From Nitrospira sp. CR1.1 (GTDB taxonomy: Bacteria > Nitrospirota > Nitrospiria > Nitrospirales > Nitrospiraceae), in contig WIAF01000002.1 in the NCBI GenBank assembly GCA_014055465.1, forward strand, positions 310,001 to 374,000: 64,000 nt of DNA. Direction: 5' to 3'. Of the stretch, positions 1 through 64,000 are shown piece by piece. How positions within the stretch are numbered: the stretch's first letter is position 1; each line of letters begins with the position of its first letter. Position numbers and translations under genes: made by a program. The notes beneath the pieces were generated by a model that searched no databases, was not told the DNA's origin, and was given only the letters and a program-made list of their open reading frames with translations.

Positions 1-247
1 CAATGCTCGGATTGATAACCATAAGTAGGTGAAACAGTTCTTTCAGAGCGTACGGACTCACCTCTCCTTGGCTGCTTAGTAACTGGTCAGTAACAATGTT
101 TCTGGCCAGAGCACGGTTCAGCTTCTGATTCACTTCTTGCTGATACATGCGCGTCGTGAAGACCATTAGGAGGGTGTATAGAACCCCAACCGCACAAAAC
201 AGGAAGAGCAACACAAGGGCGAGTTTGCCGTAAAGTGACCGCGACAT
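1..247 (-). CDS. Sensor histidine kinase, N-terminal part (cut by window edge)
   Basis: Only the first 82 residues lie in the window. I translated them from the ATG at 247, 2 nt after the TGA of the response regulator gene. The start is basic (MSRSLYGK), then comes one hydrophobic segment at about residues 8-29, then a polar stretch with no second membrane segment yet. This is the usual beginning of a membrane-bound sensor kinase with a periplasmic sensing region. No HAMP, HisKA or ATPase motif is visible because the gene runs off the left edge. The kinase call rests on the layout and on the tight coupling to an OmpR-type regulator. It might lie inside the neighbouring integrative element, whose left end is not seen. 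Confidence 0.6.
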   Translation of the reverse strand, partial: MSRSLYGKLALVLLFLFCAVGVLYTLLMVFTTRMYQQEVNQKLNRALARNIVTDQLLSSQGEVSPYALKELFHLLMVINPSI

Positions 248-249
248 GG

Positions 250-969
250 TCAGTCCTTTAAGCCGGATCCTTCTAGTTCACAGAATTTGTATCCGACGCC
301 CCACACAGTCAGAATAAAGTCGGGCTTGGCCGAATCCTTTTCAATCTTGGCGCGCAATCTGTTGATATGGGAATTTACCGTGTGTTCATAGCCGTCGTGA
401 CCGTAGCCCCAGACCGAATCGAGAAGCTGACTGCGCGTATAAACTCTGCCTGGATGGGATGCAAACTGCAGGAGCAAATCGAACTCTTTGGCCGTGAGAT
501 CCCTCAAGCTGCCTCTCACTGTGACCTTCCGTTTTTCAACATCGATGAAGAGGCCCTTTGCGCGGATAGTTTTCTGAACGTCCTGCGTCTTATCTCTAAA
601 TGCTTCAGAACGGCGGAAGAGGGCCTTTACACGTGCGAGCAGTTCTCGAACACTAAATGGTTTAGTAACATAGTCGTCAGCACCAACTTCCAGCCCAAGG
701 ACCCTGTCTATTTCTGAGGATTTCGCAGTCAACATGAGGATGGGTGTATAGGTGGGGAGCGATCGAAGCTGCCGACATATCTCTAACCCGTCGATGCCAG
801 GCAGCATCACGTCAAGAATAATAAGGTCATATCTCTTCGAGAGCACACATTGAAGGCCATCCTCTCCGGTTTTGGCGATCTCTACGGCATATGCGGTGTC
901 GGTCAGGTGCATCTCCAAGAGCCGACCAATATCTAAGTCGTCTTCTACGACAAGAATTTGTTTAGCCAT
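250..969 (-). CDS. OmpR/PhoB-family response regulator
   Basis: The protein has a receiver domain (about residues 1-120) with the acidic pair in VVEDDLDIG, the phosphoacceptor Asp in LIILDVMLPGIDG and the conserved Lys in VTKPFS. A C-terminal winged-helix DNA-binding domain follows (about 140-235), with the typical LTAKEFDLLL and SHINRLRAKIEKD segments. The length of 239 aa is standard. Two in-frame ATGs exist (978 and 969). The second, MAKQILVVED, fits the family better, and neither has a clear ribosome binding site. The sensor kinase gene starts 2 nt after its stop, so the two are surely co-translated. The signal sensed cannot be told from this window. Confidence 0.88.
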   Translation of the reverse strand: MAKQILVVEDDLDIGRLLEMHLTDTAYAVEIAKTGEDGLQCVLSKRYDLIILDVMLPGIDGLEICRQLRSLPTYTPILMLTAKSSEIDRVLGLEVGADDYVTKPFSVRELLARVKALFRRSEAFRDKTQDVQKTIRAKGLFIDVEKRKVTVRGSLRDLTAKEFDLLLQFASHPGRVYTRSQLLDSVWGYGHDGYEHTVNSHINRLRAKIEKDSAKPDFILTVWGVGYKFCELEGSGLKD

Positions 970-1148
970 GAAAACCATATATTCGAGGCAGCAGGAATGC
1001 CTTTAGCATAGCGTCCGTCACAAATTCATCACAGCCATAGTTTATAGACCGAACTGAAGAAAGCCGGGCATGCTGAGGAAATGTCCGCTTTCAATGCCAA
1101 GGCCTGGTTTAATCGCGCGAATATTCCATGTGTCGGTAGCCGAGAATT

Positions 1149-1400
1149 TTAAGAAGCGAGACTACGAGTGGTCAGCCCCGCACAGTCGATACAGAGCCAG
1201 ATTTCGCATGTGACGTCATGCTCCCTATAATAAAACCGCACCCACGACCGTTCAAATTGGCAGAACTCACACAGCCGTTCCTTCGTATGCTCAGGACAGA
1301 GCCAAGCTTTGCGCGCCCGGTCATAGGTGGTCGCTTCCCGTCCGCAACAGGCTGGACCGAACAGACTCGGCAGCTTCAGATCACATCGATGCCAGATCAT
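1149..1400 (-). CDS. Small cysteine-rich zinc-ribbon-like protein of the integrative element
   Basis: An 83-aa protein with paired cysteines: a CC pair near residue 18, then CPEH, CEFC and CIDC. Spacing of this kind normally binds one or two zinc ions. I chose the ATG at 1400 because it follows a strong ribosome binding site (AGGAGGTG, 5 nt upstream). Longer in-frame starts would overlap the upstream gene. It is the third gene of a tight minus-strand cassette behind an HTH gene and a putative replication protein, with 2 nt between stop and start. I do not recognise a named family. A nucleic-acid-binding accessory role in the element is an inference from its neighbours. Confidence 0.6.
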   Translation of the reverse strand: MIWHRCDLKLPSLFGPACCGREATTYDRARKAWLCPEHTKERLCEFCQFERSWVRFYYREHDVTCEIWLCIDCAGLTTRSLAS

Positions 1401-1402
1401 CC

Positions 1403-2116
1403 TCACACCTCCTGATAGACGAGTCCCTTCCCAAGCACCAGTTGCAAAATCGTGCCGCTGAACCAAATGGGATGGCCCGAGAGCAGATCCTCCCAGGTCT
1501 TGATGAACACGATCCGCGGGATCTCAATCTCGCCTCTGATCCGGCGATAGGCGTTCCGGGTGGACCATTGGTGCCGCATCTCTTCCCACAGTCGGCTAAT
1601 TGGGAACCCGAGGGAGCGCTTCCAGGACCAGCACATATTCACGTAGCCGCATTGATCCTGGACATATTGGCTGATGACGTACCGGCTGAGTCGATTGCGG
1701 GACCGATGACTCGGCTGATAGGCCTTGATCCAGACCACCGGAGCCCCGTGGAGAGCTTGCCACTGGGACGAGAGCCATTCCTGGGAGACCCAGAACCTTC
1801 GGGCACGTTCCCCATCCGGCACCCGCCAGGCCCAGAAGATATGAAGCACGCCATGCCCCTCTTCCGTCCGGACCTGGTAATACTCCAACCCCTGAAATCC
1901 CAGCTGGCGTTCAATCCGCTGGCGCAGCTGCTTGTGGTGATAGGTCAGCTTTTCCGCATCCCCGCCTTCTGCCGTGGAGAGCGTCACCCAGAGGACTTGG
2001 AACTGGTGGCACTCCCAGAACCACAAGAGCGACCGCACCCGGTGGTAGCCTCGTTTCTGTTTCCTCGTCCATTCCCCGGCGACGGGCTCCCGCCGGAACT
2101 CCTTCCAGCGGCTCAT
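1403..2116 (-). CDS. Putative rolling-circle replication initiator (HUH-like) of an integrative element
   Basis: This 237-aa basic, Trp- and Arg-rich protein resembles replication-associated proteins of small phages and plasmids. A degenerate metal-binding stretch, EEGHGVLHIFWAW near residue 90, looks like the histidine motif of HUH endonucleases. Further on, SRYVISQYVQDQ near residue 145 carries two tyrosines four residues apart and could hold the nicking tyrosine. The start ATG overlaps the stop of the upstream HTH gene by 4 bp (ATGA), so translation is coupled. With an integrase and a tRNA target close by, this suggests an element that can replicate as a circle after excision. The assignment comes from motif reading only. 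A different nuclease or an unrelated element protein remains possible. Confidence 0.45.
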   Translation of the reverse strand: MSRWKEFRREPVAGEWTRKQKRGYHRVRSLLWFWECHQFQVLWVTLSTAEGGDAEKLTYHHKQLRQRIERQLGFQGLEYYQVRTEEGHGVLHIFWAWRVPDGERARRFWVSQEWLSSQWQALHGAPVVWIKAYQPSHRSRNRLSRYVISQYVQDQCGYVNMCWSWKRSLGFPISRLWEEMRHQWSTRNAYRRIRGEIEIPRIVFIKTWEDLLSGHPIWFSGTILQLVLGKGLVYQEV

Positions 2117-2322
2117 CGGGCAGCCTCCGCTTGAGGAATGGCCGGCCTCAGGCCGGCAGCGAGAATCCGTTCCAATTCCTCAATGGGAATCCGCACGGCA
2201 CGCACGGACGGCTTCACATAGGCAATCTGCCGTTTCAGGATGTATTTCCTGATCGTGCTTTCTTTGAGTCCTAAGCGTTCGGCCGCTTCTCGAATGGTGA
2301 TCAATTTTGTACTCGGGACCAT
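2113..2322 (-). CDS. Excisionase/MerR-like helix-turn-helix DNA-binding protein
   Basis: A 69-aa protein built around one HTH of the excisionase type: ITIREAAERLGLKESTIRKY (about residues 9-28), then basic residues and VRIPIEELERIL. Such proteins bind operator or attachment-site DNA and act as directionality factors or small repressors. I chose the ATG at 2322 because AAGGAGGTG lies 5 nt upstream. A longer in-frame version reaching 2406 would cover the promoter region. It is the first gene of the minus-strand cassette and overlaps the replication-like gene by 4 bp. Inverted repeats just upstream (2357-2397) are likely binding sites. Confidence 0.75.
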   Translation of the reverse strand: MVPSTKLITIREAAERLGLKESTIRKYILKRQIAYVKPSVRAVRIPIEELERILAAGLRPAIPQAEAAR

Positions 2323-2356
2323 CGGGCACCTCCTTGGTAATGAGCGAATCATTAGT

Positions 2357-2420
2357 GTTATGCCTTGTATACGTGATGCATAACGTGTCTTGACACGCAT
2401 TACCATTGACGAGGTACACT
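2357..2420. promoter_or_regulatory. Divergent promoter/operator of the integrative element
   Basis: The 205 bp between the HTH gene and the plus-strand zinc-finger gene hold two inverted repeats. GTTATGC (2357-2363) and GCATAAC (2378-2384) are 21 bp apart, two helical turns. CGTGTC-TT-GACACG fills 2384-2397. A minus-strand -10-like TATACA (2366-2371) lies between the first pair. A plus-strand TTGACA (2390-2395) overlaps the second, with TACACT 19 bp downstream (2415-2420). This arrangement suits a switch controlled by the HTH protein. The repeats are seen directly; their function is inferred. Confidence 0.5.
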
Positions 2421-2527
2421 TCCCAAGAGTTTTCAGTCCGAAAGTGGCTCGTTCACCTCCAGTTTTTTCGTATGAAATGGGATGGAGTAATGAAGCTGCC
2501 GAAGCCAGCTACAGAAGGAGAGGTCAG

Positions 2528-3244
2528 ATGAACATAGACCGAGCCGCAATCTTTGAGCAGTTCTACGGCGAGATGAAGAAGGCCAGAGAGCGGATTCTCA
2601 CCACAGCAGACGGCGAAGTCGGCTGGCTCTTGAAGTTTGTCCAGACCGACCTAGAAGCGCTCACGCCAAGTGAATGGATGGTTCTGGCTTTCGAGGTAGC
2701 CAGCTTTGTGGATGACGTCGCGAATCGCCATGGGGAAGAAATCGCGACGGAAGGAGGATGGAGCGTCCAATCTATCCCAGGAGAGAAGTTTCGTGGCACT
2801 ATTCCAAGCCGCGCAGAGGCCAAAGAGATTCAGACCATGGTCCTCCGCAGCTTAGAGAACTTATGGAAAAAGGCAGTGGCTGCCTTCACGTTTCCCCAAT
2901 TCACGATCATTGTCACGTTGCCGGGCGCGGACCATGAACGCAAAGGGAGTGTGTTTGTTGCCACAAAGCGAAAAGTGAAGGAGTTTGAATATCGGTTCGC
3001 CCATTTATTGGTCGACTATTCCGGGCGAATTCGGCGTTGTCCAGAATGCCAACGGATTTACCTCGCCATTCGATTTGATCAAACCTACTGCGGTCCTCGG
3101 TGCCAGACACGAGTGGCCACTCGGAAATGGCGAGAGAAACATCTACCGAAGAAACAAAAAGCCTCTGGAGATACGACTAGCACGAAGGCCGATTCGGCCA
3201 GAAAAGGGCGAAAGGGAGGGTCCGATGGCAAGGCGAAACGGTAA
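2528..3244 (+). CDS. Hypothetical protein with C-terminal CGNR-like zinc finger
   Basis: A 238-aa protein of unknown function. The first 170 residues show no motif I recognise. Near the C terminus IRRCPECQRIYLAIR is followed by YCGPRCQTR, a four-cysteine zinc finger of the kind seen in CGNR-type transcription-related proteins. A basic Lys-rich tail follows. I chose the ATG at 2528, which has GGAGAGG just upstream. In-frame starts at 2390 and 2477 lie in or near the promoter region and lack a good site. The gene overlaps the integrase start by 20 bp, so the two are translationally coupled. A regulatory or DNA-binding role in the element is plausible but unproven. Confidence 0.6.
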   Translation: MNIDRAAIFEQFYGEMKKARERILTTADGEVGWLLKFVQTDLEALTPSEWMVLAFEVASFVDDVANRHGEEIATEGGWSVQSIPGEKFRGTIPSRAEAKEIQTMVLRSLENLWKKAVAAFTFPQFTIIVTLPGADHERKGSVFVATKRKVKEFEYRFAHLLVDYSGRIRRCPECQRIYLAIRFDQTYCGPRCQTRVATRKWREKHLPKKQKASGDTTSTKADSARKGRKGGSDGKAKR

Positions 3245-4427
3245 AGACCGTGGAGTGGTGTTTAAACAAGGCGGTTGGTGGGTTCGCCTGTATGTGAATG
3301 GCCGGGAGAAATGGTTCCGGGCGGACTCCAAGAGCCAAGCCAAGACGCTGTACGGTCGGTTGCGGTCCGAGGCGCGCGAGAATCGCTATTTTCCCGAGAA
3401 GTATGCCGTTTCCAAAGAGTTGACCCTCCGAGCATGGATTGCGCGGTATCTGGAAGGAGTGACCTCGCCAGGTCTTCGGAATGTGCATCGCTATGGAAAG
3501 TTCTGGTCGAAGCTCCTAGGGCGGAAGCTTTTGACCGAGATTACCGCCGACGACTTACGGCATATCCAAGCCAAAATGAAGCACAAGGGCACACGCACCG
3601 CCCGAACGATTAATCGCTACTTTGGAGCCCTACGACGTATCCTGAACTTGGCGATTGCCGATGGTCTGCTTTCCGCCAATCCCATCAAAGGCGTGAAGTT
3701 CTTTTCCGAGCCTGGTGGGCGGCTTCGCTTCCTGAGTGATAAGGAAATCTCCAGCCTCCGGGATACCTTGCCTCCGGAGCACTGGTTGATTGTGGCCTTT
3801 GCACTCGAAACAGGCCTACGCCTGACCGAGCAGTTTCATTCCCGCTGGGACTGCCTGAACACGGAACAGGGCATCTTGACCATTCCATTGAGTAAGTCAG
3901 GCAAGACCCGCCACGTCATTCTGACGGATGCCGCGCTGGACATCGTCAAGGGTCTCACCTCCTGGATGCACAGCCCCTTTCTTTTCCCGAGTCCCCTCAC
4001 CTCCGCACAACCGATGCAGGGGCGAAACTTTGTGGTGAAGATCTATGAACCTGCCTTGAAACGAGCAAAAATCGAAGGAGTGACCTGGCACACCCTCCGG
4101 CATACCTTCGCGTCTCGGGCTGTGATGGCAGGAGTCGATATCCGGACCGTCCAGGAATTGATGGGCCATTCCACGATCACCATGACCATGCGCTATGCGC
4201 ATCTCTCCCCGGCTCATTTACGCACAGCAGTGAATCGAGCGAGTTTGGGGGCAATTGCCGCGAAAAGTGCGAGTGGAACCGGGAGTAAAACCGGGAGTAG
4301 CGATAATCAGCGGGTTGAACAGGGTCCGGTCAGAATCACCGAACCCTCTGAGATATTTACAGGAATGGTTGGAGGCGCCGGGCGGGTTCGAACCGCCGCA
4401 TCGCAGTTTTGCAGACTGCTCCCTTAG
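3225..4427 (+). CDS. Tyrosine recombinase/integrase
   Basis: A 400-aa phage-type integrase that catalyses site-specific recombination between the element and its chromosomal target. It has an N-terminal arm-binding part (GVVFKQGGWWVRLYVNG), a SAM-like core-binding domain (about residues 65-160) and a catalytic domain. Visible catalytic residues are Arg in ALETGLRLTEQ, HTLRH (His-x-x-Arg), His in LMGHSTITM and the nucleophile Tyr in MRYAHLS. The ATG at 3225 has GGGAGGG 4 nt upstream and lies inside the end of the preceding gene. The last 18 or so codons, including the stop at 4425-4427, lie within the antisense of the tRNA-Cys gene. This shows that the tRNA 3' end is the attachment site. Confidence 0.93.
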   Translation: MARRNGKDRGVVFKQGGWWVRLYVNGREKWFRADSKSQAKTLYGRLRSEARENRYFPEKYAVSKELTLRAWIARYLEGVTSPGLRNVHRYGKFWSKLLGRKLLTEITADDLRHIQAKMKHKGTRTARTINRYFGALRRILNLAIADGLLSANPIKGVKFFSEPGGRLRFLSDKEISSLRDTLPPEHWLIVAFALETGLRLTEQFHSRWDCLNTEQGILTIPLSKSGKTRHVILTDAALDIVKGLTSWMHSPFLFPSPLTSAQPMQGRNFVVKIYEPALKRAKIEGVTWHTLRHTFASRAVMAGVDIRTVQELMGHSTITMTMRYAHLSPAHLRTAVNRASLGAIAAKSASGTGSKTGSSDNQRVEQGPVRITEPSEIFTGMVGGAGRVRTAASQFCRLLP

Positions 4428-4445
4428 CCACTTGGGTACGGCGCC
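4370..4445 (-). tRNA. tRNA-Cys (GCA anticodon), integration site
   Basis: Read on the minus strand this gives a full cloverleaf. The acceptor stem GGCGCCG pairs with CGGCGCC, then come discriminator U73 and an encoded CCA. The anticodon stem GCAGT/ACTGC encloses loop CTGCAAA, which contains anticodon GCA. The T arm GGCGG-TTCGAAC-CCGCC is canonical. U73 and GCA both fit cysteine. Length is 76 nt with CCA. The 3' half overlaps the end of the integrase gene on the other strand, as expected when an element has integrated into a tRNA 3' end and restored it. Confidence 0.96.
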
Positions 4446-4454
4446 ACGGGTCGG

Positions 4455-4484
4455 ATTATAGAAGGGGGAGGTTCTGGAACTCAA
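4455..4484 (-). promoter_or_regulatory. Sigma70-type promoter for tRNA-Cys
   Basis: On the minus strand TTGAGT (4484-4479) and a perfect TATAAT (4460-4455) are separated by 18 bp. The -10 ends 9 nt before the first base of the tRNA at 4445. The position and near-consensus sequence make this a convincing promoter. It lies upstream of the tRNA on the side away from the element, so integration would leave it intact. Confidence 0.72.
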
Positions 4485-4547
4485 CCGCGAAGAGCGGCGA
4501 AATGGAGGAATCTTCGAACAACACAGCCGATGGTCTTATGCAGTTGA

Positions 4548-5747
4548 TTACGGCTTGCTTGGGAGCACGGGAATGTCACGAACGATGGTGGACTGCTCAT
4601 CCGGCGTGTGGCCCATCAATTCCCAGCCCGCTTCCGCTTGCCCATCCGACAACCCGTTGTGCGTGACGCCGGACGCTTCGGCTTCTTTTTCCTTGGCCAG
4701 TTGCTCGACTTCGTAGATGAGCGTATCCATAAGTTCGTCCATGGGCACCTTGCGCATCAGCTTGCCCTTCTTGAAGAGAATGCCCTTGCCTTCGCCGCCC
4801 GCGATGCCGATGTCGGCCTCTTTCCCTTCACCGATACCGTTGACGACGCAACCCAGGACGGAGACATTCAATGGGGTCTTGATATGGCCCAATTTCTTTT
4901 CCAACTCGTTGGCCATCCGCACCACATCGATTTCGACCCGGCCGCAGGTCGGACAGGCAATGACATTGATGCCGCGATGCCGCAACTCCAGCGACTTCAG
5001 GATTTCGAAGCCGACTTTGACCTCTTCCACCGGATCGGCGGCAAGCGAGACGCGCAGCGTGTCGCCGATGCCCTGCGAGAGCAACCAACCGAGGCCGATC
5101 GCGGATTTGACCGCGCCGGTCATGGCGGTGCCGGCTTCAGTAATGCCGATATGCAGCGGGTAGTTGGACTGGGTGGAGAACAGATAGTAGGCATCAATCG
5201 CGTGATGGACGTCTGATGCCTTGAGCGACACCTTCATGTTGGTGAAGCCTTCGTCTTCGAGCGCATGCACGGCGTTTAAGGCTGATTCGGACAGGGCCTC
5301 CGGCGAAGGCCACCCGTACTTATCCAGTAAAGGACGCTCAAGCGAGCCGCCGTTCACGCCCACGCGCAAAGGAATGCCCCGCTCATTGACGGCCTTGATC
5401 ACTTCCTGCACTTTCCACCAGGCCCCGATGTTGCCGGGATTGATACGAACGCAATCAACGACTTCGGCCGCCTTGAGCGCCAGACGGTGATCGAAGTGAA
5501 TGTCGGCAATCAACGGCACCGTCATTGCCGCCTTGATCTTCGGCAGCGCCGCCGCCGCCTCATCGTCCGGCACGGCCACGCGAATGAGTTCGCAGCCGGC
5601 GGTTTCCAACTGCTGGATCTGCTCCACCGTCGCCTTCACGTCACGCGTATCGGTGGAACACATCGACTGGACCGAAATCGGCGCATCGCCGCCGATCTTG
5701 ACCGATCCCGCCTGAATCTGCCGCGTTTTTTTCCTGGTGATATGCAT
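4548..5747 (-). CDS. ispG: 4-hydroxy-3-methylbut-2-enyl diphosphate synthase (flavodoxin/ferredoxin), MEP pathway
   Basis: IspG (GcpE) converts the cyclic diphosphate MEcPP to HMBPP, the penultimate step of the MEP isoprenoid pathway, using a [4Fe-4S] cluster. The 399-aa protein has the N-terminal TIM-barrel part with SVQSMCSTDTRD and LIADIHFDHRLAL. The C-terminal cluster domain has CPTCGR (near residue 270) and VLGCVVNGIGE (near 305), which supply the cluster cysteines. A tail of about 45 residues after the usual end (from EAEASGVTHN) is not conserved in the family as I know it. It lies 51 nt downstream of dxs on the same strand, so two MEP enzymes are probably co-transcribed. Confidence 0.96.
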   Translation of the reverse strand: MHITRKKTRQIQAGSVKIGGDAPISVQSMCSTDTRDVKATVEQIQQLETAGCELIRVAVPDDEAAAALPKIKAAMTVPLIADIHFDHRLALKAAEVVDCVRINPGNIGAWWKVQEVIKAVNERGIPLRVGVNGGSLERPLLDKYGWPSPEALSESALNAVHALEDEGFTNMKVSLKASDVHHAIDAYYLFSTQSNYPLHIGITEAGTAMTGAVKSAIGLGWLLSQGIGDTLRVSLAADPVEEVKVGFEILKSLELRHRGINVIACPTCGRVEIDVVRMANELEKKLGHIKTPLNVSVLGCVVNGIGEGKEADIGIAGGEGKGILFKKGKLMRKVPMDELMDTLIYEVEQLAKEKEAEASGVTHNGLSDGQAEAGWELMGHTPDEQSTIVRDIPVLPSKP

Positions 5748-5798
5748 CAGTGTTTCGACCTGTCGCGTTGACCTTCGATCTGCCTCGGGTGATCGACC

Positions 5799-7742
5799 TT
5801 AGCTGCCCTGCTCATCGCCGTGCGGCAAGCTGCCGACAAGCGAGGCCAAGCGAGCGGCATCGTCCGCCACCACGCCGGCGCCGAATAGCGTCTTCACGCT
5901 GTTGTAGATGCCGTCGGCTGTCAGGCCGTACCGTTCGCGCAACAGATCTTGCGGCCCTTGCTCGATGTACCAATCTGGCAACCCGAGCACCTTGGTGCGC
6001 AACATCAGTCCGGCATCAGACAAGGTTTCCAAGACGGCGGAACCGAATCCGCCCATCTTGCAGCCTTCTTCCACCGTGACTAGGCAACGCACATTCTTCG
6101 CCGTGTTGAGGATGAGTTCGGTATCCAGCGGCTTGGCGAATCGGGCGTTGACCACGGCGGCGGAAATACCGTCCTGGGCCAACCGTTCGGCAGCCTTCAT
6201 GGCCGGCCAGACAGTGACGCCGATCGCCACGATCGCTACATCCGTCCCCTCCCGCAACAATTCACCCTTGCCGATCGGCAATGCAGTGGGCTCAGGATCC
6301 ATCGGCACCCCGAGGCTCACGCCCCGCGCGTACCGCACGGAAGCGGGGCCATCAAAACTCACGCAAGTCTTGATCATATGCTGCAATTCGTTTTCGTCCT
6401 TGGGCGCGGCCACGACCATGTTCGGCACATGGCGCAGGAACGCAAAATCGAACGCGCCATGGTGAGTGGTGCCGTCTTCGGCCACGAGTCCGCCCCGATC
6501 GATGCAGAAGGTGACCGGCAGGTTCTGAGTGGCCACATCGTGCACCACCTGGTCGTAGGCCCGTTGCAAGAAGGTGGAGTACAGGGCCACCACCGGCTTC
6601 ATGCCCTGCGCCGCCATACCGGCCGCGAAGGTCACCGCATGCTGCTCCGCGATACCCACGTCATAAATCCGATCCGGAAACTCTTTTTCAAACGCATTCA
6701 GACCGGTGCCCTCACACATCGCGGCAGTAATGGCGACCACGCGCTTGTCTTGATGGGCAACCTTGATCAAGGCATCCACGGCCATACTGGTGTAACTGGG
6801 GCGCACGGCTTTCTTCGCCGGCACGCCCGTTTCACGCACAAACGGCGGGCAGGCATGGAACCAGACGGGGTTATCCATCGCCGCCTGATACCCCAAGCCT
6901 TTTTTCGTGATCACGTGCAGCAGGACCGGGCCCTTCATTTTCAGCACGTTTTCCAATGTCGGCAGCAGGTGCTCGAAATTGTGTCCGTCGATCGGCCCGG
7001 CGTACTGAAAGCCTAATTCCTCGAATAACAGTCCTGGCAAAATTGCGCCCTTGGCCAACTCCTCGGCCCGGCGGGCGATCTTTTGCATTTCGGCGCCAAT
7101 GTGGGGAATCTTCCGCAGAAGCTGGCCGGTTTCTTCACGCATCCGGGCGTAGAATTCGCCAGTGAACGTCCGGTTCAGGTAGGCGGAAATGGCTCCGACG
7201 TTTCGGGAAATCGACATTTGATTGTCGTTCAAGACGACGATGAAATCCTTATTCGTCCCGCCCGCGTGGTGCAACCCTTCCAGAGTCATGCCCGCCGTCA
7301 TCGCTCCGTCGCCGACGACGCAGACCACCTTGTGTTTCTCGCCCCGTTGCTCCCGCGCTTCCACCATTCCGAAGGCGGCTGAGACGCCGGTGCCGGCATG
7401 TCCGGCATTGAAGGTATCGTACGCACTTTCTTCGCGCTTGCAGAACCCGCTCAACCCGCCGTATTGCCGTAACGTATGGAACTGTTCCCGGCGTCCGGTG
7501 AGGAGCTTGTGGGTATAGGCCTGATTGCTGGTGTCCCAGACGATTTTATCTTTGGGCGTATCCAGAAGATATTGCAATGCGACCGTCAACTCCACGACAC
7601 CCAGATTGGAGGCCAGATGCCCCCCCACATTCGAAACCACCGCGAGGATTTGCTCACGAATCTCCTGGCATAGTTCCGGAAACTGTTCAGGGGACAGACG
7701 CTTCAAATCAGCGGGACTGTGGATATTTTTTAGCAGAGACAT
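5799..7742 (-). CDS. dxs: 1-deoxy-D-xylulose-5-phosphate synthase
   Basis: DXS condenses pyruvate and glyceraldehyde 3-phosphate to make DXP, the entry step of the MEP pathway. The 647-aa length is normal. The thiamine diphosphate motif is clear: GDGAMTAGM near residue 145, ending in LNDNQMSIS near 175. The transketolase pyrimidine domain carries the catalytic Glu in YDVGIAEQHAVTFAAG, and the transketolase C-terminal domain follows. AAGGAG lies 8 nt upstream of the ATG. It is followed by ispG after 51 nt. About 180 bp separates it from the barrel gene upstream; I see no distinct feature there. Confidence 0.97.
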   Translation of the reverse strand: MSLLKNIHSPADLKRLSPEQFPELCQEIREQILAVVSNVGGHLASNLGVVELTVALQYLLDTPKDKIVWDTSNQAYTHKLLTGRREQFHTLRQYGGLSGFCKREESAYDTFNAGHAGTGVSAAFGMVEAREQRGEKHKVVCVVGDGAMTAGMTLEGLHHAGGTNKDFIVVLNDNQMSISRNVGAISAYLNRTFTGEFYARMREETGQLLRKIPHIGAEMQKIARRAEELAKGAILPGLLFEELGFQYAGPIDGHNFEHLLPTLENVLKMKGPVLLHVITKKGLGYQAAMDNPVWFHACPPFVRETGVPAKKAVRPSYTSMAVDALIKVAHQDKRVVAITAAMCEGTGLNAFEKEFPDRIYDVGIAEQHAVTFAAGMAAQGMKPVVALYSTFLQRAYDQVVHDVATQNLPVTFCIDRGGLVAEDGTTHHGAFDFAFLRHVPNMVVAAPKDENELQHMIKTCVSFDGPASVRYARGVSLGVPMDPEPTALPIGKGELLREGTDVAIVAIGVTVWPAMKAAERLAQDGISAAVVNARFAKPLDTELILNTAKNVRCLVTVEEGCKMGGFGSAVLETLSDAGLMLRTKVLGLPDWYIEQGPQDLLRERYGLTADGIYNSVKTLFGAGVVADDAARLASLVGSLPHGDEQGS

Positions 7743-7925
7743 TGCACAATCTCCTTGTCAAAGCATGACAATTGGACGCAGGTATTCATATTCGTGGAAA
7801 ACAATCGTCTTGAGAAGGTCGTGGCGAAGCAGCGAAAGAAGTTTCGTACAAATCGCCTCATCCTCACATATGGAAACGCCTGTGTCAAGATTCTGTTCCC
7901 TCTCCACTGCTATCCGCCCATGTCG

Positions 7926-8924
7926 TTACGACCGGAACCGGTAGGTGAAGACGGTTGAGAGGGTAAAATCAGCCGCACTCCCGGTGATGAAATCCAAATT
8001 TTCGACTCCGTACACCTGCCAGAGCAGACCGGGCAGAATCCGATAACTGACGCCGATCACCGATTCGGTCACACCCTTGTCCAGCACCCTGGTTCCGGTG
8101 CCGTGAAAAGGCGGTGAGTAGTAATCGAACTGCGCGGTGATGGAAAAATTGTCCGTCCAGAGATATTCCACGGCCACCAACCCGCTGATGACCGGCTGAA
8201 GGGCGAGCCCGGCGATCTGTCCTGTAGGAAACACCCCGTTTAAGTTGGCATAGACGATCCACCCGGTCGCGAAGGTCTTATCCAGCGCGAGACCGATGCC
8301 CGCATCCGGATGTCCGCTGCCGAAGATCTGTTCCGTATCTCCGGTCGGAGCTTTGACCCCCACGCGAAACGACAGGGCCGGAAGCGTCGAGGTTTCTTTC
8401 AGCAGTTGATATTTCCCGTAGAACGAAATATCGCCCAGCCCCGTTGCGCCCTTGGCGCCCTGAAACAGGGTCCGGCCGCCGTTGGTCACATTGAAGGCGT
8501 AGGCCGTTTCCCTCAGTGCTTTGCGGGCCGGAGAAATCCCGGTCGTCCCCCGCTCTACCCCGAGGATCGGCTCCTCCATGAACCCGCGATACCGGTGATA
8601 GCCCGGCACTTCCGCCCCGATTTCCAGCCGGTCGGTCAGACCATACCGCAAGAACAACCCGGCCCGGACGGTCTCAAACTTCATGGTCACGTCGGCCTGC
8701 TCGCTCTGGTCACGGGCGATCGAGGCGGTATTGGCCGCTTCGAGACGGATGTCGAAATCGCCCTTGCGCAGCACGGCCGCCCGCTCGCCGGGCATCGCCA
8801 GCACCAATTGATCCAGTGCCTGGAAGTTTCTGACGGGAAAGGGACCAAACCCTTCCGCGCCAGCCGGGAGCGGCAGGCTGCACGAAAGCGCGAGGAGGCA
8901 ACACAAATAGACGATCTGCCGCAT
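7926..8924 (-). CDS. DUF3187-like outer-membrane beta-barrel protein
   Basis: A 332-aa protein with a Sec signal peptide (about residues 1-23, ending LPAGA-EG). The rest is made of alternating polar/apolar strands and ends in an aromatic-Arg terminus (FTYRFRS), as in outer-membrane barrels. The start of the mature part, GPFPVRNFQALDQLVLAMPG, and the SFRVGVKAPTGDTEQIFGSG region resemble the DUF3187 family, whose function is unknown. It is the last gene of a minus-strand run that begins at squalene-hopene cyclase and includes an Mla-type lipid transporter. It lies 37 nt after the preceding barrel gene. A role in outer-membrane lipid handling is inferred from position only. Confidence 0.6.
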   Translation of the reverse strand: MRQIVYLCCLLALSCSLPLPAGAEGFGPFPVRNFQALDQLVLAMPGERAAVLRKGDFDIRLEAANTASIARDQSEQADVTMKFETVRAGLFLRYGLTDRLEIGAEVPGYHRYRGFMEEPILGVERGTTGISPARKALRETAYAFNVTNGGRTLFQGAKGATGLGDISFYGKYQLLKETSTLPALSFRVGVKAPTGDTEQIFGSGHPDAGIGLALDKTFATGWIVYANLNGVFPTGQIAGLALQPVISGLVAVEYLWTDNFSITAQFDYYSPPFHGTGTRVLDKGVTESVIGVSYRILPGLLWQVYGVENLDFITGSAADFTLSTVFTYRFRS

Positions 8925-8961
8925 GAGTCATACCCGGCCGTTCACTCAGGCGTTGAGGCGA

Positions 8962-10167
8962 TTAATAGGGAAAATCCAACCCGGCGAAAATCGCCCCGCC
9001 TTCGCGGCTATATCCGTAATCCAGACGGCCAACAACGTTCGGACGGACAATCGCTCGAAAGCCCACGCCCGGCGTCATTCGGTAATCTTGAAAGCTCACA
9101 TCCTTAAATGAGTTGAACACCTGGCCCGTATCCAGAAACGGAGCCAGTTCGAAATCCGCGGTCACCCCGGCCAGCTTCGTGCGCAAGATATGAATCCGCT
9201 CCTCGATACTGAAGGCGATCAAATGTTTGTCGATATAGCGATCCATCCCGAACCCGCGCAGATTGTTCTGGCCGCCCAGCGACGACTGTTCAAAGAACGG
9301 CACTTGCGAGCCAATCGTGGCCTGCAGATCGGCCCGGACAACGAGGATGGCACGCTTGGATTCGCTGGGAAATAACTTTTTCACTTCGATTTCGTAACGC
9401 GAATACACGGGATGGTCGCCGTTTTTCACATTTTGATTCAGCTCGGCGTAGGCCATGACGGACATGCCGTCAGTGGGCGTGATCAGGCTGTCACGGGTAT
9501 CGTAATAAAATGAGGCCCGATGCCCGACAATGATGGACTCGCCTTGAATACCGTCCACGGTGGGGAATTGCTCGACCGAGAAGGGAAGGTCCGTGGCGCC
9601 CCGCTGGAGTTGCACCTGCCGGACCCGCTGCCCGACCGAAACTTGCGTCACCTCGTTCGCATAGAGGCCAAGCCGCCAGTAGGCACGCGCTTCTCTGGCC
9701 GTGTAATTCGATTCATCCGCCTGTACGGTCGACTGCCCCAAGCCGAAGAACCGCGAGGTCGCGTTTTTGAAGAAGGTCCCGCCGAAGTTCAGAAAATACT
9801 GCCCGTTTCCGAAGGCCGGATCGACATAGTCGAACAGCACCTTGCGCTCGATCTTCTCGGTCAGCGAGGCGATCAGCTTCATTTGTCGGCCGCCCAGATC
9901 GTACTTGAAGAGATTGAACACCGCGCGGCTGCCGACGATCGAGTTCTGAATCAGCATCGGCGCCATGAGGTACTTCAATTCGCCGTCTGGATCGGAAATC
10001 AAAATCGGGGCAATCAAGCCGACGTCGTTCCCATCGTTCTTGCTGGTAGAGACCGACGGAACCGGAAAAATTTGCGTGTCAGCCCCTGCCGGGGACGGAG
10101 AACCCGCGAAAAGGAGTCCGGCCAGCGCCAGGAGAATACGGATCGACGAAAAATAATGTCGCTGCAT
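8962..10167 (-). CDS. Omp85/surface-antigen-type outer-membrane barrel without POTRA domains
   Basis: A 401-aa protein with a signal peptide (about residues 1-29, ending SPAGA). The barrel resembles the bacterial surface antigen (D15/BamA C-terminal) domain. The conserved loop 6 element GGQNNLRGFGMDRY is present, and the protein ends DYGYSREGGAIFAGLDFPY with a terminal aromatic. BamA or TamA would be 570-800 aa with POTRA repeats; none fit here. It follows mlaC by 33 nt in the same run, where many bacteria would have mlaA or nothing. It may serve as the outer-membrane partner of this transporter. That is inference; it could also be a phospholipase-like patatin-barrel relative lacking its enzyme domain. 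Confidence 0.68.
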   Translation of the reverse strand: MQRHYFSSIRILLALAGLLFAGSPSPAGADTQIFPVPSVSTSKNDGNDVGLIAPILISDPDGELKYLMAPMLIQNSIVGSRAVFNLFKYDLGGRQMKLIASLTEKIERKVLFDYVDPAFGNGQYFLNFGGTFFKNATSRFFGLGQSTVQADESNYTAREARAYWRLGLYANEVTQVSVGQRVRQVQLQRGATDLPFSVEQFPTVDGIQGESIIVGHRASFYYDTRDSLITPTDGMSVMAYAELNQNVKNGDHPVYSRYEIEVKKLFPSESKRAILVVRADLQATIGSQVPFFEQSSLGGQNNLRGFGMDRYIDKHLIAFSIEERIHILRTKLAGVTADFELAPFLDTGQVFNSFKDVSFQDYRMTPGVGFRAIVRPNVVGRLDYGYSREGGAIFAGLDFPY

Positions 10168-10200
10168 GGCGCTCGCCGGAACGGTCGCTCTCTCTTGACG

Positions 10201-10815
10201 CTACGGAGCTTTGATCTTGTCGGATTTCTTGCGGAGCTGATCAACGAGGTTGGAATACGAGGAGGTGTGAAGGATCTTCGTAAATTGCCCGCGGTAATTG
10301 TTCACCAGACTGACGCCATCGACCACGACGTCGTACACATGCCAATCGTTACTTCTATTCAGCAACCGATAGTCCATGGGAATTTCTGTTTTGCCGGACA
10401 AGACCTTGGTGCGCACTTCCGCATATTCTTTTTCCGTGCGTTCATTGAGGTATTGCACACCCTCGCCGGAATAGGTCTCCACCCGATCAGCATAGGTATT
10501 GGTCAACAGGGTCTGGAACAGGTCGACGAACTCCTGCTTCTCCTTGTCCGACAATTGATTCCACTGTGCACCCAACGATCGCCGCGACATTTCCGAATAG
10601 TCGAATCGCGCAGCCACAGCTTTTTCCAAGCGCTGCCGTCGGTCTTCATGCCGGGCAGGGGCCTTCAATTCCTTATCGCTCAAGATCTTGAGCACCTCAT
10701 CGATAGTCCCCCTGATCGATTCGGTCGCCGGACCGGCCATGGCAGACGACAACCCGCCCATGAACAGTTGCAGCGCCGCGAAGACACCCACGACCATCCA
10801 TCGCCTTACACGCAT
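10201..10815 (-). CDS. mlaC: MlaC-type periplasmic phospholipid-binding protein
   Basis: MlaC (Ttg2D) carries phospholipids across the periplasm between the inner-membrane MCE complex and the outer membrane. The protein is 204 aa, usual for the family, with a signal peptide of about 26 residues (MRVRRWMVVGVF...SSAMA-GP). It shows the family pattern DYSEMSRRSLGAQWNQLSD and the conserved middle VYDVVVDGVSLVNNYRGQF. I chose the ATG at 10815 because GGAGAGGTG lies 7 nt upstream; longer in-frame starts lack a signal-like start. It follows mlaD by 87 nt and precedes an outer-membrane barrel gene. Confidence 0.9.
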   Translation of the reverse strand: MRVRRWMVVGVFAALQLFMGGLSSAMAGPATESIRGTIDEVLKILSDKELKAPARHEDRRQRLEKAVAARFDYSEMSRRSLGAQWNQLSDKEKQEFVDLFQTLLTNTYADRVETYSGEGVQYLNERTEKEYAEVRTKVLSGKTEIPMDYRLLNRSNDWHVYDVVVDGVSLVNNYRGQFTKILHTSSYSNLVDQLRKKSDKIKAP

Positions 10816-10902
10816 TTCAACACCTCTCCTGTGAGTGAGGATCTCCTCGCCCAACCGGTCCCGTTTGCCTATTGCCGTCCTCCGACGCATGAGCCGATGA
10901 GA

Positions 10903-11346
10903 CTAGTTGACCTTACCATGTACATACTGGCTAACCAGTTCCTCCAGATCAAGCCCTGATTCGGTGTCACGGATTTTGTCGCCGGGCTTCAATAGATCAC
11001 CGCCCCCGCCCACGGACAGCGCGAGATACTTATCCCCGATAATTCCGCGGGTTTTGATGGAGGCAATCGTGTCCGAATACAGCTTCACGCCATCCTGAAT
11101 CGCCAGCGCCACCAGTGCCCGATCGCTGGTGAGGCCGATGGTGCGGACCCGGCCGACCTCAACCCCGGCAATTTCCACCGATGCCCCAGGCTTGAGCCCC
11201 GAGGCCGATGTAAACTCCGCCTCGACCGGGTAATTGTGTCCGCCGATGACTTCCAGCTTGCCCAGCTTGATAGACAGATACCCCAGGCAGGCAATCCCGA
11301 CGAGCACGAAAATCCCGACCATCAATTCCAGTTTTGCACGCTCCAT
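10903..11346 (-). CDS. mlaD: MlaD-type MCE-domain protein
   Basis: MlaD forms the ring-shaped, membrane-anchored lipid-binding part of the Mla transporter. This 147-aa protein has one N-terminal membrane anchor (about residues 8-27). A single MCE domain follows (about 38-115), containing FTSASGLKPGASVEIAGVEV and IGDKYLALSVG. The C terminus LDLEELVSQYVHGKVN is the short helix typical of single-MCE proteins. AGGAG lies 6 nt upstream of the ATG. It starts 11 nt after the mlaF stop, so the two are surely in one operon. Confidence 0.93.
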   Translation of the reverse strand: MERAKLELMVGIFVLVGIACLGYLSIKLGKLEVIGGHNYPVEAEFTSASGLKPGASVEIAGVEVGRVRTIGLTSDRALVALAIQDGVKLYSDTIASIKTRGIIGDKYLALSVGGGGDLLKPGDKIRDTESGLDLEELVSQYVHGKVN

Positions 11347-11357
11347 AACGTCTCCTA

Positions 11358-12119
11358 TCAGCGACCCCCGGTCGACAACGCTTTGGGCGCGACCGTGCCT
11401 CCGACAAAAATAAACTCGCGAATCTCTTCATCGGTCGTGTTCACAAACTCGCTCGAAGGAGCCATCTCGGCAATCCGGCCGTTCTTGAGCATCGCCACGT
11501 AATCGGAAATTCCAAAAATTTCAGGAATCTCATGACTGACCATCACGGCCGTGAACCGGAATTGCTGCTGCATCGCCACGATGAGGTCGTGAATGGCCTT
11601 CGCCATCAAGGGATCGAGTCCCGTCGTCGGCTCATCGAACAAAATGATCTCCGGCTCCATCACCAGTGCGCGAGCCAATCCGGCGCGTTTGCGCATACCG
11701 CCGCTCAGCTCCGCGGGGAATTTATGCCCCATGCCCTTCAGCCCCACCTGCTCCAGCTTTTCCTCGACCCGCCTGGTCACGACGTCGCCTTTCAGGCGCA
11801 GTTTCTCCCGCAGCGGAAAGGCGACATTTTCAAACACCGTCATGGAGTCGAACAGGGCCGCCCCCTGAAAGAGCATCGCGAACTTCTTACGGACCTCGTT
11901 CAGAGCTTGTCCTTTCAGGCGGGCAATGTCCGTCCCGTCGATCCAGACTTCGCCGCGGTCCGGCTGCATCAGGCCGATGATGTGCTTCAGCAGCACACTT
12001 TTGCCTTCGCCGCTGCGCCCGATGATGGTCGTCAGTTTTCCTGTGGGAATGGCCAGGTCCACGCCGCGCAGCACGGCCTGTTTCCCCAACGTTTTTTCGA
12101 CACCGACGAGCTTAATCAT
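11358..12119 (-). CDS. mlaF: MlaF-type ABC transporter ATP-binding protein
   Basis: The ATPase of the Mla lipid transporter, 253 aa. Walker A is GRSGEGKS (residues 34-41), the Q loop is MLFQGAALFDS, the signature is LSGGMRKRAGLARAL, and Walker B is IILFDEPTTGLDP, followed by the switch His in VSHE. The GMRKR variant of the signature is typical for this subfamily (MlaF/Ttg2A). It sits between mlaE (83 nt upstream) and mlaD (11 nt downstream). It acts on the cytoplasmic side of the inner membrane as a dimer with MlaE. Confidence 0.95.
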   Translation of the reverse strand: MIKLVGVEKTLGKQAVLRGVDLAIPTGKLTTIIGRSGEGKSVLLKHIIGLMQPDRGEVWIDGTDIARLKGQALNEVRKKFAMLFQGAALFDSMTVFENVAFPLREKLRLKGDVVTRRVEEKLEQVGLKGMGHKFPAELSGGMRKRAGLARALVMEPEIILFDEPTTGLDPLMAKAIHDLIVAMQQQFRFTAVMVSHEIPEIFGISDYVAMLKNGRIAEMAPSSEFVNTTDEEIREFIFVGGTVAPKALSTGGR

Positions 12120-12202
12120 GTGAATCCAGCAAAGATACGATCAGCTTTCAGGAATCAGTTCGCATTCTAACGCTGAATGCTGAAGGCTGATGACTGACAG
12201 CT

Positions 12203-12970
12203 CTATAACAACACCGACGTCAGGAAATAATCCCACACCAGGATCAGCACTGCGGACAGCACCACGGCTTCGGTGGTCGCAGTTCCGAGACCTTCTGCGC
12301 TGTGCTTGGTGTGAAAGCCCTTATAACAACAGACCCAACTGATCAACAGCCCAAAGCTGATGGATTTCAGAATGCCGCCATACACATCCTTCCACTCCAC
12401 CGCCGACTCGATTGAACTCCAGTAGGCGCCTTCATTCCCGTTCAGCAACTGCACACCAACCACGTAGCCGCCGTAAATTCCGACCACGTCGAATAGGGCC
12501 ACCAGCAGCGGCACGGCGATCACACTGGCCACGAGCTTGGGGCCGATCAGATATTGCAGCGGATTGATGGCCATGGTATCCAGCGCATCAATCTGCTCGG
12601 TAATCCGCATGATGCCGATCTCGGCCGTCATGGCAGACCCTGCACGGGCCGTCACCATCAAGGCTGCGAGGACCGGCCCTAACTCACGAATGATGCTGAG
12701 CGCCACAGCTGAACCCAGCACCGCCTCGGATCCGAATTTCCGCAGCGTGTAGTAGCCTTGAAGGGCCAGGACCATGCCCGTAAAGACGGCGGTGAGGACG
12801 ACCACGAAAGTGGATTTGTAGCCGATAAAATTCAGTTGTTTGACGATTTGATACAACCTGAACGGCGGACGGGTCAGCCAGGCAAAGGACGAGAGAACGA
12901 ACATCATCATCCGCCCCATCTGCTCCGTCAGATCGATGGTAAACCGTCCGATGCGAGCAATACCGTCCAC
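12203..12970 (-). CDS. mlaE: MlaE-type ABC transporter permease
   Basis: The membrane subunit of the Mla lipid transporter, 255 aa with about five to six hydrophobic segments. Conserved stretches are TGMVLALQGYYTLRKFG, RELGPVLAALMVTARAGSAM, TAEIGIMRITEQIDALDTM and NPLQYLIGPK, all hallmarks of the MlaE/YrbE family. I chose the GTG at 12970, which has AAGGAGGG 7 nt upstream and gives a protein of normal length. Longer in-frame forms overlap hpnG. It lies 53 nt downstream of hpnG on the same strand, joining the transporter to the hopanoid genes. Confidence 0.93.
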   Translation of the reverse strand: MDGIARIGRFTIDLTEQMGRMMMFVLSSFAWLTRPPFRLYQIVKQLNFIGYKSTFVVVLTAVFTGMVLALQGYYTLRKFGSEAVLGSAVALSIIRELGPVLAALMVTARAGSAMTAEIGIMRITEQIDALDTMAINPLQYLIGPKLVASVIAVPLLVALFDVVGIYGGYVVGVQLLNGNEGAYWSSIESAVEWKDVYGGILKSISFGLLISWVCCYKGFHTKHSAEGLGTATTEAVVLSAVLILVWDYFLTSVLL

Positions 12971-13023
12971 GCCTCGCCCTCCTTTTGTCTCCCGAACCGG
13001 ACCCGGCCTCCCGTCGCTCCCGC

Positions 13024-13779
13024 TCAGTCGAGTCCTTCGCGCAGGGCCCGGTCGGCACAGGATCGATACAAGGCCGTTAACTGCGCCCCTGCGACCTGAC
13101 TTTGTACCCTCAGACGATTGAGCCCGACCAGGCTCGCTGGATGGGTCACACACGCAACCACACCCTTTGCCCATCCAGATGGCCTGAGAAACAGGTTGAA
13201 GTCAAGCGGCAGGCTCTCATCCACGAGATCCGACACCGTACGCACGATCGCAAATGGAATCCCCTGCTCCAAAGCCACCCGCCCCAAGGCCGCGCTTTCC
13301 ATGTCGAGGCCGATGCCTCCAACCCGTCCGGCGATCTCCCGCTTTTCCTCCGCCAGGCAGAGCACCCGCGGAACCGTGACAAACCTTCCACTTTGCATAG
13401 GCAGAACCTGCGTGCGAACTGCCTGCTTCACCCACTCGACCATCGCGGGTGCGCACGGAACAGGACGTCCCGCTTGTGCGCTGTTTTCCAGGGTCGCCTC
13501 AGTGCCGATCAACACATCCCCGATGCCGGCCGGTCCCAGAGCACAGGCAAATCCTGTGGACCAGATGGCCGTCAAACGCTGCGCCGCGAGCACGCGTCGG
13601 GCGGTTGCTGCAGCCCGCTCCAGACCGACCCCCATAGGAATCATCCACCACTCGACTGACGCTTGGCGTGCCACCACACACCGGACTCCGCCGACGACCC
13701 GGACTTCCCTCGCGGAAAAGGCCTGCCGCACGGCGGCCAACTCCCATCGGGTGGCGACAAAAACACCGATCGTGGTCAC
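13024..13779 (-). CDS. hpnG: Hopanoid-associated nucleoside phosphorylase (HpnG-like)
   Basis: A 251-aa phosphorylase-superfamily protein. In hopanoid pathways HpnG removes adenine from adenosylhopane to give phosphoribosylhopane. The nucleosidase signature near residue 165 is GLDMESAALGRVALEQGIPF, followed by VRTVSDLVDESLPLD. These match the purine-binding region of MTA/SAH nucleosidase-like enzymes. Location right after squalene-hopene cyclase decides the name. I chose the GTG at 13779 because GGGAG lies 5 nt upstream; an ATG at 13827 would add 16 residues without a ribosome binding site. The alternative is a general purine nucleosidase. Confidence 0.82.
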   Translation of the reverse strand: MTTIGVFVATRWELAAVRQAFSAREVRVVGGVRCVVARQASVEWWMIPMGVGLERAAATARRVLAAQRLTAIWSTGFACALGPAGIGDVLIGTEATLENSAQAGRPVPCAPAMVEWVKQAVRTQVLPMQSGRFVTVPRVLCLAEEKREIAGRVGGIGLDMESAALGRVALEQGIPFAIVRTVSDLVDESLPLDFNLFLRPSGWAKGVVACVTHPASLVGLNRLRVQSQVAGAQLTALYRSCADRALREGLD

Positions 13780-13833
13780 AGCTGCTCCCGATGACGGCTG
13801 ACAAGGGAAAATGGACTCGATGAACATCCACGG

Positions 13834-16062
13834 TCAGCGGGGCGACCGGAACTGTCCTGATTGATAGGCCAACTGTCGCAATTCATCTGCCCTCGTCGTT
13901 CCACGAGTCTTCAGATTGCGGTACATGGCCAGCGCCCAGAGGGGGAAGTATTGGCAATACCAATGATAACGGAGGTAGAACACGCGAGGGAAACCGGTTC
14001 CGGTATGGCGTACCTCTTCCCATGACCCGTCCTTCCGCTGATTCCGAATGAGGTAATGAATACCTCTGGCCAGGCTGAAGGAGTCGGTGACTCCGCCGGC
14101 CATGAGGGCTAACAGCGCCCAGGCGGTTTGCGACGGCGTACTTTCGCCACAACCACTCTCCGCAACATCCGCATAGGAGAGGCAGGACTCACCCCATCCG
14201 CCGTCTGGATTTTGCTTCGATTCGATCCAACTGACCGCGCGGCGGATATACGGAGAAGAGAGATCTTCGCCGATGGCGCGCAGCCCGGACAGGACCGACC
14301 AGGTGCCGTAAATGTAATTCACGCCCCAACGCCCATACCAACTGCCGTCCTGCTCCTGGTCGTTTTTGACAAAGGCCAGCGCCGACGCCACTGACGGGTG
14401 CGTCCAGTCATAGCCCAGGGTCGCGAGCATTTCGAGACAACGTCCGGCCAGATCGGCCGTACTGGGATCCAATAACGCGCGATGGTCGGCGAACGGAATG
14501 TAGTTGAACACGATTCGATTATTGTCGACATCGTATGCGCCCCACCCGCCGTCGGACCCTTGCATGGCGGTGACCCACCGGCACCCCCGGCGAATAGCCA
14601 GCCGCTGCTGGTCTTCATCGGGCAGGCGCACTTTAGCCAAGGCCATGAGCACCACCGCCGAATCGTCTACGTCGGGGAACAGCTCGTTCTCAAACTGAAA
14701 GTACCAGCCGCCCGGTTCTGCGCCGGGGGACGAAATAATCCAGTCGCCGACGGTCTTTGTCTGTTTGGATAGCAGCCAAGTGGCCGCTTTTTGCAACGCC
14801 GGATGATCCTGCGACATACCTGCCTCGGACAGCGCATTGATGAGCAAGGCGGTGTCCCAGATCGGGGAATGGCAGGGTTGCAGATGCAACGCATCGACGC
14901 ATTGCCCGCTCTCCATCACGGTATCGTGAATTTCCAGTTCCTCGATCTCCCGCATCGCTTTCATGACCAGAGGATCGTCATTTTTAAACCCCAGGCAATT
15001 CAGGGCCATCACCGAATTGGCCATGGCGGGATAAATGGCGCCGAGTCCACCGCTCCCCTTCATATGATCGAGCATCCAGTTCTCGGCGCACTTGAGCGCT
15101 TTCTGACGGACCCACTCGACAGGCGAGCGATCGTAGATTTTGAGCAGCGCATCGAGATTGATGAAAAAGTTTCGGGCCGTAAACCAGGTCCGGTCCTTCT
15201 TGAAAGGCGGTACCGTGCTGTAATCGATCTCCGCCGGGGGATGCGTATACAGCTCGTCGATACCCTGTTCCGGTGGAACGTAGCACTGGGGCCGTTTGGC
15301 GAAAATGATCAACAGCGGAATCAAGACCGCGCGCGACCAGTAGGAAATCGCGTAGATGCTGAAATAGAACCGCTTCGGCAACAGCATGATTTCCGGCGGC
15401 ATGCTGGGGACGCCGCGCCAATCGTACTGGCCGAACAAGGCCAGGGCGATTTTTGTGAAGACGTTCGCCGCCACCACCCCGCCCTTGTCGAGGATGCAGG
15501 TTCGCGCGTTGACCATGAATGGTTCAGCGGCCGAAACGCCGGAAAGCTTCAAGGCAAAGTACGCCTTCACGGAGGCGCTGATATCCGCCGGCCCCCCATG
15601 ATAAATGGGCCAGCCCCCGCACGGGAGTTGCGCGGACTTCAGATAACGGATGACCTTGCGCTCACGCTCCGGGTCGACGCAGTTCATGAACCGGCGCAAC
15701 ATCAGGTATTCGGAACTCAGCGTCGTATCGGCTTCCAGTTCGGCGACCCAAAAGCCTTCCGCCGCATCCTGCCTGGCCAGAAACCAGGCCTGACTCTTCC
15801 GAATCGCCTCTTCCAGAGCTTCTAACTGACCTGTCGTATGTGAAGGAGCCCGCTTGGTGCTCTCACCGGCCGGAGCGTCAGGCTTGCTGGAGACGAGGCG
15901 CAGCACCGGAGCGGAGGCAAAATCGCGCGCCGCCCTGATCCGGCTGGGCACCGACACCAGAAGACTATCGGACAGACGATTGAATAGATTCTTGAGAAGT
16001 CGCATAGCTTGTTGCCGTGAATCAGACAGAGACGGCGGGATCGATAGTCGAGACGGTTCCAT
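13834..16062 (-). CDS. shc: Squalene-hopene cyclase
   Basis: Cyclises squalene to hopene/hopanol, the first committed step of hopanoid synthesis, on the cytoplasmic membrane. The catalytic DxDD motif is present as PDVDDSAVV (near residue 464). Several QW repeats are visible, for example QGSDGGWGAYD, QDGSWYGRWG, NPDGGWGES and RKDGSWEE. At 742 aa it is longer than many relatives. The extra length is a basic N-terminal region (about residues 1-85) before the first QW-like repeat. An internal ATG at residue 20 is an alternative start; neither has a clear ribosome binding site. hpnG follows closely on the same strand. Confidence 0.96.
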   Translation of the reverse strand: MEPSRLSIPPSLSDSRQQAMRLLKNLFNRLSDSLLVSVPSRIRAARDFASAPVLRLVSSKPDAPAGESTKRAPSHTTGQLEALEEAIRKSQAWFLARQDAAEGFWVAELEADTTLSSEYLMLRRFMNCVDPERERKVIRYLKSAQLPCGGWPIYHGGPADISASVKAYFALKLSGVSAAEPFMVNARTCILDKGGVVAANVFTKIALALFGQYDWRGVPSMPPEIMLLPKRFYFSIYAISYWSRAVLIPLLIIFAKRPQCYVPPEQGIDELYTHPPAEIDYSTVPPFKKDRTWFTARNFFINLDALLKIYDRSPVEWVRQKALKCAENWMLDHMKGSGGLGAIYPAMANSVMALNCLGFKNDDPLVMKAMREIEELEIHDTVMESGQCVDALHLQPCHSPIWDTALLINALSEAGMSQDHPALQKAATWLLSKQTKTVGDWIISSPGAEPGGWYFQFENELFPDVDDSAVVLMALAKVRLPDEDQQRLAIRRGCRWVTAMQGSDGGWGAYDVDNNRIVFNYIPFADHRALLDPSTADLAGRCLEMLATLGYDWTHPSVASALAFVKNDQEQDGSWYGRWGVNYIYGTWSVLSGLRAIGEDLSSPYIRRAVSWIESKQNPDGGWGESCLSYADVAESGCGESTPSQTAWALLALMAGGVTDSFSLARGIHYLIRNQRKDGSWEEVRHTGTGFPRVFYLRYHWYCQYFPLWALAMYRNLKTRGTTRADELRQLAYQSGQFRSPR

Positions 16063-16230
16063 CGATCAAGCAGCGATCATATGAAACCGCGCAGTACCAC
16101 GCATAATCATTAGCAGGACTGTATAACAAACTGCTGAAAGCCAGTCAAGGGAAGCAGCGCCGATTTGGAGTCTAAGTGCGCGTTTGAACTGAAGACAGAG
16201 CGTCTCTAGTTATCCGCAAACCTTCCTCCG

Positions 16231-19200
16231 TCAGGCCGGCTGAAGGTCGCCGAGCTTGACGGAGATCAAGGTCGACACGCCGGGCTCTTCCATGGTCACG
16301 CCGAAGAGCGAATCGGCCATCGCCATCGTGCGCTTGTTGTGCGTGATGACGAGGAATTGTGCCGTCGCCGACAGGCTACGCAGCACCGCCGTGAATCGCC
16401 CGATATTTTCTTCATCAAGCGGCGCATCGATTTCGTCCAGGATGCAGAACGGGGTCGGACGGATCAAGAAGCTGGCGATCAGCAATGCCATCGCCGTCAG
16501 GGTCTTTTCGCCGCCGGACAGCATCGTAATGCTCTTCAACCGTTTCCCCGGCGGCTGAGCCACGATTTCCACGCCCGGTTCTCGGGCGCCATTGTCCTCC
16601 GCACCTTCCTCCAACGGCTCTTCGACCAACTGCAGTTCCGCGCGGCCGCCGGGGAAAAATTGCGCAAACACATCACGAAACTTCTGCTGCAGTTCGTTGA
16701 AGGTCTCCACGAACATGTCTTTGGTCGTGCGGTTGATCCGCTGAATAATTTCCTTGAGCGACGCAATGGAGGTGGACAGATCCTGCTCCTGGGTCGTTAG
16801 AAACAGATACCGTTCTTCCAGCTCACGATGTTCATCAATCGCCGCCAGATTGATCGCGCCCATGCGGTCCAACCGTTCGCGAATCTTCTGAATCTGTTCC
16901 CGCAACTGCGGCGTCTCGAGCAGAGACACGGGTGCGGCCAGCCCTTCCCCTTCCGATAGGGGCTGCTCCTCTGTTGGTGATGCCAGCAGAGTCGCCGGAT
17001 CGATTTGATAGGTGCCGGCCAGCGTGCTTTCGATGGTGGACAGGTGCGCCTTGACTTCGGCCTTGCGCACCTCGGCCGTCATGCGGCGATCGTGCAACGC
17101 CGACAGACTCTGCCGCACCGTGGTGAGGGTTTCCTCCACCGCATGCAATCCGGTCATTTCCTGCGCCTGACGCTCCTGAGCCGCAATGAGTTCCGACTTG
17201 ATCCCGTCAACCTCGGCGCCGAGTTCGCGGCAGAGCGCCTCCTGCCTGGTCTGCTCTTCCCGGCTGCTCTCCGTCGACTGCGCCAACCCGGTCACCTGCT
17301 CTTCAAGGTCGGTCGCCCGTCGCTGCGCGGCGTCCAGCCGTTGCGTGAAACGCGCAATATCGCTGTTGGCATGCTCTCGGCGTCCACGCATGCTTTCGAG
17401 CGACAAACGGACTTCGGTCAGCCGCTGCTGAATCGCCAGTCCTTGGCTCTCGATCACCACCAGCCGTTCACGCACCTGAAGCAGCCCGTTTTCCTGCCCG
17501 AGTTTTTCCGCTACCCATTGGGCAAGTTGGGCCTGACCGGATTGAAACTGTTCCTGCAACCGCGCCTGTTCAGCTAACCCACGCTGCAGTTCTTCACCCA
17601 ACATGTCCATGCGCCGGTGCAACTCGCCGCGCTGGCGTTCAATGTTTGCATCGTCTTTTTGCAGCGACAACTCCAACATCTCCGCCTCGCGGATGGCCCT
17701 GCCAAGCTGCTGTTCTTCCTCCCGACCCAAGCCCAATGCCGACGCCGCCTCCTCACGCGCAACGCGAGCCAGTTCCAGCGCCTGCACCGCCTCCGTCCGT
17801 CGGGCTTCCAACTCCAGCACTTCTCGCCGGCGCTGCAGGAGCCCCGCACCGACACTGGAGCCACCGCCGGTGATCACGCCTGCCGCATCCAGTGTTTCAC
17901 CCGATAACGTCACATAGGTCGGGCCTGCAGGTGCCGGCCATTGATGCTGCTCCCACAGCTGCAGAGCCACAGCGAGCGATTCGACAATCACGATGCCGTC
18001 AAACAAATAACTCAAGGTGGGAGCGGACGCGCCTTCCGCGCGGATGACGTCCGCGGCGCGCCCCACCACTCCCGGCTGGCCATTGAGCGCAGGCCACCAG
18101 GAGGCTGAGGAATCCGTTGACGTCTGGTCGGGCGACCACCGGATATGCTGCGGGATAAACGCTCCGCGACCAAGCTCTTTGTCCTTCAAAAACTCCACTG
18201 CGCGGCTGGCGGCTGAGGGCTGATCGACCAACCAACCACGCACCCGTTCACCCAGGATGGTCTCCACGGCACGATCAAGGCCCGGCGGAATCACGAGCCA
18301 CTCTGCGAGTGCCTCCCGCACGCCGTCGCAGGTTTTCAGCGCGGTGCCTTCTTCCTCCCCTTCGCGACCGTATCCCATTTCCTCCCGCACGACCCCTTGC
18401 AGCGCGCCCAGACGTGACTCTACCGCGGCCACATCTTCGGAGAACCGGACGATCTCGCGATCCAATCCCGTGATCTGCCCGCCCAGCCCTTCAATGCGCT
18501 CGATCGCGGCCTGACGTTCAGCCATGAGTCCTTGAATCCGCTGACTCGCCTCCTCCCGCTGCGCCGCAAGAAGTTCTCGCTGCTCATCCAACCCCGCCAC
18601 TTGCGCGACCATTTCCTCCTGCTCGCGAGCGACCCGTTCTGCCCGGGCCGAGGTTTCCTGCTGGCGCGCGGTCACCTGCGCGAGACTCTGCTCCGTGTTG
18701 GCGACGAGCACGGCGAGATTCAGAACATCTTTGCGGGCGCGCTCCTCTTCGCCGACTGCTGCAGCCCGATGCCCGGCCAAGGCCTTGGCTTCGGCATCCG
18801 CCTGCTGCCACTGCGCGTCCTGTTCGACAATGTCGCCTTCCAACTGGAGCAATGTCGCGCGAAGTTCTTCGATCTCCCCCCGGGCCTGCTCCTGATCCGC
18901 GGCCAGCCGTTCCATTTCCTGCGATGCCTGGACTCGTTGCCGCTCGAACAATTCCGTCCGGTTCCGCTCGACCTCCGCGGCCGTCAATGCCTGCGACTGG
19001 CGCTGCTCAGTACCCGCCAAGGCGTCCCGCACGCGCGAGATGGCCTCGGCCGCGTCGTTCATCCGGAGCCGGATCGCTTCCTGTTCCGAATCCAGGCGAG
19101 CCTGCTCCGCCACCTGCTCAGCCTCCAGCGCTTCTACTTCCCGCGCTTCGTGGTCCACAGATTCCAGGTCTGCATGCATCGTGCGATAGTCACGGGACAA

Positions 19201-19914
19201 CAGCTCGATCTCGAGACCTTTGGCTTCCTGCTGCAAAGTTTGGTACGTCCGGGCCTGGCGAGCCTGGCGCTCCAGTGAATTCAGCTGTTTTTTGACTTCC
19301 GCCACAATGTCGCGCACCCGCAAGAGGTTTTGTTGTGTCGATTCCAGCTTACGAAGCGCTTCGGCCTTTTGCTTCTTATATCGGACGATGCCCGCGGTTT
19401 CCTCGATCAACTCCCGGCGGTCCTGCGGTGAGGCTTGCAAAATCTGTTCGATTCGGCCCTGCTCAATGACGGTATGGCCCTTCGACCCGGCTCGGGTTTC
19501 TATCAGCACATCGCGAATATCTTTGAGCCGGCAGGGCGTCTTGTTGATGAGATACTCGCTGTCGCCATTGCGATAAAGACGCCGCGTGATCATCAGTTCC
19601 TGATATTCGCTCAATTGACTCGGCAACCCTGAAATCGCATCCAACCGCAACTCGCCCAGTCCGCCGATGACCAGCGAGACTTCCACTAATCCGAGCGGTT
19701 TCCGTACCTCTGTTCCGTTGAAGATCACGTCTTCCATCTTCTCGCTTCGAAGCGTTTTAGTGCTTTGCTCGCCCAGGACCCAGAGGATGGAATCCACGAC
19801 ATTACTTTTGCCGCTGCCGTTCGGACCCACGATCGCCGTGATGCCTTTCGGAAATTGTATTTTCGCTTCCGCGAATGACTTGAAGCCGAGCATTTCCAAG
19901 GACTTCAGATACAC
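16231..19914 (-). CDS. smc: Chromosome segregation protein SMC
   Basis: SMC forms a DNA-bound ATPase dimer that condenses and separates chromosomes. The N-terminal ATPase lobe begins [19 protein letters not shown] and has Walker [13 protein letters not shown]. Two long coiled coils flank a hinge (about residues 505-660, around [17 protein letters not shown]). The C-terminal lobe has the signature [15 protein letters not shown] and Walker [17 protein letters not shown]. The protein is 1227 aa from the GTG at 19914, which follows GGAGGT by 6 nt. An ATG at 19932 would add six residues and swallow that site. Gln, Glu and Arg make up much of the coils. ScpA and ScpB are not in the window. Confidence 0.96.
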
Positions 19915-20105
19915 CGGCGACCTCCAGAGCAAGAAGGTTGAGATGGGACATCTTGTGAGGAAGAAAACGGAAAACTTTCTATCACAGCGATAGATTCAAT
20001 GCAAAGAAAAAGCCCTTGATATGGGGGAATAAAGAGGCCACTCCCCCAATATATGGAGGAATGGCCGGATCTACCTGTAGGAAATTATGAGCACTTCCGA
20101 CGAGT

Positions 20106-21068
20106 TTAGTTCGCGGAAGCCGCAGTGCGTGACGCAGACTCGATGGTGACCAATTCCTTTGGAAGGAGAAATTCCACGTCCTCTTCGATGACGGTCAATT
20201 CCTCGACCTCTTCCGAAGAGCCCAGGCGCTTCAGATAGGCCACCACTTCCGTGACGAGAACTTCAGGAGCGGAGGCGCCGGCCGATAGGCCCACGCTCTT
20301 CGCATCCTTCAACCAATCCGGATTGATATCCGATGCGGCATCGATCAGATAGGAGGGAATGCCGCAATGCTCGCCCAATTCACGCAACCGGTTCGAGTTG
20401 GAACTGTTCGGCGACCCGATGACGAGAATGACATCGACCAGCTTCGACAACGACTTGACCGCATTCTGGCGGTTCTGCGTGGCGTAACAAATATCTTCCT
20501 GATGCGGGCCTTTGATATTCGGAAAACGCCGATGCAGGGCTTCAACGATATCGCGGCATTCATCCACGCTGAGGGTCGTCTGGGTGACGTAGGAAAGATT
20601 CTGAGTTTTTTCAACGTGGAGCGTTTCCACATCCTGCACCGAGGACACCAGGTGAAACTTGTCCGGGATCTGGCCCAGCGTCCCGATGACCTCGGGGTGC
20701 CCCGCATGGCCGATCAGAATCAATTCGTAGCCTTGCGTGTAATCGCGGTTAACTTCGTTATGCACTTTGATCACCAGCGGGCAGGTGGCGTCGATCACAT
20801 GCAGGCGGCGGCTCTGCGCCTCTTCCCACACCGACTTCGCCACACCGTGGGCGCTGAAGATCACCACGGAACCTTCCGGCACCTCGTTTAACTCTTCCAC
20901 AAATACGGCGCCCTTGTGCCGGAGCGAATTCACCACGTGCCGGCTATGGACGATCTCATGGCGCACGTAAATCGGTGCGCCGTATTTTTTCAGGGACAAA
21001 TCGACAATATCGATAGCGCGGTCGACGCCCGCGCAGAATCCGCGAGGATTGGCTAAATAAATCTTCAT
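20106..21068 (-). CDS. ispH: 4-hydroxy-3-methylbut-2-enyl diphosphate reductase
   Basis: IspH (LytB) reduces HMBPP to IPP and DMAPP, the last MEP step, with a [4Fe-4S] cluster. The three cluster cysteines are visible in [24 protein letters not shown] and [11 protein letters not shown]. The substrate-binding motif [11 protein letters not shown] and [11 protein letters not shown] are intact. From the ATG at 21068 the protein has 320 aa; a start at 21092 would add eight residues without a ribosome binding site. It is a third MEP gene in the window, but smc and its own upstream gap separate it from dxs-ispG, so it is probably transcribed alone. Confidence 0.96.
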
Positions 21069-21240
21069 CTGCTGGTTCCCTCTCACACTCATGAAGGGCC
21101 GCCCGGCCGCCGGGAAACGCGCGGCATCTCACTAACCAGTCACCTTACGTCAGACCCGCTCGTGACGTCAACCGCGTTATCCAGCCCGTTCCGGCCGAAA
21201 AGCAGTTGAGGCTGTTGACCTATTGTGCAACAATCCCGCC

Positions 21241-21957
21241 ATGCCGGCTCCTTCCAGCACGCATAAAAAAATTCTGATCGTTGAAGATGAGAAAGATATT
21301 CTGCAACTCGTCAAACTCTACCTCGAGAAAGAGGGGTTCCGGACAGTTGCCGCCATGACCGGCACAGAGGGCCTTCGGCAGGTCAAAGCCGAACATCCCG
21401 ACCTGATTATTCTCGATCTCATGTTGCCTGAACTGGACGGCCTGGAGGTTTGCAAGCGGATCCGCCTGAATCAGGAGACCGCGCTGCTTCCCATTCTCAT
21501 GTTGACCGCCAAGGCGGAAGAGTCCGATACGGTCATTGGCCTAGAACTGGGAGCCGATGATTACGTGACCAAACCCTTCAGCCCCAAAGCCCTGGTGGCG
21601 CGGGTCAAGGCTTTGCTGCGCCGGCTAGACCGCAACGCGAACAGTCCTCAAACCCAATATCATTACGGCCCCTTGACCGTGGATCTCTCCCGGCATGAAG
21701 TCCGGCTAGAGGGTGAAGAAATCACGCTCACCGCGAAAGAATTCGGTCTCTTGGAACACCTACTGCGCAATGTCGGGCGGGTGCTCACGCGCGACGTCTT
21801 ACTCAGCGCCGTGTGGGGGTATGACTACTACGGGACCACGCGCACGGTGGATGTGCACGTGCGCCGGCTCAAACAGAAACTCCCGCTTCTGGATGACGCC
21901 ATCGTGTCGATCAAATCACTCGGATATAAATTGCGCGAGTCCGACATTCCGGCATGA
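21241..21957 (+). CDS. phoB: PhoB-like response regulator
   Basis: A 238-aa OmpR-family regulator. The receiver domain has IVEDEKDILQ, phospho-Asp in LIILDLMLPELDG and Lys in VTKPFSPKALVARVKALL. The winged-helix domain runs from about residue 135, with LTAKEFGLLEHLL and VDVHVRRLKQKL. The kinase gene overlaps its stop by 4 bp (ATGA). The genes downstream are a PiT phosphate transporter and a PhoU-like protein on the opposite strand, so a phosphate-starvation role is likely but not proven. A TTG at 21223 is an alternative start. I prefer the ATG at 21241 because it fits the usual N terminus. Confidence 0.85.
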   Translation: MPAPSSTHKKILIVEDEKDILQLVKLYLEKEGFRTVAAMTGTEGLRQVKAEHPDLIILDLMLPELDGLEVCKRIRLNQETALLPILMLTAKAEESDTVIGLELGADDYVTKPFSPKALVARVKALLRRLDRNANSPQTQYHYGPLTVDLSRHEVRLEGEEITLTAKEFGLLEHLLRNVGRVLTRDVLLSAVWGYDYYGTTRTVDVHVRRLKQKLPLLDDAIVSIKSLGYKLRESDIPA

Positions 21958-23813
21958 ACCTCGGCATCCGGTGGAAAGTCGCCCTGGGCACGCTCGCCGC
22001 CGTCCTCGTCGGCCTCGTGGTCGCGGGCTGGCTCGTGATCCGCTCGGTCGAACAGACCGAACTCAGCCGCATGGCCGAGATGCTGGAGACGCGCAGCGGC
22101 CTGGCCGCCATGACCCTCCGGCCGCTCTTTGACCACCCCGGACAAGCCGTTTCAGTACCGCTGCTTCATGCCACCGTCCACGAACTGAGCCACCAGGCTC
22201 ACCTTCGCATCACCGTCATCAAGCAGGACGGCACTGTGCTTTCGGATAGCGCCGTCCCCGCCGGGGGCCTGACACACGTCGACAATCATCTTGCTCGTCC
22301 AGAAGTGGCACAAGCCCTGGCATCAGGGCGAGGCATGGATATTCGAGCCAGCCAGACCACCGGAGAACGCACCTATTATGTCGCGCGACTCCTTTCAGAA
22401 CAGGTGCCCCTGCAACCGGGCGTTCCGGTCATCCGCCTCGGCCTGTCGTTGACCTCCATTGATGAGCGAGTGCGGCACATTCAGCAAGATCTGGTGACGG
22501 CGTTCGGCGCCGCCTTTCTCCTCGCCATGGCCCTCAGTCTCTGGGTCTCGCGTAATCTGACGAAGCCCCTGTCTGAGATGGCCGCTGCCGCCCACCAACT
22601 CGCGACGGGAACGCCGGGGATCCGCCTCATTGTCTCCTCATCGGACGAGGTCGGTTTGCTGGCGCAGACCCTCAACCAGATGACCGATCAGCTGGAAACG
22701 AAAATCAAGGAGGTCTCCGACGACCGCGCGCAACTCCTGGCCATGCTCATCGCGATGGTCGAGGGCGTCATGGTGTTGGATTATCGAGGAACGGTGGTCC
22801 AGGTCAATCCGGCGTTGGAGCGCATGTTCGCCTTGGAACTGACGGAATCGCGCGGCCGCCACTATGCCGAACTCATCCGGCACGAAGGACTGACCACGCT
22901 CGTCTCTGGCGTGCTGCAGACGCGTTCCGGCCAAGGCGGTGAAATTATCCTCTCCCCCAGCGGCCGCTGCCTGCGTGTGGAAGCGTCGATCGCCGGGGGC
23001 AGTCGCGAGCAGGAAGCCTGTGCCGTGTTCGTCTTCCACGACATCACCGAGCTGCGCCGGCTGGAGAAAATCCGCAAAGATTTCGTCGCGAACGTGTCCC
23101 ATGAGCTTCGCACACCGCTCACATCCATCAAGGGATACGTGGAGGCCCTGCTGGACGGAGGCAAGGATGATCCTGCGACGGCCGCCGCGTTTTTGGAAAT
23201 CATCATGCGGCAAAGCAATCGCCTGAACCTCATCCTCGACGACCTGCTGCAGTTATCGCAAATCGAGTCCGGACAGGTGCTGTTTCGCCGGGAACCGGTG
23301 GAATTGCGGGCCTTGCTGGAACGAACGGTTGCAGTCATCAAACCGTTAGCGGACAAGAAGCACCATACGATCGAGTTGTCGCTTCCGGAGGAGTATGTCG
23401 TGGTGGAAGGGGACGAAGAGCGCCTGGCCCAGGTCTTTATCAACCTGCTGGAAAACGCCGTGAAATACACCCCGGATCAGGGACGAATCTCCATGACCAT
23501 CCGGCATGCGACTCAAAGCCGGTCGGTTTCAGCCCGCCCGATGATTGAGGTCCTCGTGGCAGACTCGGGAATCGGCATTCCCGAAGCGGACCGGCCGCGA
23601 GTGTTCGAACGATTCTACAGAGTCGATAAGGCCCGCTCGCGCGAACTGGGTGGAACCGGCCTGGGGCTCGCCATCGTCAAACATATTGTCGAGGCTCATA
23701 ACGGGCATGTCTGGGTGGAAGGCAATGCGCCGAGAGGCAGCCGTTTTGTGGTTCACCTCCCCGTGGCGCAGGAATCGCCTACAACAATTTCGACAGGAGC
23801 AGGTAACACATAG
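21954..23813 (+). CDS. phoR: PhoR-like sensor histidine kinase
   Basis: A 619-aa membrane kinase. TM1 spans about residues 7-28 and TM2 about 180-200, with a periplasmic region between them. A HAMP domain (200-255), a PAS domain (260-370) and HisKA follow; HisKA has the H box VSHELRTPLTSIKGYVEALL. The ATPase domain has the N box INLLENAVKYTPD, ADSGIGIPEADRPRVFERFY and GTGLGLAIVKH. The order and PAS content match PhoR. The C terminus overlaps the end of the convergent pit gene by 35 bp. The long periplasmic loop is larger than in E. coli PhoR and could sense a ligand directly. Confidence 0.88.
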   Translation: MNLGIRWKVALGTLAAVLVGLVVAGWLVIRSVEQTELSRMAEMLETRSGLAAMTLRPLFDHPGQAVSVPLLHATVHELSHQAHLRITVIKQDGTVLSDSAVPAGGLTHVDNHLARPEVAQALASGRGMDIRASQTTGERTYYVARLLSEQVPLQPGVPVIRLGLSLTSIDERVRHIQQDLVTAFGAAFLLAMALSLWVSRNLTKPLSEMAAAAHQLATGTPGIRLIVSSSDEVGLLAQTLNQMTDQLETKIKEVSDDRAQLLAMLIAMVEGVMVLDYRGTVVQVNPALERMFALELTESRGRHYAELIRHEGLTTLVSGVLQTRSGQGGEIILSPSGRCLRVEASIAGGSREQEACAVFVFHDITELRRLEKIRKDFVANVSHELRTPLTSIKGYVEALLDGGKDDPATAAAFLEIIMRQSNRLNLILDDLLQLSQIESGQVLFRREPVELRALLERTVAVIKPLADKKHHTIELSLPEEYVVVEGDEERLAQVFINLLENAVKYTPDQGRISMTIRHATQSRSVSARPMIEVLVADSGIGIPEADRPRVFERFYRVDKARSRELGGTGLGLAIVKHIVEAHNGHVWVEGNAPRGSRFVVHLPVAQESPTTISTGAGNT

Positions 23814-24771
23814 TCGAGAGGAGCGCCGCTCCCGGTAGGGTGAAGAGCCACGCCGACAGGATGCGACGGGTCACGCCCCACCGCACGGCCGATAACCGCT
23901 TGACGGCTCCGACACCCATCACGGTCGAGGTGATGGTATGCGTCGTGCTGACCGGAAGCCCGATATGGGCCGTGGCCATCAACACGATTGCGGCTCCGGT
24001 CTCGGCCGCAAATCCATGGACCGGCTCGAGTTTTACAATCCGCATGCCCAGGGTCCGTACGATTCGCCATCCTCCCACCGCCGTCCCGAGCCCCATCGCA
24101 ACAGCGCAGGACCCGATCACCCAGGTCGGCACTTCCGCAGTAGGAAGCACCCCGGCCGAGACGAGTGCCAACGTGATAATCCCCATGGCCTTCTGCGCAT
24201 CGTTCGCTCCGTGACTGAAGGCCATAAAACTCGCGGACACGAGTTGCAGCCGGGAAAACAACCTCAGGGCCAGGGCTCGCGGCACTCGAAAAAAGAGCCA
24301 GCTCAGCACAACCATCAACACCAGCCCGATCGCAAACCCGAAAAACGGGGAGAGGACCATCGCCTCAAGTACCGACCGTAGTCCGGAAAATTTGACGGCT
24401 CCCATTCCACCATGGGTCAGCGCGGCCCCCACCAACCCGCCAATGAGTGCATGGGATGAACTGGTCGGCAGCCCCAGCAAGAGGGTCATGAAATTCCACA
24501 CAATGGCGCCCGCCAGGGCCGAGGCCACCACAGTCTGGGTCACCGACTGAGGATCGACGATCCCGGTGCCCACCATTTTGGCCACCGCAGTGGACATGAA
24601 CGCGCCGGCCACGTTGAGACCACCGGCGACAAGAACCGCCGTGGAGGGACTGACCACACGGGTCGAGACCACCGTCGCGATGGCATTGGCGCTGTCATGC
24701 CAGCCGTTGGAAAAGTCAAAGAGCAACGCCAGAATCACCACGACTAACAATAATCCGCTCAGTTCAGCCAT
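23779..24771 (-). CDS. pit: PiT-family low-affinity inorganic phosphate transporter
   Basis: A 330-aa membrane protein with about ten hydrophobic segments. It has the duplicated PiT signature: NGWHDSANAIATVVSTRVV near the N terminus and SHGANDAQKAMGIITLAL in the middle. LGLPTSSSHALIGGLVG and GLPVSTTHTITSTVMGVG are further conserved motifs. It takes up phosphate, usually as a metal complex, with proton symport. The PhoU-like gene lies 64 nt upstream on the same strand, the usual pairing. The 3' end overlaps phoR of the opposite strand by 35 bp. Confidence 0.94.
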   Translation of the reverse strand: MAELSGLLLVVVILALLFDFSNGWHDSANAIATVVSTRVVSPSTAVLVAGGLNVAGAFMSTAVAKMVGTGIVDPQSVTQTVVASALAGAIVWNFMTLLLGLPTSSSHALIGGLVGAALTHGGMGAVKFSGLRSVLEAMVLSPFFGFAIGLVLMVVLSWLFFRVPRALALRLFSRLQLVSASFMAFSHGANDAQKAMGIITLALVSAGVLPTAEVPTWVIGSCAVAMGLGTAVGGWRIVRTLGMRIVKLEPVHGFAAETGAAIVLMATAHIGLPVSTTHTITSTVMGVGAVKRLSAVRWGVTRRILSAWLFTLPGAALLSTMCYLLLSKLL

Positions 24772-24835
24772 GACTGCCGCTTCCTACCCCTAGAGTATTG
24801 GTCAGGATGAGTCTCGAGGACCATGTGGGAGTCGC

Positions 24836-25453
24836 TCACGTGTGCTTCAAGGCGATGCGCTCGAGAATGTTGGCGACATCTTCACACCGATCGGTTCCCG
24901 CCTCGAAATTTTCGTAGATCTCTTTCCATTTGATGACGGCGATCGGGTCCGTCTCCTTCTCAAACAATGACGAGATGGCATCGCGAGAGATGCGATCGGC
25001 CTCATTTTCCAAGCTATTCACTCGCACGCTGCACTCCGTGACCGCTTGATGGGACTTGCCGAGCAAATCAACTGTCGCCCCGACTTCAACAGCCGCTTGA
25101 TACAGCACATTTGCCAGCCTGATCGCCGCTTCCGTGGGAGCCACCACCTTATACAGCACAAATCGATCGGCAATCGCCTCGACCACATCCAGGATGTCAT
25201 CCAAGGCGCTCGCCAGATCGTGAATGTCTTCCCGATCAATGGGCGTAATGAAGGTCTGATTCAGTTTCCGGGCAATCTCATGAGTAATGCCGTCCCCGAC
25301 ATGCTCGACGTCCTTGATGCGCTTCGCTTTCTCAACCGGATTCCGAAAGTCCTCCGTCATATCCTTCAATAGACGGCTCCCTTCGATCATGTTATGCGCC
25401 GCATTCTTGAACAGGTCGAAAAACGCTTCTTCCCGAGGTATGAGACCGAACAT
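24836..25453 (-). CDS. PhoU-like (DUF47) phosphate transport regulator
   Basis: A 205-aa helical protein of the DUF47/PhoU-like family found beside PiT transporters. Typical stretches are FGLIPREEAFFDLFKNAAHN at the start, HVGDGITHEIARKLNQTFIT, and PIDREDIHDLASALDDILDV, which holds acidic residues expected to bind metal. I chose the ATG at 25453, preceded by AAAGGA at 5 nt; it gives the standard N terminus. The role is thought to be control of phosphate uptake through the neighbouring transporter. The gap of 177 bp upstream shows nothing distinctive. Confidence 0.9.
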   Translation of the reverse strand: MFGLIPREEAFFDLFKNAAHNMIEGSRLLKDMTEDFRNPVEKAKRIKDVEHVGDGITHEIARKLNQTFITPIDREDIHDLASALDDILDVVEAIADRFVLYKVVAPTEAAIRLANVLYQAAVEVGATVDLLGKSHQAVTECSVRVNSLENEADRISRDAISSLFEKETDPIAVIKWKEIYENFEAGTDRCEDVANILERIALKHT

Positions 25454-25630
25454 AACGTCCTTTCTATCAGGCTGTTGACCAAGCCTGGCGTATCTCCATC
25501 GCACGCCCCTATGCGACCTTGCTGGACAGCCTTTCTGAACTCCTTGCGATGGCTATTCCCTGCGCCAACACACCTTCGGGAGCCGACATGACCGGTGCCA
25601 TGCCGTCGTCAACTTGCTTGCCGAGGGTGG

Positions 25631-26623
25631 TTACCAGCGCATCAATGCTGTGGCCCAGGTTAAGCCTCCGCCAAATGCCCCTAGTACCACGAGATCTCCT
25701 GCCACGACCCGCTGTTCCCGGACCGCATCGTCCAAAGCGATCGGAAGGGATGCAGACGAGGTATTCCCATAACGTTCGATCACCGAATGGACCACCTCCC
25801 GAGATAGCCCGAGGCGGCGACGGAGCTGCTCTAAAATTCTGGCGTTGGCCTGGTGGGCAATGACCCGGGTGACATCAGCGGCCGAGAGCCCAAATTCCTT
25901 CAGCAGTTCGACCATCGCCTGCTCCAGATGACGGACCGCAGCGCGAAACACGGCGCTCCCCCGCATCCGCAGCAGGTGCTCCTTCGCACGGACGGTTTCC
26001 ATCCCACTTGGCTTCCGCGACCCTCCTGCGGGAATCGTGATGAGGCCATGCCCCGCCCCTTCCGCATACAGGCGCACACCAAGAATGCCGGCAGCCTCCG
26101 GCCGAACCGACTCATCCTGCACAACCACAACGGCACCGGCGCCATCACCGAACAGCACGGCTGTTTCTCTGTCTGTCGCGTCCAGCGAGCAAGACTTCAC
26201 TTCGGCGGCAACGACCAAGCAGGATCGGATGTGACCGCTCCGGATCATGGCATCGGCCATCGACAATCCATACAGAAATCCTGAACAGGACGCCGACAGG
26301 TCAAATGCCATCACTGAACCGGCGTCTAGGGCCCGCTGCACGTGACAAGCCGTGGAAGGAAAGGCGCTATCCGGCGAGGTGGTCGAAACGAGAATCGCGT
26401 CCAGGGACCGGGGCGCCAATCCGGCAGCCTCGCAGGCGCGCTGCCCCGCCTCTACCGCCAGGTCCGAGGATGCCTGCCCCGGTTCGGCCCAATGTCTCGT
26501 GCGAATACCGGTCAGGGCTATGATGTGATCTGAATTCAGCCCAAGCGGCCCCCCCACCTCCTCGTTGTGGACCACTCGAGGAGGCACAAAGGAACCGGTC
26601 CCGACAATCCGACTGCGCTTCAC
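25631..26623 (-). CDS. fabH: Beta-ketoacyl-ACP synthase III (FabH-like)
   Basis: A 330-aa thiolase-fold enzyme. The catalytic triad is visible: Cys in LSASCSGFLYG (near residue 115), His in VIAHQANARI and Asn in ERYGNTSSASLP. It begins fatty-acid synthesis by condensing an acyl-CoA with malonyl-ACP. I chose the GTG at 26623, which has AGGA 6 nt upstream and yields SRIVGTGSFVPPR right at the N terminus as in the family. There is no other fatty-acid synthesis gene nearby, so a specialised FabH paralogue (branched-chain or secondary metabolism) cannot be ruled out. Confidence 0.88.
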   Translation of the reverse strand: MKRSRIVGTGSFVPPRVVHNEEVGGPLGLNSDHIIALTGIRTRHWAEPGQASSDLAVEAGQRACEAAGLAPRSLDAILVSTTSPDSAFPSTACHVQRALDAGSVMAFDLSASCSGFLYGLSMADAMIRSGHIRSCLVVAAEVKSCSLDATDRETAVLFGDGAGAVVVVQDESVRPEAAGILGVRLYAEGAGHGLITIPAGGSRKPSGMETVRAKEHLLRMRGSAVFRAAVRHLEQAMVELLKEFGLSAADVTRVIAHQANARILEQLRRRLGLSREVVHSVIERYGNTSSASLPIALDDAVREQRVVAGDLVVLGAFGGGLTWATALMRW

Positions 26624-26743
26624 GGAATTCCTACTGGAGCAAACTGGGAATTGGTCGTTAACAATGGGTCGCACCCATACTCAGAAGTGCGGCGCGATTA
26701 TAGGACCCGGCTCCGGGAGGGTCAACTCCGGACATTGAATTCG

Positions 26744-26772
26744 TTGCTTTTCGGTTCATGATCTGCTAGAAA
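26744..26772 (+). promoter_or_regulatory. Sigma70-like promoter of the BamD-like lipoprotein gene
   Basis: TTGCTT (26744-26749) and TAGAAA (26767-26772) are spaced by 17 bp and lie about 57 bp before the ATG at 26830. The match to consensus is moderate. The region between fabH and this gene is divergent, so a plus-strand promoter is expected here. Confidence 0.4.
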
Positions 26773-26829
26773 AATTGTGTAGTTACGTTCTGTTCACCGT
26801 CAATTCTTTCTGTGCGAAGGAGTCACTGA

Positions 26830-27732
26830 ATGCATCGGCATTCGAGGGGTTGGTATGTGCGCCTGGCCGTCGTGGTGGGACTGCTGTGTTTTGCGTCCGG
26901 ATGTTCCAGCAAACCGAAAACCACCGCTCAAGGCAAACCGGTGAGCGGGACAGACGAGCAGATCTTCCTCGGTGACACCATTGAAAAGAACTATGATCCC
27001 AATGTGATCATGAAACGCGGCGAGGCCTTCTTCGACAAGGAAGAATTCGCCGAGGCCATCGTGGAATACCAGCATTTTCTGGAATTGCATCGCAGCCACC
27101 AGCTGGCCGTGTATGCTCAGTTCCGTTTAGCTGAAAGCCATCTTCGGATGGGAAAATCGATCGACCGCGATCCGGAACCGATTCAGAAAGCCATCGCAGC
27201 GTTTGAGAAATTGCGGAAGGAATTCCCCAACAGTAAATATGAAGCCCAAGCGCTCCAGCGCCTGGCCGACTGCCATGATTGGCTTGCTCAGACTCACCTG
27301 TTTGTCGGGCAGTTTTACTATCGCCGCTCGTCGTACCTGGCGGCCGCCCACCGATTCGACATGATCGTGAAGGATTATCCGGACAAGAAGGTGGCTCCGG
27401 ACGCCTTGTACTATCTGGCCTTGACCTATCAGGAACTCGGGGCGAACGATTGGGCGTTGGAAAAACTCCAGCTATTAGCGGAAAAATATCCGAACAGCGA
27501 CGTGGCAGGAAGTGGCCGCCGGCTGCTGGCCAAACTGGGGAAACAATCGCCGCCGCCGGCCATCGCGTCCACCAAGGAAGCGCCGGCGCCGCAGAGCCAA
27601 CCGCACGACACGCTGCTCGCGGCCTCGGTCCCATCAGCGTTTACTGCGCCGGCCGTGCCTGACCTCAAACGCGCTCCAAGCGCTGCCCTATCTCAGCCGT
27701 TCGTTTCGTGCCGGCTTGGCGCCTGGTGCTAA
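26830..27732 (+). CDS. bamD: BamD-like outer-membrane assembly lipoprotein (TPR)
   Basis: A 300-aa lipoprotein. The signal peptide ends in the lipobox FASGC with the lipid-modified Cys near residue 25. TPR-like helical repeats follow (about residues 50-240), such as FFDKEEFAEAIVEYQHFLELH, split here as FFDKEEFAEA and IVEYQHFLEL. FRLAESHLRMG and DALYYLALTYQELG are further repeat parts. The arrangement matches BamD/YfiO, which works with BamA to insert outer-membrane barrels. A Pro/Ala-rich tail of about 50 residues beyond the repeats is unusual and may be disordered. GAAGGAG precedes the ATG. BamA is not next to it. Confidence 0.82.
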   Translation: MHRHSRGWYVRLAVVVGLLCFASGCSSKPKTTAQGKPVSGTDEQIFLGDTIEKNYDPNVIMKRGEAFFDKEEFAEAIVEYQHFLELHRSHQLAVYAQFRLAESHLRMGKSIDRDPEPIQKAIAAFEKLRKEFPNSKYEAQALQRLADCHDWLAQTHLFVGQFYYRRSSYLAAAHRFDMIVKDYPDKKVAPDALYYLALTYQELGANDWALEKLQLLAEKYPNSDVAGSGRRLLAKLGKQSPPPAIASTKEAPAPQSQPHDTLLAASVPSAFTAPAVPDLKRAPSAALSQPFVSCRLGAWC

Positions 27733-27756
27733 CACGCCCCAAGACAGCTCACCTGC

Positions 27757-28962
27757 TTACCGCAAATGTAATGCTTCGAGGAGGAGGTCGTTGACTGATG
27801 CCTTCAGGCGTATCTTCGCGTTCGGGAGGAATGCCTGGGCCGTCGTACGTCCCTGCAGGACTTCGAAATAATCCTGCACGACGTCCTGGTAACGGCGCAG
27901 GAGCTTGAATGCGAGGCGAGGAAAGGCATAGATGACCCGGGCCATTCTGGCCGTCACACGGAAATCCGGAAGGATTTCCCGTTCTAGCGCCGTCTCGTAC
28001 GCCGCCAGCGACTCGCTGTAATTGTTCTGATGCGCCAGTATCGCATGGGCCGCCAGTTGGCCTGAACGGATCGCATAATAAATGCCCTCGCCGAACAACG
28101 GGTCCACCAAATGGGCGGCATCCCCGACGAGCACCGCACGGCCTGCGGCAAAGCGGGAATCCCCTCCCTGACCCCGCCCTTCGGATTCTGTATAGACAGG
28201 AATCGGATGCCCTGCCGGGCGCGGCACCGTCCAGCCGGTCAAGCCTCGTTCTTCTGTGACAAAACGGTCGAAGGTCGCGCGCAGGCTTGTCGCTTTGCGA
28301 CGGAATTCCCCGATTCCCACGGAAAGGCCTGTTTGCTTTGGAAAGATCCAACCGTATCCCTGACGAGCGGCCCCCACATCTACAAGAATCGTTGTAGCGG
28401 CGGGAAAGTGGTGATCACCTCTGATCGACACCTCACTCTCCAACGCCGGAGCCCGGTACTGCGATCTTTGCGGAAAGAAGCGGCGCGCAACCAGACTATT
28501 GGCCCCGTCTGCACCAATGACGATCTTTGCCCGATAGCGCCCCTGGCCGGTGGCCACCTCCACGCCCTGTGGGTCCTGCTGAATCTCCAGCACGCCGTGA
28601 CCGGTTCGGATATGGGTCCCGGCCTGAATCGCTTCCTGCACGAGATAGTGGTCGAAACGGTCCCGCATGACCATGTAGGCAATCGGATGGGTTGATTGGA
28701 TGAGCAGAGGATCCTGTCCACGGTAGACAAATCTGACGCCGTTCACAGACTGCTCGACCACGGATTGAAAACCAGGTTCCAGCACGTGGTCGATGCGCGC
28801 CGATAAGCCACCACCGCATACTTTGTATCGGGGATGCGACTCCTTATCCAAGCCGAGTACCGCTAGCCCACCGCGACTAAGGACCGCCGCAGCGGCCGCC
28901 CCCGCCGGTCCCATCCCGACAATGATCACGTCGTAGGTTGTGTGTCCGTGCCCATCAGCCAT
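27757..28962 (-). CDS. Geranylgeranyl reductase-family FAD-dependent oxidoreductase
   Basis: A 401-aa flavoprotein. The dinucleotide-binding motif VIIVGMGPAGAAAAAVLS lies near the N terminus, then KVCGGGLSARI, and the second FAD motif is LVGDAAHLVDPLFGEGIYYA. This is the geranylgeranyl reductase family, which saturates prenyl chains of lipids, quinones or chlorophyll-type molecules. Here the substrate could be a menaquinone side chain or another isoprenoid. The start is uncertain: the ATG at 28962 fits the FAD fold, while a TTG at 29007 would add 15 residues. The 3' end is 24 bp from the convergent bamD-like gene. Confidence 0.83.
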   Translation of the reverse strand: MADGHGHTTYDVIIVGMGPAGAAAAAVLSRGGLAVLGLDKESHPRYKVCGGGLSARIDHVLEPGFQSVVEQSVNGVRFVYRGQDPLLIQSTHPIAYMVMRDRFDHYLVQEAIQAGTHIRTGHGVLEIQQDPQGVEVATGQGRYRAKIVIGADGANSLVARRFFPQRSQYRAPALESEVSIRGDHHFPAATTILVDVGAARQGYGWIFPKQTGLSVGIGEFRRKATSLRATFDRFVTEERGLTGWTVPRPAGHPIPVYTESEGRGQGGDSRFAAGRAVLVGDAAHLVDPLFGEGIYYAIRSGQLAAHAILAHQNNYSESLAAYETALEREILPDFRVTARMARVIYAFPRLAFKLLRRYQDVVQDYFEVLQGRTTAQAFLPNAKIRLKASVNDLLLEALHLR

Positions 28963-29074
28963 GTGCTGCACACCAGTTGAGGAATGCCGCTCCCCGAGCA
29001 AGTCCAATCTAACCGAAGTGAGACGAGACTGCTACGCAGGGGGGGCCAGAAGGAGCCGGACGGGGAAGAGCCTA

Positions 29075-29264
29075 GCCCGCCTTATTCATGCCGGGTCGTC
29101 GTGCAATCGCCGCGTCACGTTGCGAGACCGGCGCGCGGAGCCGGGAGGACCCGGGGCGTCCTCCTGCAGGACGTCGAGGGGCCGAGGAGCGAGCCCGCCG
29201 GCCGAAGGCCTGTCGCAGCAGCGGATCGGCGAGCGCAGCAGAAGTGCTCATGAATAAGGCGGGC
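29075..29264. repeat. Small element bounded by 16-bp perfect inverted repeats (MITE- or REP-like)
   Basis: GCCCGCCTTATTCATG at 29075-29090 is repeated as its exact reverse complement at 29249-29264. Adding the next three outer bases (29072-29074 and 29265-29267) gives 18 of 19 matches. The 158 bp between are GC-rich and carry no convincing gene. I see no clear target-site duplication. The structure lies between a flavoprotein gene and ccdA. It could be a miniature transposable element or a folded RNA element. The 300-bp non-coding stretch around it holds nothing else that I can support. Confidence 0.62.
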
Positions 29265-29276
29265 CAGAGATCCTGA

Positions 29277-30023
29277 CTACTGCCCGAGGTACCAGCCAAT
29301 TCCGTATCGTTCGAGAAAGCTCGTGATCATGGTCAACGAGTTCGCATAGATCATCACGCCCACGACAATGAGCAATACCCCGCTCACCGTAGAGACGCCC
29401 CAGAGATAGGCGCGCACTTCCTTGAAGTAACTGAGGAATCGATCGACTCCCAACGCCGTGAGGAACAAGGGCAGGGCCAATCCCAGGGAGTAGAATGTAA
29501 GTAAGACCACTCCACTGAACATCGACTCAGTCGTGCTTGCATAGAGGAGGATCGTCCCAAGAACAGGCCCGACGCAGGGGGTCCATCCAGCTGCAAATGC
29601 GATCCCGATCAAGAACGAGCCAAGAAAACCGGCCGGACGATTCCGAAACTGGTACCGGTGTTCCATTTTGAGGAAATTCAGATTCAGGATTCCCAAGAGA
29701 TAGAGCCCGAACACGATCACGACGATTCCGCCAAACCGTCGCAAATGTTCTTGATAGGTCATCAAGGCCTGGCCCAGCAAGCTCGCTGAAGCCCCGAACG
29801 CCACGAACACCGTTGAAAACCCGGCGATAAACAGCAGCGAGTTCACAATGATCGCCTTGCGAAACCGGCTTCGTTCAGAAACATCGGTCAGCTGTTCGAT
29901 CGAAAGGCCTGTGATGTACGAAATGTAAGACGGCACCAGCGGCAGGACGCAGGGGGAAACAAAAGACAACAACCCGGCAGAAAACGCAGCCACCAGTGAA
30001 ATCGATTGCACAGAGTCGGTCAT
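29277..30023 (-). CDS. ccdA: CcdA-type cytochrome c biogenesis/thiol transport protein
   Basis: A 248-aa polytopic membrane protein (about six hydrophobic segments) of the CcdA/DsbD-beta family. It carries electrons from cytoplasmic thioredoxin to extracytoplasmic thiol proteins. The two redox cysteines sit in LSFVSPCVLPLVPSYISY (near residue 25) and AGWTPCVGPVLGTIL (near 145). It is the last of five genes in a system II cytochrome c assembly cluster and starts one base after the stop of the thioredoxin gene upstream. Confidence 0.93.
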   Translation of the reverse strand: MTDSVQSISLVAAFSAGLLSFVSPCVLPLVPSYISYITGLSIEQLTDVSERSRFRKAIIVNSLLFIAGFSTVFVAFGASASLLGQALMTYQEHLRRFGGIVVIVFGLYLLGILNLNFLKMEHRYQFRNRPAGFLGSFLIGIAFAAGWTPCVGPVLGTILLYASTTESMFSGVVLLTFYSLGLALPLFLTALGVDRFLSYFKEVRAYLWGVSTVSGVLLIVVGVMIYANSLTMITSFLERYGIGWYLGQ

Positions 30024-30024
30024 G

Positions 30025-30588
30025 CTAAGACCCTTGCAACAACGCTTCGACTAACCGTTTCCCTGCCGGCGTGCTCCAGTCGCGAGCCCCGGGAATCCGG
30101 TTGCGAATGATGCCTTTGCGGTCGATCAGAAATGTCATCGGCAGCTGGCGAGCACCGTACTGAAGCCCGATCCTGAAATCGGCGTCATGGAGCACGGGAA
30201 ATGTGAAGCCGACCTCCTGCTGAAAAGGCCGGGTGACAGCCGTGCCCTGGGCATCGGTTGAAACCGCCAGAATTTCAAATTCCTTGCGGCTGAAGGATCG
30301 ATACAGCTGTTCCATTGCCGGCATTTCGATTTTGCAGGGACCACACCACGTGGCCCAAAAATTCAGAAGCACAACCTTCCCGCGAAACTGATCCAAGGTG
30401 ACATTGAATCCTTCGGAATCCTTCAAGAGAAAGTTCGGCGCCTCGTCATCGACCTGCGGCGCACGACTCACTACCGTGAGGGGAGCAGGGTTCGAATTGG
30501 ACGAAGCTCCGTAGACGTCGGCAAAAAGGACTCCGCCGGACACTAATCCCACGCCGATCATCGATAAGAACGACCAACGGTTCATCAT
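30025..30588 (-). CDS. TlpA/ResA-like membrane-anchored thioredoxin
   Basis: A 187-aa protein with a short membrane anchor (about residues 5-25) and a thioredoxin fold with active site WATWCGPCKIEMP (near residue 90). Such proteins keep apocytochrome c haem-binding cysteines reduced. The ATG at 30588 is my choice, placing the hydrophobic segment close to the N terminus. A GTG at 30627 would add 13 basic residues and overlap the upstream gene, and has AAGG before it, so it remains possible. It is the second of two tandem thioredoxin genes. Confidence 0.85.
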   Translation of the reverse strand: MMNRWSFLSMIGVGLVSGGVLFADVYGASSNSNPAPLTVVSRAPQVDDEAPNFLLKDSEGFNVTLDQFRGKVVLLNFWATWCGPCKIEMPAMEQLYRSFSRKEFEILAVSTDAQGTAVTRPFQQEVGFTFPVLHDADFRIGLQYGARQLPMTFLIDRKGIIRNRIPGARDWSTPAGKRLVEALLQGS

Positions 30589-30592
30589 ACGT

Positions 30593-31216
30593 TTATAATA
30601 CCGGAGCCGCTTTGGAAGAGGCTGCACTCGCCGCCTTGTCCGCAGGCTTCAGGAGTTGCGTCAGCACTTTGAGGTTATCCAATCGCGTCCAGTCCCTGGG
30701 CCCGATCACTTTTTCGCGCAGCACACCTTGCTGATCGATGATGTAGGTCTCGGGAACTCCCATCAATTTGTAGCGTTTATCCGTTTGCCCCCAGGAGTCG
30801 ACCAAGACGGGAAAGGTCAGATTCAGGCCTTTGACAAAGGGTGGAATCTCTTTTTTTGTCGTGACCCGGTCGATGCTGACTGCCAGAATCACGAGTCCGT
30901 CTTTTTCAAAATTCTTGTACAACACTTCCATAGAAGGCATTTCTTCCCGGCAGGGTTTGCACCAGGTGGCCCAAAAATTTAAAAAGACGACTTTCCCTCG
31001 GTAATCAGACAAGCGTAAGGGCTTGTCGTTTAAGTCAGGCAGTTGAAAGTCCGGGGCCTCTTTTCCGACGATCAACGGCTCATACTTTGAGCTCTGCAGC
31101 CAGACAACGAGAAACATCACACCAAGAATGGCTGCGGCGGCAAGCACAACCACCGTTCGAGAGGGGCCACTTCGTACTGCGGGGCCGCCTGAACTCTGAT
31201 TCACGTGATCACTCAT
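30593..31216 (-). CDS. resA: ResA-like membrane-anchored thioredoxin
   Basis: A 207-aa protein with a cytoplasmic N terminus, one membrane segment (about residues 24-42) and a thioredoxin domain with active site WATWCKPCREEMPSME. The sequence DFQLPDLNDKPLRLSDYRGK is typical of the TlpA/ResA group. It lies 3 nt after resC in the cytochrome c maturation cluster. ResA reduces the CxxCH cysteines of apocytochromes. The CKPC and CGPC active sites of the two tandem proteins differ, suggesting different redox potentials or partners. Confidence 0.88.
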   Translation of the reverse strand: MSDHVNQSSGGPAVRSGPSRTVVVLAAAAILGVMFLVVWLQSSKYEPLIVGKEAPDFQLPDLNDKPLRLSDYRGKVVFLNFWATWCKPCREEMPSMEVLYKNFEKDGLVILAVSIDRVTTKKEIPPFVKGLNLTFPVLVDSWGQTDKRYKLMGVPETYIIDQQGVLREKVIGPRDWTRLDNLKVLTQLLKPADKAASAASSKAAPVL

Positions 31217-31219
31217 GGC

Positions 31220-32134
31220 CTATGCGTACGCATGCAGACCAGAGAGCAGAAAATTCACTCCCCAGAAGCAGAAAATAACCATCAAAAATCCGAAGATCGC
31301 ATAAATGGCAGCCTTATGCCCTTCCCATCCACGCGTCATGCGAGCATGAATATACGCCCCGTAGATCAGCCAGACGATCAACGACCAGGTTTCTTTTGGA
31401 TCCCAACTCCAATAACCACCCCAGGCATAATTCGCCCACATGGCTCCGAGAATGATGCCAAAGGCCAGCAATGGGAAGCCCAACATGATCGCCTTGTACC
31501 CCAGTTCATCAATAGTTTCGAGATCAGGGAATGCCGCATAAAACCGGGACTGGCTGCCCCGATTCACCGCCCTCTCCTTGAAGAGATACATCAGACCCAA
31601 CCCTCCGGCCATGGCAAATGCCGCGTAGCTGGTCAAGGTGACGGACACATGGATGTAAATCCAATAGCTATTTAAGGCCGGCACCAGCGGTTCTGCCGTC
31701 TGGTAGCGATAGGGCAGAAGAGAGGCTGCCCCCATCGCAATAAATCCGATCCCGACCACAAACGCGCCGACAGCCTTGATCCGGTAACGAAACTCCAAGA
31801 GCACATAGCCGAGGATGATCGCCCATGACACATACGCCATGGCCTCGAATTGATTGGACCAGGGGGCGAAGGTTCCGGAATGCTCCATCCGCTCGAAGGC
31901 CCTGGTCATCAAGGCCATAGTATTGAGCACCCATCCAAACACGGTCACCAGGGTAGCCACCTGTCCCAGTTGAGTCGCCCAGGCCCCATCGCGATCTTCA
32001 AGGTTATCGATGGGATGCCCGGCCGCAGCCATCTGCATCGCGGGACGCTTCGCGAACAGATACGCCACGTAGAGCCCTAGTGCAGCCAGATAGAGCCAGA
32101 ACGTCATATCGAACAGAAACAATGATCGCATCAT
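31220..32134 (-). CDS. ccsA: System II cytochrome c assembly protein ResC/CcsA
   Basis: A 304-aa protein with eight or so hydrophobic segments. The haem-handling WWD-type motif is WGGYWSWDPKETWSLIVW (near residue 240), followed by HARMTRGWEGHKAA. CcsA and ResB together move haem across the membrane and attach it to CxxCH motifs. GGAGG precedes the first ATG. It is 73 nt downstream of resB on the same strand. The last segment ends in FWGVNFLLSGLHAYA, as in known relatives. Confidence 0.95.
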   Translation of the reverse strand: MMRSLFLFDMTFWLYLAALGLYVAYLFAKRPAMQMAAAGHPIDNLEDRDGAWATQLGQVATLVTVFGWVLNTMALMTRAFERMEHSGTFAPWSNQFEAMAYVSWAIILGYVLLEFRYRIKAVGAFVVGIGFIAMGAASLLPYRYQTAEPLVPALNSYWIYIHVSVTLTSYAAFAMAGGLGLMYLFKERAVNRGSQSRFYAAFPDLETIDELGYKAIMLGFPLLAFGIILGAMWANYAWGGYWSWDPKETWSLIVWLIYGAYIHARMTRGWEGHKAAIYAIFGFLMVIFCFWGVNFLLSGLHAYA

Positions 32135-32207
32135 ACGGGCCTCCGTCTATCGTATTGTGCAGCGCCGCCCTGAAATGAAAGAGTTCCTCACAGCGCTGAA
32201 ACGGGCT

Positions 32208-33644
32208 TCAGGATGAAGTCTTGGCTTGAATTTTCTCCGTCAATTTCTTGAACTCTTTTTGAAAGTCGATCTGACTTTTGTGCGTGGTTCCACCGAGATG
32301 AACTGTCACGCCCGATTCACCGGGCAGGATCTTCGCCCACAGCCGCCGATGATAAATGAGTGATGACAGCGTCATCCCCACCACCAACATCGTACACCCG
32401 ATCCACACCATCATGATGCCCGGATTTCTGGCGATCTGTAGACCGGTAAACTTCTTGGGTTGATACCCGATAAACTCGAACTGATACGCAGAGTCCTTAA
32501 TCTCAAACAGGTCGGGGTAATGATAAAACACCCAGGGGGTGGATTGCACGGTGCTGCGCTCATCGACCGCCAGGCGAATGGCGGGATTGGCATGCTCGGC
32601 GGTTTTGGAAAACACTTTCTTTTCGGTGGAGTTGAAGGCGAAGTCGGCCACGAAATCGGTCATCTTCATTTTCAATGGAAGACCCTCGACCGCTTTTTCC
32701 TTGTTCCACTCCAAATCGACCGTCGCAACGACTTTATCCGCCTTCTTGTCTTTGATATTGATCCGCGCTGCTTCGATTTGATCCCAGGCATCTCCGTAAC
32801 TGGATTGGTAGAACCAGATCCCTTTGTAGACCAACGGATCATTGACCGTGATCGTCTTGGTCATGGTCGGCGCGCCTTGATCAATCACCGTCAAGGTACT
32901 GTTGTAGGATTTCACTGAACCATTTTCATGATAATCGATCCAAAACTTGTCGACGCGCAGGTCAAAGTTCCCTCTCGGGATATGATACGTCTGACCCTCG
33001 AGGCACACCCCGAACTCTGAAAATCCGTAATAGCTGCCGAGCAGGCCTCCAAGTACAATCACCGTCGCACTGAGGTGGGCGACATGGGCGCCGACCCGGC
33101 CCATGATTCCTTTGGTGGCATAGACGGTCACCTCGCCGGGGTCGCTTTTGGCTAATACCTTGTAGCCTTTTTCCGCAAACAGCCTCACCAACGACTCCGC
33201 CACCGTTTCTTTCGGTTGATTGAGCGACAGAGTGGTCTGCTGTTTCATCCCTTGGATGAATGCCAACGAGACACTGACCTTATCCTGACGCATGGAGCGC
33301 CAGACGCTGGGAAACCGTTTGTGAAAACAGGTGAGCGAGTTGACGCAGAGCAGGCCCAGGAGACTGGTAAACCACCAGGTGTGATAGACGTCCGTAAATC
33401 CCAGGCGAAGAAACCAGCGATAGGCCTCTTCCCCATATTCCTGCACATATGTTTCCGGTCGCTCGCCTTGCTGGATCACCGTGCCAATGGTGGCGGTCAT
33501 GGCGAGCACAATAAACAGGAACATCGCCAGTTTAATGGACGCGAAAAAGTCCACGACCTCGCGCGAAAACTCATCCCACCCGAGGCCGGATGTGGAAGGG
33601 CCAGATGCGCTCATCTCTGATGCTGCGTCGGGTTTATCGTTCAT
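32208..33644 (-). CDS. resB: System II cytochrome c assembly protein ResB/Ccs1
   Basis: A 478-aa protein with three N-terminal membrane segments, a large extracytoplasmic domain and a C-terminal membrane segment near residue 420. Family features are FFASIKLAMFLFIVLAMTA, TDVYHTWWFTSLLGLLCVNS with CFHKR, and VGAHVAHLSATVIVLGGLLG. With ResC it forms the haem lyase. It opens the five-gene cluster that continues with ccsA, two thioredoxins and ccdA. The N-terminal 25 residues are Ser/Pro-rich and variable. Confidence 0.94.
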   Translation of the reverse strand: MNDKPDAASEMSASGPSTSGLGWDEFSREVVDFFASIKLAMFLFIVLAMTATIGTVIQQGERPETYVQEYGEEAYRWFLRLGFTDVYHTWWFTSLLGLLCVNSLTCFHKRFPSVWRSMRQDKVSVSLAFIQGMKQQTTLSLNQPKETVAESLVRLFAEKGYKVLAKSDPGEVTVYATKGIMGRVGAHVAHLSATVIVLGGLLGSYYGFSEFGVCLEGQTYHIPRGNFDLRVDKFWIDYHENGSVKSYNSTLTVIDQGAPTMTKTITVNDPLVYKGIWFYQSSYGDAWDQIEAARINIKDKKADKVVATVDLEWNKEKAVEGLPLKMKMTDFVADFAFNSTEKKVFSKTAEHANPAIRLAVDERSTVQSTPWVFYHYPDLFEIKDSAYQFEFIGYQPKKFTGLQIARNPGIMMVWIGCTMLVVGMTLSSLIYHRRLWAKILPGESGVTVHLGGTTHKSQIDFQKEFKKLTEKIQAKTSS

Positions 33645-34041
33645 GAATCAACAGACCTCGCTGCTTCGACCTGGCCGTCATACAGATCCCATCATCATAA
33701 CGAATGACGAGCTGCGTGTGGGAACCTGCATCAACGCAGGCCGATACCACGAGGTTGGAAGTGCCGGGGCAGAGCGCTTGATGAAAAATGTTCCAAATAC
33801 GCGAAAAGTAAGCTATCTTACAAGTCGTCTCGAAGGACTGTCAAGCAAGACGCGGGTCTCACGAAAGACGCAATCCATTCTGTCAGAACGGTAGACAAAA
33901 ACCACTCGGTCAGCTACTATTGCCGTAGCGTTTTTGCGGGGTTGTCTTATCAGTGTCCGTGCAACATCTTCCACGCTCGGTCGTTGTGCCGCCTAACTCT
34001 AACCGCCGCATCCTCGAATCACTTCACTTCCAGGGGGAACA
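33645..34041. other. Intergenic region between resB and metK
   Basis: These 397 bp separate two divergent genes. I see a small hairpin (CCTGC...GCAGG, 33727-33742). A weak promoter-like pair TTCCAA/TATCTT with 17 bp between may lie near 33792-33820. No SAM- or SAH-riboswitch pattern that I recognise is present. No open frame with a ribosome binding site stands out. Confidence 0.4.
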
Positions 34042-35190
34042 ATGAGACATAACTACCTGTTTACGTCTGAGTCGGTCACTGAAGGACACCCGGACAAGAT
34101 TGCGGATCAAATTTCGGATGGAATTCTAGACGCCATCATCGCGCAAGACAAGACATCGAGAGTCGCGTGCGAAACTATCCTCACAACCGGTATTGCCTTT
34201 GTCGCCGGCGAAATCTCGACGAAAGCCTATGTGGAGATTCCCGATATCATTCGCGACGTGATCAAAGATGTCGGCTATACAGATGCCTCCTGGGGATTCG
34301 ACTCCAACACCTGCTCAGTTCTGACCTCCATCCATCAGCAATCGGGTGATATTGCCATGGGTGTGGATTCCGGTGGCGCGGGCGACCAGGGGCTGATGTT
34401 CGGCTATGCAACCAACGAAACGGTCGAACTCATGCCCATGCCGATCGTTCTGGCCCATCGCCTGACCAAACGCCTGGCTGAAGTGCGGAAGAAAAAGATC
34501 TTGAAGTGGGTTCGCCCCGACGGCAAGTCCCAAGTGACCGTCGAATATAAGGATGGTAAGCCATTCCGGATTGATACCATTGTCGTCTCCACGCAACACA
34601 GTCCTGATGTGACCAATAAACAGATCGAGCGGGATCTGATGGAGCACGTCATCAAGCCGTCCATGCCAAAAGGACTGTACGATGCAACCAGCGTGAAACA
34701 CCATATCAACCCCACCGGCCGATTCGTCGTCGGCGGCCCAATGGGCGACACGGGCTTGACCGGCCGCAAAATCATTGTCGACACGTACGGCGGACACGGT
34801 AGCCACGGCGGAGGCGCGTTCTCGGGAAAAGATCCCTCGAAGGTCGATCGCTCCGCCTCATACATGGCACGTTACATTGCCAAGAACATCGTCGCCGCCG
34901 GCTTGGCGTCGAAATGCGAAGTGCAGCTGGCCTACGCAATCGGCGTGGCAGATCCTGTCTCCGTACTGGTCGACACGAAAGACACGGAGAAGGTGGCTCC
35001 CGAGAGCTTGGACAAGTTGGTCCGGAAACATTTCCCGTTGACTCCGCGCGGGATCATCGACCATTTGAAACTGCGTCGTCCCATTTTCAAGAAGACCGCT
35101 GCCTACGGACACTTTGGCCGCAACGAACCGGAGTTTACGTGGGAAAAAACCGATAAAGCCAAAGCCTTGCGGAAGGATGCGGGCCTCTAA
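34042..35190 (+). CDS. metK: S-adenosylmethionine synthetase
   Basis: MetK makes S-adenosylmethionine from methionine and ATP. The 382-aa protein has the N-terminal [18 protein letters not shown] motif, [12 protein letters not shown], and the P-loop-like [16 protein letters not shown]. The Met/ATP-binding tail ends ETHG-like in FTWEKTD. GGGGGAACA precedes the ATG. ahcY follows 105 bp later, with a terminator-like hairpin between them, so the methyl cycle enzymes are adjacent but may be controlled separately. Confidence 0.97.
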
Positions 35191-36552
<1,362 letters not shown>

Positions 36553-36576
36553 TTCCGCCGTTCTGTCGTTGTTAGG

Positions 36577-36615
36577 AAGCGGCCGGCTGCGGTTTCCGCG
36601 CCGGCCGCTTGCTTT
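36577..36615 (+). terminator. Rho-independent terminator after ahcY
   Basis: AAGCGGCCGGC (36577-36587) is the exact reverse complement of GCCGGCCGCTT (36600-36610). An inner GCGG-TTT-CCGC lengthens the stem, and TTTT lies at 36613-36616. It is 25 bp after the ahcY stop. Confidence 0.85.
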
Positions 36616-36926
36616 TCTCAGTGATTGTTGACCCGCAGGTACCGCCGCCTCCCTCCCAACGACCGCGCACGACAAGCTCAAGAGTGCCGCCAGGCTCGAT
36701 GCGTGCTTCTCCAGTCTCCCTCGGTACCATTCGATGCCCTCCGGCAGAACCGCCTCATGATCGCTTTTATCCCGGTGATGATCACTTTGAATTGCAGACC
36801 AACCCAGGCAATACCGCACCGTCGAATTAGACGGAGTCTGGTTTCGACTCCTTACATTGTCCGCAGTGACAACATGGATCGGTCAAACCTTGGCTCATTG
36901 GGTTTCCAGTGAAGGCGCATCGTACA
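36616..36926. other. Intergenic region after ahcY
   Basis: About 310 bp between the ahcY terminator and two small hypothetical genes. I find no convincing gene, RNA or repeat here. A promoter for the hypothetical genes should lie here, but I cannot pick one out. Confidence 0.3.
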
Positions 36927-37112
36927 ATGACACACGTGAAGCAGCTGAATCCCGAGGCAACGTCAGTTCCTCAAACCATGTTGGATCAGTTCGCCCCCTT
37001 GGCCGAGAAACAGGAGCCTAAACCAATCCTTCTCCAACTTCCTCCCAATTTCAAACGGAACAATGACCGGTTAGGCAAATTCTTCCACGGCCTCTCCGCC
37101 GCTTACCGCTGA
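36927..37112 (+). CDS. Small hypothetical protein
   Basis: A 61-aa protein starting MTHVKQLNPEAT, with a basic, Phe-containing C terminus (FKRNNDRLGKFFHGL). No motif or membrane segment is seen. A GTG at 36909 would add six residues. The ribosome binding site is weak (GAAGG about 12 nt upstream). It ends 3 nt before the next small gene on the same strand, which is the main support for both being real. I do not recognise a family. Confidence 0.42.
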   Translation: MTHVKQLNPEATSVPQTMLDQFAPLAEKQEPKPILLQLPPNFKRNNDRLGKFFHGLSAAYR

Positions 37113-37115
37113 GTC

Positions 37116-37442
37116 ATGGCATTTCGACACGACAGCTGGAATCACTCTGCCGTGGAAGATTCTCTGCGCCGATTTCACGTCGCTTGGGCAACTGTTGAAG
37201 CGGATAATCGTCAGGCGGAATATCGAGACATGGCCCACTCCGTGTATGCCCGTCTCCGCCGCAGTCGCTATCCGATCAAAGGCTTAACGAGGTGGGGCGA
37301 GCACTTTGTGCAGGCAAGAAAAAATGGGAAGGACTGCTGCGCATACTGCAAGCATGAGGATGAAGGCCCACATCGGGTTTGGGCGGATCGCTTGCTGAAA
37401 CGCACGGGTGTCGATACCCTACCGGGCAGAAATCATCGGTAA
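37116..37442 (+). CDS. Small hypothetical protein
   Basis: A 108-aa basic protein rich in Arg, His and Trp, with a CCAYCKHEDEGPH stretch that could bind a metal. It has mixed helical stretches such as VEDSLRRFHVAWATVEADN. No known family comes to mind. It follows the preceding hypothetical gene by 3 nt. It overlaps the convergent radical SAM gene by 24 bp at the 3' ends. The long open frame and its pairing with a neighbour make it a fair candidate, but there is no strong ribosome binding site. Confidence 0.45.
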   Translation: MAFRHDSWNHSAVEDSLRRFHVAWATVEADNRQAEYRDMAHSVYARLRRSRYPIKGLTRWGEHFVQARKNGKDCCAYCKHEDEGPHRVWADRLLKRTGVDTLPGRNHR

Positions 37443-39053
37443 CTCTCGCGCCCCCTCGGCCTCTTGCTGAATCCGCTGACGCTCCGCTTTCGATTCCTCA
37501 ACCACGCTGTGCAGCAATTCATCGCTCAACTGAGTCAGCTGCGCGGCAGCATCTTTCATCTCGGCATGTTCCACCGCGCGTGACAGGACTTCTGCCTTGG
37601 TTGCCCCCTTCTTCTGCCCTAGGAATGGCTTGATGATGAGGTAGGCCACATCACGAAATGGCATATAGCGCATGAATCTGCGGAGTAATTTAAAGGTTTG
37701 AATCGGGTATCGGGTGAGCTTGTACATGAAGAGCTTCTTGAGCCCCTCTTGCCGCACCGAATTGATGGTCGCACCGGGCAAACAGGTCGGATCGATCTCG
37801 GAACATTTGAAATACTTGTACCAATCTTTGGCATCGCTGACCAAGCCACGCTTGATGTACTCCTGCCATAGTGGCGTTCCGCGATAAACACAGAGTCGGT
37901 TGAATCCGAACGTGTCTAACGGAAGCTTCGACGCGAAGTCGAAGGTTTTTTGCATGTCTTCCACCGTCTCATCAGGATTACCCACCGTAAAAAAGCCGTG
38001 GACAATTTCGATACCGGCTTTCTTGGCATTGCTCACCGCCGTCTCAACCTCTGCCAACGTCTGTTCTTTCTGCAAGCGATCGAGAATTTTCTGACTCCCA
38101 CTTTCGATACCGAACATCACCGTGCGGCAATGGGCTTTCGCCATGGCCGGGAACAGATGCTGGGCCACAGAGTCAACGCGTCCTTCAATCCCCCATTGAA
38201 TAGAGAGTTTGGCGTCGATGATGCCGTTGCAAATGGCGTCAATACGCTTGGGCTGCAGGAGAAAGTGGTCGTCCACGAAATAGACCGATCCATAGCCGTT
38301 TGCTTCGAGATACTTCAGTTCATCGACGACGTGCTGCGCGCTACGCGCGCGCCATTTTCCCTCATTGAAGATCGGAATATCACAAAATACACAGGGCCAC
38401 GGACATCCCCGAGAAGTCTGCATGGTGGTAAAGCGCTCCATCGACAGCACCGCCGGCACATCCAACGGCATGGACTCGACGAAGTCCAACTCCAAGCTTT
38501 CCCGGTCTGGAAAGGGCCACTGGTCCAACTGGCGCTCCATACTCCGATTAGGATTATTGATCACCTTCCCATCTTTCGCCCACGTCACTCCACACACATC
38601 CTGCGGATCGTTTATACGATCAAGCAACTCCAATAACAGCTGTTCGCCATCGCCGCGGCACACAAAATCCACCTCCGGACATTGCAACTTCACAAGGCCG
38701 GCGTTGAGGCTGGCAAACACGCCGCCGAAGGCCAACTTGACCGCGGCATCCGCAACGCGAATCTGACGGGCGAGGATTTTTGCATAGGGATAGCTCGTCG
38801 TGCTGAGAAAACTCATTCCGACAAGCGCCGGTTTCCGTCGTTTTATTTCTTCAATGATAAATTCGTTCGGCGTCTCCGGATGGGCCTGATCGAACATGAC
38901 GCATTCGTGACCGGCCCGCTTAAGAACGGCCGAGAGGGACATGATGCCGATCGGCGGAAACCCCATGACCCGAATACGGCCATTCTTCGCTCGAGTCTTA
39001 GCCGGAAGAGCGTAAAACTGGGGATCACGCACATGTATGAGAAACACGAGCAT
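37419..39053 (-). CDS. B12-binding-domain radical SAM protein
   Basis: A 544-aa enzyme of the class B radical SAM group. The N-terminal part (about residues 1-150) has the cobalamin-binding fold with PPIGIMSLSAVLKRAGHEC and RGDGEQLLLELLDRI. The radical SAM core (about 205-420) carries the iron-sulfur motif SRGCPWPCVFCDIPIF. The C-terminal stretch (about 430-540) is helical and ends in a Glu-rich coil. Known relatives methylate unactivated carbons or, like BchE, form rings. Substrate cannot be read from sequence. No partner enzyme is adjacent. AAAGGA precedes the ATG. Confidence 0.85.
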   Translation of the reverse strand: MLVFLIHVRDPQFYALPAKTRAKNGRIRVMGFPPIGIMSLSAVLKRAGHECVMFDQAHPETPNEFIIEEIKRRKPALVGMSFLSTTSYPYAKILARQIRVADAAVKLAFGGVFASLNAGLVKLQCPEVDFVCRGDGEQLLLELLDRINDPQDVCGVTWAKDGKVINNPNRSMERQLDQWPFPDRESLELDFVESMPLDVPAVLSMERFTTMQTSRGCPWPCVFCDIPIFNEGKWRARSAQHVVDELKYLEANGYGSVYFVDDHFLLQPKRIDAICNGIIDAKLSIQWGIEGRVDSVAQHLFPAMAKAHCRTVMFGIESGSQKILDRLQKEQTLAEVETAVSNAKKAGIEIVHGFFTVGNPDETVEDMQKTFDFASKLPLDTFGFNRLCVYRGTPLWQEYIKRGLVSDAKDWYKYFKCSEIDPTCLPGATINSVRQEGLKKLFMYKLTRYPIQTFKLLRRFMRYMPFRDVAYLIIKPFLGQKKGATKAEVLSRAVEHAEMKDAAAQLTQLSDELLHSVVEESKAERQRIQQEAEGARELPMISAR

Positions 39054-39281
39054 AGTGGCGTCCTTTCATGGACAGTTCGGACCTTTCTGGACTCTTACGG
39101 TTCCGGAAGAGCCCTGATCCGATCAGGCGGGCCAGCCTTCGAGGGTCATTCGCCTCGCGCTTGGCGCCATACAGTACCACGTCTGGCACGAGGGAAAAAG
39201 GAAAGATTCTGACACAACTGTCGGAGAGGTGAGTGCGACGAGGGCGCATCCCCGAGACGCGTCCTCATCCTCAAAACAAAG

Positions 39282-39314
39282 AGGGCGCCGGACCGGTCCG
39301 ACGCCCTTTAATGC
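39282..39314 (-). terminator. Strong terminator after sucD (rTCA operon end)
   Basis: On the minus strand AGGGCGTCGGACC pairs with GGTCCGGCGCCCT (39307-39282), nearly perfect over 13 bp, followed by CTTTGTTTT. It lies 27 bp after the sucD stop and marks the end of the eight-gene operon. Read on the other strand, the hairpin is followed by TTTAATG, so it may also stop transcription from the left. Confidence 0.82.
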
Positions 39315-39333
39315 CGGTGTACCGGCAATTCAG

Positions 39334-40206
39334 CTAGCGGCCAAGAGCCTTCATCACAGCATGGCCGATCTCGGCGGGATTTTTCACGACTCGAACACCA
39401 GCGGATTCGAGAGCCTTCATTTTCTCCGTGGCGGTACCTTTGCCACCTGAAATGATGGCTCCGGCATGTCCCATACGGCGACCGGGAGGCGCGGTGATCC
39501 CAGCGATAAAACTGATGACCGGCTTTTTGACGTGCTTCTTAATATATTCGGCCGCCTTCTCTTCTGCGTCACCACCGATTTCGCCAATCATGACCACAGC
39601 CTGTGTCTCGGGGTCTTTCTCAAACAGCGGCAGAACATCCACGAAGCCGGTGCCGTTGACCGGATCTCCACCGATACCGACGCAGGTCGTCTCGCCAAGT
39701 CCCAACGTGGAAAGCTGATGCACCGCCTCATAGGTCAAGGTGCCGCTGCGAGACACCACTCCGACGACGCCGCGCTTGTGGATGAATCCCGGCATGATGC
39801 CGATTTTCGCTTCGTCGACCGTAATGACCCCAGGACAGTTTGGACCAATCAGGCGGACATCACGCCCATGTAGTGCGCGCTTCACTTTCACCATATCATT
39901 GACCGGAATGCCTTCGGTGATGCAGATGATCAATTTCACGCCTGCATCGGCAGCTTCCAGGATAGCATCCGCACAGAAGGGAGGCGGCACAAAAATCAGG
40001 GAAGTATCGCAGTCGGTCTTTTTCACGGCATCGGCCACAGTATTAAAGACAGGGATGCCTTCAACTTCCTGGCCAGCCTTACCGGGCGTGACACCGGCGA
40101 CCATCTTCGTCCCGTAGGCTTTGCACTGCGTCGCGTGGAAAGATCCTTCCTTCCCCGTGATTCCCTGCACCACCACTCGCGTGTTTTTATTGACGAGAAT
40201 GCTCAC
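39334..40206 (-). CDS. sucD: Succinyl-CoA synthetase alpha subunit
   Basis: Alpha subunit of succinyl-CoA synthetase, which in the reductive TCA cycle makes succinyl-CoA from succinate using ATP. The CoA-binding domain begins [20 protein letters not shown], and the ligase domain has the phospho-His motif [17 protein letters not shown]. At 290 aa it is standard. I chose the GTG at 40206 because AAGGAG lies 7 nt upstream. The start is 11 nt from the stop of sucC. The N-terminal residues strikingly resemble those of AclA in the same operon. Confidence 0.96.
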
Positions 40207-40217
40207 GGTCTTCTCCT

Positions 40218-41396
40218 TTACGCCGCCTTGCCGGTCAGCTTGACGATTTTCTGCGCTGCTTCCCACAGATCATTGGCAACCTCTAATTTGAGGCCGGAAT
40301 CTGCCAACAGCTTCCGTCCTTCATCTGCATTCGTACCTTGCAGGCGAACGACTAGGGGCACGGTAATTTTCACTTCCTTGGCCGCCTCAATGACGCCGTG
40401 AGCAATACGTTCACACCGTACAATGCCGCCAAAAATGTTGATGAATATGCCTTTGACGTTTGGATCCTTCAAGAGAATCCGAAAACCAGCTGCGACGGTA
40501 TCTTTCGTTGCCCCGCCGCCGACGTCCAGAAAGTTGGCGGGTTCACTGCCGGCCAGCTTGATGACATCCATCGTCGCCATGGCAAGGCCCGCACCGTTCA
40601 CCATGCAGCCGATATTGCCATCGAGTTTCACATAATTAAGGTTATTCGCGGTCGCTTCGATTTCTAACGGGTCCTCCTCATTGAGATCCCGCATGTTCTG
40701 CACATCTTCATGTTTAAAAATGCCGTTGTCATCAAACGAAACTTTCCCGTCTAACGCCACCAGTGTCTTCTCCTTGGTGATGATTAACGGGTTGATCTCA
40801 ACAAGCGCAGCGTGTTTCTCCATGAACAAGCGGTACAGATTGCTGAGCATCTGCACGAACGGATTGATGACGGCCGGTTCCATGGCCTGAAGTCCCAGGG
40901 CGAAGGCCACATTGCGACCATTATGCCCCTGAAATCCCACCGCCGGATCAATCGCTTCCTTAATAATCTTCTCCGGAGTCTTCTCAGCGACCTCTTCGAT
41001 CTCCATACCGCCTTCAGTACTGGCAATAAAGGTAGGCCAACCGGTGTCGCGATCGACCAAGATACTCAGATAGAGCTCCTTGGCGATATTCGCGCCTTCT
41101 TCAAGAAGCAACCGGTGGACCGTTCTGCCTTTAGGTCCCGTTTGATGGGTCACCAGGGTCTTCCCGATCAATTCCTTCGCGAGGCCTGCAATGGCGCTCT
41201 TCTCTTTCGTAATCTTGACACCACCCGCTTTACCCCGTCCGCCCGCATGAATCTGGGCCTTGACGACAAAGACCGGGGTATTTAGTTCATTCGCCCACGC
41301 AGTCGCTCCCTCAGGCGAGGTAATTTCCTTTCCACGCGGCACGGGCACCCCAAACTGTGCAAACAACTGCTTGGCCTGAAACTCATGAACGTTCAT
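40218..41396 (-). CDS. sucC: Succinyl-CoA synthetase beta subunit
   Basis: Beta subunit, 392 aa, with an ATP-grasp fold. The start [20 protein letters not shown] is typical, then [31 protein letters not shown], and [16 protein letters not shown], which contacts the alpha subunit. Together with SucD it completes the enzyme. GAGGA lies 5 nt upstream of the ATG. It sits between frdA and sucD in the rTCA operon. Confidence 0.96.
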
Positions 41397-41481
41397 TGAA
41401 TCCTCATATAGAGCTAGTGGCTCATGACAAATGACATAGCGTGCACAGCAGCCCAGCGATCGCCCTTGTCAGACCGCACCA

Positions 41482-43083
41482 TCAGTTCTTGGCCGTACGT
41501 TCTGGTTCCCTGCGCGTATAGGCAGGAAGGATCATAGGAGAAATCACTCCGCTGGAATTCCCGTGCGTCTTGGCCTCGGCTCGAAATCGCCGCAAATGGC
41601 TGAGCGTAAGTTTTCCCTGTGGCATGGACCCGACACGCGATGCGGCGGTCAAGCCTGAACGCTTGCCGAAGACCATCAAATCAAGTAGAGAATTACCCAT
41701 CAATCGATTCCGGCCATGCAACCCTCCGGATGCTTCTCCTGCAACAAACAGATTCTTGACATTGGTTTCCGAGTTCGCATCGATCTTCACGCCGCCGTTC
41801 TGGTAATGCAATGTGGGGTAGATCAGCACGGGGTCTTTACTGATATCGATTCCAAACCGTTCGAACTGCATCATCATGGCAGGAAAATGCTTTTCCACCG
41901 TCCCAGGGCCATGCTCCGCATCGAGCAACGGCGTATCCAACCAAACTCCGATCCGGCCGGACATCGTTCGAATACCGCGGCCTTCCTCACACTCTCGAAT
42001 GATCGAGGACGAAACAACGTCGCGGGTATCCAGCTCGTTCACAAACCGCTCACCTTTGGCGTTCACTAGATGGCCGCCCTCTGACCGGATACCTTCCGTG
42101 ACCAAAGCCCCAATCAGTTGCTCAGGATACACCGCGCCTGAAGGGTGATACTGAAACGTATCGATATGATCAAGTTTGGCGCCCATCCGATACGAGAGGC
42201 ACAACCCGTCGCCGGTGGCACCGTAGTGATTGCTGGTTGGAAATCCCTGGATATGTAACCGGCCGATCCCGCCGGTTGCAAGGATGACCGACTTGGCAGC
42301 GACAACGACATGTCGGTGGTTGTCGAGATCCTTAAAAATCGCCCCTGTACATTGACCGTTCTCATCACTCAGCAATTCGACTGCCGCGCAGAACTCAAGC
42401 AGCTGAATTTTTTGGTTCAGCACTTCATCCTTGAGTACACGCATGATTTCAAGGCCGGTATAGTCCGAGCACGTAAGGAGGCGCGGTTTCGAGCTTCCCC
42501 CGCCTTTTTTGACATGTAAATTGCCGTCGGCTTGCCGATCAAAGAGCACGCCAAGTTCAATCAACCATTTGGCAATCGACGGCCCCTCTTCCACCATGAC
42601 CTTGAGCAACTCATGGTCATTCTGCATGTGCCCACCCTTGAGGGTGTCAAGGAAATGGGTGACCGGAGAGTCTTCAGGGGCAACCGAGATTTGCATGCCG
42701 CCCTGCGCCATCACACTATTGGAATCGCCAAGACGAAGTTTGGTGGCCAGGATCACTTTGGCACCGCTGACGTGCGCATGAAGTGCCGCGGCACACCCGG
42801 CGCCCCCGCCGCCAATAACTAGTACATCTGTCGTGTATTGAGGCGTCAGATCGATGTGCTCCGGGATCGAACTATCGCCCTCGAGCAGCGCGGCCAACTC
42901 GACAACTGTCTTGTCGTCGGCATTTGGCCCAAATCGAATCGGCCGATAGGCGCTCGCTCGATAATCCGGATGATACTTATGAATTAACTGGTCGCGATCG
43001 GCAGGAGAAAATTTTGGAATGGTTTGCTTGCGACGAGCATCTCGAGTTTGGTGAACAATCTGCTGGAGTGCATGAATATCCAT
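41482..43083 (-). CDS. frdA: Fumarate reductase/succinate dehydrogenase flavoprotein subunit
   Basis: A 533-aa flavoprotein that in the reductive TCA cycle should reduce fumarate to succinate. An N-terminal extension of about 75 residues precedes the FAD motif VLVIGGGGAGCAAALHAHVSG. The active-site region HPSGAVYPEQLIGALVTEG and the Arg in EGGHLVNAKGERFVNE follow. AGEASGGLHGRNRLMGNSLL carries the FAD-linked His region. I chose the ATG at 43083. The N-terminal extension and small C-terminal domain differ from standard SdhA/FrdA, recalling the soluble thiol:fumarate reductase type. The iron-sulfur subunit gene is 68 nt upstream. Confidence 0.9.
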   Translation of the reverse strand: MDIHALQQIVHQTRDARRKQTIPKFSPADRDQLIHKYHPDYRASAYRPIRFGPNADDKTVVELAALLEGDSSIPEHIDLTPQYTTDVLVIGGGGAGCAAALHAHVSGAKVILATKLRLGDSNSVMAQGGMQISVAPEDSPVTHFLDTLKGGHMQNDHELLKVMVEEGPSIAKWLIELGVLFDRQADGNLHVKKGGGSSKPRLLTCSDYTGLEIMRVLKDEVLNQKIQLLEFCAAVELLSDENGQCTGAIFKDLDNHRHVVVAAKSVILATGGIGRLHIQGFPTSNHYGATGDGLCLSYRMGAKLDHIDTFQYHPSGAVYPEQLIGALVTEGIRSEGGHLVNAKGERFVNELDTRDVVSSSIIRECEEGRGIRTMSGRIGVWLDTPLLDAEHGPGTVEKHFPAMMMQFERFGIDISKDPVLIYPTLHYQNGGVKIDANSETNVKNLFVAGEASGGLHGRNRLMGNSLLDLMVFGKRSGLTAASRVGSMPQGKLTLSHLRRFRAEAKTHGNSSGVISPMILPAYTRREPERTAKN

Positions 43084-43151
43084 GGCTTCACTTTCAGCGC
43101 GGAGCACAGTACCCGAGCCACGCGCTCAGAACCGGCTGACGGCACAATGCA

Positions 43152-43862
43152 TTACTTGACGGTCGCACAGTGAGCGGCCAACTCCTGCTCATTCATCGCG
43201 AGCACTTTGCTCCACTCGTCGTTGAATCGGCCGTCCTGAATTTCTTTGATGCGGGTATCGAGGCCTTGCGGCTTCTCGGTAAAATGAGCGCCCTGTGCCC
43301 GGCTTACATACAATGCCACCAGGTTTGGGGCGATGTCGGCAATGCACACGGGTGTGCACATCCCGCACATGACACAGTCCATGAACATCTCTGATACGCT
43401 CTTAAAGTCACCAAATACTGCTTTCCAGACCCCTTCGCGGACATCGATTTTCTGGGGACAAGCCTCCGTACAAGCATTGCAATTCCTACAAAGCGGAGCC
43501 TCGGGGTACAAATTGAAGAGATCTTGTTTGGGATCTTTGAGCGACTGGATGTCATAGAGCGCTTTGCGCGCCGGAAACGGAGGCATGATAGTGAAAGACA
43601 TGCCGTCTTCAACCGCCATCTGACACGCCAGACAGGTTCGAACCTTCGGGTCGTCCTTCGTGCGGTAATAGGTCGCACAGGCGCCGCAGAAGCCCCCGAG
43701 ACACCCGGCGCCTCGCACCACCTCCTGGCCGGTATGCCACAACGCCTTGATCACGGTAATACCTTCCGGCACTTCGTACTTCTTACCGGAAATTTCGATG
43801 GTCACCATTTTGTGACGCAACACTTCCGGCTGATCAATCACATTGGTGTCTTCTTGTGCCAT
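43152..43862 (-). CDS. frdB: Fumarate reductase/succinate dehydrogenase iron-sulfur subunit
   Basis: A 236-aa iron-sulfur protein. The N-terminal [2Fe-2S] domain has GAGCLGGFCGACATYY and the fourth cysteine in RTCLACQM. Two [4Fe-4S]-type clusters follow: CRNCNACTEACPQ and CVMCGMCTPVCIADI. The order is usual for FrdB, but the last cluster has the four cysteines of a ferredoxin-type cluster rather than the [3Fe-4S] of many SdhB proteins. I chose the ATG at 43862. No membrane-anchor gene lies next to it, so the complex may be soluble or use a distant anchor. Confidence 0.88.
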   Translation of the reverse strand: MAQEDTNVIDQPEVLRHKMVTIEISGKKYEVPEGITVIKALWHTGQEVVRGAGCLGGFCGACATYYRTKDDPKVRTCLACQMAVEDGMSFTIMPPFPARKALYDIQSLKDPKQDLFNLYPEAPLCRNCNACTEACPQKIDVREGVWKAVFGDFKSVSEMFMDCVMCGMCTPVCIADIAPNLVALYVSRAQGAHFTEKPQGLDTRIKEIQDGRFNDEWSKVLAMNEQELAAHCATVK

Positions 43863-43951
43863 GGCTCTCTCGTGAGTCGTGAAATGGTGCGACGCAAGGA
43901 AGACTTTTGGGGGTCTTCCTTGCGTCTGACACCGGATCAAATCATAACCGC

Positions 43952-46207
<2,256 letters not shown>

Positions 46208-48451
46208 TTAGTTCAAAGCATTCAACGCTGATCCGGCCTTGAACCAGGTGATTTGCTGCGCGGTCATGCTGTGATTCGTCTGAATCTTGACATCGCCGCC
46301 AGTCTTATGAACGACCACTGTCACCGGCCTACCAGGCGCCAGATTGGCCAGATCTATAACACTGATGCGATCGTTCTGTTCGATCTTTTCGTAGTCCTTG
46401 GGATCGGCGAACGTGAGCGGGAGAATGCCTTGCTTCTTCAGATTCGTTTCATGGATGCGAGCAAAGCTTTTCGTGATCACTACCCGCACGTTCAAAAAGC
46501 GCGGAGACATCGCAGCATGTTCGCGGCTGCTGCCTTCGCCGTAGTTCTCGTCTCCCACGACAATGGACCCAATACCCTTGGCCTTGTATGCCCGCGCGAT
46601 CTGAGCCATCGTCAGGTTGGATTCACCGGTCAGGACGTTGGTTCCCTTACCTGGCTCCGACGAGAAGCTGTTGTTGGCGCCGAGGAACATATTGTCGCTG
46701 ATTTTGTCCAAGTGACCGCGGAACTTGAGCCACGGCCCAGCCGGAGAAATATGATCGGTCGTAGTCTTACCTTTGGTCTTGATCAGGAGCGGCAATTTCT
46801 CGAAGTCCTTGCCATCCCATTTGGGGAACGGTTGCAACAGCTGCAATCGCTCGCTGGTCGGCGGAATGTCGACGGTCAGATTTGAACCATCTTCTGCCGG
46901 CGCGACGAAACCTTCTTCGCCTTTGGCAAAGCCTTTCGCCGGCAACTCCTCACCAACCGGCGGTTGAAGCTTGAACTCCTTGCCGTCTGCCCCCTTGACC
47001 GACTGGTTGACTGGGTCAAAACCTAGATCGCCAGTGATGGCGTACGCCGTCACGACTTCCGGACTGGCGAGGAACGACAGCGTTTCGCTGATCCCGTCAT
47101 TACGTCCTGGGAAATTGCGATTGAAGGAGCTGACGATGGAGTCTGCACGTCCTTTGACTCCGTCTGCCCGCTTCCACTGTCCAATGCAGGGACCGCAGGA
47201 ATTTGACAACACGGTACCGCCGAGCTTCTCGAACGTATCCATGAACCCATCCCGCTTCATCGTGTGATAAATGCGTTCAGAGCCTGGAGAGATCAGAAAT
47301 GAAGCCTTCGCTTTCAAGCCAGCCTTCAATGCCTGCTGAGCCACATGGGCGGAACGGCTGATGTCCTCATACGAGGAGTTCGTACAACTGCCGATCAACG
47401 CCGCCTTCAGTTCGACCGGATATCCCTTTTCTTGCGCCTCGGCTTTTAATTTTGAAATCGGCCGGGCCAGATCAGGCGTGTGGGGACCGACGACATGCGG
47501 CTCCAGCTTTGACAGGTCGATCTCGACAATCTGATCGTAGTATTTTTCTGGCGAATGAGCGACTTCGGGATCGGCCACCAGCAGATCTTTGTGCGATTGC
47601 GTAAAGCTCGCCAGATCGGCGCGGTCGGTAATCTTCATATAGGCCACCATCTTCTCATCGAACGGGAAGACGGAGGTCGTGGCACCTAATTCTGCGCCCA
47701 TATTGCAAATGGTGCCCTTACCGGTGGCGCTGATGGTTTCGGCGCCCGGGCCGAAGTACTCAACAATCTTGTTGGTGCCGCCCTTCACCGTAAGCAGTCC
47801 ACACAGGTAGAGAATCACGTCTTTTGGGGAAGCCCAGCCATTGAGTTTGCCGGTCAATCGCACGCCGATCAATTTGGGGTGAAGCACTTCCCAGGGGAGG
47901 CCAGCCATCACTTCTCCGGCATCAGCTCCACCAACACCGATCGCCAGTCCTCCTAAGCCACCGCCATTCGGAGTGTGTGAGTCGGTTCCGATGATCAAGC
48001 AACCGGGAAATGCGTAGTTCTCCAACACAACTTGGTGAATGATGCCGGCACCCGGTTTCCAAAACCCAATGCCGTACTTTTTTGCGGCAGAGGCGAGAAA
48101 GTTATAGACTTCCTTGTTCTCATCGAGCGCGCGGAGGAGGTCCTTTTGGGATCCCATTTCAGCGCGGATCAAGTGGTCACAGTGGATGGTGCTCGGAACC
48201 GCGGCCTTTTTCTTGTTGGCTTGCATGAATTGCAGCACGGCCATCTGAGCCGTGGCATCCTGCATGGCCACACGATCCGGACGGAGTGCCAGCATGGCTT
48301 TGCCCCGTTCCCAGTTCTGGCTATCAAAGTTGTCCGCGTGCGAGACCAGAATCTTTTCGGCAAGCGTCAAACCCCGGCCGAACTTCTTTCTAGCCTTGGC
48401 AAAGACATCCGGCATCTTGGCATAGAGTGCTTTGGCGAGATCCATGGACAT
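46208..48451 (-). CDS. acn: Aconitate hydratase
   Basis: Converts citrate and isocitrate into each other through cis-aconitate. The 747-aa protein has the [4Fe-4S] cysteines in IGSCTNSSYEDISRSA and NSCGPCIGQWKRADG, and further conserved parts GTDSHTPNGGGLGGLAIGVG and GDENYGEGSSREHAAM. The arrangement fits the mitochondrial-type or AcnA-like subgroup. I chose the ATG at 48451, with GGAG 8 nt upstream. It lies between aclA and icd, so citrate cleavage and the isocitrate step flank it in order. Confidence 0.95.
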   Translation of the reverse strand: MSMDLAKALYAKMPDVFAKARKKFGRGLTLAEKILVSHADNFDSQNWERGKAMLALRPDRVAMQDATAQMAVLQFMQANKKKAAVPSTIHCDHLIRAEMGSQKDLLRALDENKEVYNFLASAAKKYGIGFWKPGAGIIHQVVLENYAFPGCLIIGTDSHTPNGGGLGGLAIGVGGADAGEVMAGLPWEVLHPKLIGVRLTGKLNGWASPKDVILYLCGLLTVKGGTNKIVEYFGPGAETISATGKGTICNMGAELGATTSVFPFDEKMVAYMKITDRADLASFTQSHKDLLVADPEVAHSPEKYYDQIVEIDLSKLEPHVVGPHTPDLARPISKLKAEAQEKGYPVELKAALIGSCTNSSYEDISRSAHVAQQALKAGLKAKASFLISPGSERIYHTMKRDGFMDTFEKLGGTVLSNSCGPCIGQWKRADGVKGRADSIVSSFNRNFPGRNDGISETLSFLASPEVVTAYAITGDLGFDPVNQSVKGADGKEFKLQPPVGEELPAKGFAKGEEGFVAPAEDGSNLTVDIPPTSERLQLLQPFPKWDGKDFEKLPLLIKTKGKTTTDHISPAGPWLKFRGHLDKISDNMFLGANNSFSSEPGKGTNVLTGESNLTMAQIARAYKAKGIGSIVVGDENYGEGSSREHAAMSPRFLNVRVVITKSFARIHETNLKKQGILPLTFADPKDYEKIEQNDRISVIDLANLAPGRPVTVVVHKTGGDVKIQTNHSMTAQQITWFKAGSALNALN

Positions 48452-48558
48452 AGTGGGTTCTCCGTCTGTTATACAATCTATAATTTGCATGACCCGTCCA
48501 TTGTGAGCACGCGGACTCCATCCGGAACCCTCTCACAAAAGGCAGGTCACGTTTTATG

Positions 48559-50379
48559 CTACTTCAGCGGCGGCACTTCGCGACGCTTGGGCGCCGCATA
48601 ATTCACCAGATAGTCGAACAACCGGATCAAGCGGCTATCTTGACGCTTCTGATCAACCCAGTGGCCGATCAAACCAATCGTACGCGAAAGAATGAAGAAT
48701 CCGTTCAAGCTATCGATCGGGAACCCGATATCGACTAACACAGCCGCCATAGTTCCATCGACGTTCAGGATCAAATTGTCCTTCTTCACCGATGTGACTT
48801 TCTCAACTTCAAGCGCAAAGTCCAAGCAAGGGGTCTTAATCTTAAGGCTCTTGACATAACCCACCAGCTCCTTGACCCGTTTATCGGGATTGCGCAGGCT
48901 CTTCACACGATGGCCGATACCCGGCACCGGGCCATGATTCTTCTTCATGTATGCCAAAAATTCGTCGACCGACATTTTGTTGTCGACGGCATACTTAAAG
49001 AACCGTCCGGCATCAGTGACTGCCCCACCAAAACGCGGCCCAATCATGATCATGCCCGCCGCAACCGACTGTGACAACCCGATGCCTGCACAGGCAGCCA
49101 AGATCGTCGCGTAGGCCCCACTCACACATGGGCCATGATCTGCAGAGAGCATCATGATGCGCTTAATGATTTCGGCTTCCTGCTTTGAGATCAACCGCTT
49201 GTCCCATAGAAGGCCGATTACGTGAGGAATCTCGTACCCTTTATTGATGAGTTCGGAGGCGGGATATCCGTCGTAACAGGGCTCGTCGCCCCGGTCATCG
49301 CTAATGGTCGTACGGATCAGCGGTGCAACCATGACTTCATCGGCCTTCATCGCCTCCTCAACCGTCTTCGGCAGACGTGGCAAAACCGACGGTTCGACCG
49401 GCGCTTTTACCTGACCGGACTTCAGCAATTCTTCATAGGTTTCTTTGATCGCCGGACCCAAGGCGCCAAAGGTGGGGGGCACAAGTGCGCCAGATTTCTT
49501 GAGCGCATCGGACTTCGACCGAGCGGAACCTTCGCCTTTCATGCCTTCCTTGGCGCCGGCATGACCGAATTTCATCCCTTTGGGCAAACTCTCCTGGCAA
49601 AAACCGGACACCACGGCGATCAGCTTGACTCGCCGCTTCTTGGCTCCATACCATTCAGCCGCGCGCTCTTCAAGGTCGCCGCCCATTTCGCCCACAATCA
49701 CGACCGCTTTCGTCTGCGGATCGTTTTCGAACATCTCAAGATAGCTGACGTAATCCGTGCCAGGGTAGGCATCGCCACCAATCCCGATCGCCGTCGTAAT
49801 GCCGTCGGCAAATTGGGAACAGATCCAGATGATTTCGTTCGAGAGACCACCAGATTTGGTAATGACGCCGAACGAACCCTCACGATACAGCTTAGAAAGG
49901 ACGAGGTTGTCAAACGCACCGCCAATCACACCAAGACGGCAGGCCCCCGCTGAAATGATACCGATTGAGGAGGGACCATTAAACACCTTGCCCAACTTGC
50001 GGGCATGGGCGCCCAGAATCTTTGCGTCCTTCTCCGGCACGCCCTCAGTGATCATCGAGACCACCTTGATATGCGAGTCATCGAGCGCTTCCATTCCACC
50101 CTTCATCGCACGGTCGGCACCGATGTACACCAGACTGGTGTTAAGAGTCGGGTGATGCTTCGTCGCTTCGGCAATAGACTTATAGACCGGAATGGCGATG
50201 AGGCCGCTGCCATAAGGAATCTCATTGGTCTTGCCGGCATCCGGCGGATAGACGAACGCCTCGACATTCAGCGGACGCTTGATGAGATAACAGAACTCGG
50301 CCATGCGGCGGGCGGCGTTGACACCGGCTTGACCACCCTGGATCACCACGCGGGTGTCTTTGTTTGCCAGAATACTCAT
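48559..50379 (-). CDS. aclA: ATP-citrate lyase, large (alpha) subunit
   Basis: The key enzyme of the reductive TCA cycle, cleaving citrate to acetyl-CoA and oxaloacetate with ATP. The 606-aa subunit has two parts. The first (about residues 1-300) resembles succinyl-CoA synthetase alpha, with the phospho-His region KGMKFGHAGAKEG. The second (about 340-600) is citrate-synthase-like, with DHGPCVSGAYATILAACAG, GPRFGGAVTDAGRFF and PGIGHRVKSLRNPDKR. It lies 42 nt after aclB. GGGAG precedes the ATG. Symbol use (aclA for the long subunit) follows Chlorobium. Confidence 0.95.
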   Translation of the reverse strand: MSILANKDTRVVIQGGQAGVNAARRMAEFCYLIKRPLNVEAFVYPPDAGKTNEIPYGSGLIAIPVYKSIAEATKHHPTLNTSLVYIGADRAMKGGMEALDDSHIKVVSMITEGVPEKDAKILGAHARKLGKVFNGPSSIGIISAGACRLGVIGGAFDNLVLSKLYREGSFGVITKSGGLSNEIIWICSQFADGITTAIGIGGDAYPGTDYVSYLEMFENDPQTKAVVIVGEMGGDLEERAAEWYGAKKRRVKLIAVVSGFCQESLPKGMKFGHAGAKEGMKGEGSARSKSDALKKSGALVPPTFGALGPAIKETYEELLKSGQVKAPVEPSVLPRLPKTVEEAMKADEVMVAPLIRTTISDDRGDEPCYDGYPASELINKGYEIPHVIGLLWDKRLISKQEAEIIKRIMMLSADHGPCVSGAYATILAACAGIGLSQSVAAGMIMIGPRFGGAVTDAGRFFKYAVDNKMSVDEFLAYMKKNHGPVPGIGHRVKSLRNPDKRVKELVGYVKSLKIKTPCLDFALEVEKVTSVKKDNLILNVDGTMAAVLVDIGFPIDSLNGFFILSRTIGLIGHWVDQKRQDSRLIRLFDYLVNYAAPKRREVPPLK

Positions 50380-50421
50380 CTCGGGATCTCCCCTTATATT
50401 CAGTTGGTCATAGGCGGCAGG

Positions 50422-51621
50422 CTACTTTGCCTGAAGTGCCTTGTCGACAATGTCGGTAAGCGGTGTGTTGCGGTCGAAGACATTTATATCGAAGCCCTCG
50501 TCTTTCAGCGCGCGCATCGCATCAAGGCCCTCTTTTTCACGCGGCCCGCCACGACGCACCCAAATCTTCACGTTCTTTAGTTTGCCTTCTGACTTTGCCT
50601 TCCGAAAACCGTTGATGATGCCGCCGAATGTCTTTTTTACATCGGTGAAATTTGCAATGGCGCCACCGACGATGATGTTCCTGATACCAGGAAGGGAGCA
50701 AACTTTCTCCGTTAGAACTTCGACCGCCCAATCTGGTGGATCCCCAGAGTACTCCGCATAATTCGCCAACTTGCCGCCACGAGCGACCACGGCATCCGAG
50801 TAATACACACTGGCGCCTCCGCCGGCAGGCAACATGGCTGTATCGCCGCCAGGAATTTCAATGAATTTGACTGAGCCCTTGATCTTGCTATCGACTGCCA
50901 TGACCTCGAGCTCCTGCCTGGAGTACGCTCGGCCGAATTCCGCGGCAAAGGCAAAGTTCCAATCGGGGTGTCTGAACTTGGCATCACCATCGAGAAGCGT
51001 GACCGCATCAAGGGCAACCAGTTCATCATCCCCGGCTCGAAGAACCACCGGATTGACTTCGAGATACTGCGCGTCTTCACTATCAAAGCACGCAAACATT
51101 TTCCCGGCGAACTCAGCCATCTTTTTGGCGAGCGCGCCCGAGAATCCTGCTTCCTTACTCAGCTTTTCGAGGGATTCCGGGGAGGGGGATTGCCCAATCT
51201 CGAGACACAAACGTTTGACACGATCCCAATTTGATTCAACTTCAATTCCGCCACAATTGGCCACAAGAATCTCACTGCCTTCGCGCGTCGATTTCACGGC
51301 ACAATAATATTCTTCCTTGTGCGGGATCATTTCGGAAACAATGACCTGAGTCACGGTGATGCTACCGACTTGTCGGCCAATCATCTCCTTGGTTGCGGCT
51401 TCCGCAGCCTTGAAATCTAAATCAACCTTGACCAAGCCCAGTTTGAAACGCGAGCCGAGCGCTTCGTGCGCTTTGGCAACAAGCTTAGATTTCTTCAACC
51501 ATTCATTGGCTTGCCCCAATCTGGTCAGCTCATCAACTGAAGTGACGACCACGTAATTGGGGACATTGATTCCCCACTTCTTCATCAGCCCCATCCCGGG
51601 ACCTTCCAGCACTTTCGCCAT
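50422..51621 (-). CDS. aclB: ATP-citrate lyase, small (beta) subunit
   Basis: The 399-aa ATP-grasp/CoA-ligase-like subunit, related to succinyl-CoA synthetase beta. It starts MAKVLEGPGMGLMKKWGINV and has CFDSEDAQYLEVNPVVLRAG, which contributes to the ATP site. EIPGGDTAMLPAGGGASVYY and NIIVGGAIANFTDVKKTFGG follow. It is the first gene of the operon. AAGGAG lies 10 nt before the ATG. A palindrome and a -35-like TTGACA lie about 150-180 bp upstream. Confidence 0.95.
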   Translation of the reverse strand: MAKVLEGPGMGLMKKWGINVPNYVVVTSVDELTRLGQANEWLKKSKLVAKAHEALGSRFKLGLVKVDLDFKAAEAATKEMIGRQVGSITVTQVIVSEMIPHKEEYYCAVKSTREGSEILVANCGGIEVESNWDRVKRLCLEIGQSPSPESLEKLSKEAGFSGALAKKMAEFAGKMFACFDSEDAQYLEVNPVVLRAGDDELVALDAVTLLDGDAKFRHPDWNFAFAAEFGRAYSRQELEVMAVDSKIKGSVKFIEIPGGDTAMLPAGGGASVYYSDAVVARGGKLANYAEYSGDPPDWAVEVLTEKVCSLPGIRNIIVGGAIANFTDVKKTFGGIINGFRKAKSEGKLKNVKIWVRRGGPREKEGLDAMRALKDEGFDINVFDRNTPLTDIVDKALQAK

Positions 51622-51772
51622 GATTGACGACTCCTTGGTGTGTGAGAGGGCAGAGAAACGGAGCGACAGAGTACCGAATTCCGTCGATTAGCTCAATCCT
51701 CCAAAGGGCCTACGCTACGAGCTCAGAAGTCCTACCACAATGCGCACTGAAGATTCACCACCATAAATTACT

Positions 51773-51803
51773 GATAAGCTTATCTTGTCATGACGAATGT
51801 CAA
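51773..51803 (-). promoter_or_regulatory. Candidate promoter and operator of the rTCA operon
   Basis: On the minus strand a perfect -35 hexamer TTGACA (51803-51798) is followed by the perfect 12-bp palindrome GATAAGCTTATC (51784-51773). A clean -10 at the standard distance is missing; the palindrome covers that place. This suits an activator- or repressor-controlled promoter. It lies 152-182 bp before the aclB start. Function is inferred from position. Confidence 0.42.
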
Positions 51804-51829
51804 GATGAACAACCACCGACACTCCGCGC

Positions 51830-52675
51830 CTAGCCAACCCGAGGGCGACGAATCCGTTGACATTGAGGACAGTAAAATGAACTTCGTTCACCGACGGATC
51901 GCTTAATCACCGTCCCGCAATCGTTCGGGCAGGACTCGCCGGACTTGGCATAGACTAAATGCCGGCGCTTGTACTGTCCCTCCGTCCCATCCGGTGCAAA
52001 ATAATCCCGTACGCTAGATCCCCCCATAGCGATGGCCTCGCGTAAGACGTCGACCATAATTTCATGCAGCCGCATCACCGCCTTTTCTCCCACCTGATTG
52101 GCGGCCTGGTCCGGATGAAGCCGGGCACGAAACAGGATTTCATTGGCGTAAATATTCCCAATCCCTGCGATAGCCTGTTGATGCATCAGCAGAGGTTTCA
52201 ACCTGCTACGTGTAGATGAAAGCAATTGCACAAATTGCTTGAGACTTATCAGAAGAGGATCTGGCCCAAATCGACGAGAGGTATATTGATCCAGCCCGGC
52301 CTGGTCCAACAACGAAAGTCGTCCGAATCGACGAGGATTCCAATATCGAATCTCAGGTTCTTCCCCTCCTTCAAGTTGCAGGACAAAATGCGTATGTTGC
52401 GGGTATTTAGTCGGCGTATTCCGGAACAATAGCAGCCCTGTCATGCCCAATTCGGCTGCAAGAAATCGTGTCTGCGCTGCGCGGAGAAATGTGATGATGA
52501 CACTCTTCCCTCTTCGCTCAACTCCTGTAATCGTTGCCCGGCGGAACCACTCCAAGGTGGACAAACCTTCCCGGACAATGTCTCCTCGCCCCACCCAGCA
52601 ATCGCTCACCATGGCTCCAACAACTCGTTCGCGCAATTGACGCGTAGCGACTTCTGCTTCAGGCAATTCAGGCAT
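51830..52675 (-). CDS. mutM: Formamidopyrimidine-DNA glycosylase
   Basis: Removes oxidised purines such as 8-oxoguanine from DNA. From the ATG at 52675 the protein is 281 aa and starts MPELPEAEVATRQL, with the catalytic Pro at position 2 after Met removal and the usual Glu at 3. The Lys in the GKSVIITFL region and the H2TH part (IGNIYANEILFRARLHP) follow. The C-terminal zinc finger is CPNDCGTVIKRSVG with CPQCQR. Longer in-frame starts would block the N-terminal proline and can be dismissed. Confidence 0.95.
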   Translation of the reverse strand: MPELPEAEVATRQLRERVVGAMVSDCWVGRGDIVREGLSTLEWFRRATITGVERRGKSVIITFLRAAQTRFLAAELGMTGLLLFRNTPTKYPQHTHFVLQLEGGEEPEIRYWNPRRFGRLSLLDQAGLDQYTSRRFGPDPLLISLKQFVQLLSSTRSRLKPLLMHQQAIAGIGNIYANEILFRARLHPDQAANQVGEKAVMRLHEIMVDVLREAIAMGGSSVRDYFAPDGTEGQYKRRHLVYAKSGESCPNDCGTVIKRSVGERSSFYCPQCQRIRRPRVG

Positions 52676-52862
52676 GGGAAAAGGGGTCCTACACAAAGGG
52701 GAGGGAGATCCCCAAATAGCTAAATTACGCCATGGAGATGGGAGAAAATGCAACTCCCGCGGGCGCACATTCAAACAATTGGCAAAGAAACAGATGTAAG
52801 AACACACAGAACGGGTGAGGACTGAGAACGGGAAAGGGACTATCTGCGTTTTCGCAGATAAC

Positions 52863-53291
52863 CTAAGAGCGGGAAGATTCCTTTATCCCCTGACGCTTGC
52901 GGCAAACATCCTCGATAACCTCACCAAGGCGAGGCAAGGGCATGCCACCTGGGCGTCTGGTGAGGGCCAGCTTAAGCGCGTCGGCATATGTCATGCCCTC
53001 TACACAGCAAAGATAGGCGATTACTATGGAGACCGAGCGTCCCATGCCCGCTCGACAACACACCATCAAGCGATTGTTAGGCAAGTGCGCCTCGATCCAG
53101 TGCACTGCTTCGTACACGGCTGTCACCGCTGGCTCACCAAACTCCTTCAAGGGAATCTTGGCATAGATAACCCGATGAGGAACCGTCACATTTTGCTCCT
53201 CTGCGACCATGAGTATCGCCCCGACTTGCGACGGAGGATTCTTCGCATCTTCGGCATTACCCACGAGGAGACGCTTGTTGATCATATGCAT
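52863..53291 (-). CDS. Dual-specificity-type protein phosphatase
   Basis: A 142-aa protein with the Cys-x5-Arg phosphatase loop VCCRAGMGRSVSIVIAYLCC near residue 85, and an upstream general-acid region. The fold is that of small dual-specificity phosphatases. A TIM-barrel-like or sugar-phosphatase role is less likely. The ATGs at 53291 and 53285 are both possible starts; neither has a clear ribosome binding site. It faces the zinc-ribbon gene across about 115 bp. Substrate unknown. Confidence 0.82.
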   Translation of the reverse strand: MHMINKRLLVGNAEDAKNPPSQVGAILMVAEEQNVTVPHRVIYAKIPLKEFGEPAVTAVYEAVHWIEAHLPNNRLMVCCRAGMGRSVSIVIAYLCCVEGMTYADALKLALTRRPGGMPLPRLGEVIEDVCRKRQGIKESSRS

Positions 53292-53356
53292 TGTGGGGTT
53301 AGTATAGGGTGCTGTGTGAGGGGGTCAAGGAATTCGTACGATTTGCCGTCCGACAA

Positions 53357-53386
53357 TTGAAGAACTCCCATAGTGATGAGTATACT
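53357..53386 (+). promoter_or_regulatory. Sigma70-type promoter for the zinc-ribbon gene
   Basis: TTGAAG (53357-53362) and TATACT (53381-53386) are 18 bp apart and end 21 bp before the ATG at 53408. Both hexamers are near consensus. The position in the divergent gap supports it. Confidence 0.6.
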
Positions 53387-53407
53387 CTCCTCAGGTACCG
53401 AGGAAAC

Positions 53408-53770
53408 ATGATGACTCTTATTCCGATAGACCAGATAGAACAGCGGCTATCCAGTGTGCAGTGCGCCATCTGCAAAACGAACACATTCGGCATTGATCGT
53501 CGCACATTACAACCTGACGGAGAATGCCGCGGCGTGTGCCTGAAATGCCGCTATAGCTTTCCGGTGTATACGGACATGGACTTTTATGTGCGGACTCAAC
53601 CGGATATTCCATACCGGCTCAAAGAGATTTCTTGCCCAAACTGTCAACACCAAGGGGTCTCTCTCGACTTCCGGATTACCATGTCTGTCAGAGACGCGAT
53701 TTATTTTGTCACGTGCACTGAATGCCGCACCCAGTTCCCTGAACGTTCTTCGTTAGAAGCATTTGAATAG
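53408..53770 (+). CDS. Hypothetical protein with paired zinc-ribbon motifs
   Basis: A 120-aa protein with four Cys pairs: CAIC (near residue 19), CLKC (near 44), CPNC (near 78) and CTEC (near 106), enough for two zinc ribbons. The middle has PVYTDMDFYVRTQPDIPYRL. The ATG at 53408 follows GAGGAA. Zinc ribbons usually bind nucleic acid or protein partners, but no family is recognised. It may form a small transcription unit with the tiny gene 37 nt downstream. Confidence 0.6.
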   Translation: MMTLIPIDQIEQRLSSVQCAICKTNTFGIDRRTLQPDGECRGVCLKCRYSFPVYTDMDFYVRTQPDIPYRLKEISCPNCQHQGVSLDFRITMSVRDAIYFVTCTECRTQFPERSSLEAFE

Positions 53771-53807
53771 CCCTTACCATCGGAGTTTCGTGTATACTGA
53801 ATGTACT

Positions 53808-54002
53808 ATGAGCGATTCACAGAGCCCACATTCCCAGCAAGTACCGCCCCCTGCTCCTGAGACACCACCTAAGCCCCGTAAGGAAATTCCGCTCGTCTCG
53901 GTCCCGAACGACCAAGACATGATTGCGGCGGAAATGGCTGCGCTCTTTGATGAGGACCGCGTATCTCATCAACACGGCTCCTCAGAGCCTGAAGCAGACT
54001 AG
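53808..54002 (+). CDS. Small disordered hypothetical protein
   Basis: A 64-aa acidic, Pro/Ser-rich protein (MSDSQSPHSQQVPPPAPETPP near the start, DMIAAEMAALFDEDRV near the end). A TATACT at 53793-53798 lies only about 10 bp before the ATG and there is no ribosome binding site, so the mRNA could be leaderless. It lies 37 nt after the zinc-ribbon gene. The sequence lacks any recognised domain. Its reality is supported only by position and sensible codon use. Confidence 0.45.
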   Translation: MSDSQSPHSQQVPPPAPETPPKPRKEIPLVSVPNDQDMIAAEMAALFDEDRVSHQHGSSEPEAD

Positions 54003-54006
54003 GGCT

Positions 54007-55212
54007 TCACGCAGGCCGAATGACTTTCACAACGCCGGAAGAGAGAATGCGGCCGACCATTGCCGGGCGGCCCTTTCTTTCCTTTCTCACAATTTCATCG
54101 ACCTGAACAACTGCTCCACGATGCCATTGGTCTAATGCTGCGTTCGACAATGAGCGCTCTTTATCTTGTCGGCCAACCTCAGACCTCCCCGTCTCATCGC
54201 ACAACCAAACCCTTTTTTCGCCCTTCATTTCGCGCAACTCGCTCACCACGCGGTGGTAGCCTGGATTTCGAGGGACCAAAGTCTTCCCATCCTTGCGCAG
54301 GATGACATATGAAAATTTAAGTGCATCTTTGATAAATCCCACTTCTCGATCAATCTGACCGATCCACGCGGGAGTTTCCCACCTCCGCTCTTCATGGCAC
54401 CAATCGTCGGGTTTGATCAACGCCGGACAAGGTTGGTCATGCAGGCAGGGGCTGTACACCGAACATTGCGATCCGTACAGTAGATTGTTCCGTATCTGAT
54501 GCAACGCCCGGGATGCAGACTTCGACGCCGGCTCAATCAGCATCAAGCTTCCGTCGTTCGCCAGACAGCTCACCAAGTGGTTGACCAGTGCCGCCCGCTG
54601 ATCAATGAGATCCGAACTTCCGGCAAACAACTCTGAGAGCAGATTCTGGACAATAATAAGGTGGTAGGCATTTTCCTGCTCAGCCATTGTAAGGACTGAC
54701 GGAAGGGAGCGTTCAAGATTACAGACAACAGTCTTCAAGGGTTGAACGGCAGGAATGTGATTCTGCCTGACATAGGCCTGCCAGAGTTCTGCACACAATT
54801 TCATCGCCTCGGTCGAACGGTCAACCACCGTCATACGGAGGGACGCTACCGGCGGCAGAGACCGAGAACTGCACCAATCCAATAGCGCGAGGGCGCCGGT
54901 TCCAGGCCCTCCCCCTAGATCCAACACTCGAAATTCTTCATCTGAGAAGGAGGGAAGGACAGGACGCAACTCTTCCAAAAGAAGCTGGACCTTGCCCACG
55001 TTCACCGGCACATAATAATTCAGGTAGCTGGCACGGAGCCGCTGGTCTTCAAGATAGGCTTTCCCGCCCCCCCCATCTCCCCGGGTAAACATTTCGGAGA
55101 GATTTCTCACTCCATGAAGTAGTGACTCCGGAATACCCTGATCGCCTTTAAGAATATCGAGTTTGGCCAGAATCGAGATGCTCCTTAGCACGGCGGGTGA
55201 TAATTGGTACAT
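54007..55212 (-). CDS. Rsm22-like ribosomal small subunit methyltransferase
   Basis: A 401-aa SAM-dependent methyltransferase. The SAM-binding motif is VLDLGGGPGTGALALLDW near residue 110. A C-terminal cysteine pattern, CSVYSPCLHDQPCPAL and later DWCHEE, matches the iron-sulfur-type Cys motif of the Rsm22/mitochondrial METTL17 family. I chose the ATG at 55212; a longer TTG start lacks a good site. Rsm22 proteins help assemble the small ribosomal subunit, chiefly in mitochondria. Bacterial homologues are less studied. Confidence 0.72.
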   Translation of the reverse strand: MYQLSPAVLRSISILAKLDILKGDQGIPESLLHGVRNLSEMFTRGDGGGGKAYLEDQRLRASYLNYYVPVNVGKVQLLLEELRPVLPSFSDEEFRVLDLGGGPGTGALALLDWCSSRSLPPVASLRMTVVDRSTEAMKLCAELWQAYVRQNHIPAVQPLKTVVCNLERSLPSVLTMAEQENAYHLIIVQNLLSELFAGSSDLIDQRAALVNHLVSCLANDGSLMLIEPASKSASRALHQIRNNLLYGSQCSVYSPCLHDQPCPALIKPDDWCHEERRWETPAWIGQIDREVGFIKDALKFSYVILRKDGKTLVPRNPGYHRVVSELREMKGEKRVWLCDETGRSEVGRQDKERSLSNAALDQWHRGAVVQVDEIVRKERKGRPAMVGRILSSGVVKVIRPA

Positions 55213-55279
55213 AGTCACGACCTTCGGTTGACCCTCCAAAGACTGCTACGGTATTCTGAGCACCAGAGGAGTACTTCAC

Positions 55280-55528
55280 ATGACAGACCCTATTTTGCAA
55301 GCCTATCGCGAGGTAGAAATGGCCATGGAGCGTTTTACCATGGTCCTTCATGACCATGTCGATCATCTCCGTAAAACCGAACCCCCCGAATCAGACAGGC
55401 TGCATCGCATGGCCAATGGAACCAAAGCCATGCGTGATAGCGCATCTATCTATTTGTCCTATGCCAAATACGTGGCTCACGGTATGCCAGAAAGCCCCGA
55501 TCTCGTGGAAGATGATCTTCAGGGTTGA
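55280..55528 (+). CDS. Small hypothetical helical protein
   Basis: An 82-aa protein with helical stretches (ILQAYREVEMAMERFTMVLH and KAMRDSASIYLSYAKYVAHG) and an acidic tail. AGGAG lies 8 nt before the ATG at 55280. No domain is recognised. It is divergent from the Rsm22-like gene and ends 26 bp before a perfect hairpin. It seems a genuine short gene of unknown function. Confidence 0.6.
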   Translation: MTDPILQAYREVEMAMERFTMVLHDHVDHLRKTEPPESDRLHRMANGTKAMRDSASIYLSYAKYVAHGMPESPDLVEDDLQG

Positions 55529-55553
55529 GCGCGTTCAGAATGATGAAATGCAG

Positions 55554-55584
55554 AGGGCCCGTTCGGCGAAGCCGAACGGGCCCT
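55554..55584. terminator. Perfect hairpin between convergent genes (likely bidirectional terminator)
   Basis: AGGGCCCGTTCGGC (55554-55567) is the exact reverse complement of GCCGAACGGGCCCT (55571-55584) with loop GAA. There is no clear T run on either side. It sits between the convergent small hypothetical gene and the alpha subunit gene of the oxidoreductase. Confidence 0.6.
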
Positions 55585-55614
55585 GCTACTTGACTAAGAT
55601 TGCGCGGCTAAACC

Positions 55615-56949
55615 TCAGATGCTGCGCATGAAATGACCCATCGCTTCATGATCAGCAGCCGATGCGCCCATGACCTGGGAAATTGCTACGTTCGTTGACT
55701 TCTTTCCGGTTAAACCAGACTCAACTTCATCAACAATCAACTCTACCGGCATTGACTGCCCACCATAAACCCGTGGTCCGCCGATGATCTTCGCATTTGA
55801 AAAACCATAGATCGCGGTTGCCACTTCTTTTGCCAACCATCCGACATAGTTAAACTCCGGCACAACAATCAACTTGGCTTTTCCGCAGAGTTTACGCAAC
55901 TCTTGGGTCGGGAAAGGTCGAAGGGATCGAATCTTAATCAGGCCAATCTTAATGCCCTTTTCCGCACAAATGCGAACGGCCTCGCGAGATTGAGCCGCTG
56001 CACTACCTGAAGCAATAATGACTGCCTCAGCATCCTCGACATTTTCAGCAGTAAGCAGCCCACCCATGTACTGATTAATGTACTTTCGGGAACGTTCGAC
56101 CGCAGCCCACACTTCCTGCTGCCAGACAGCATGGATGTTGTATGCCATAAAGTTTGATTTTTGAACTGGGGCGTCTCGAGAGAGGCGGGCCGGTGGATTC
56201 TCTGCATCCAGAACTGGAACAGCTCCACGCCACGGCTCACGGGGCGGAAGCTTCATGTCGCGATCCTGCATGCGCACGTAACCTCGAGCATGGGTAACAA
56301 AGAACCCGTCACAACATACACCAACGGGAAGAGTGACATCATTCTTTTCGCTGATGACAAACCCCGCCAATGTAAAGTCATACATATCCTGCTGATTCTC
56401 AGCATGGAACACAATCATGCCGCAATTGAGCAGATACGACACTTCGATATTATCAGGCTGAATAGCCAAGGGCGCGTTCACCACTCGACAGGTAAACATA
56501 GCCACGACAGGCAACCGATGACCAGGCCATGATGCGATCCCTTCAAGGCCTCTCAATGTGCCGGGACCCGCAGTCGCGGTGTAACAGCGAACGCCGGCTC
56601 GCGAACCACCGGCAATAGCCGCCATGACGCCGACCTCTTCTTCGCCACGGTAATACTCTTTCACATACCCTTCACCGTAGAGCACACCAACAAGCTGCAT
56701 GGTTTCGCTTTGAGGGGTGATTGGATAAGCAATGGCTAAATCGACGTTGGATCGACGGATGGCCTCTTTTGCCGCCTCACTGCCGGTAATAAATTCCTTG
56801 GTTCTTGGAGCTTCCAAGAACATGTACTCCGGCGTGACGACCTTCTGTTGCTTGGCGGCCGCATGCGGATCCTTCTTAGCTTCTACCTTGGCTGGCGATA
56901 CGCTCGTGGCCGGATCGCCCTGTGGACTAGTCTTTTGTGCTTCGCTCAT
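55615..56949 (-). CDS. porA: 2-oxoacid:ferredoxin oxidoreductase alpha subunit
   Basis: Alpha subunit of a pyruvate- or 2-oxoglutarate:ferredoxin oxidoreductase, 444 aa. The pyrimidine-binding domain starts after a 35-residue Ala/Lys-rich extension, with ITGSEAAKEAIRRSNVDLAI, YPITPQSETMQLV and TATAGPGTLRGLEGIASW. The C-terminal transketolase-like domain ends with SGLTGKKSTNVAISQV. In the rTCA cycle the complex fixes CO2 onto acetyl-CoA or succinyl-CoA using reduced ferredoxin. AGAGGTG precedes the ATG. Which 2-oxoacid it uses cannot be settled here. Confidence 0.9.
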   Translation of the reverse strand: MSEAQKTSPQGDPATSVSPAKVEAKKDPHAAAKQQKVVTPEYMFLEAPRTKEFITGSEAAKEAIRRSNVDLAIAYPITPQSETMQLVGVLYGEGYVKEYYRGEEEVGVMAAIAGGSRAGVRCYTATAGPGTLRGLEGIASWPGHRLPVVAMFTCRVVNAPLAIQPDNIEVSYLLNCGMIVFHAENQQDMYDFTLAGFVISEKNDVTLPVGVCCDGFFVTHARGYVRMQDRDMKLPPREPWRGAVPVLDAENPPARLSRDAPVQKSNFMAYNIHAVWQQEVWAAVERSRKYINQYMGGLLTAENVEDAEAVIIASGSAAAQSREAVRICAEKGIKIGLIKIRSLRPFPTQELRKLCGKAKLIVVPEFNYVGWLAKEVATAIYGFSNAKIIGGPRVYGGQSMPVELIVDEVESGLTGKKSTNVAISQVMGASAADHEAMGHFMRSI

Positions 56950-56987
56950 CGTTACACCTCTTGACTGTATCGCCTTTGCCTAAAACT

Positions 56988-57752
56988 CTAGCCTTCTCGC
57001 TTCATTTGATCAGGCGAGTGACCAAAAGCTGCTGCACTGCCTGCCCCAGCAGCTGAAGGCATAAAAGTCATAGGATTTGTGTGCGTTTTGCCATCGTGGA
57101 CCTTCGACTGAGTCCCGGTGAAGCGGACATTTTCCCCATTGTCAGGGAGCTTAATGCCCATTTCCTCACGAACTTTCTTGAAAATTTGCGCGGTCTTCTT
57201 CAACTTTATAGTGTCGGAGTCCCGAATCGTCAGCATGGCGTCTTCATGTCCTTGCTCAGCGCAAATAGCCATTGTGCAGCAATTCGTCCCTGCGCGAATC
57301 ATTTTCAGAGTGAGATTAGCATAGTGACAATGCACGCCAATAAAGATACACGCCTCAATCTTGTTACCCCAAATCGTAAGATTGGGGTGATTCGGATTGA
57401 TCACCTCTTCAGGATCGATCTTCGGATACTTGGGACGATAGTCGGGCATGGGAATAATCATGACTTCCGGGATCTGCGCCGCAATCTCCAGAACTGCCTT
57501 TGCTTTTTCAGTTGCATGGTTGTTCCATGCCCACAAGACGAGAGGTCCTGGGAAGATCGTTGCATTCGGACTCGTCAACATTTTCCGAGCCATTTCTTCG
57601 ATCACTGCGTCTTCATTAGGTTCGAGGAGGCCGTAATACAGGCCCTGCCCAGGATCAGGCAGCGACACTCCTAACTGAGCTGCTGACGGTGGATGGAACC
57701 CTGCCGGTCCCGGCACGATAATCCGCTCTCTAGCATCTTGCGTCGTTCCCAC
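56988..57752 (-). CDS. porE: Fifth (epsilon) subunit of the five-subunit 2-oxoacid:ferredoxin oxidoreductase
   Basis: A 254-aa protein related to the carbon monoxide dehydrogenase beta-type/ForE-PorE subunit that accompanies five-subunit enzymes of Hydrogenobacter and Nitrospira types. It has GQGLYYGLLEPNEDAVIEEM, ATIFPGPLVLWAWNNHATEK and IFIGVHCHYANLTLKMIRAG. I chose the GTG at 57752 with AAGGGG upstream. A TTG at 57773 directly touching the porD stop is possible. Function of the subunit is unknown; the surrounding genes argue that it belongs to this complex. Confidence 0.78.
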   Translation of the reverse strand: MGTTQDARERIIVPGPAGFHPPSAAQLGVSLPDPGQGLYYGLLEPNEDAVIEEMARKMLTSPNATIFPGPLVLWAWNNHATEKAKAVLEIAAQIPEVMIIPMPDYRPKYPKIDPEEVINPNHPNLTIWGNKIEACIFIGVHCHYANLTLKMIRAGTNCCTMAICAEQGHEDAMLTIRDSDTIKLKKTAQIFKKVREEMGIKLPDNGENVRFTGTQSKVHDGKTHTNPMTFMPSAAGAGSAAAFGHSPDQMKREG

Positions 57753-57773
57753 GCCCGTTCCCCTTTCGTCCAA

Positions 57774-58097
57774 TTACCCAACTACGGGGCTAACCAATGT
57801 AGCCGTCGTACTCTTTTCCCCATAGGTAATATTGTCCGTCAATGCCGCCACCGGCAACTGGTCGATCATGATCATTTTAATGGCATTATTCTTAGCCATG
57901 TTGTCGCAGACCCACACGCATTGCGCGCAGCCCTTGCACCGATCTACCGCCACATACGCTGACCCATACTTAAACCCCTTATCCTTGCCCATTTCATCAC
58001 TATAAAGAATGGTATTGGCTTCGGGGCAATATTGGGTGCACAGCTTGCAGCTTTTTGCGGCACAGATCTCAACGCTGATATCGGCTACGAGATACAT
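57774..58097 (-). CDS. porD: 2-oxoacid:ferredoxin oxidoreductase delta (ferredoxin-like) subunit
   Basis: A 107-aa protein with two [4Fe-4S] motifs: CAAKSCKLCTQYCPEA near the N terminus and CKGCAQCVWVCDN in the middle. It passes electrons between ferredoxin and the thiamine-bound intermediate. AAGGAG lies 7 nt before the ATG. It lies between the gamma and epsilon subunit genes. Confidence 0.9.
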   Translation of the reverse strand: MYLVADISVEICAAKSCKLCTQYCPEANTILYSDEMGKDKGFKYGSAYVAVDRCKGCAQCVWVCDNMAKNNAIKMIMIDQLPVAALTDNITYGEKSTTATLVSPVVG

Positions 58098-58121
58098 GAG
58101 AACTCCTTGTCGTGAACCGGA

Positions 58122-58835
58122 TTACGCTGTGACGCTCTCTGCCGCTTCCGAACGTTTCACGGATGGTGCGGACCATCCATGGTCAACAGCATAGTTCCAG
58201 CCAGCTCGAATGACCGCCACATTTTTCTCAATCAACTCTTGTTTTTTCTTAAACTTTCGCTCGACGACACTGTCCAAAGCCGCCGTTCCGCCAGATACGA
58301 CAAAGCCCTTTCCGAGGAATCGATCCTTGACGGACTGCTCTAGCGCCTCTACCGAAGTGAGTCCAGTAATAGCTCCAATGCATCCCATGAGCGCCATATT
58401 GGTAGCGAGATCCATTCCCGCAACTTCCAGGGAGAGCTTTGTAGCAGGGAAGTAGTAGAGTTTTGCATGACGCTCTTCAAGTTCGCGAGCCTGGTCCCGA
58501 TGCAATTTCATCGGACCGTCGTTATTGATCAATGCGATACCATTCTCCTTTAAGCCGAAATAGAATGGCATCGTATACGACTTGCCGTGCGTAATAACCT
58601 GGGGGTGAAAAATGATAATGATGTGAGGGAAGGTGATTTCGCCAATTTCGTAAATAGGCTCGTCTGAAACTCTCACGTAGCTCTCAACCGGCGCCATGCG
58701 CTTTTCCGACCCGTAAAACGGAACGATCGTGCTTTCTCCACCTGCATGAATAACTGCCGTGCTGAGAATGTGTGAACCGGTGACAACGCCCTGGCCACCC
58801 ACACCCGCCATCCGAATATTGAACCGTGTCGCCAT
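58122..58835 (-). CDS. porG: 2-oxoacid:ferredoxin oxidoreductase gamma subunit
   Basis: A 237-aa gamma subunit with the family start FNIRMAGVGGQGVVTGSHIL and VPFYGSEKRMAPVESYVRVS in the middle. It probably binds CoA and links the alpha and beta subunits. TAAGGAGGA lies just before the ATG. It follows the beta gene by 23 nt and precedes porD. Confidence 0.9.
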   Translation of the reverse strand: MATRFNIRMAGVGGQGVVTGSHILSTAVIHAGGESTIVPFYGSEKRMAPVESYVRVSDEPIYEIGEITFPHIIIIFHPQVITHGKSYTMPFYFGLKENGIALINNDGPMKLHRDQARELEERHAKLYYFPATKLSLEVAGMDLATNMALMGCIGAITGLTSVEALEQSVKDRFLGKGFVVSGGTAALDSVVERKFKKKQELIEKNVAVIRAGWNYAVDHGWSAPSVKRSEAAESVTA

Positions 58836-58858
58836 ACTGAATCCTCCTTAAAGGTTGC

Positions 58859-59758
58859 TCAGGCCTTCGGGAGCCCAGGAGCAGGAGCAACGGGCTTCGG
58901 GAGGAACTCCTTGTAGCCATAGCGCTCCGTGAGAAATTGCTTTGCTTCATCGGTAATGTATTCGGAGAACTGGTAGCGATCGTTTTCAACGTTTTTGGCG
59001 TCTTCCATGACCTTGTCGGTTGGAATGGCGTACTCAATGTTACAAGAGGTGTAGGCCTGGATATACGTTGATCCAACCTCTCTGGCGATCAGCACAGCCT
59101 TCTTGATGACGCTCTCAACCCGGCGCGGATTGTTCGGGACTACGGTCGCAACGTACGCGCAGCCGGCGACCTTCGCCATCTGCAACATATCCATTTTCTC
59201 AAACTTTTTTCCCAATGGAGCCATCTTCAGCACGGCACCACGATTCGTCATTCCGCTTTCTTGCCCACCCGTATTGCCATATACTTCGTTGTCCAACATA
59301 ATGGTCGTAAATCGTTCCTTCCGGAACCAGGAATGAAGGACCTGCTGGAATCCGATATCTGCCGTACCGCCATCACCGGCCATTACCACCACATCTTTTG
59401 GCTTATCACCAAAACGAAGGCGCAATCCGCGGGACAACCCGCTGGCTACACCGTTTTGGTCACCATAGTTGCCGTATACGAACGGAATGGCAGCCTGCGA
59501 TATCGCCAAACGTCCACAGCCAGCCGTTCCAACAGTGATGGTGTCTTCGGGATTCGGAAATGCGATCATGGCAAGGCGGATGAAAAGGGTCATAGCGCAC
59601 CCGGCGCACATTGGGTGCTCTTCCAGCACTTCCTTGAAGGATCCCATCTGCGAAACGGAGACTTTTTTCCCAAAGGGACCGTGCTCGACCATGTCCCGAT
59701 ATTCTTTCGGCATGAACTTTTCAAAGCCGCTCGAGAACTTGACGTAATCAAGACTCAT
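58859..59758 (-). CDS. porB: 2-oxoacid:ferredoxin oxidoreductase beta subunit
   Basis: Thiamine diphosphate-binding beta subunit, 299 aa. The cluster cysteines start HPMCAGCAMTLFIRLA, and the thiamine motif is VVMAGDGGTADIGFQQVLHS ending in LDNEVYGNTGGQESG. This carries out carboxylation with the alpha subunit. I chose the ATG at 59758, which has GGGAGGG 8 nt upstream. It is the first gene of the five-gene operon (beta, gamma, delta, epsilon, alpha). Confidence 0.93.
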   Translation of the reverse strand: MSLDYVKFSSGFEKFMPKEYRDMVEHGPFGKKVSVSQMGSFKEVLEEHPMCAGCAMTLFIRLAMIAFPNPEDTITVGTAGCGRLAISQAAIPFVYGNYGDQNGVASGLSRGLRLRFGDKPKDVVVMAGDGGTADIGFQQVLHSWFRKERFTTIMLDNEVYGNTGGQESGMTNRGAVLKMAPLGKKFEKMDMLQMAKVAGCAYVATVVPNNPRRVESVIKKAVLIAREVGSTYIQAYTSCNIEYAIPTDKVMEDAKNVENDRYQFSEYITDEAKQFLTERYGYKEFLPKPVAPAPGLPKA

Positions 59759-60223
59759 AAGAATTCCCTCCCTTTTATGCGCTGGTGACTCCCTTCCGTC
59801 CTTCAATACGGCCGGAGAAAGCCAGATGCAAATTATATCGACGTTGTTCGAACTAAGTACTGGACTGTGTTCCTGAAACGGAAAGGAATGCCGACTTACG
59901 ACCTAACTGCCTGATGCCGCCGAGTGTAACAAAGCGCAAAAAAATCTGTCAATCAAGTCGGCGCTACAAATTAGGAAGAGCCTGTCATTCCAAGGTAGCG
60001 GCAAGTCTATAGAGTCCACAAAAGCATTGCAACTTTGCAGAAGGCCCACACCGAACGAAAGAAGGCCTAGTGGGTGCTGCCCTGCTAGGCCCTTGGCCCT
60101 AAATCCGCTTGAACGCAAAGATTTTGGACTGAGGACAACTCGAAATAAGGTTCAATTCTGTTGCAGTTCACCTGAGAAGCGCGTAAAAATTATCGCTTAA
60201 TACGATTAGCTTTCATAGCACCT
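59759..60223. other. Intergenic region between the divergent por and MTHFR-domain genes
   Basis: These 465 bp hold the por promoter region and a GC-rich hairpin. GCCTAG (60065-60070) pairs with CTAGGC (60085-60090), with an inner GGG/CCC. There is no T run, so a terminator is unlikely. No open frame with a ribosome binding site stands out. The length leaves room for a small RNA or leader, but I see no positive sign of one. Confidence 0.4.
59924..59952 (-). promoter_or_regulatory. Candidate promoter of the por operon
   Basis: On the minus strand a perfect TTGACA (59952-59947) is followed after 17 bp by TTACAC (59929-59924), a weak -10. The likely transcript start would be about 160 bp before the porB ATG. 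The rTCA operon also has a perfect TTGACA with a poor -10, hinting at regulator-dependent promoters. Confidence 0.33.
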
Positions 60224-60472
60224 ATGGCAATACGAGTCCTTGCGCCAGGAGAAGAACAGGGCGATCAGCGCGTCGGAGGAGTGCATAAGCGCCCACCAAT
60301 CCCCGATGGTTCGCTCAAAGCCGAATGCCCGAAATTCATGAGCCATGGCCCCTGCGGAGGAGTCCGCAAAGGCGGGTTTTGCGAAGTCTATCCGGATATG
60401 ACCTGCCCCTGGGTCACGCTGTACAACAAGCTCAATGAGCTGGGCCAGTTGGAATGGATGAAACAAGTGTGA
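60224..60472 (+). CDS. Orphan MTHFR C-terminal zinc-binding domain protein
   Basis: An 82-aa protein matching the methylenetetrahydrofolate reductase C-terminal domain. The family pattern is ECPKFMSHGPCGGVRKGGFC followed by CPWVTLYNKL. In many bacteria this domain is joined to MetF or forms the MetV partner of MetF in acetogens. Here it stands alone. Cysteines could bind zinc or a [4Fe-4S] cluster. No MetF gene is in the window. queF follows 22 nt later on the same strand. No good ribosome binding site precedes the ATG. Confidence 0.78.
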   Translation: MAIRVLAPGEEQGDQRVGGVHKRPPIPDGSLKAECPKFMSHGPCGGVRKGGFCEVYPDMTCPWVTLYNKLNELGQLEWMKQV

Positions 60473-60494
60473 TGATGCAGGTAAGGGGTGACGC

Positions 60495-60923
60495 GTGAGG
60501 GAACAGAGCAAGAAAAAACTGAAGGCTGGAGAATCAACGACCAGGCTCGGCTATAACGAGCGGCATGCCCGGAGCGGGATCTCCTCCCCGCTACCCGATA
60601 TTGAAACCTTCCCAAACCAATACACAGGATACGAAATTACAATCGTAATTCCCGAGTATACGGCCATCTGCCCGAAGACCAATCTGCCAGATTTTGGAAC
60701 GATTACTCTCCACTATAAACCGAATAAGCATTGCCTGGAGCTCAAAGCCCTCAAAATGTATGTTCATGCCTACAGAAATGTCGGCATATTCTATGAGAAT
60801 GCGGTCAACCGCATTCTCGAAGACGTTGTTCGCGCCTGCCGTCCGACTTGGGCCAAGGTAACGGGTGAGTTTGCCGCTCGCGGAGGACTGCGCAGCGTGA
60901 TTGAGGCAACATACCCCGAATAG
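60495..60923 (+). CDS. queF: NADPH-dependent 7-cyano-7-deazaguanine reductase
   Basis: Reduces preQ0 to preQ1, a step in queuosine synthesis. The 142-aa protein is the short (unimodular) QueF form. The catalytic Cys lies in PEYTAICPKTNLPDFGTI near residue 57. LELKALKMYVHAYRN, including the conserved Glu, follows. The start is the GTG at 60495 with AAGGGG upstream. The other queuosine genes are not nearby. Confidence 0.95.
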   Translation: MREQSKKKLKAGESTTRLGYNERHARSGISSPLPDIETFPNQYTGYEITIVIPEYTAICPKTNLPDFGTITLHYKPNKHCLELKALKMYVHAYRNVGIFYENAVNRILEDVVRACRPTWAKVTGEFAARGGLRSVIEATYPE

Positions 60924-61164
60924 CCTGCGCTCCAACATCATCCCGTCCATTTCTCAGCCGACCTCTCCAGAGCGTTACCTGGCTCTTCGTAGCCGGGTTC
61001 ACGCAGCACTCCCATTGCACCTGGCCCCTGCGCCCTCTCCATTGCAGCCGTCCTGATCACACACGGCCTAAAGTCTCGCTCCGAATTCACCGACATCGGA
61101 CAGTCGGGGTGTAGTACGGGTGCGCCTGGCGGCGACCGTTCGCGAGCAAGAAAAGGATGAGGGG

Positions 61165-62544
61165 TTGCTCACACGATCACTGAGAACTGTCATCGCCCAG
61201 CTGACGATGGCGGTTCTGGCCTTCATGACAGGAACGTATGCCGTGTCCGTTCCCACCGCAGACGCGATTCCAGCATTTGCTCGGAAGTACACATTGAACT
61301 GCACCGCATGCCATACAGCCCCTCCACGCCTCAATACATTCGGAGAACGTTTCCTGGAAAATGGGTATCAGCTCCCCGGAACCGAAGATGGCGGCATAAC
61401 AGGCAAGAAACACCTGGGAGACCTGAGTTTGGACGATTTCGCCAACTACACCGGCGTCCGGCTGCGCGGCAATGTGCTGCGCACGCACAATTTTAAGCGA
61501 CAAAATCCGGCCGCCGCAGAGCCGGGAGCCGTTCAAAACAACAGCGAGCTGGGGTTCCCTGAGATATTCAGCCTCTTTACGGCAGGTTCCCTGACGAGAA
61601 ACATCGGATTCTTTGCCGAGCTTGAGTCCAACCTGGAAGAATCGTCAACAGGGATTGAGCGGGCCTTCATGACGTTCAACAATCTTGGCGGGAACAATGT
61701 CGCCAATATTCGTGTGGGAAGAATCGACCCATCTGCAACGTTTTCGTTCTCCACGCTCCGACAACAACTGGAGTTTGTCGGAGACAGCATCAACACCTCA
61801 ACCAATACGGTACAACGCGCGGGACTGTTTCCGCTTGCAGCATCAGCCAAGTTTTACGGCCTGCACAATCGATCGGGTACCGCCATCTCACCCTACGCCC
61901 CTTCGCTCTACAACGCGGTCGCGGAAACAGGAATTGAGGTGCGGGGACGCCCGTTCGGTGAGTGGTTTATGTATCAGGTCGGCATACTGAACGGCGCCAA
62001 TGAAACATTCGGCGACTCCAATAAGGGCAAAGACTTCTACGGAGCCGTGCGGTTCGATTACGCCCGCTCCGCACATTTTTCGGCGAGCCTGTCCGGATTC
62101 GCCTATCTCGGCAATAGCAATGCCACTGTCCTCACAGGATTCGGCCTGGCAGACGTGAACTGGAATCGCTACGGCATAGCGGCGCATCTGCGTTACAAAA
62201 TGTTCGACCTTTACGGAATGTACACCCTCGACCGCATCGCCCACGTGCCGACCGCTGGCTTAGCCAACTTTGACAAGAGCGCCAGCGGGCTATCGGTGGC
62301 ATTGGATACCTATGTGACCAACCGCACTCTGTTCTCCCTGCGATACGACAATATGGATGCCGGCGGTGACCTCAGTCAGCGCACATCTCAAAGCTTCGCT
62401 GGAATGCAGGTCAAACAATACCTCCGGTCCAATGTGGCCCTGTTCGCGCGAAACGACCTCAACCTGCGGCGGGCAGAAGACGGCAATGCGGCGGCCCGTA
62501 ATTTACGACACGCCTTCTTCGTGGGAATCGATATCGCGTACTAG
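61165..62544 (+). CDS. Monohaem cytochrome c fused to outer-membrane beta-barrel (Cyc2-like)
   Basis: A 459-aa protein. A signal peptide (about residues 1-34, ending PTADA) is followed at once by a single haem motif: AIPAFARKYTLNCTACHTAP with CTACH near residue 48. LNTFGERFLENGYQLPG comes next. The remainder is about 380 residues of beta strands ending HAFFVGIDIAY with a terminal aromatic. This matches the layout of Cyc2, the cytochrome-porin of iron oxidisers. I chose TTG at 61165 (AAAGGA 7 nt upstream). A GTG at 61120 would push the signal peptide inward. An anion porin with a haem plug is the alternative. Confidence 0.8.
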   Translation: MLTRSLRTVIAQLTMAVLAFMTGTYAVSVPTADAIPAFARKYTLNCTACHTAPPRLNTFGERFLENGYQLPGTEDGGITGKKHLGDLSLDDFANYTGVRLRGNVLRTHNFKRQNPAAAEPGAVQNNSELGFPEIFSLFTAGSLTRNIGFFAELESNLEESSTGIERAFMTFNNLGGNNVANIRVGRIDPSATFSFSTLRQQLEFVGDSINTSTNTVQRAGLFPLAASAKFYGLHNRSGTAISPYAPSLYNAVAETGIEVRGRPFGEWFMYQVGILNGANETFGDSNKGKDFYGAVRFDYARSAHFSASLSGFAYLGNSNATVLTGFGLADVNWNRYGIAAHLRYKMFDLYGMYTLDRIAHVPTAGLANFDKSASGLSVALDTYVTNRTLFSLRYDNMDAGGDLSQRTSQSFAGMQVKQYLRSNVALFARNDLNLRRAEDGNAAARNLRHAFFVGIDIAY

Positions 62545-62566
62545 ACGGACTGGGGCAAAGACTACG

Positions 62567-63340
62567 ATGCGCACAAATACCTTCACATACTTCATCCTGC
62601 TGGTTGTCACGGGGCTCTGCGCATCTACCGTACAAGCCGTGAACCCCGCCACCAACCGGGACTCTCTCCTAGAAGGACGCCGGATCTATGAGCAAGCTTG
62701 CGCCTGGTGCCACGGCATCGGCGGGGAAGGAGACGGACCGGCCGGCTGGTTCATCGGCCGCTATTCCAGCCCACGCCCACGCAACTTCGTGAAGGACGGG
62801 TACAAGCTGCGCAGCACGGCTTCAGGCGAACTTCCAACAGATCAGGATCTGTTCAAAACCATCACGCAAGGCATTCCCGGTGTCATGCCGGCCTATCGCT
62901 CACTCAGCGAACGGGACCGGTGGCAGGTCATTGCCTACCTCAAATCATGGAATACAGCATTCGAAGAAGAGAAGCCCATCCCACTCACCTTCCCCTCCTC
63001 TCCCCCCTCGCCGACCGAGGCCGGCATCCACAATGGCCGAACGCTCTACATGAAATACGACTGCCGGGCATGTCACGGGGATAATGGCGAGGGGGACGGG
63101 CCGGAAGCCATCGCCGGCCACTTACGCGATACGAACGACCTTCCCATCCAGGCCACGAATCTCACCGCACCGTCGTCATGGAAGAACGGGGCCTCCGGCC
63201 AGGATCTCTTCCGCATCCTCATGACCGGACTGGACGGCACACCGATGCCCTCATACGCCAATGAATTTACCGGACAAGAGGAGGCGCTGTGGGATTTGGT
63301 GTGGTACGTCCAATCCTTATCCGGACAGCATGGAAGATAA
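62567..63340 (+). CDS. Dihaem cytochrome c
   Basis: A 257-aa exported protein with a signal peptide (about residues 1-24, ending TVQA). It has two cytochrome c domains. The first haem motif is CAWCHGIGGEGDGPAG near residue 43 with a Met ligand in GVMPAY. The second is CRACHGDNGEGDGPEA with Met in TPMPSY. Both domains share the GEGDGP loop, showing internal duplication. It begins 22 nt after the cytochrome-porin gene, so the two are likely co-expressed, and it could pass electrons from the outer-membrane haem to the periplasm. Confidence 0.9.
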   Translation: MRTNTFTYFILLVVTGLCASTVQAVNPATNRDSLLEGRRIYEQACAWCHGIGGEGDGPAGWFIGRYSSPRPRNFVKDGYKLRSTASGELPTDQDLFKTITQGIPGVMPAYRSLSERDRWQVIAYLKSWNTAFEEEKPIPLTFPSSPPSPTEAGIHNGRTLYMKYDCRACHGDNGEGDGPEAIAGHLRDTNDLPIQATNLTAPSSWKNGASGQDLFRILMTGLDGTPMPSYANEFTGQEEALWDLVWYVQSLSGQHGR

Positions 63341-63420
63341 TTCACGGCCATGAACAGATCACAACCAGCTTTCGGACATTCGCACGCAGCGCAGACTGCC
63401 CGGAAAGAAGAACCTACTCT

Positions 63421-64000
63421 ATGAAGGCCACCCTGATCCTTGCAACGTTGGTGTTGGCTGTTCAGGCAACCCCGCTCGTGCACGCGGAACCACCCACCGG
63501 CGCACTGGCCGGTCAGGTCCTCTATGTCGGCCCGGCGATCCCCGACCGGGTGGTCGAGGTGGCCCGTGATTCGGCCTTCTGTGGAACGATGGTCACCATC
63601 AAGAGTGTCGGGATTCACCCAAAACCGCGCGGCCTGGAAGGCGCGGTCGTGAGCATCGACGGGGTCCCACTGCCCGTATCCGATTCTTCCCTTCCACCAC
63701 TCGTCTTGACAAATACCCGGTGCACCTTCGCCCCGCGCATAGCCGCCGGCATGGTGGGCCAACAGGTGGAAATCCGCAACGACGACCCGGTCATGCATAA
63801 CACGCACATCTCGATGGGGCCGCGCACCTTCGTGAATGTTGCGATGCTCCCTTCAAGCCGACCGGTCGGAAAGCCCCTTAAACAGCCGGGGATCTATACG
63901 GTCAAATGCGACGCGCACAAATTCATGCAGGCGCACCTGCTCGCCTTCGCACACCCTTTCTTCAGTGTGACGGACGAGACCGGCGCGTTCCGGATCCCCA
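63421..64000 (+). CDS. Cupredoxin-like exported protein (cut by window edge)
   Basis: The visible 193 residues start with a signal peptide (about residues 1-22, ending LVHA). The middle resembles the cupredoxin-like/methylamine-utilisation type. NDDPVMHNTHISMG and YTVKCDAHKFMQAHLLAF would supply His, Cys and Met ligands for copper. A carboxypeptidase-regulatory-like domain may begin at FSVTDETGAFRIP. It is the third gene of the cytochrome cluster, 80 nt after the dihaem cytochrome, and continues past the right edge. I translated it from the ATG at 63421. Confidence 0.75.
   Translation, partial: MKATLILATLVLAVQATPLVHAEPPTGALAGQVLYVGPAIPDRVVEVARDSAFCGTMVTIKSVGIHPKPRGLEGAVVSIDGVPLPVSDSSLPPLVLTNTRCTFAPRIAAGMVGQQVEIRNDDPVMHNTHISMGPRTFVNVAMLPSSRPVGKPLKQPGIYTVKCDAHKFMQAHLLAFAHPFFSVTDETGAFRIP

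Follow-up and report, generated by a model that had tools for sequence, protein, structure and literature searches.

The window (the whole stretch of Nitrospira sp. CR1.1 DNA that was analysed, 64,000 nucleotides, G000:C2:310001-374000) was annotated by family-profile scans and by reading of the translations. Hopanoids are sterol-like lipids of bacteria, and dxs encodes the enzyme that opens the MEP pathway to isoprenoids. An earlier note had placed eight genes, from a squalene-hopene cyclase (SHC) through hpnG and mlaE, mlaF, mlaD and mlaC to an Omp85-like and a DUF3187-like barrel, in a single minus-strand run with short gaps; all eight were confirmed between positions 16062 and 7926. The run extends past those limits, with dxs and ispG downstream and ispH and smc (named by eye) upstream. 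Its features, from upstream to downstream, are as follows.

20106-21092, minus strand: ispH (4-hydroxy-3-methylbut-2-enyl diphosphate reductase), upstream neighbour, named by eye from its translation
13834-16062, minus strand: squalene-hopene cyclase (shc/hpnF), TIGR01507 763 bits (cut-off 431), PF13243/PF13249
13024-13827, minus strand: HpnG-like hopanoid-associated phosphorylase, PF01048 66.8 bits; TIGR03468 93.2 bits, under the cut-off of 187.1
12203-12970, minus strand: mlaE, MCE-type ABC permease, PF02405 282 bits; TIGR00056 269.5 bits, over the cut-off of 212
11358-12119, minus strand: mlaF, ABC ATPase, PF00005; top NCBIfam match MlaF PRK11831, 221 bits, under its equivalog cut-off
10903-11346, minus strand: mlaD, single-MCE-domain protein of 147 aa, TIGR04430 141 bits (cut-off 135), PF02470
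10201-10815, minus strand: MlaC-family periplasmic lipid-binding protein, PF05494 171.5 bits
8962-10167, minus strand: POTRA-less Omp85-family outer-membrane barrel of 401 aa, PF01103 68.7 bits, LRGFG motif
7926-8924, minus strand: DUF3187 outer-membrane-type protein, PF11383 78 bits
5799-7742, minus strand: dxs, TIGR00204 821 bits
4548-5747, minus strand: ispG, MEP pathway, NF001540 494 bits

Intergenic gaps measured 6-83 nt from SHC to the DUF3187 gene, 183 nt from there to dxs and 51 nt from dxs to ispG. No MlaB (STAS) subunit was found in the cluster when the gaps between the listed genes were inspected, since gaps of 6-83 nt are too small to hold one. The phosphorylase was labelled HpnG-like because of its position and superfamily, its TIGR03468 score having missed the cut-off. 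The start of mlaE was set at GTG 12970 (Shine-Dalgarno AGGAGG) in preference to ATG 13174 of the longest open reading frame, and that of the MlaC-family gene probably lies at ATG 10815, the longest frame beginning at 10890. MlaF carries Walker A (GRSGEGKS), signature (LSGGMRKR) and Walker B (ILFDEP) motifs. A scan for promoters and terminators gave sites no commoner than in shuffled sequence. The run can be read as an isoprenoid-to-hopanoid operon, presumably co-transcribed. Among the named records read, the nearest loci were those of Nitrospira defluvii NOB1 or Nitrospira MAG_246; identities to the window proteins were 84% (MlaC) and 95% (Omp85) for L173, and 87% and 89%, respectively, for L174.

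Two features named by eye flank the run. A tyrosine-recombinase gene (2985-4427, plus strand) with a small excisionase-like frame (2113-2406) adjoins ispG (window 1403-4427), at a position that is the HpnH site in many relatives of other genera. A response regulator and sensor kinase pair (21223-23813) lies directly upstream of ispH on the opposite strand.

The MlaC-family protein was modelled with AF2 at a pLDDT of 80, and the model shows an MlaC fold, its closest solved folds being MlaC/Ttg2D-type phospholipid-binding proteins (VIA Z 14-21). The barrel model was weaker (pLDDT 68) and matched TamA/BamA barrels at E 1e-9; a PDB sequence search using the barrel gave zero matches. Membership of the Omp85 superfamily was indicated by a C-terminal barrel with the RGF motif (LRGFG), and the family-profile scan gave no POTRA match in the 401-aa protein. 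A short subgroup of Omp85 proteins is without POTRA domains. With the HpnM profile (TIGR03481) the MlaC-family protein scored 104.6 bits, under the cut-off of 160.1, and an unlinked paralogue in the same genome scored 100.8 bits. Likeness to HpnM was rejected as a sign of hopanoid cargo, because the unlinked MlaC paralogues of this genome also fit HpnM better than MlaC.

Elsewhere in the genome, HpnH, which is required for C35 hopanoids, was found at C2:280873-281823 (551 bits), about 33 kb from the recombinase/ispG region, so that SHC in the window and HpnH outside it were both recovered from the hopanoid biosynthesis set. The earlier note had asked whether hpnN, the gene for the RND-type protein linked to hopanoid export, lies elsewhere in the genome; nothing scored over the cut-off of TIGR03480, the best match (66.8 vs 751.85 bits; 102 bits in a second search) being an MMPL/RND protein of about 823-859 aa at C8:87996. 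The stretch read around that gene (L061) held no SHC, HpnG or Mla homologue. Two further MlaE genes were present (C1 and C3, the C1 copy STAS-fused), with long MlaD proteins (320 and 330 aa) and no adjoining MlaC, and two extra MlaC-family genes were adjacent to no MlaE, the C3 MlaE having one of them about 12 kb away. The SHC-linked cluster was the only system read in the genome that pairs MlaC with a short MlaD. MlaA was found as a single unlinked copy at C1:520047 and was missing from the cluster.

Neighbourhoods of SHC were compared across 20 genera of the order, other Nitrospirota families, 80 loci of a GTDB genome scan and 40 Methylomirabilota loci; the profiles used for annotation were made from the proteins of the window itself plus a few others encoded at the loci. 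When each genus was represented by a single locus, SHC, HpnG and MlaC were present there in 20/20 genera, and MlaC adjoined SHC in all 20, including those without MlaEFD. MlaE, MlaF and MlaD were at the locus in 16/20, dxs and ispG in 18/20, the Omp85 barrel in 15/20, smc in 15/20 and DUF3187 in 12/20; ispH homologues lay upstream of SHC in 11/20, every one of them in family f1 (Nitrospiraceae-type). Genes outside the run were shared by 0-3 of the 20; the control on the ispH side is partial, as the loci reach only about 5 kb beyond SHC in the upstream direction. In a deduplicated table, where scan loci were merged if their titles started the same way, MlaE was encoded near SHC and co-strand with it in 31/31 f1, 5/5 f2, 2/8 f3, 3/5 f14 and 31/41 Methylomirabilota genomes, and such a neighbour was counted in 0/18 Cyanobacteria, 0/4 Chloroflexota and 0/5 Thermodesulfobacteriota loci. 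Absences are weak where a contig ends close to SHC. A second MlaE of normal size is present in f2 genomes and in G030. In every counted case MlaE and SHC were co-strand. The linkage of SHC with Mla is far above chance. Neither of the findings that the earlier note named as refuting its idea turned up: HpnN stayed under the cut-off in this genome and in the 37 f1 genomes searched first, and Mla genes were linked to hopanoid genes throughout the relatives compared.

Three gene orders were seen in two phyla. The first is SHC-HpnG-MlaE-F-D-C. In the distant Nitrospirota family f14 (L124) one co-directional run reads MlaE-F-D-TolC-MlaC-B12 radical SAM-HpnH-SHC-HpnG, and no MlaA was found in the f14 genomes G063 and G072. 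The third, SHC-MlaE-F-D-(TolC)-MlaC, is the usual order in Methylomirabilota (L200 and others), three loci of which read Mla-TolC-MlaC-HpnN-MlaC-SHC. A TolC-family gene between MlaD and MlaC was also noted in several Nitrospirota (L124, L125, L126, L132), with or without SHC.

Loss of the MlaEFD engine from the locus was accompanied by retention of its partners. In genera g11 and g16 no MlaE was found in the genome, MlaC was still beside HpnG, and HpnN lay at another site with MlaA and a further MlaC as neighbours. In genus g17 of f3 MlaEFD was missing from the locus and MlaC and Omp85 were kept, and the Omp85 barrel stayed with SHC-HpnG where Mla was missing there (f20, 7/8; f8; f3 g17). In f4 the MlaEFD slot is occupied by an MMPL/RND protein roughly 840 aa long, as seen in one complete example (L069: SHC-HpnG-RND-MlaC-Omp85-dxs-ispG) and in consistent fragments (L118, SHC-RND-MlaC; L120, SHC-HpnG-RND at a contig end; L119, RND-MlaC with SHC undetected). 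At the f20 loci L082, L083 and L086 the Omp85 barrel and ispH come after SHC (with HpnG), and Mla genes are absent beside them.

MlaE and MlaC trees were quick trees with long branches, and on the Nitrospirota MlaE tree the SHC-linked label needs two changes, a starred branch grouping the f14 MlaE with SHC-unlinked MlaE. With Methylomirabilota added to the MlaE tree, three label changes were needed, two of them forced by starred branches. HpnN-linked MlaC proteins formed a clade of their own, separate from the order's SHC-linked MlaC. The MlaC of G035 (L047), a genome that lacks SHC, had been considered as a linked orthologue and was rejected, its neighbours resembling those of the unlinked-paralogue locus L136.

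HpnN was rare in the sampled Nitrospirota. None of the 37 f1 genomes of the first search had a match over the cut-off, the f1 genome G197 of the second sample does carry HpnN, and at E<=1e-60 only 11 of the 89 SHC-positive genomes had it (198 Nitrospirota searched). An HpnN-like RND protein lay beside SHC in 16/41 Methylomirabilota, many of them also with Mla. Strict mutual exclusion of Mla and HpnN was rejected, both being present in G044, G197 and many Methylomirabilota loci. At L063, L064, L065, L066 and L143 the HpnN gene adjoins MlaA and an MlaC-family gene, which suggests that HpnN works together with Mla parts.

To our knowledge, hopanoid delivery to the outer membrane has been worked out for HpnN only. 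HpnN is given as an RND hopanoid transporter of Rhodopseudomonas palustris and Burkholderia multivorans in work cited in PMC12583986; that paper also reports HpnN from every predicted hopanepolyol producer among the alphaproteobacteria it studied, and describes HpnM as possibly transport-related. The run resembles HpnN in the proposed task, moving hopanoids from the inner to the outer membrane, and in lying near hopanoid genes, but HpnN belongs to the RND superfamily, MlaFED is an ABC/MCE machine, and HpnN is absent over the cut-off in this genome. HpnM shares with the window MlaC protein the PF05494 family, membership of hopanoid clusters and a suspected transport role (PMC12583986), whereas the latter is under the HpnM cut-off and outside the HpnN-linked MlaC clade. 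As in the Mla system (MlaFEDB-MlaC-MlaA), the MlaE, MlaF, MlaD and MlaC families are encoded together and the MlaC fold is shared; unlike it, the run is embedded in hopanoid/MEP genes, has no MlaB or MlaA in the cluster and has an Omp85 barrel (TolC in f14 and some Methylomirabilota) at the position of the outer-membrane partner. Acidithiobacillia also have Mla and hpn systems in one organism (PMC8886135), but there mlaDCEF lies beside spermidine genes with the hpn cluster separate, and here both form a single run. AmeABCD of Castellaniella defragrans (PMC6394551) is a HAE3-type RND system for terpenes with periplasmic and outer-membrane partners; these are not MlaC or MlaA, and the parallel extends only to the RND variant of f4. 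Genes of the pathway are on record as shc and hpnH in cultured marine Nitrospirales (PMC10579370) and hpnP in Rokubacteria (PMC10697835). In the open-access literature searched, no publication was found that joins Mla with hopanoid genes.

On these grounds the run is tentatively read, at a confidence somewhat short of even, as a MlaFED-MlaC shuttle embedded in a hopanoid operon and serving hopanoids or hopanoid-coupled or co-regulated outer-membrane lipids. Dxs, IspG and IspH would supply the isoprenoid precursor, SHC would form the hopene skeleton, and side-chain building would involve the HpnG-like protein. MlaFED would then act as the inner-membrane ABC/MCE engine and the MlaC-family protein would ferry lipid across the periplasm to a likely outer-membrane partner, the Omp85 barrel with or without the DUF3187 protein. 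The likeliest cargo would be hopanoids, or a lipid swapped to accommodate hopanoids in the outer membrane. Because the Mla genes form a single run with hopanoid genes and most such Nitrospirota are without HpnN, the Mla shuttle stands as the leading candidate for transfer of hopanoids or a hopanoid-linked lipid between the membranes. The proposal of the earlier note, that a Mla-type system could carry such lipids to the outer membrane, is partly supported: the linkage and the missing HpnN favour a hopanoid-linked shuttle. Its case is built on location, recurrence and retention; hopanoid cargo and direction are inferred. A stronger version, which we regard as possible and rather doubtful, makes MlaFED-MlaC with the Omp85 barrel a dedicated ABC/MCE-powered hopanoid transporter and an alternative to HpnN, its SHC linkage having arisen at least twice (Nitrospirota and Methylomirabilota) and its engine having given way, in a single Nitrospirota family, to an RND protein in the matching slot of the operon.

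The rival that survives best, less likely than not though a serious contender, is an ordinary Mla system that maintains phospholipid asymmetry with the unlinked MlaA, carries no hopanoids and is co-encoded since both set outer-membrane lipid composition. The short MlaD beside MlaC, in a genome whose other two MlaE systems are of the long-MlaD type, one of them STAS-fused, fits this reading, as does MlaA in nearly all f1 genomes; that MlaA never lies inside the f1 SHC-linked cluster speaks against it. SHC-negative Nitrospirota families keep orthologous operons (MlaEFD-TolC-MlaC, MlaEFD-MlaA-MlaC, or MlaEFDC with MlaA nearby), so the Mla machine itself is independent of hopanoids. MlaA-MlaC-RND clusters in f7 (SHC-negative, L131) and f8 (L134) are instances of RND replacing MlaFED within a Mla system, and the swap was rejected as hopanoid-specific because RND-MlaC-MlaA is also found in f7. 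With Mla operons in SHC-negative families and MlaA-MlaC-RND in f7 and f8, there is no general tie of Mla, or of the RND swap, to hopanoids. The SHC-negative Mla operons, the unlinked MlaA and the Methylomirabilota that combine Mla with an HpnN-like RND protein leave room for a general phospholipid role under co-regulation. Against ordinary Mla stand the MlaC and Omp85 barrel that remain with SHC after loss of MlaEFD, the f14 linkage of Mla to SHC without MlaA in G063 and G072, and the recurrence of SHC linkage in a second phylum in a different order.

Delivery of hopanoids by a distant MMPL/RND protein such as that at C8:87996, with Mla doing retrograde clearing, is improbable: the weak HpnN matches of the C8 protein and the RND-MlaC pairs in relatives would suit it, but the protein is far under the HpnN cut-off and no SHC, HpnG or Mla homologue accompanies its gene in L061. 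Least probable of all is neutral clustering in an old envelope and isoprenoid superoperon (smc, dxs, ispG, ispH) with no functional coupling of Mla to hopanoids, a reading that the retention of smc, which has no known link to hopanoid transport, would favour. It is opposed by the occurrence of three arrangements across two phyla, by the two or more label changes that the MlaE trees require, by the shared strand in all counted cases and by the unconserved flanking genes.

Repeated linkage, retention of MlaC and the barrel, and the RND swap open the idea of a hopanoid route to direct testing. In Nitrospira that lack HpnN, hopanoids would reach the outer membrane, or be kept in balance there, by way of the MlaFED-MlaC shuttle. 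Such a Mla-type route, if true, would add a sterol-like cargo to those of MCE transporters and would explain how a large HpnN-free group manages, most sampled SHC-positive Nitrospirota being without HpnN and having among them nitrite oxidizers relevant to hopanoid biomarkers.
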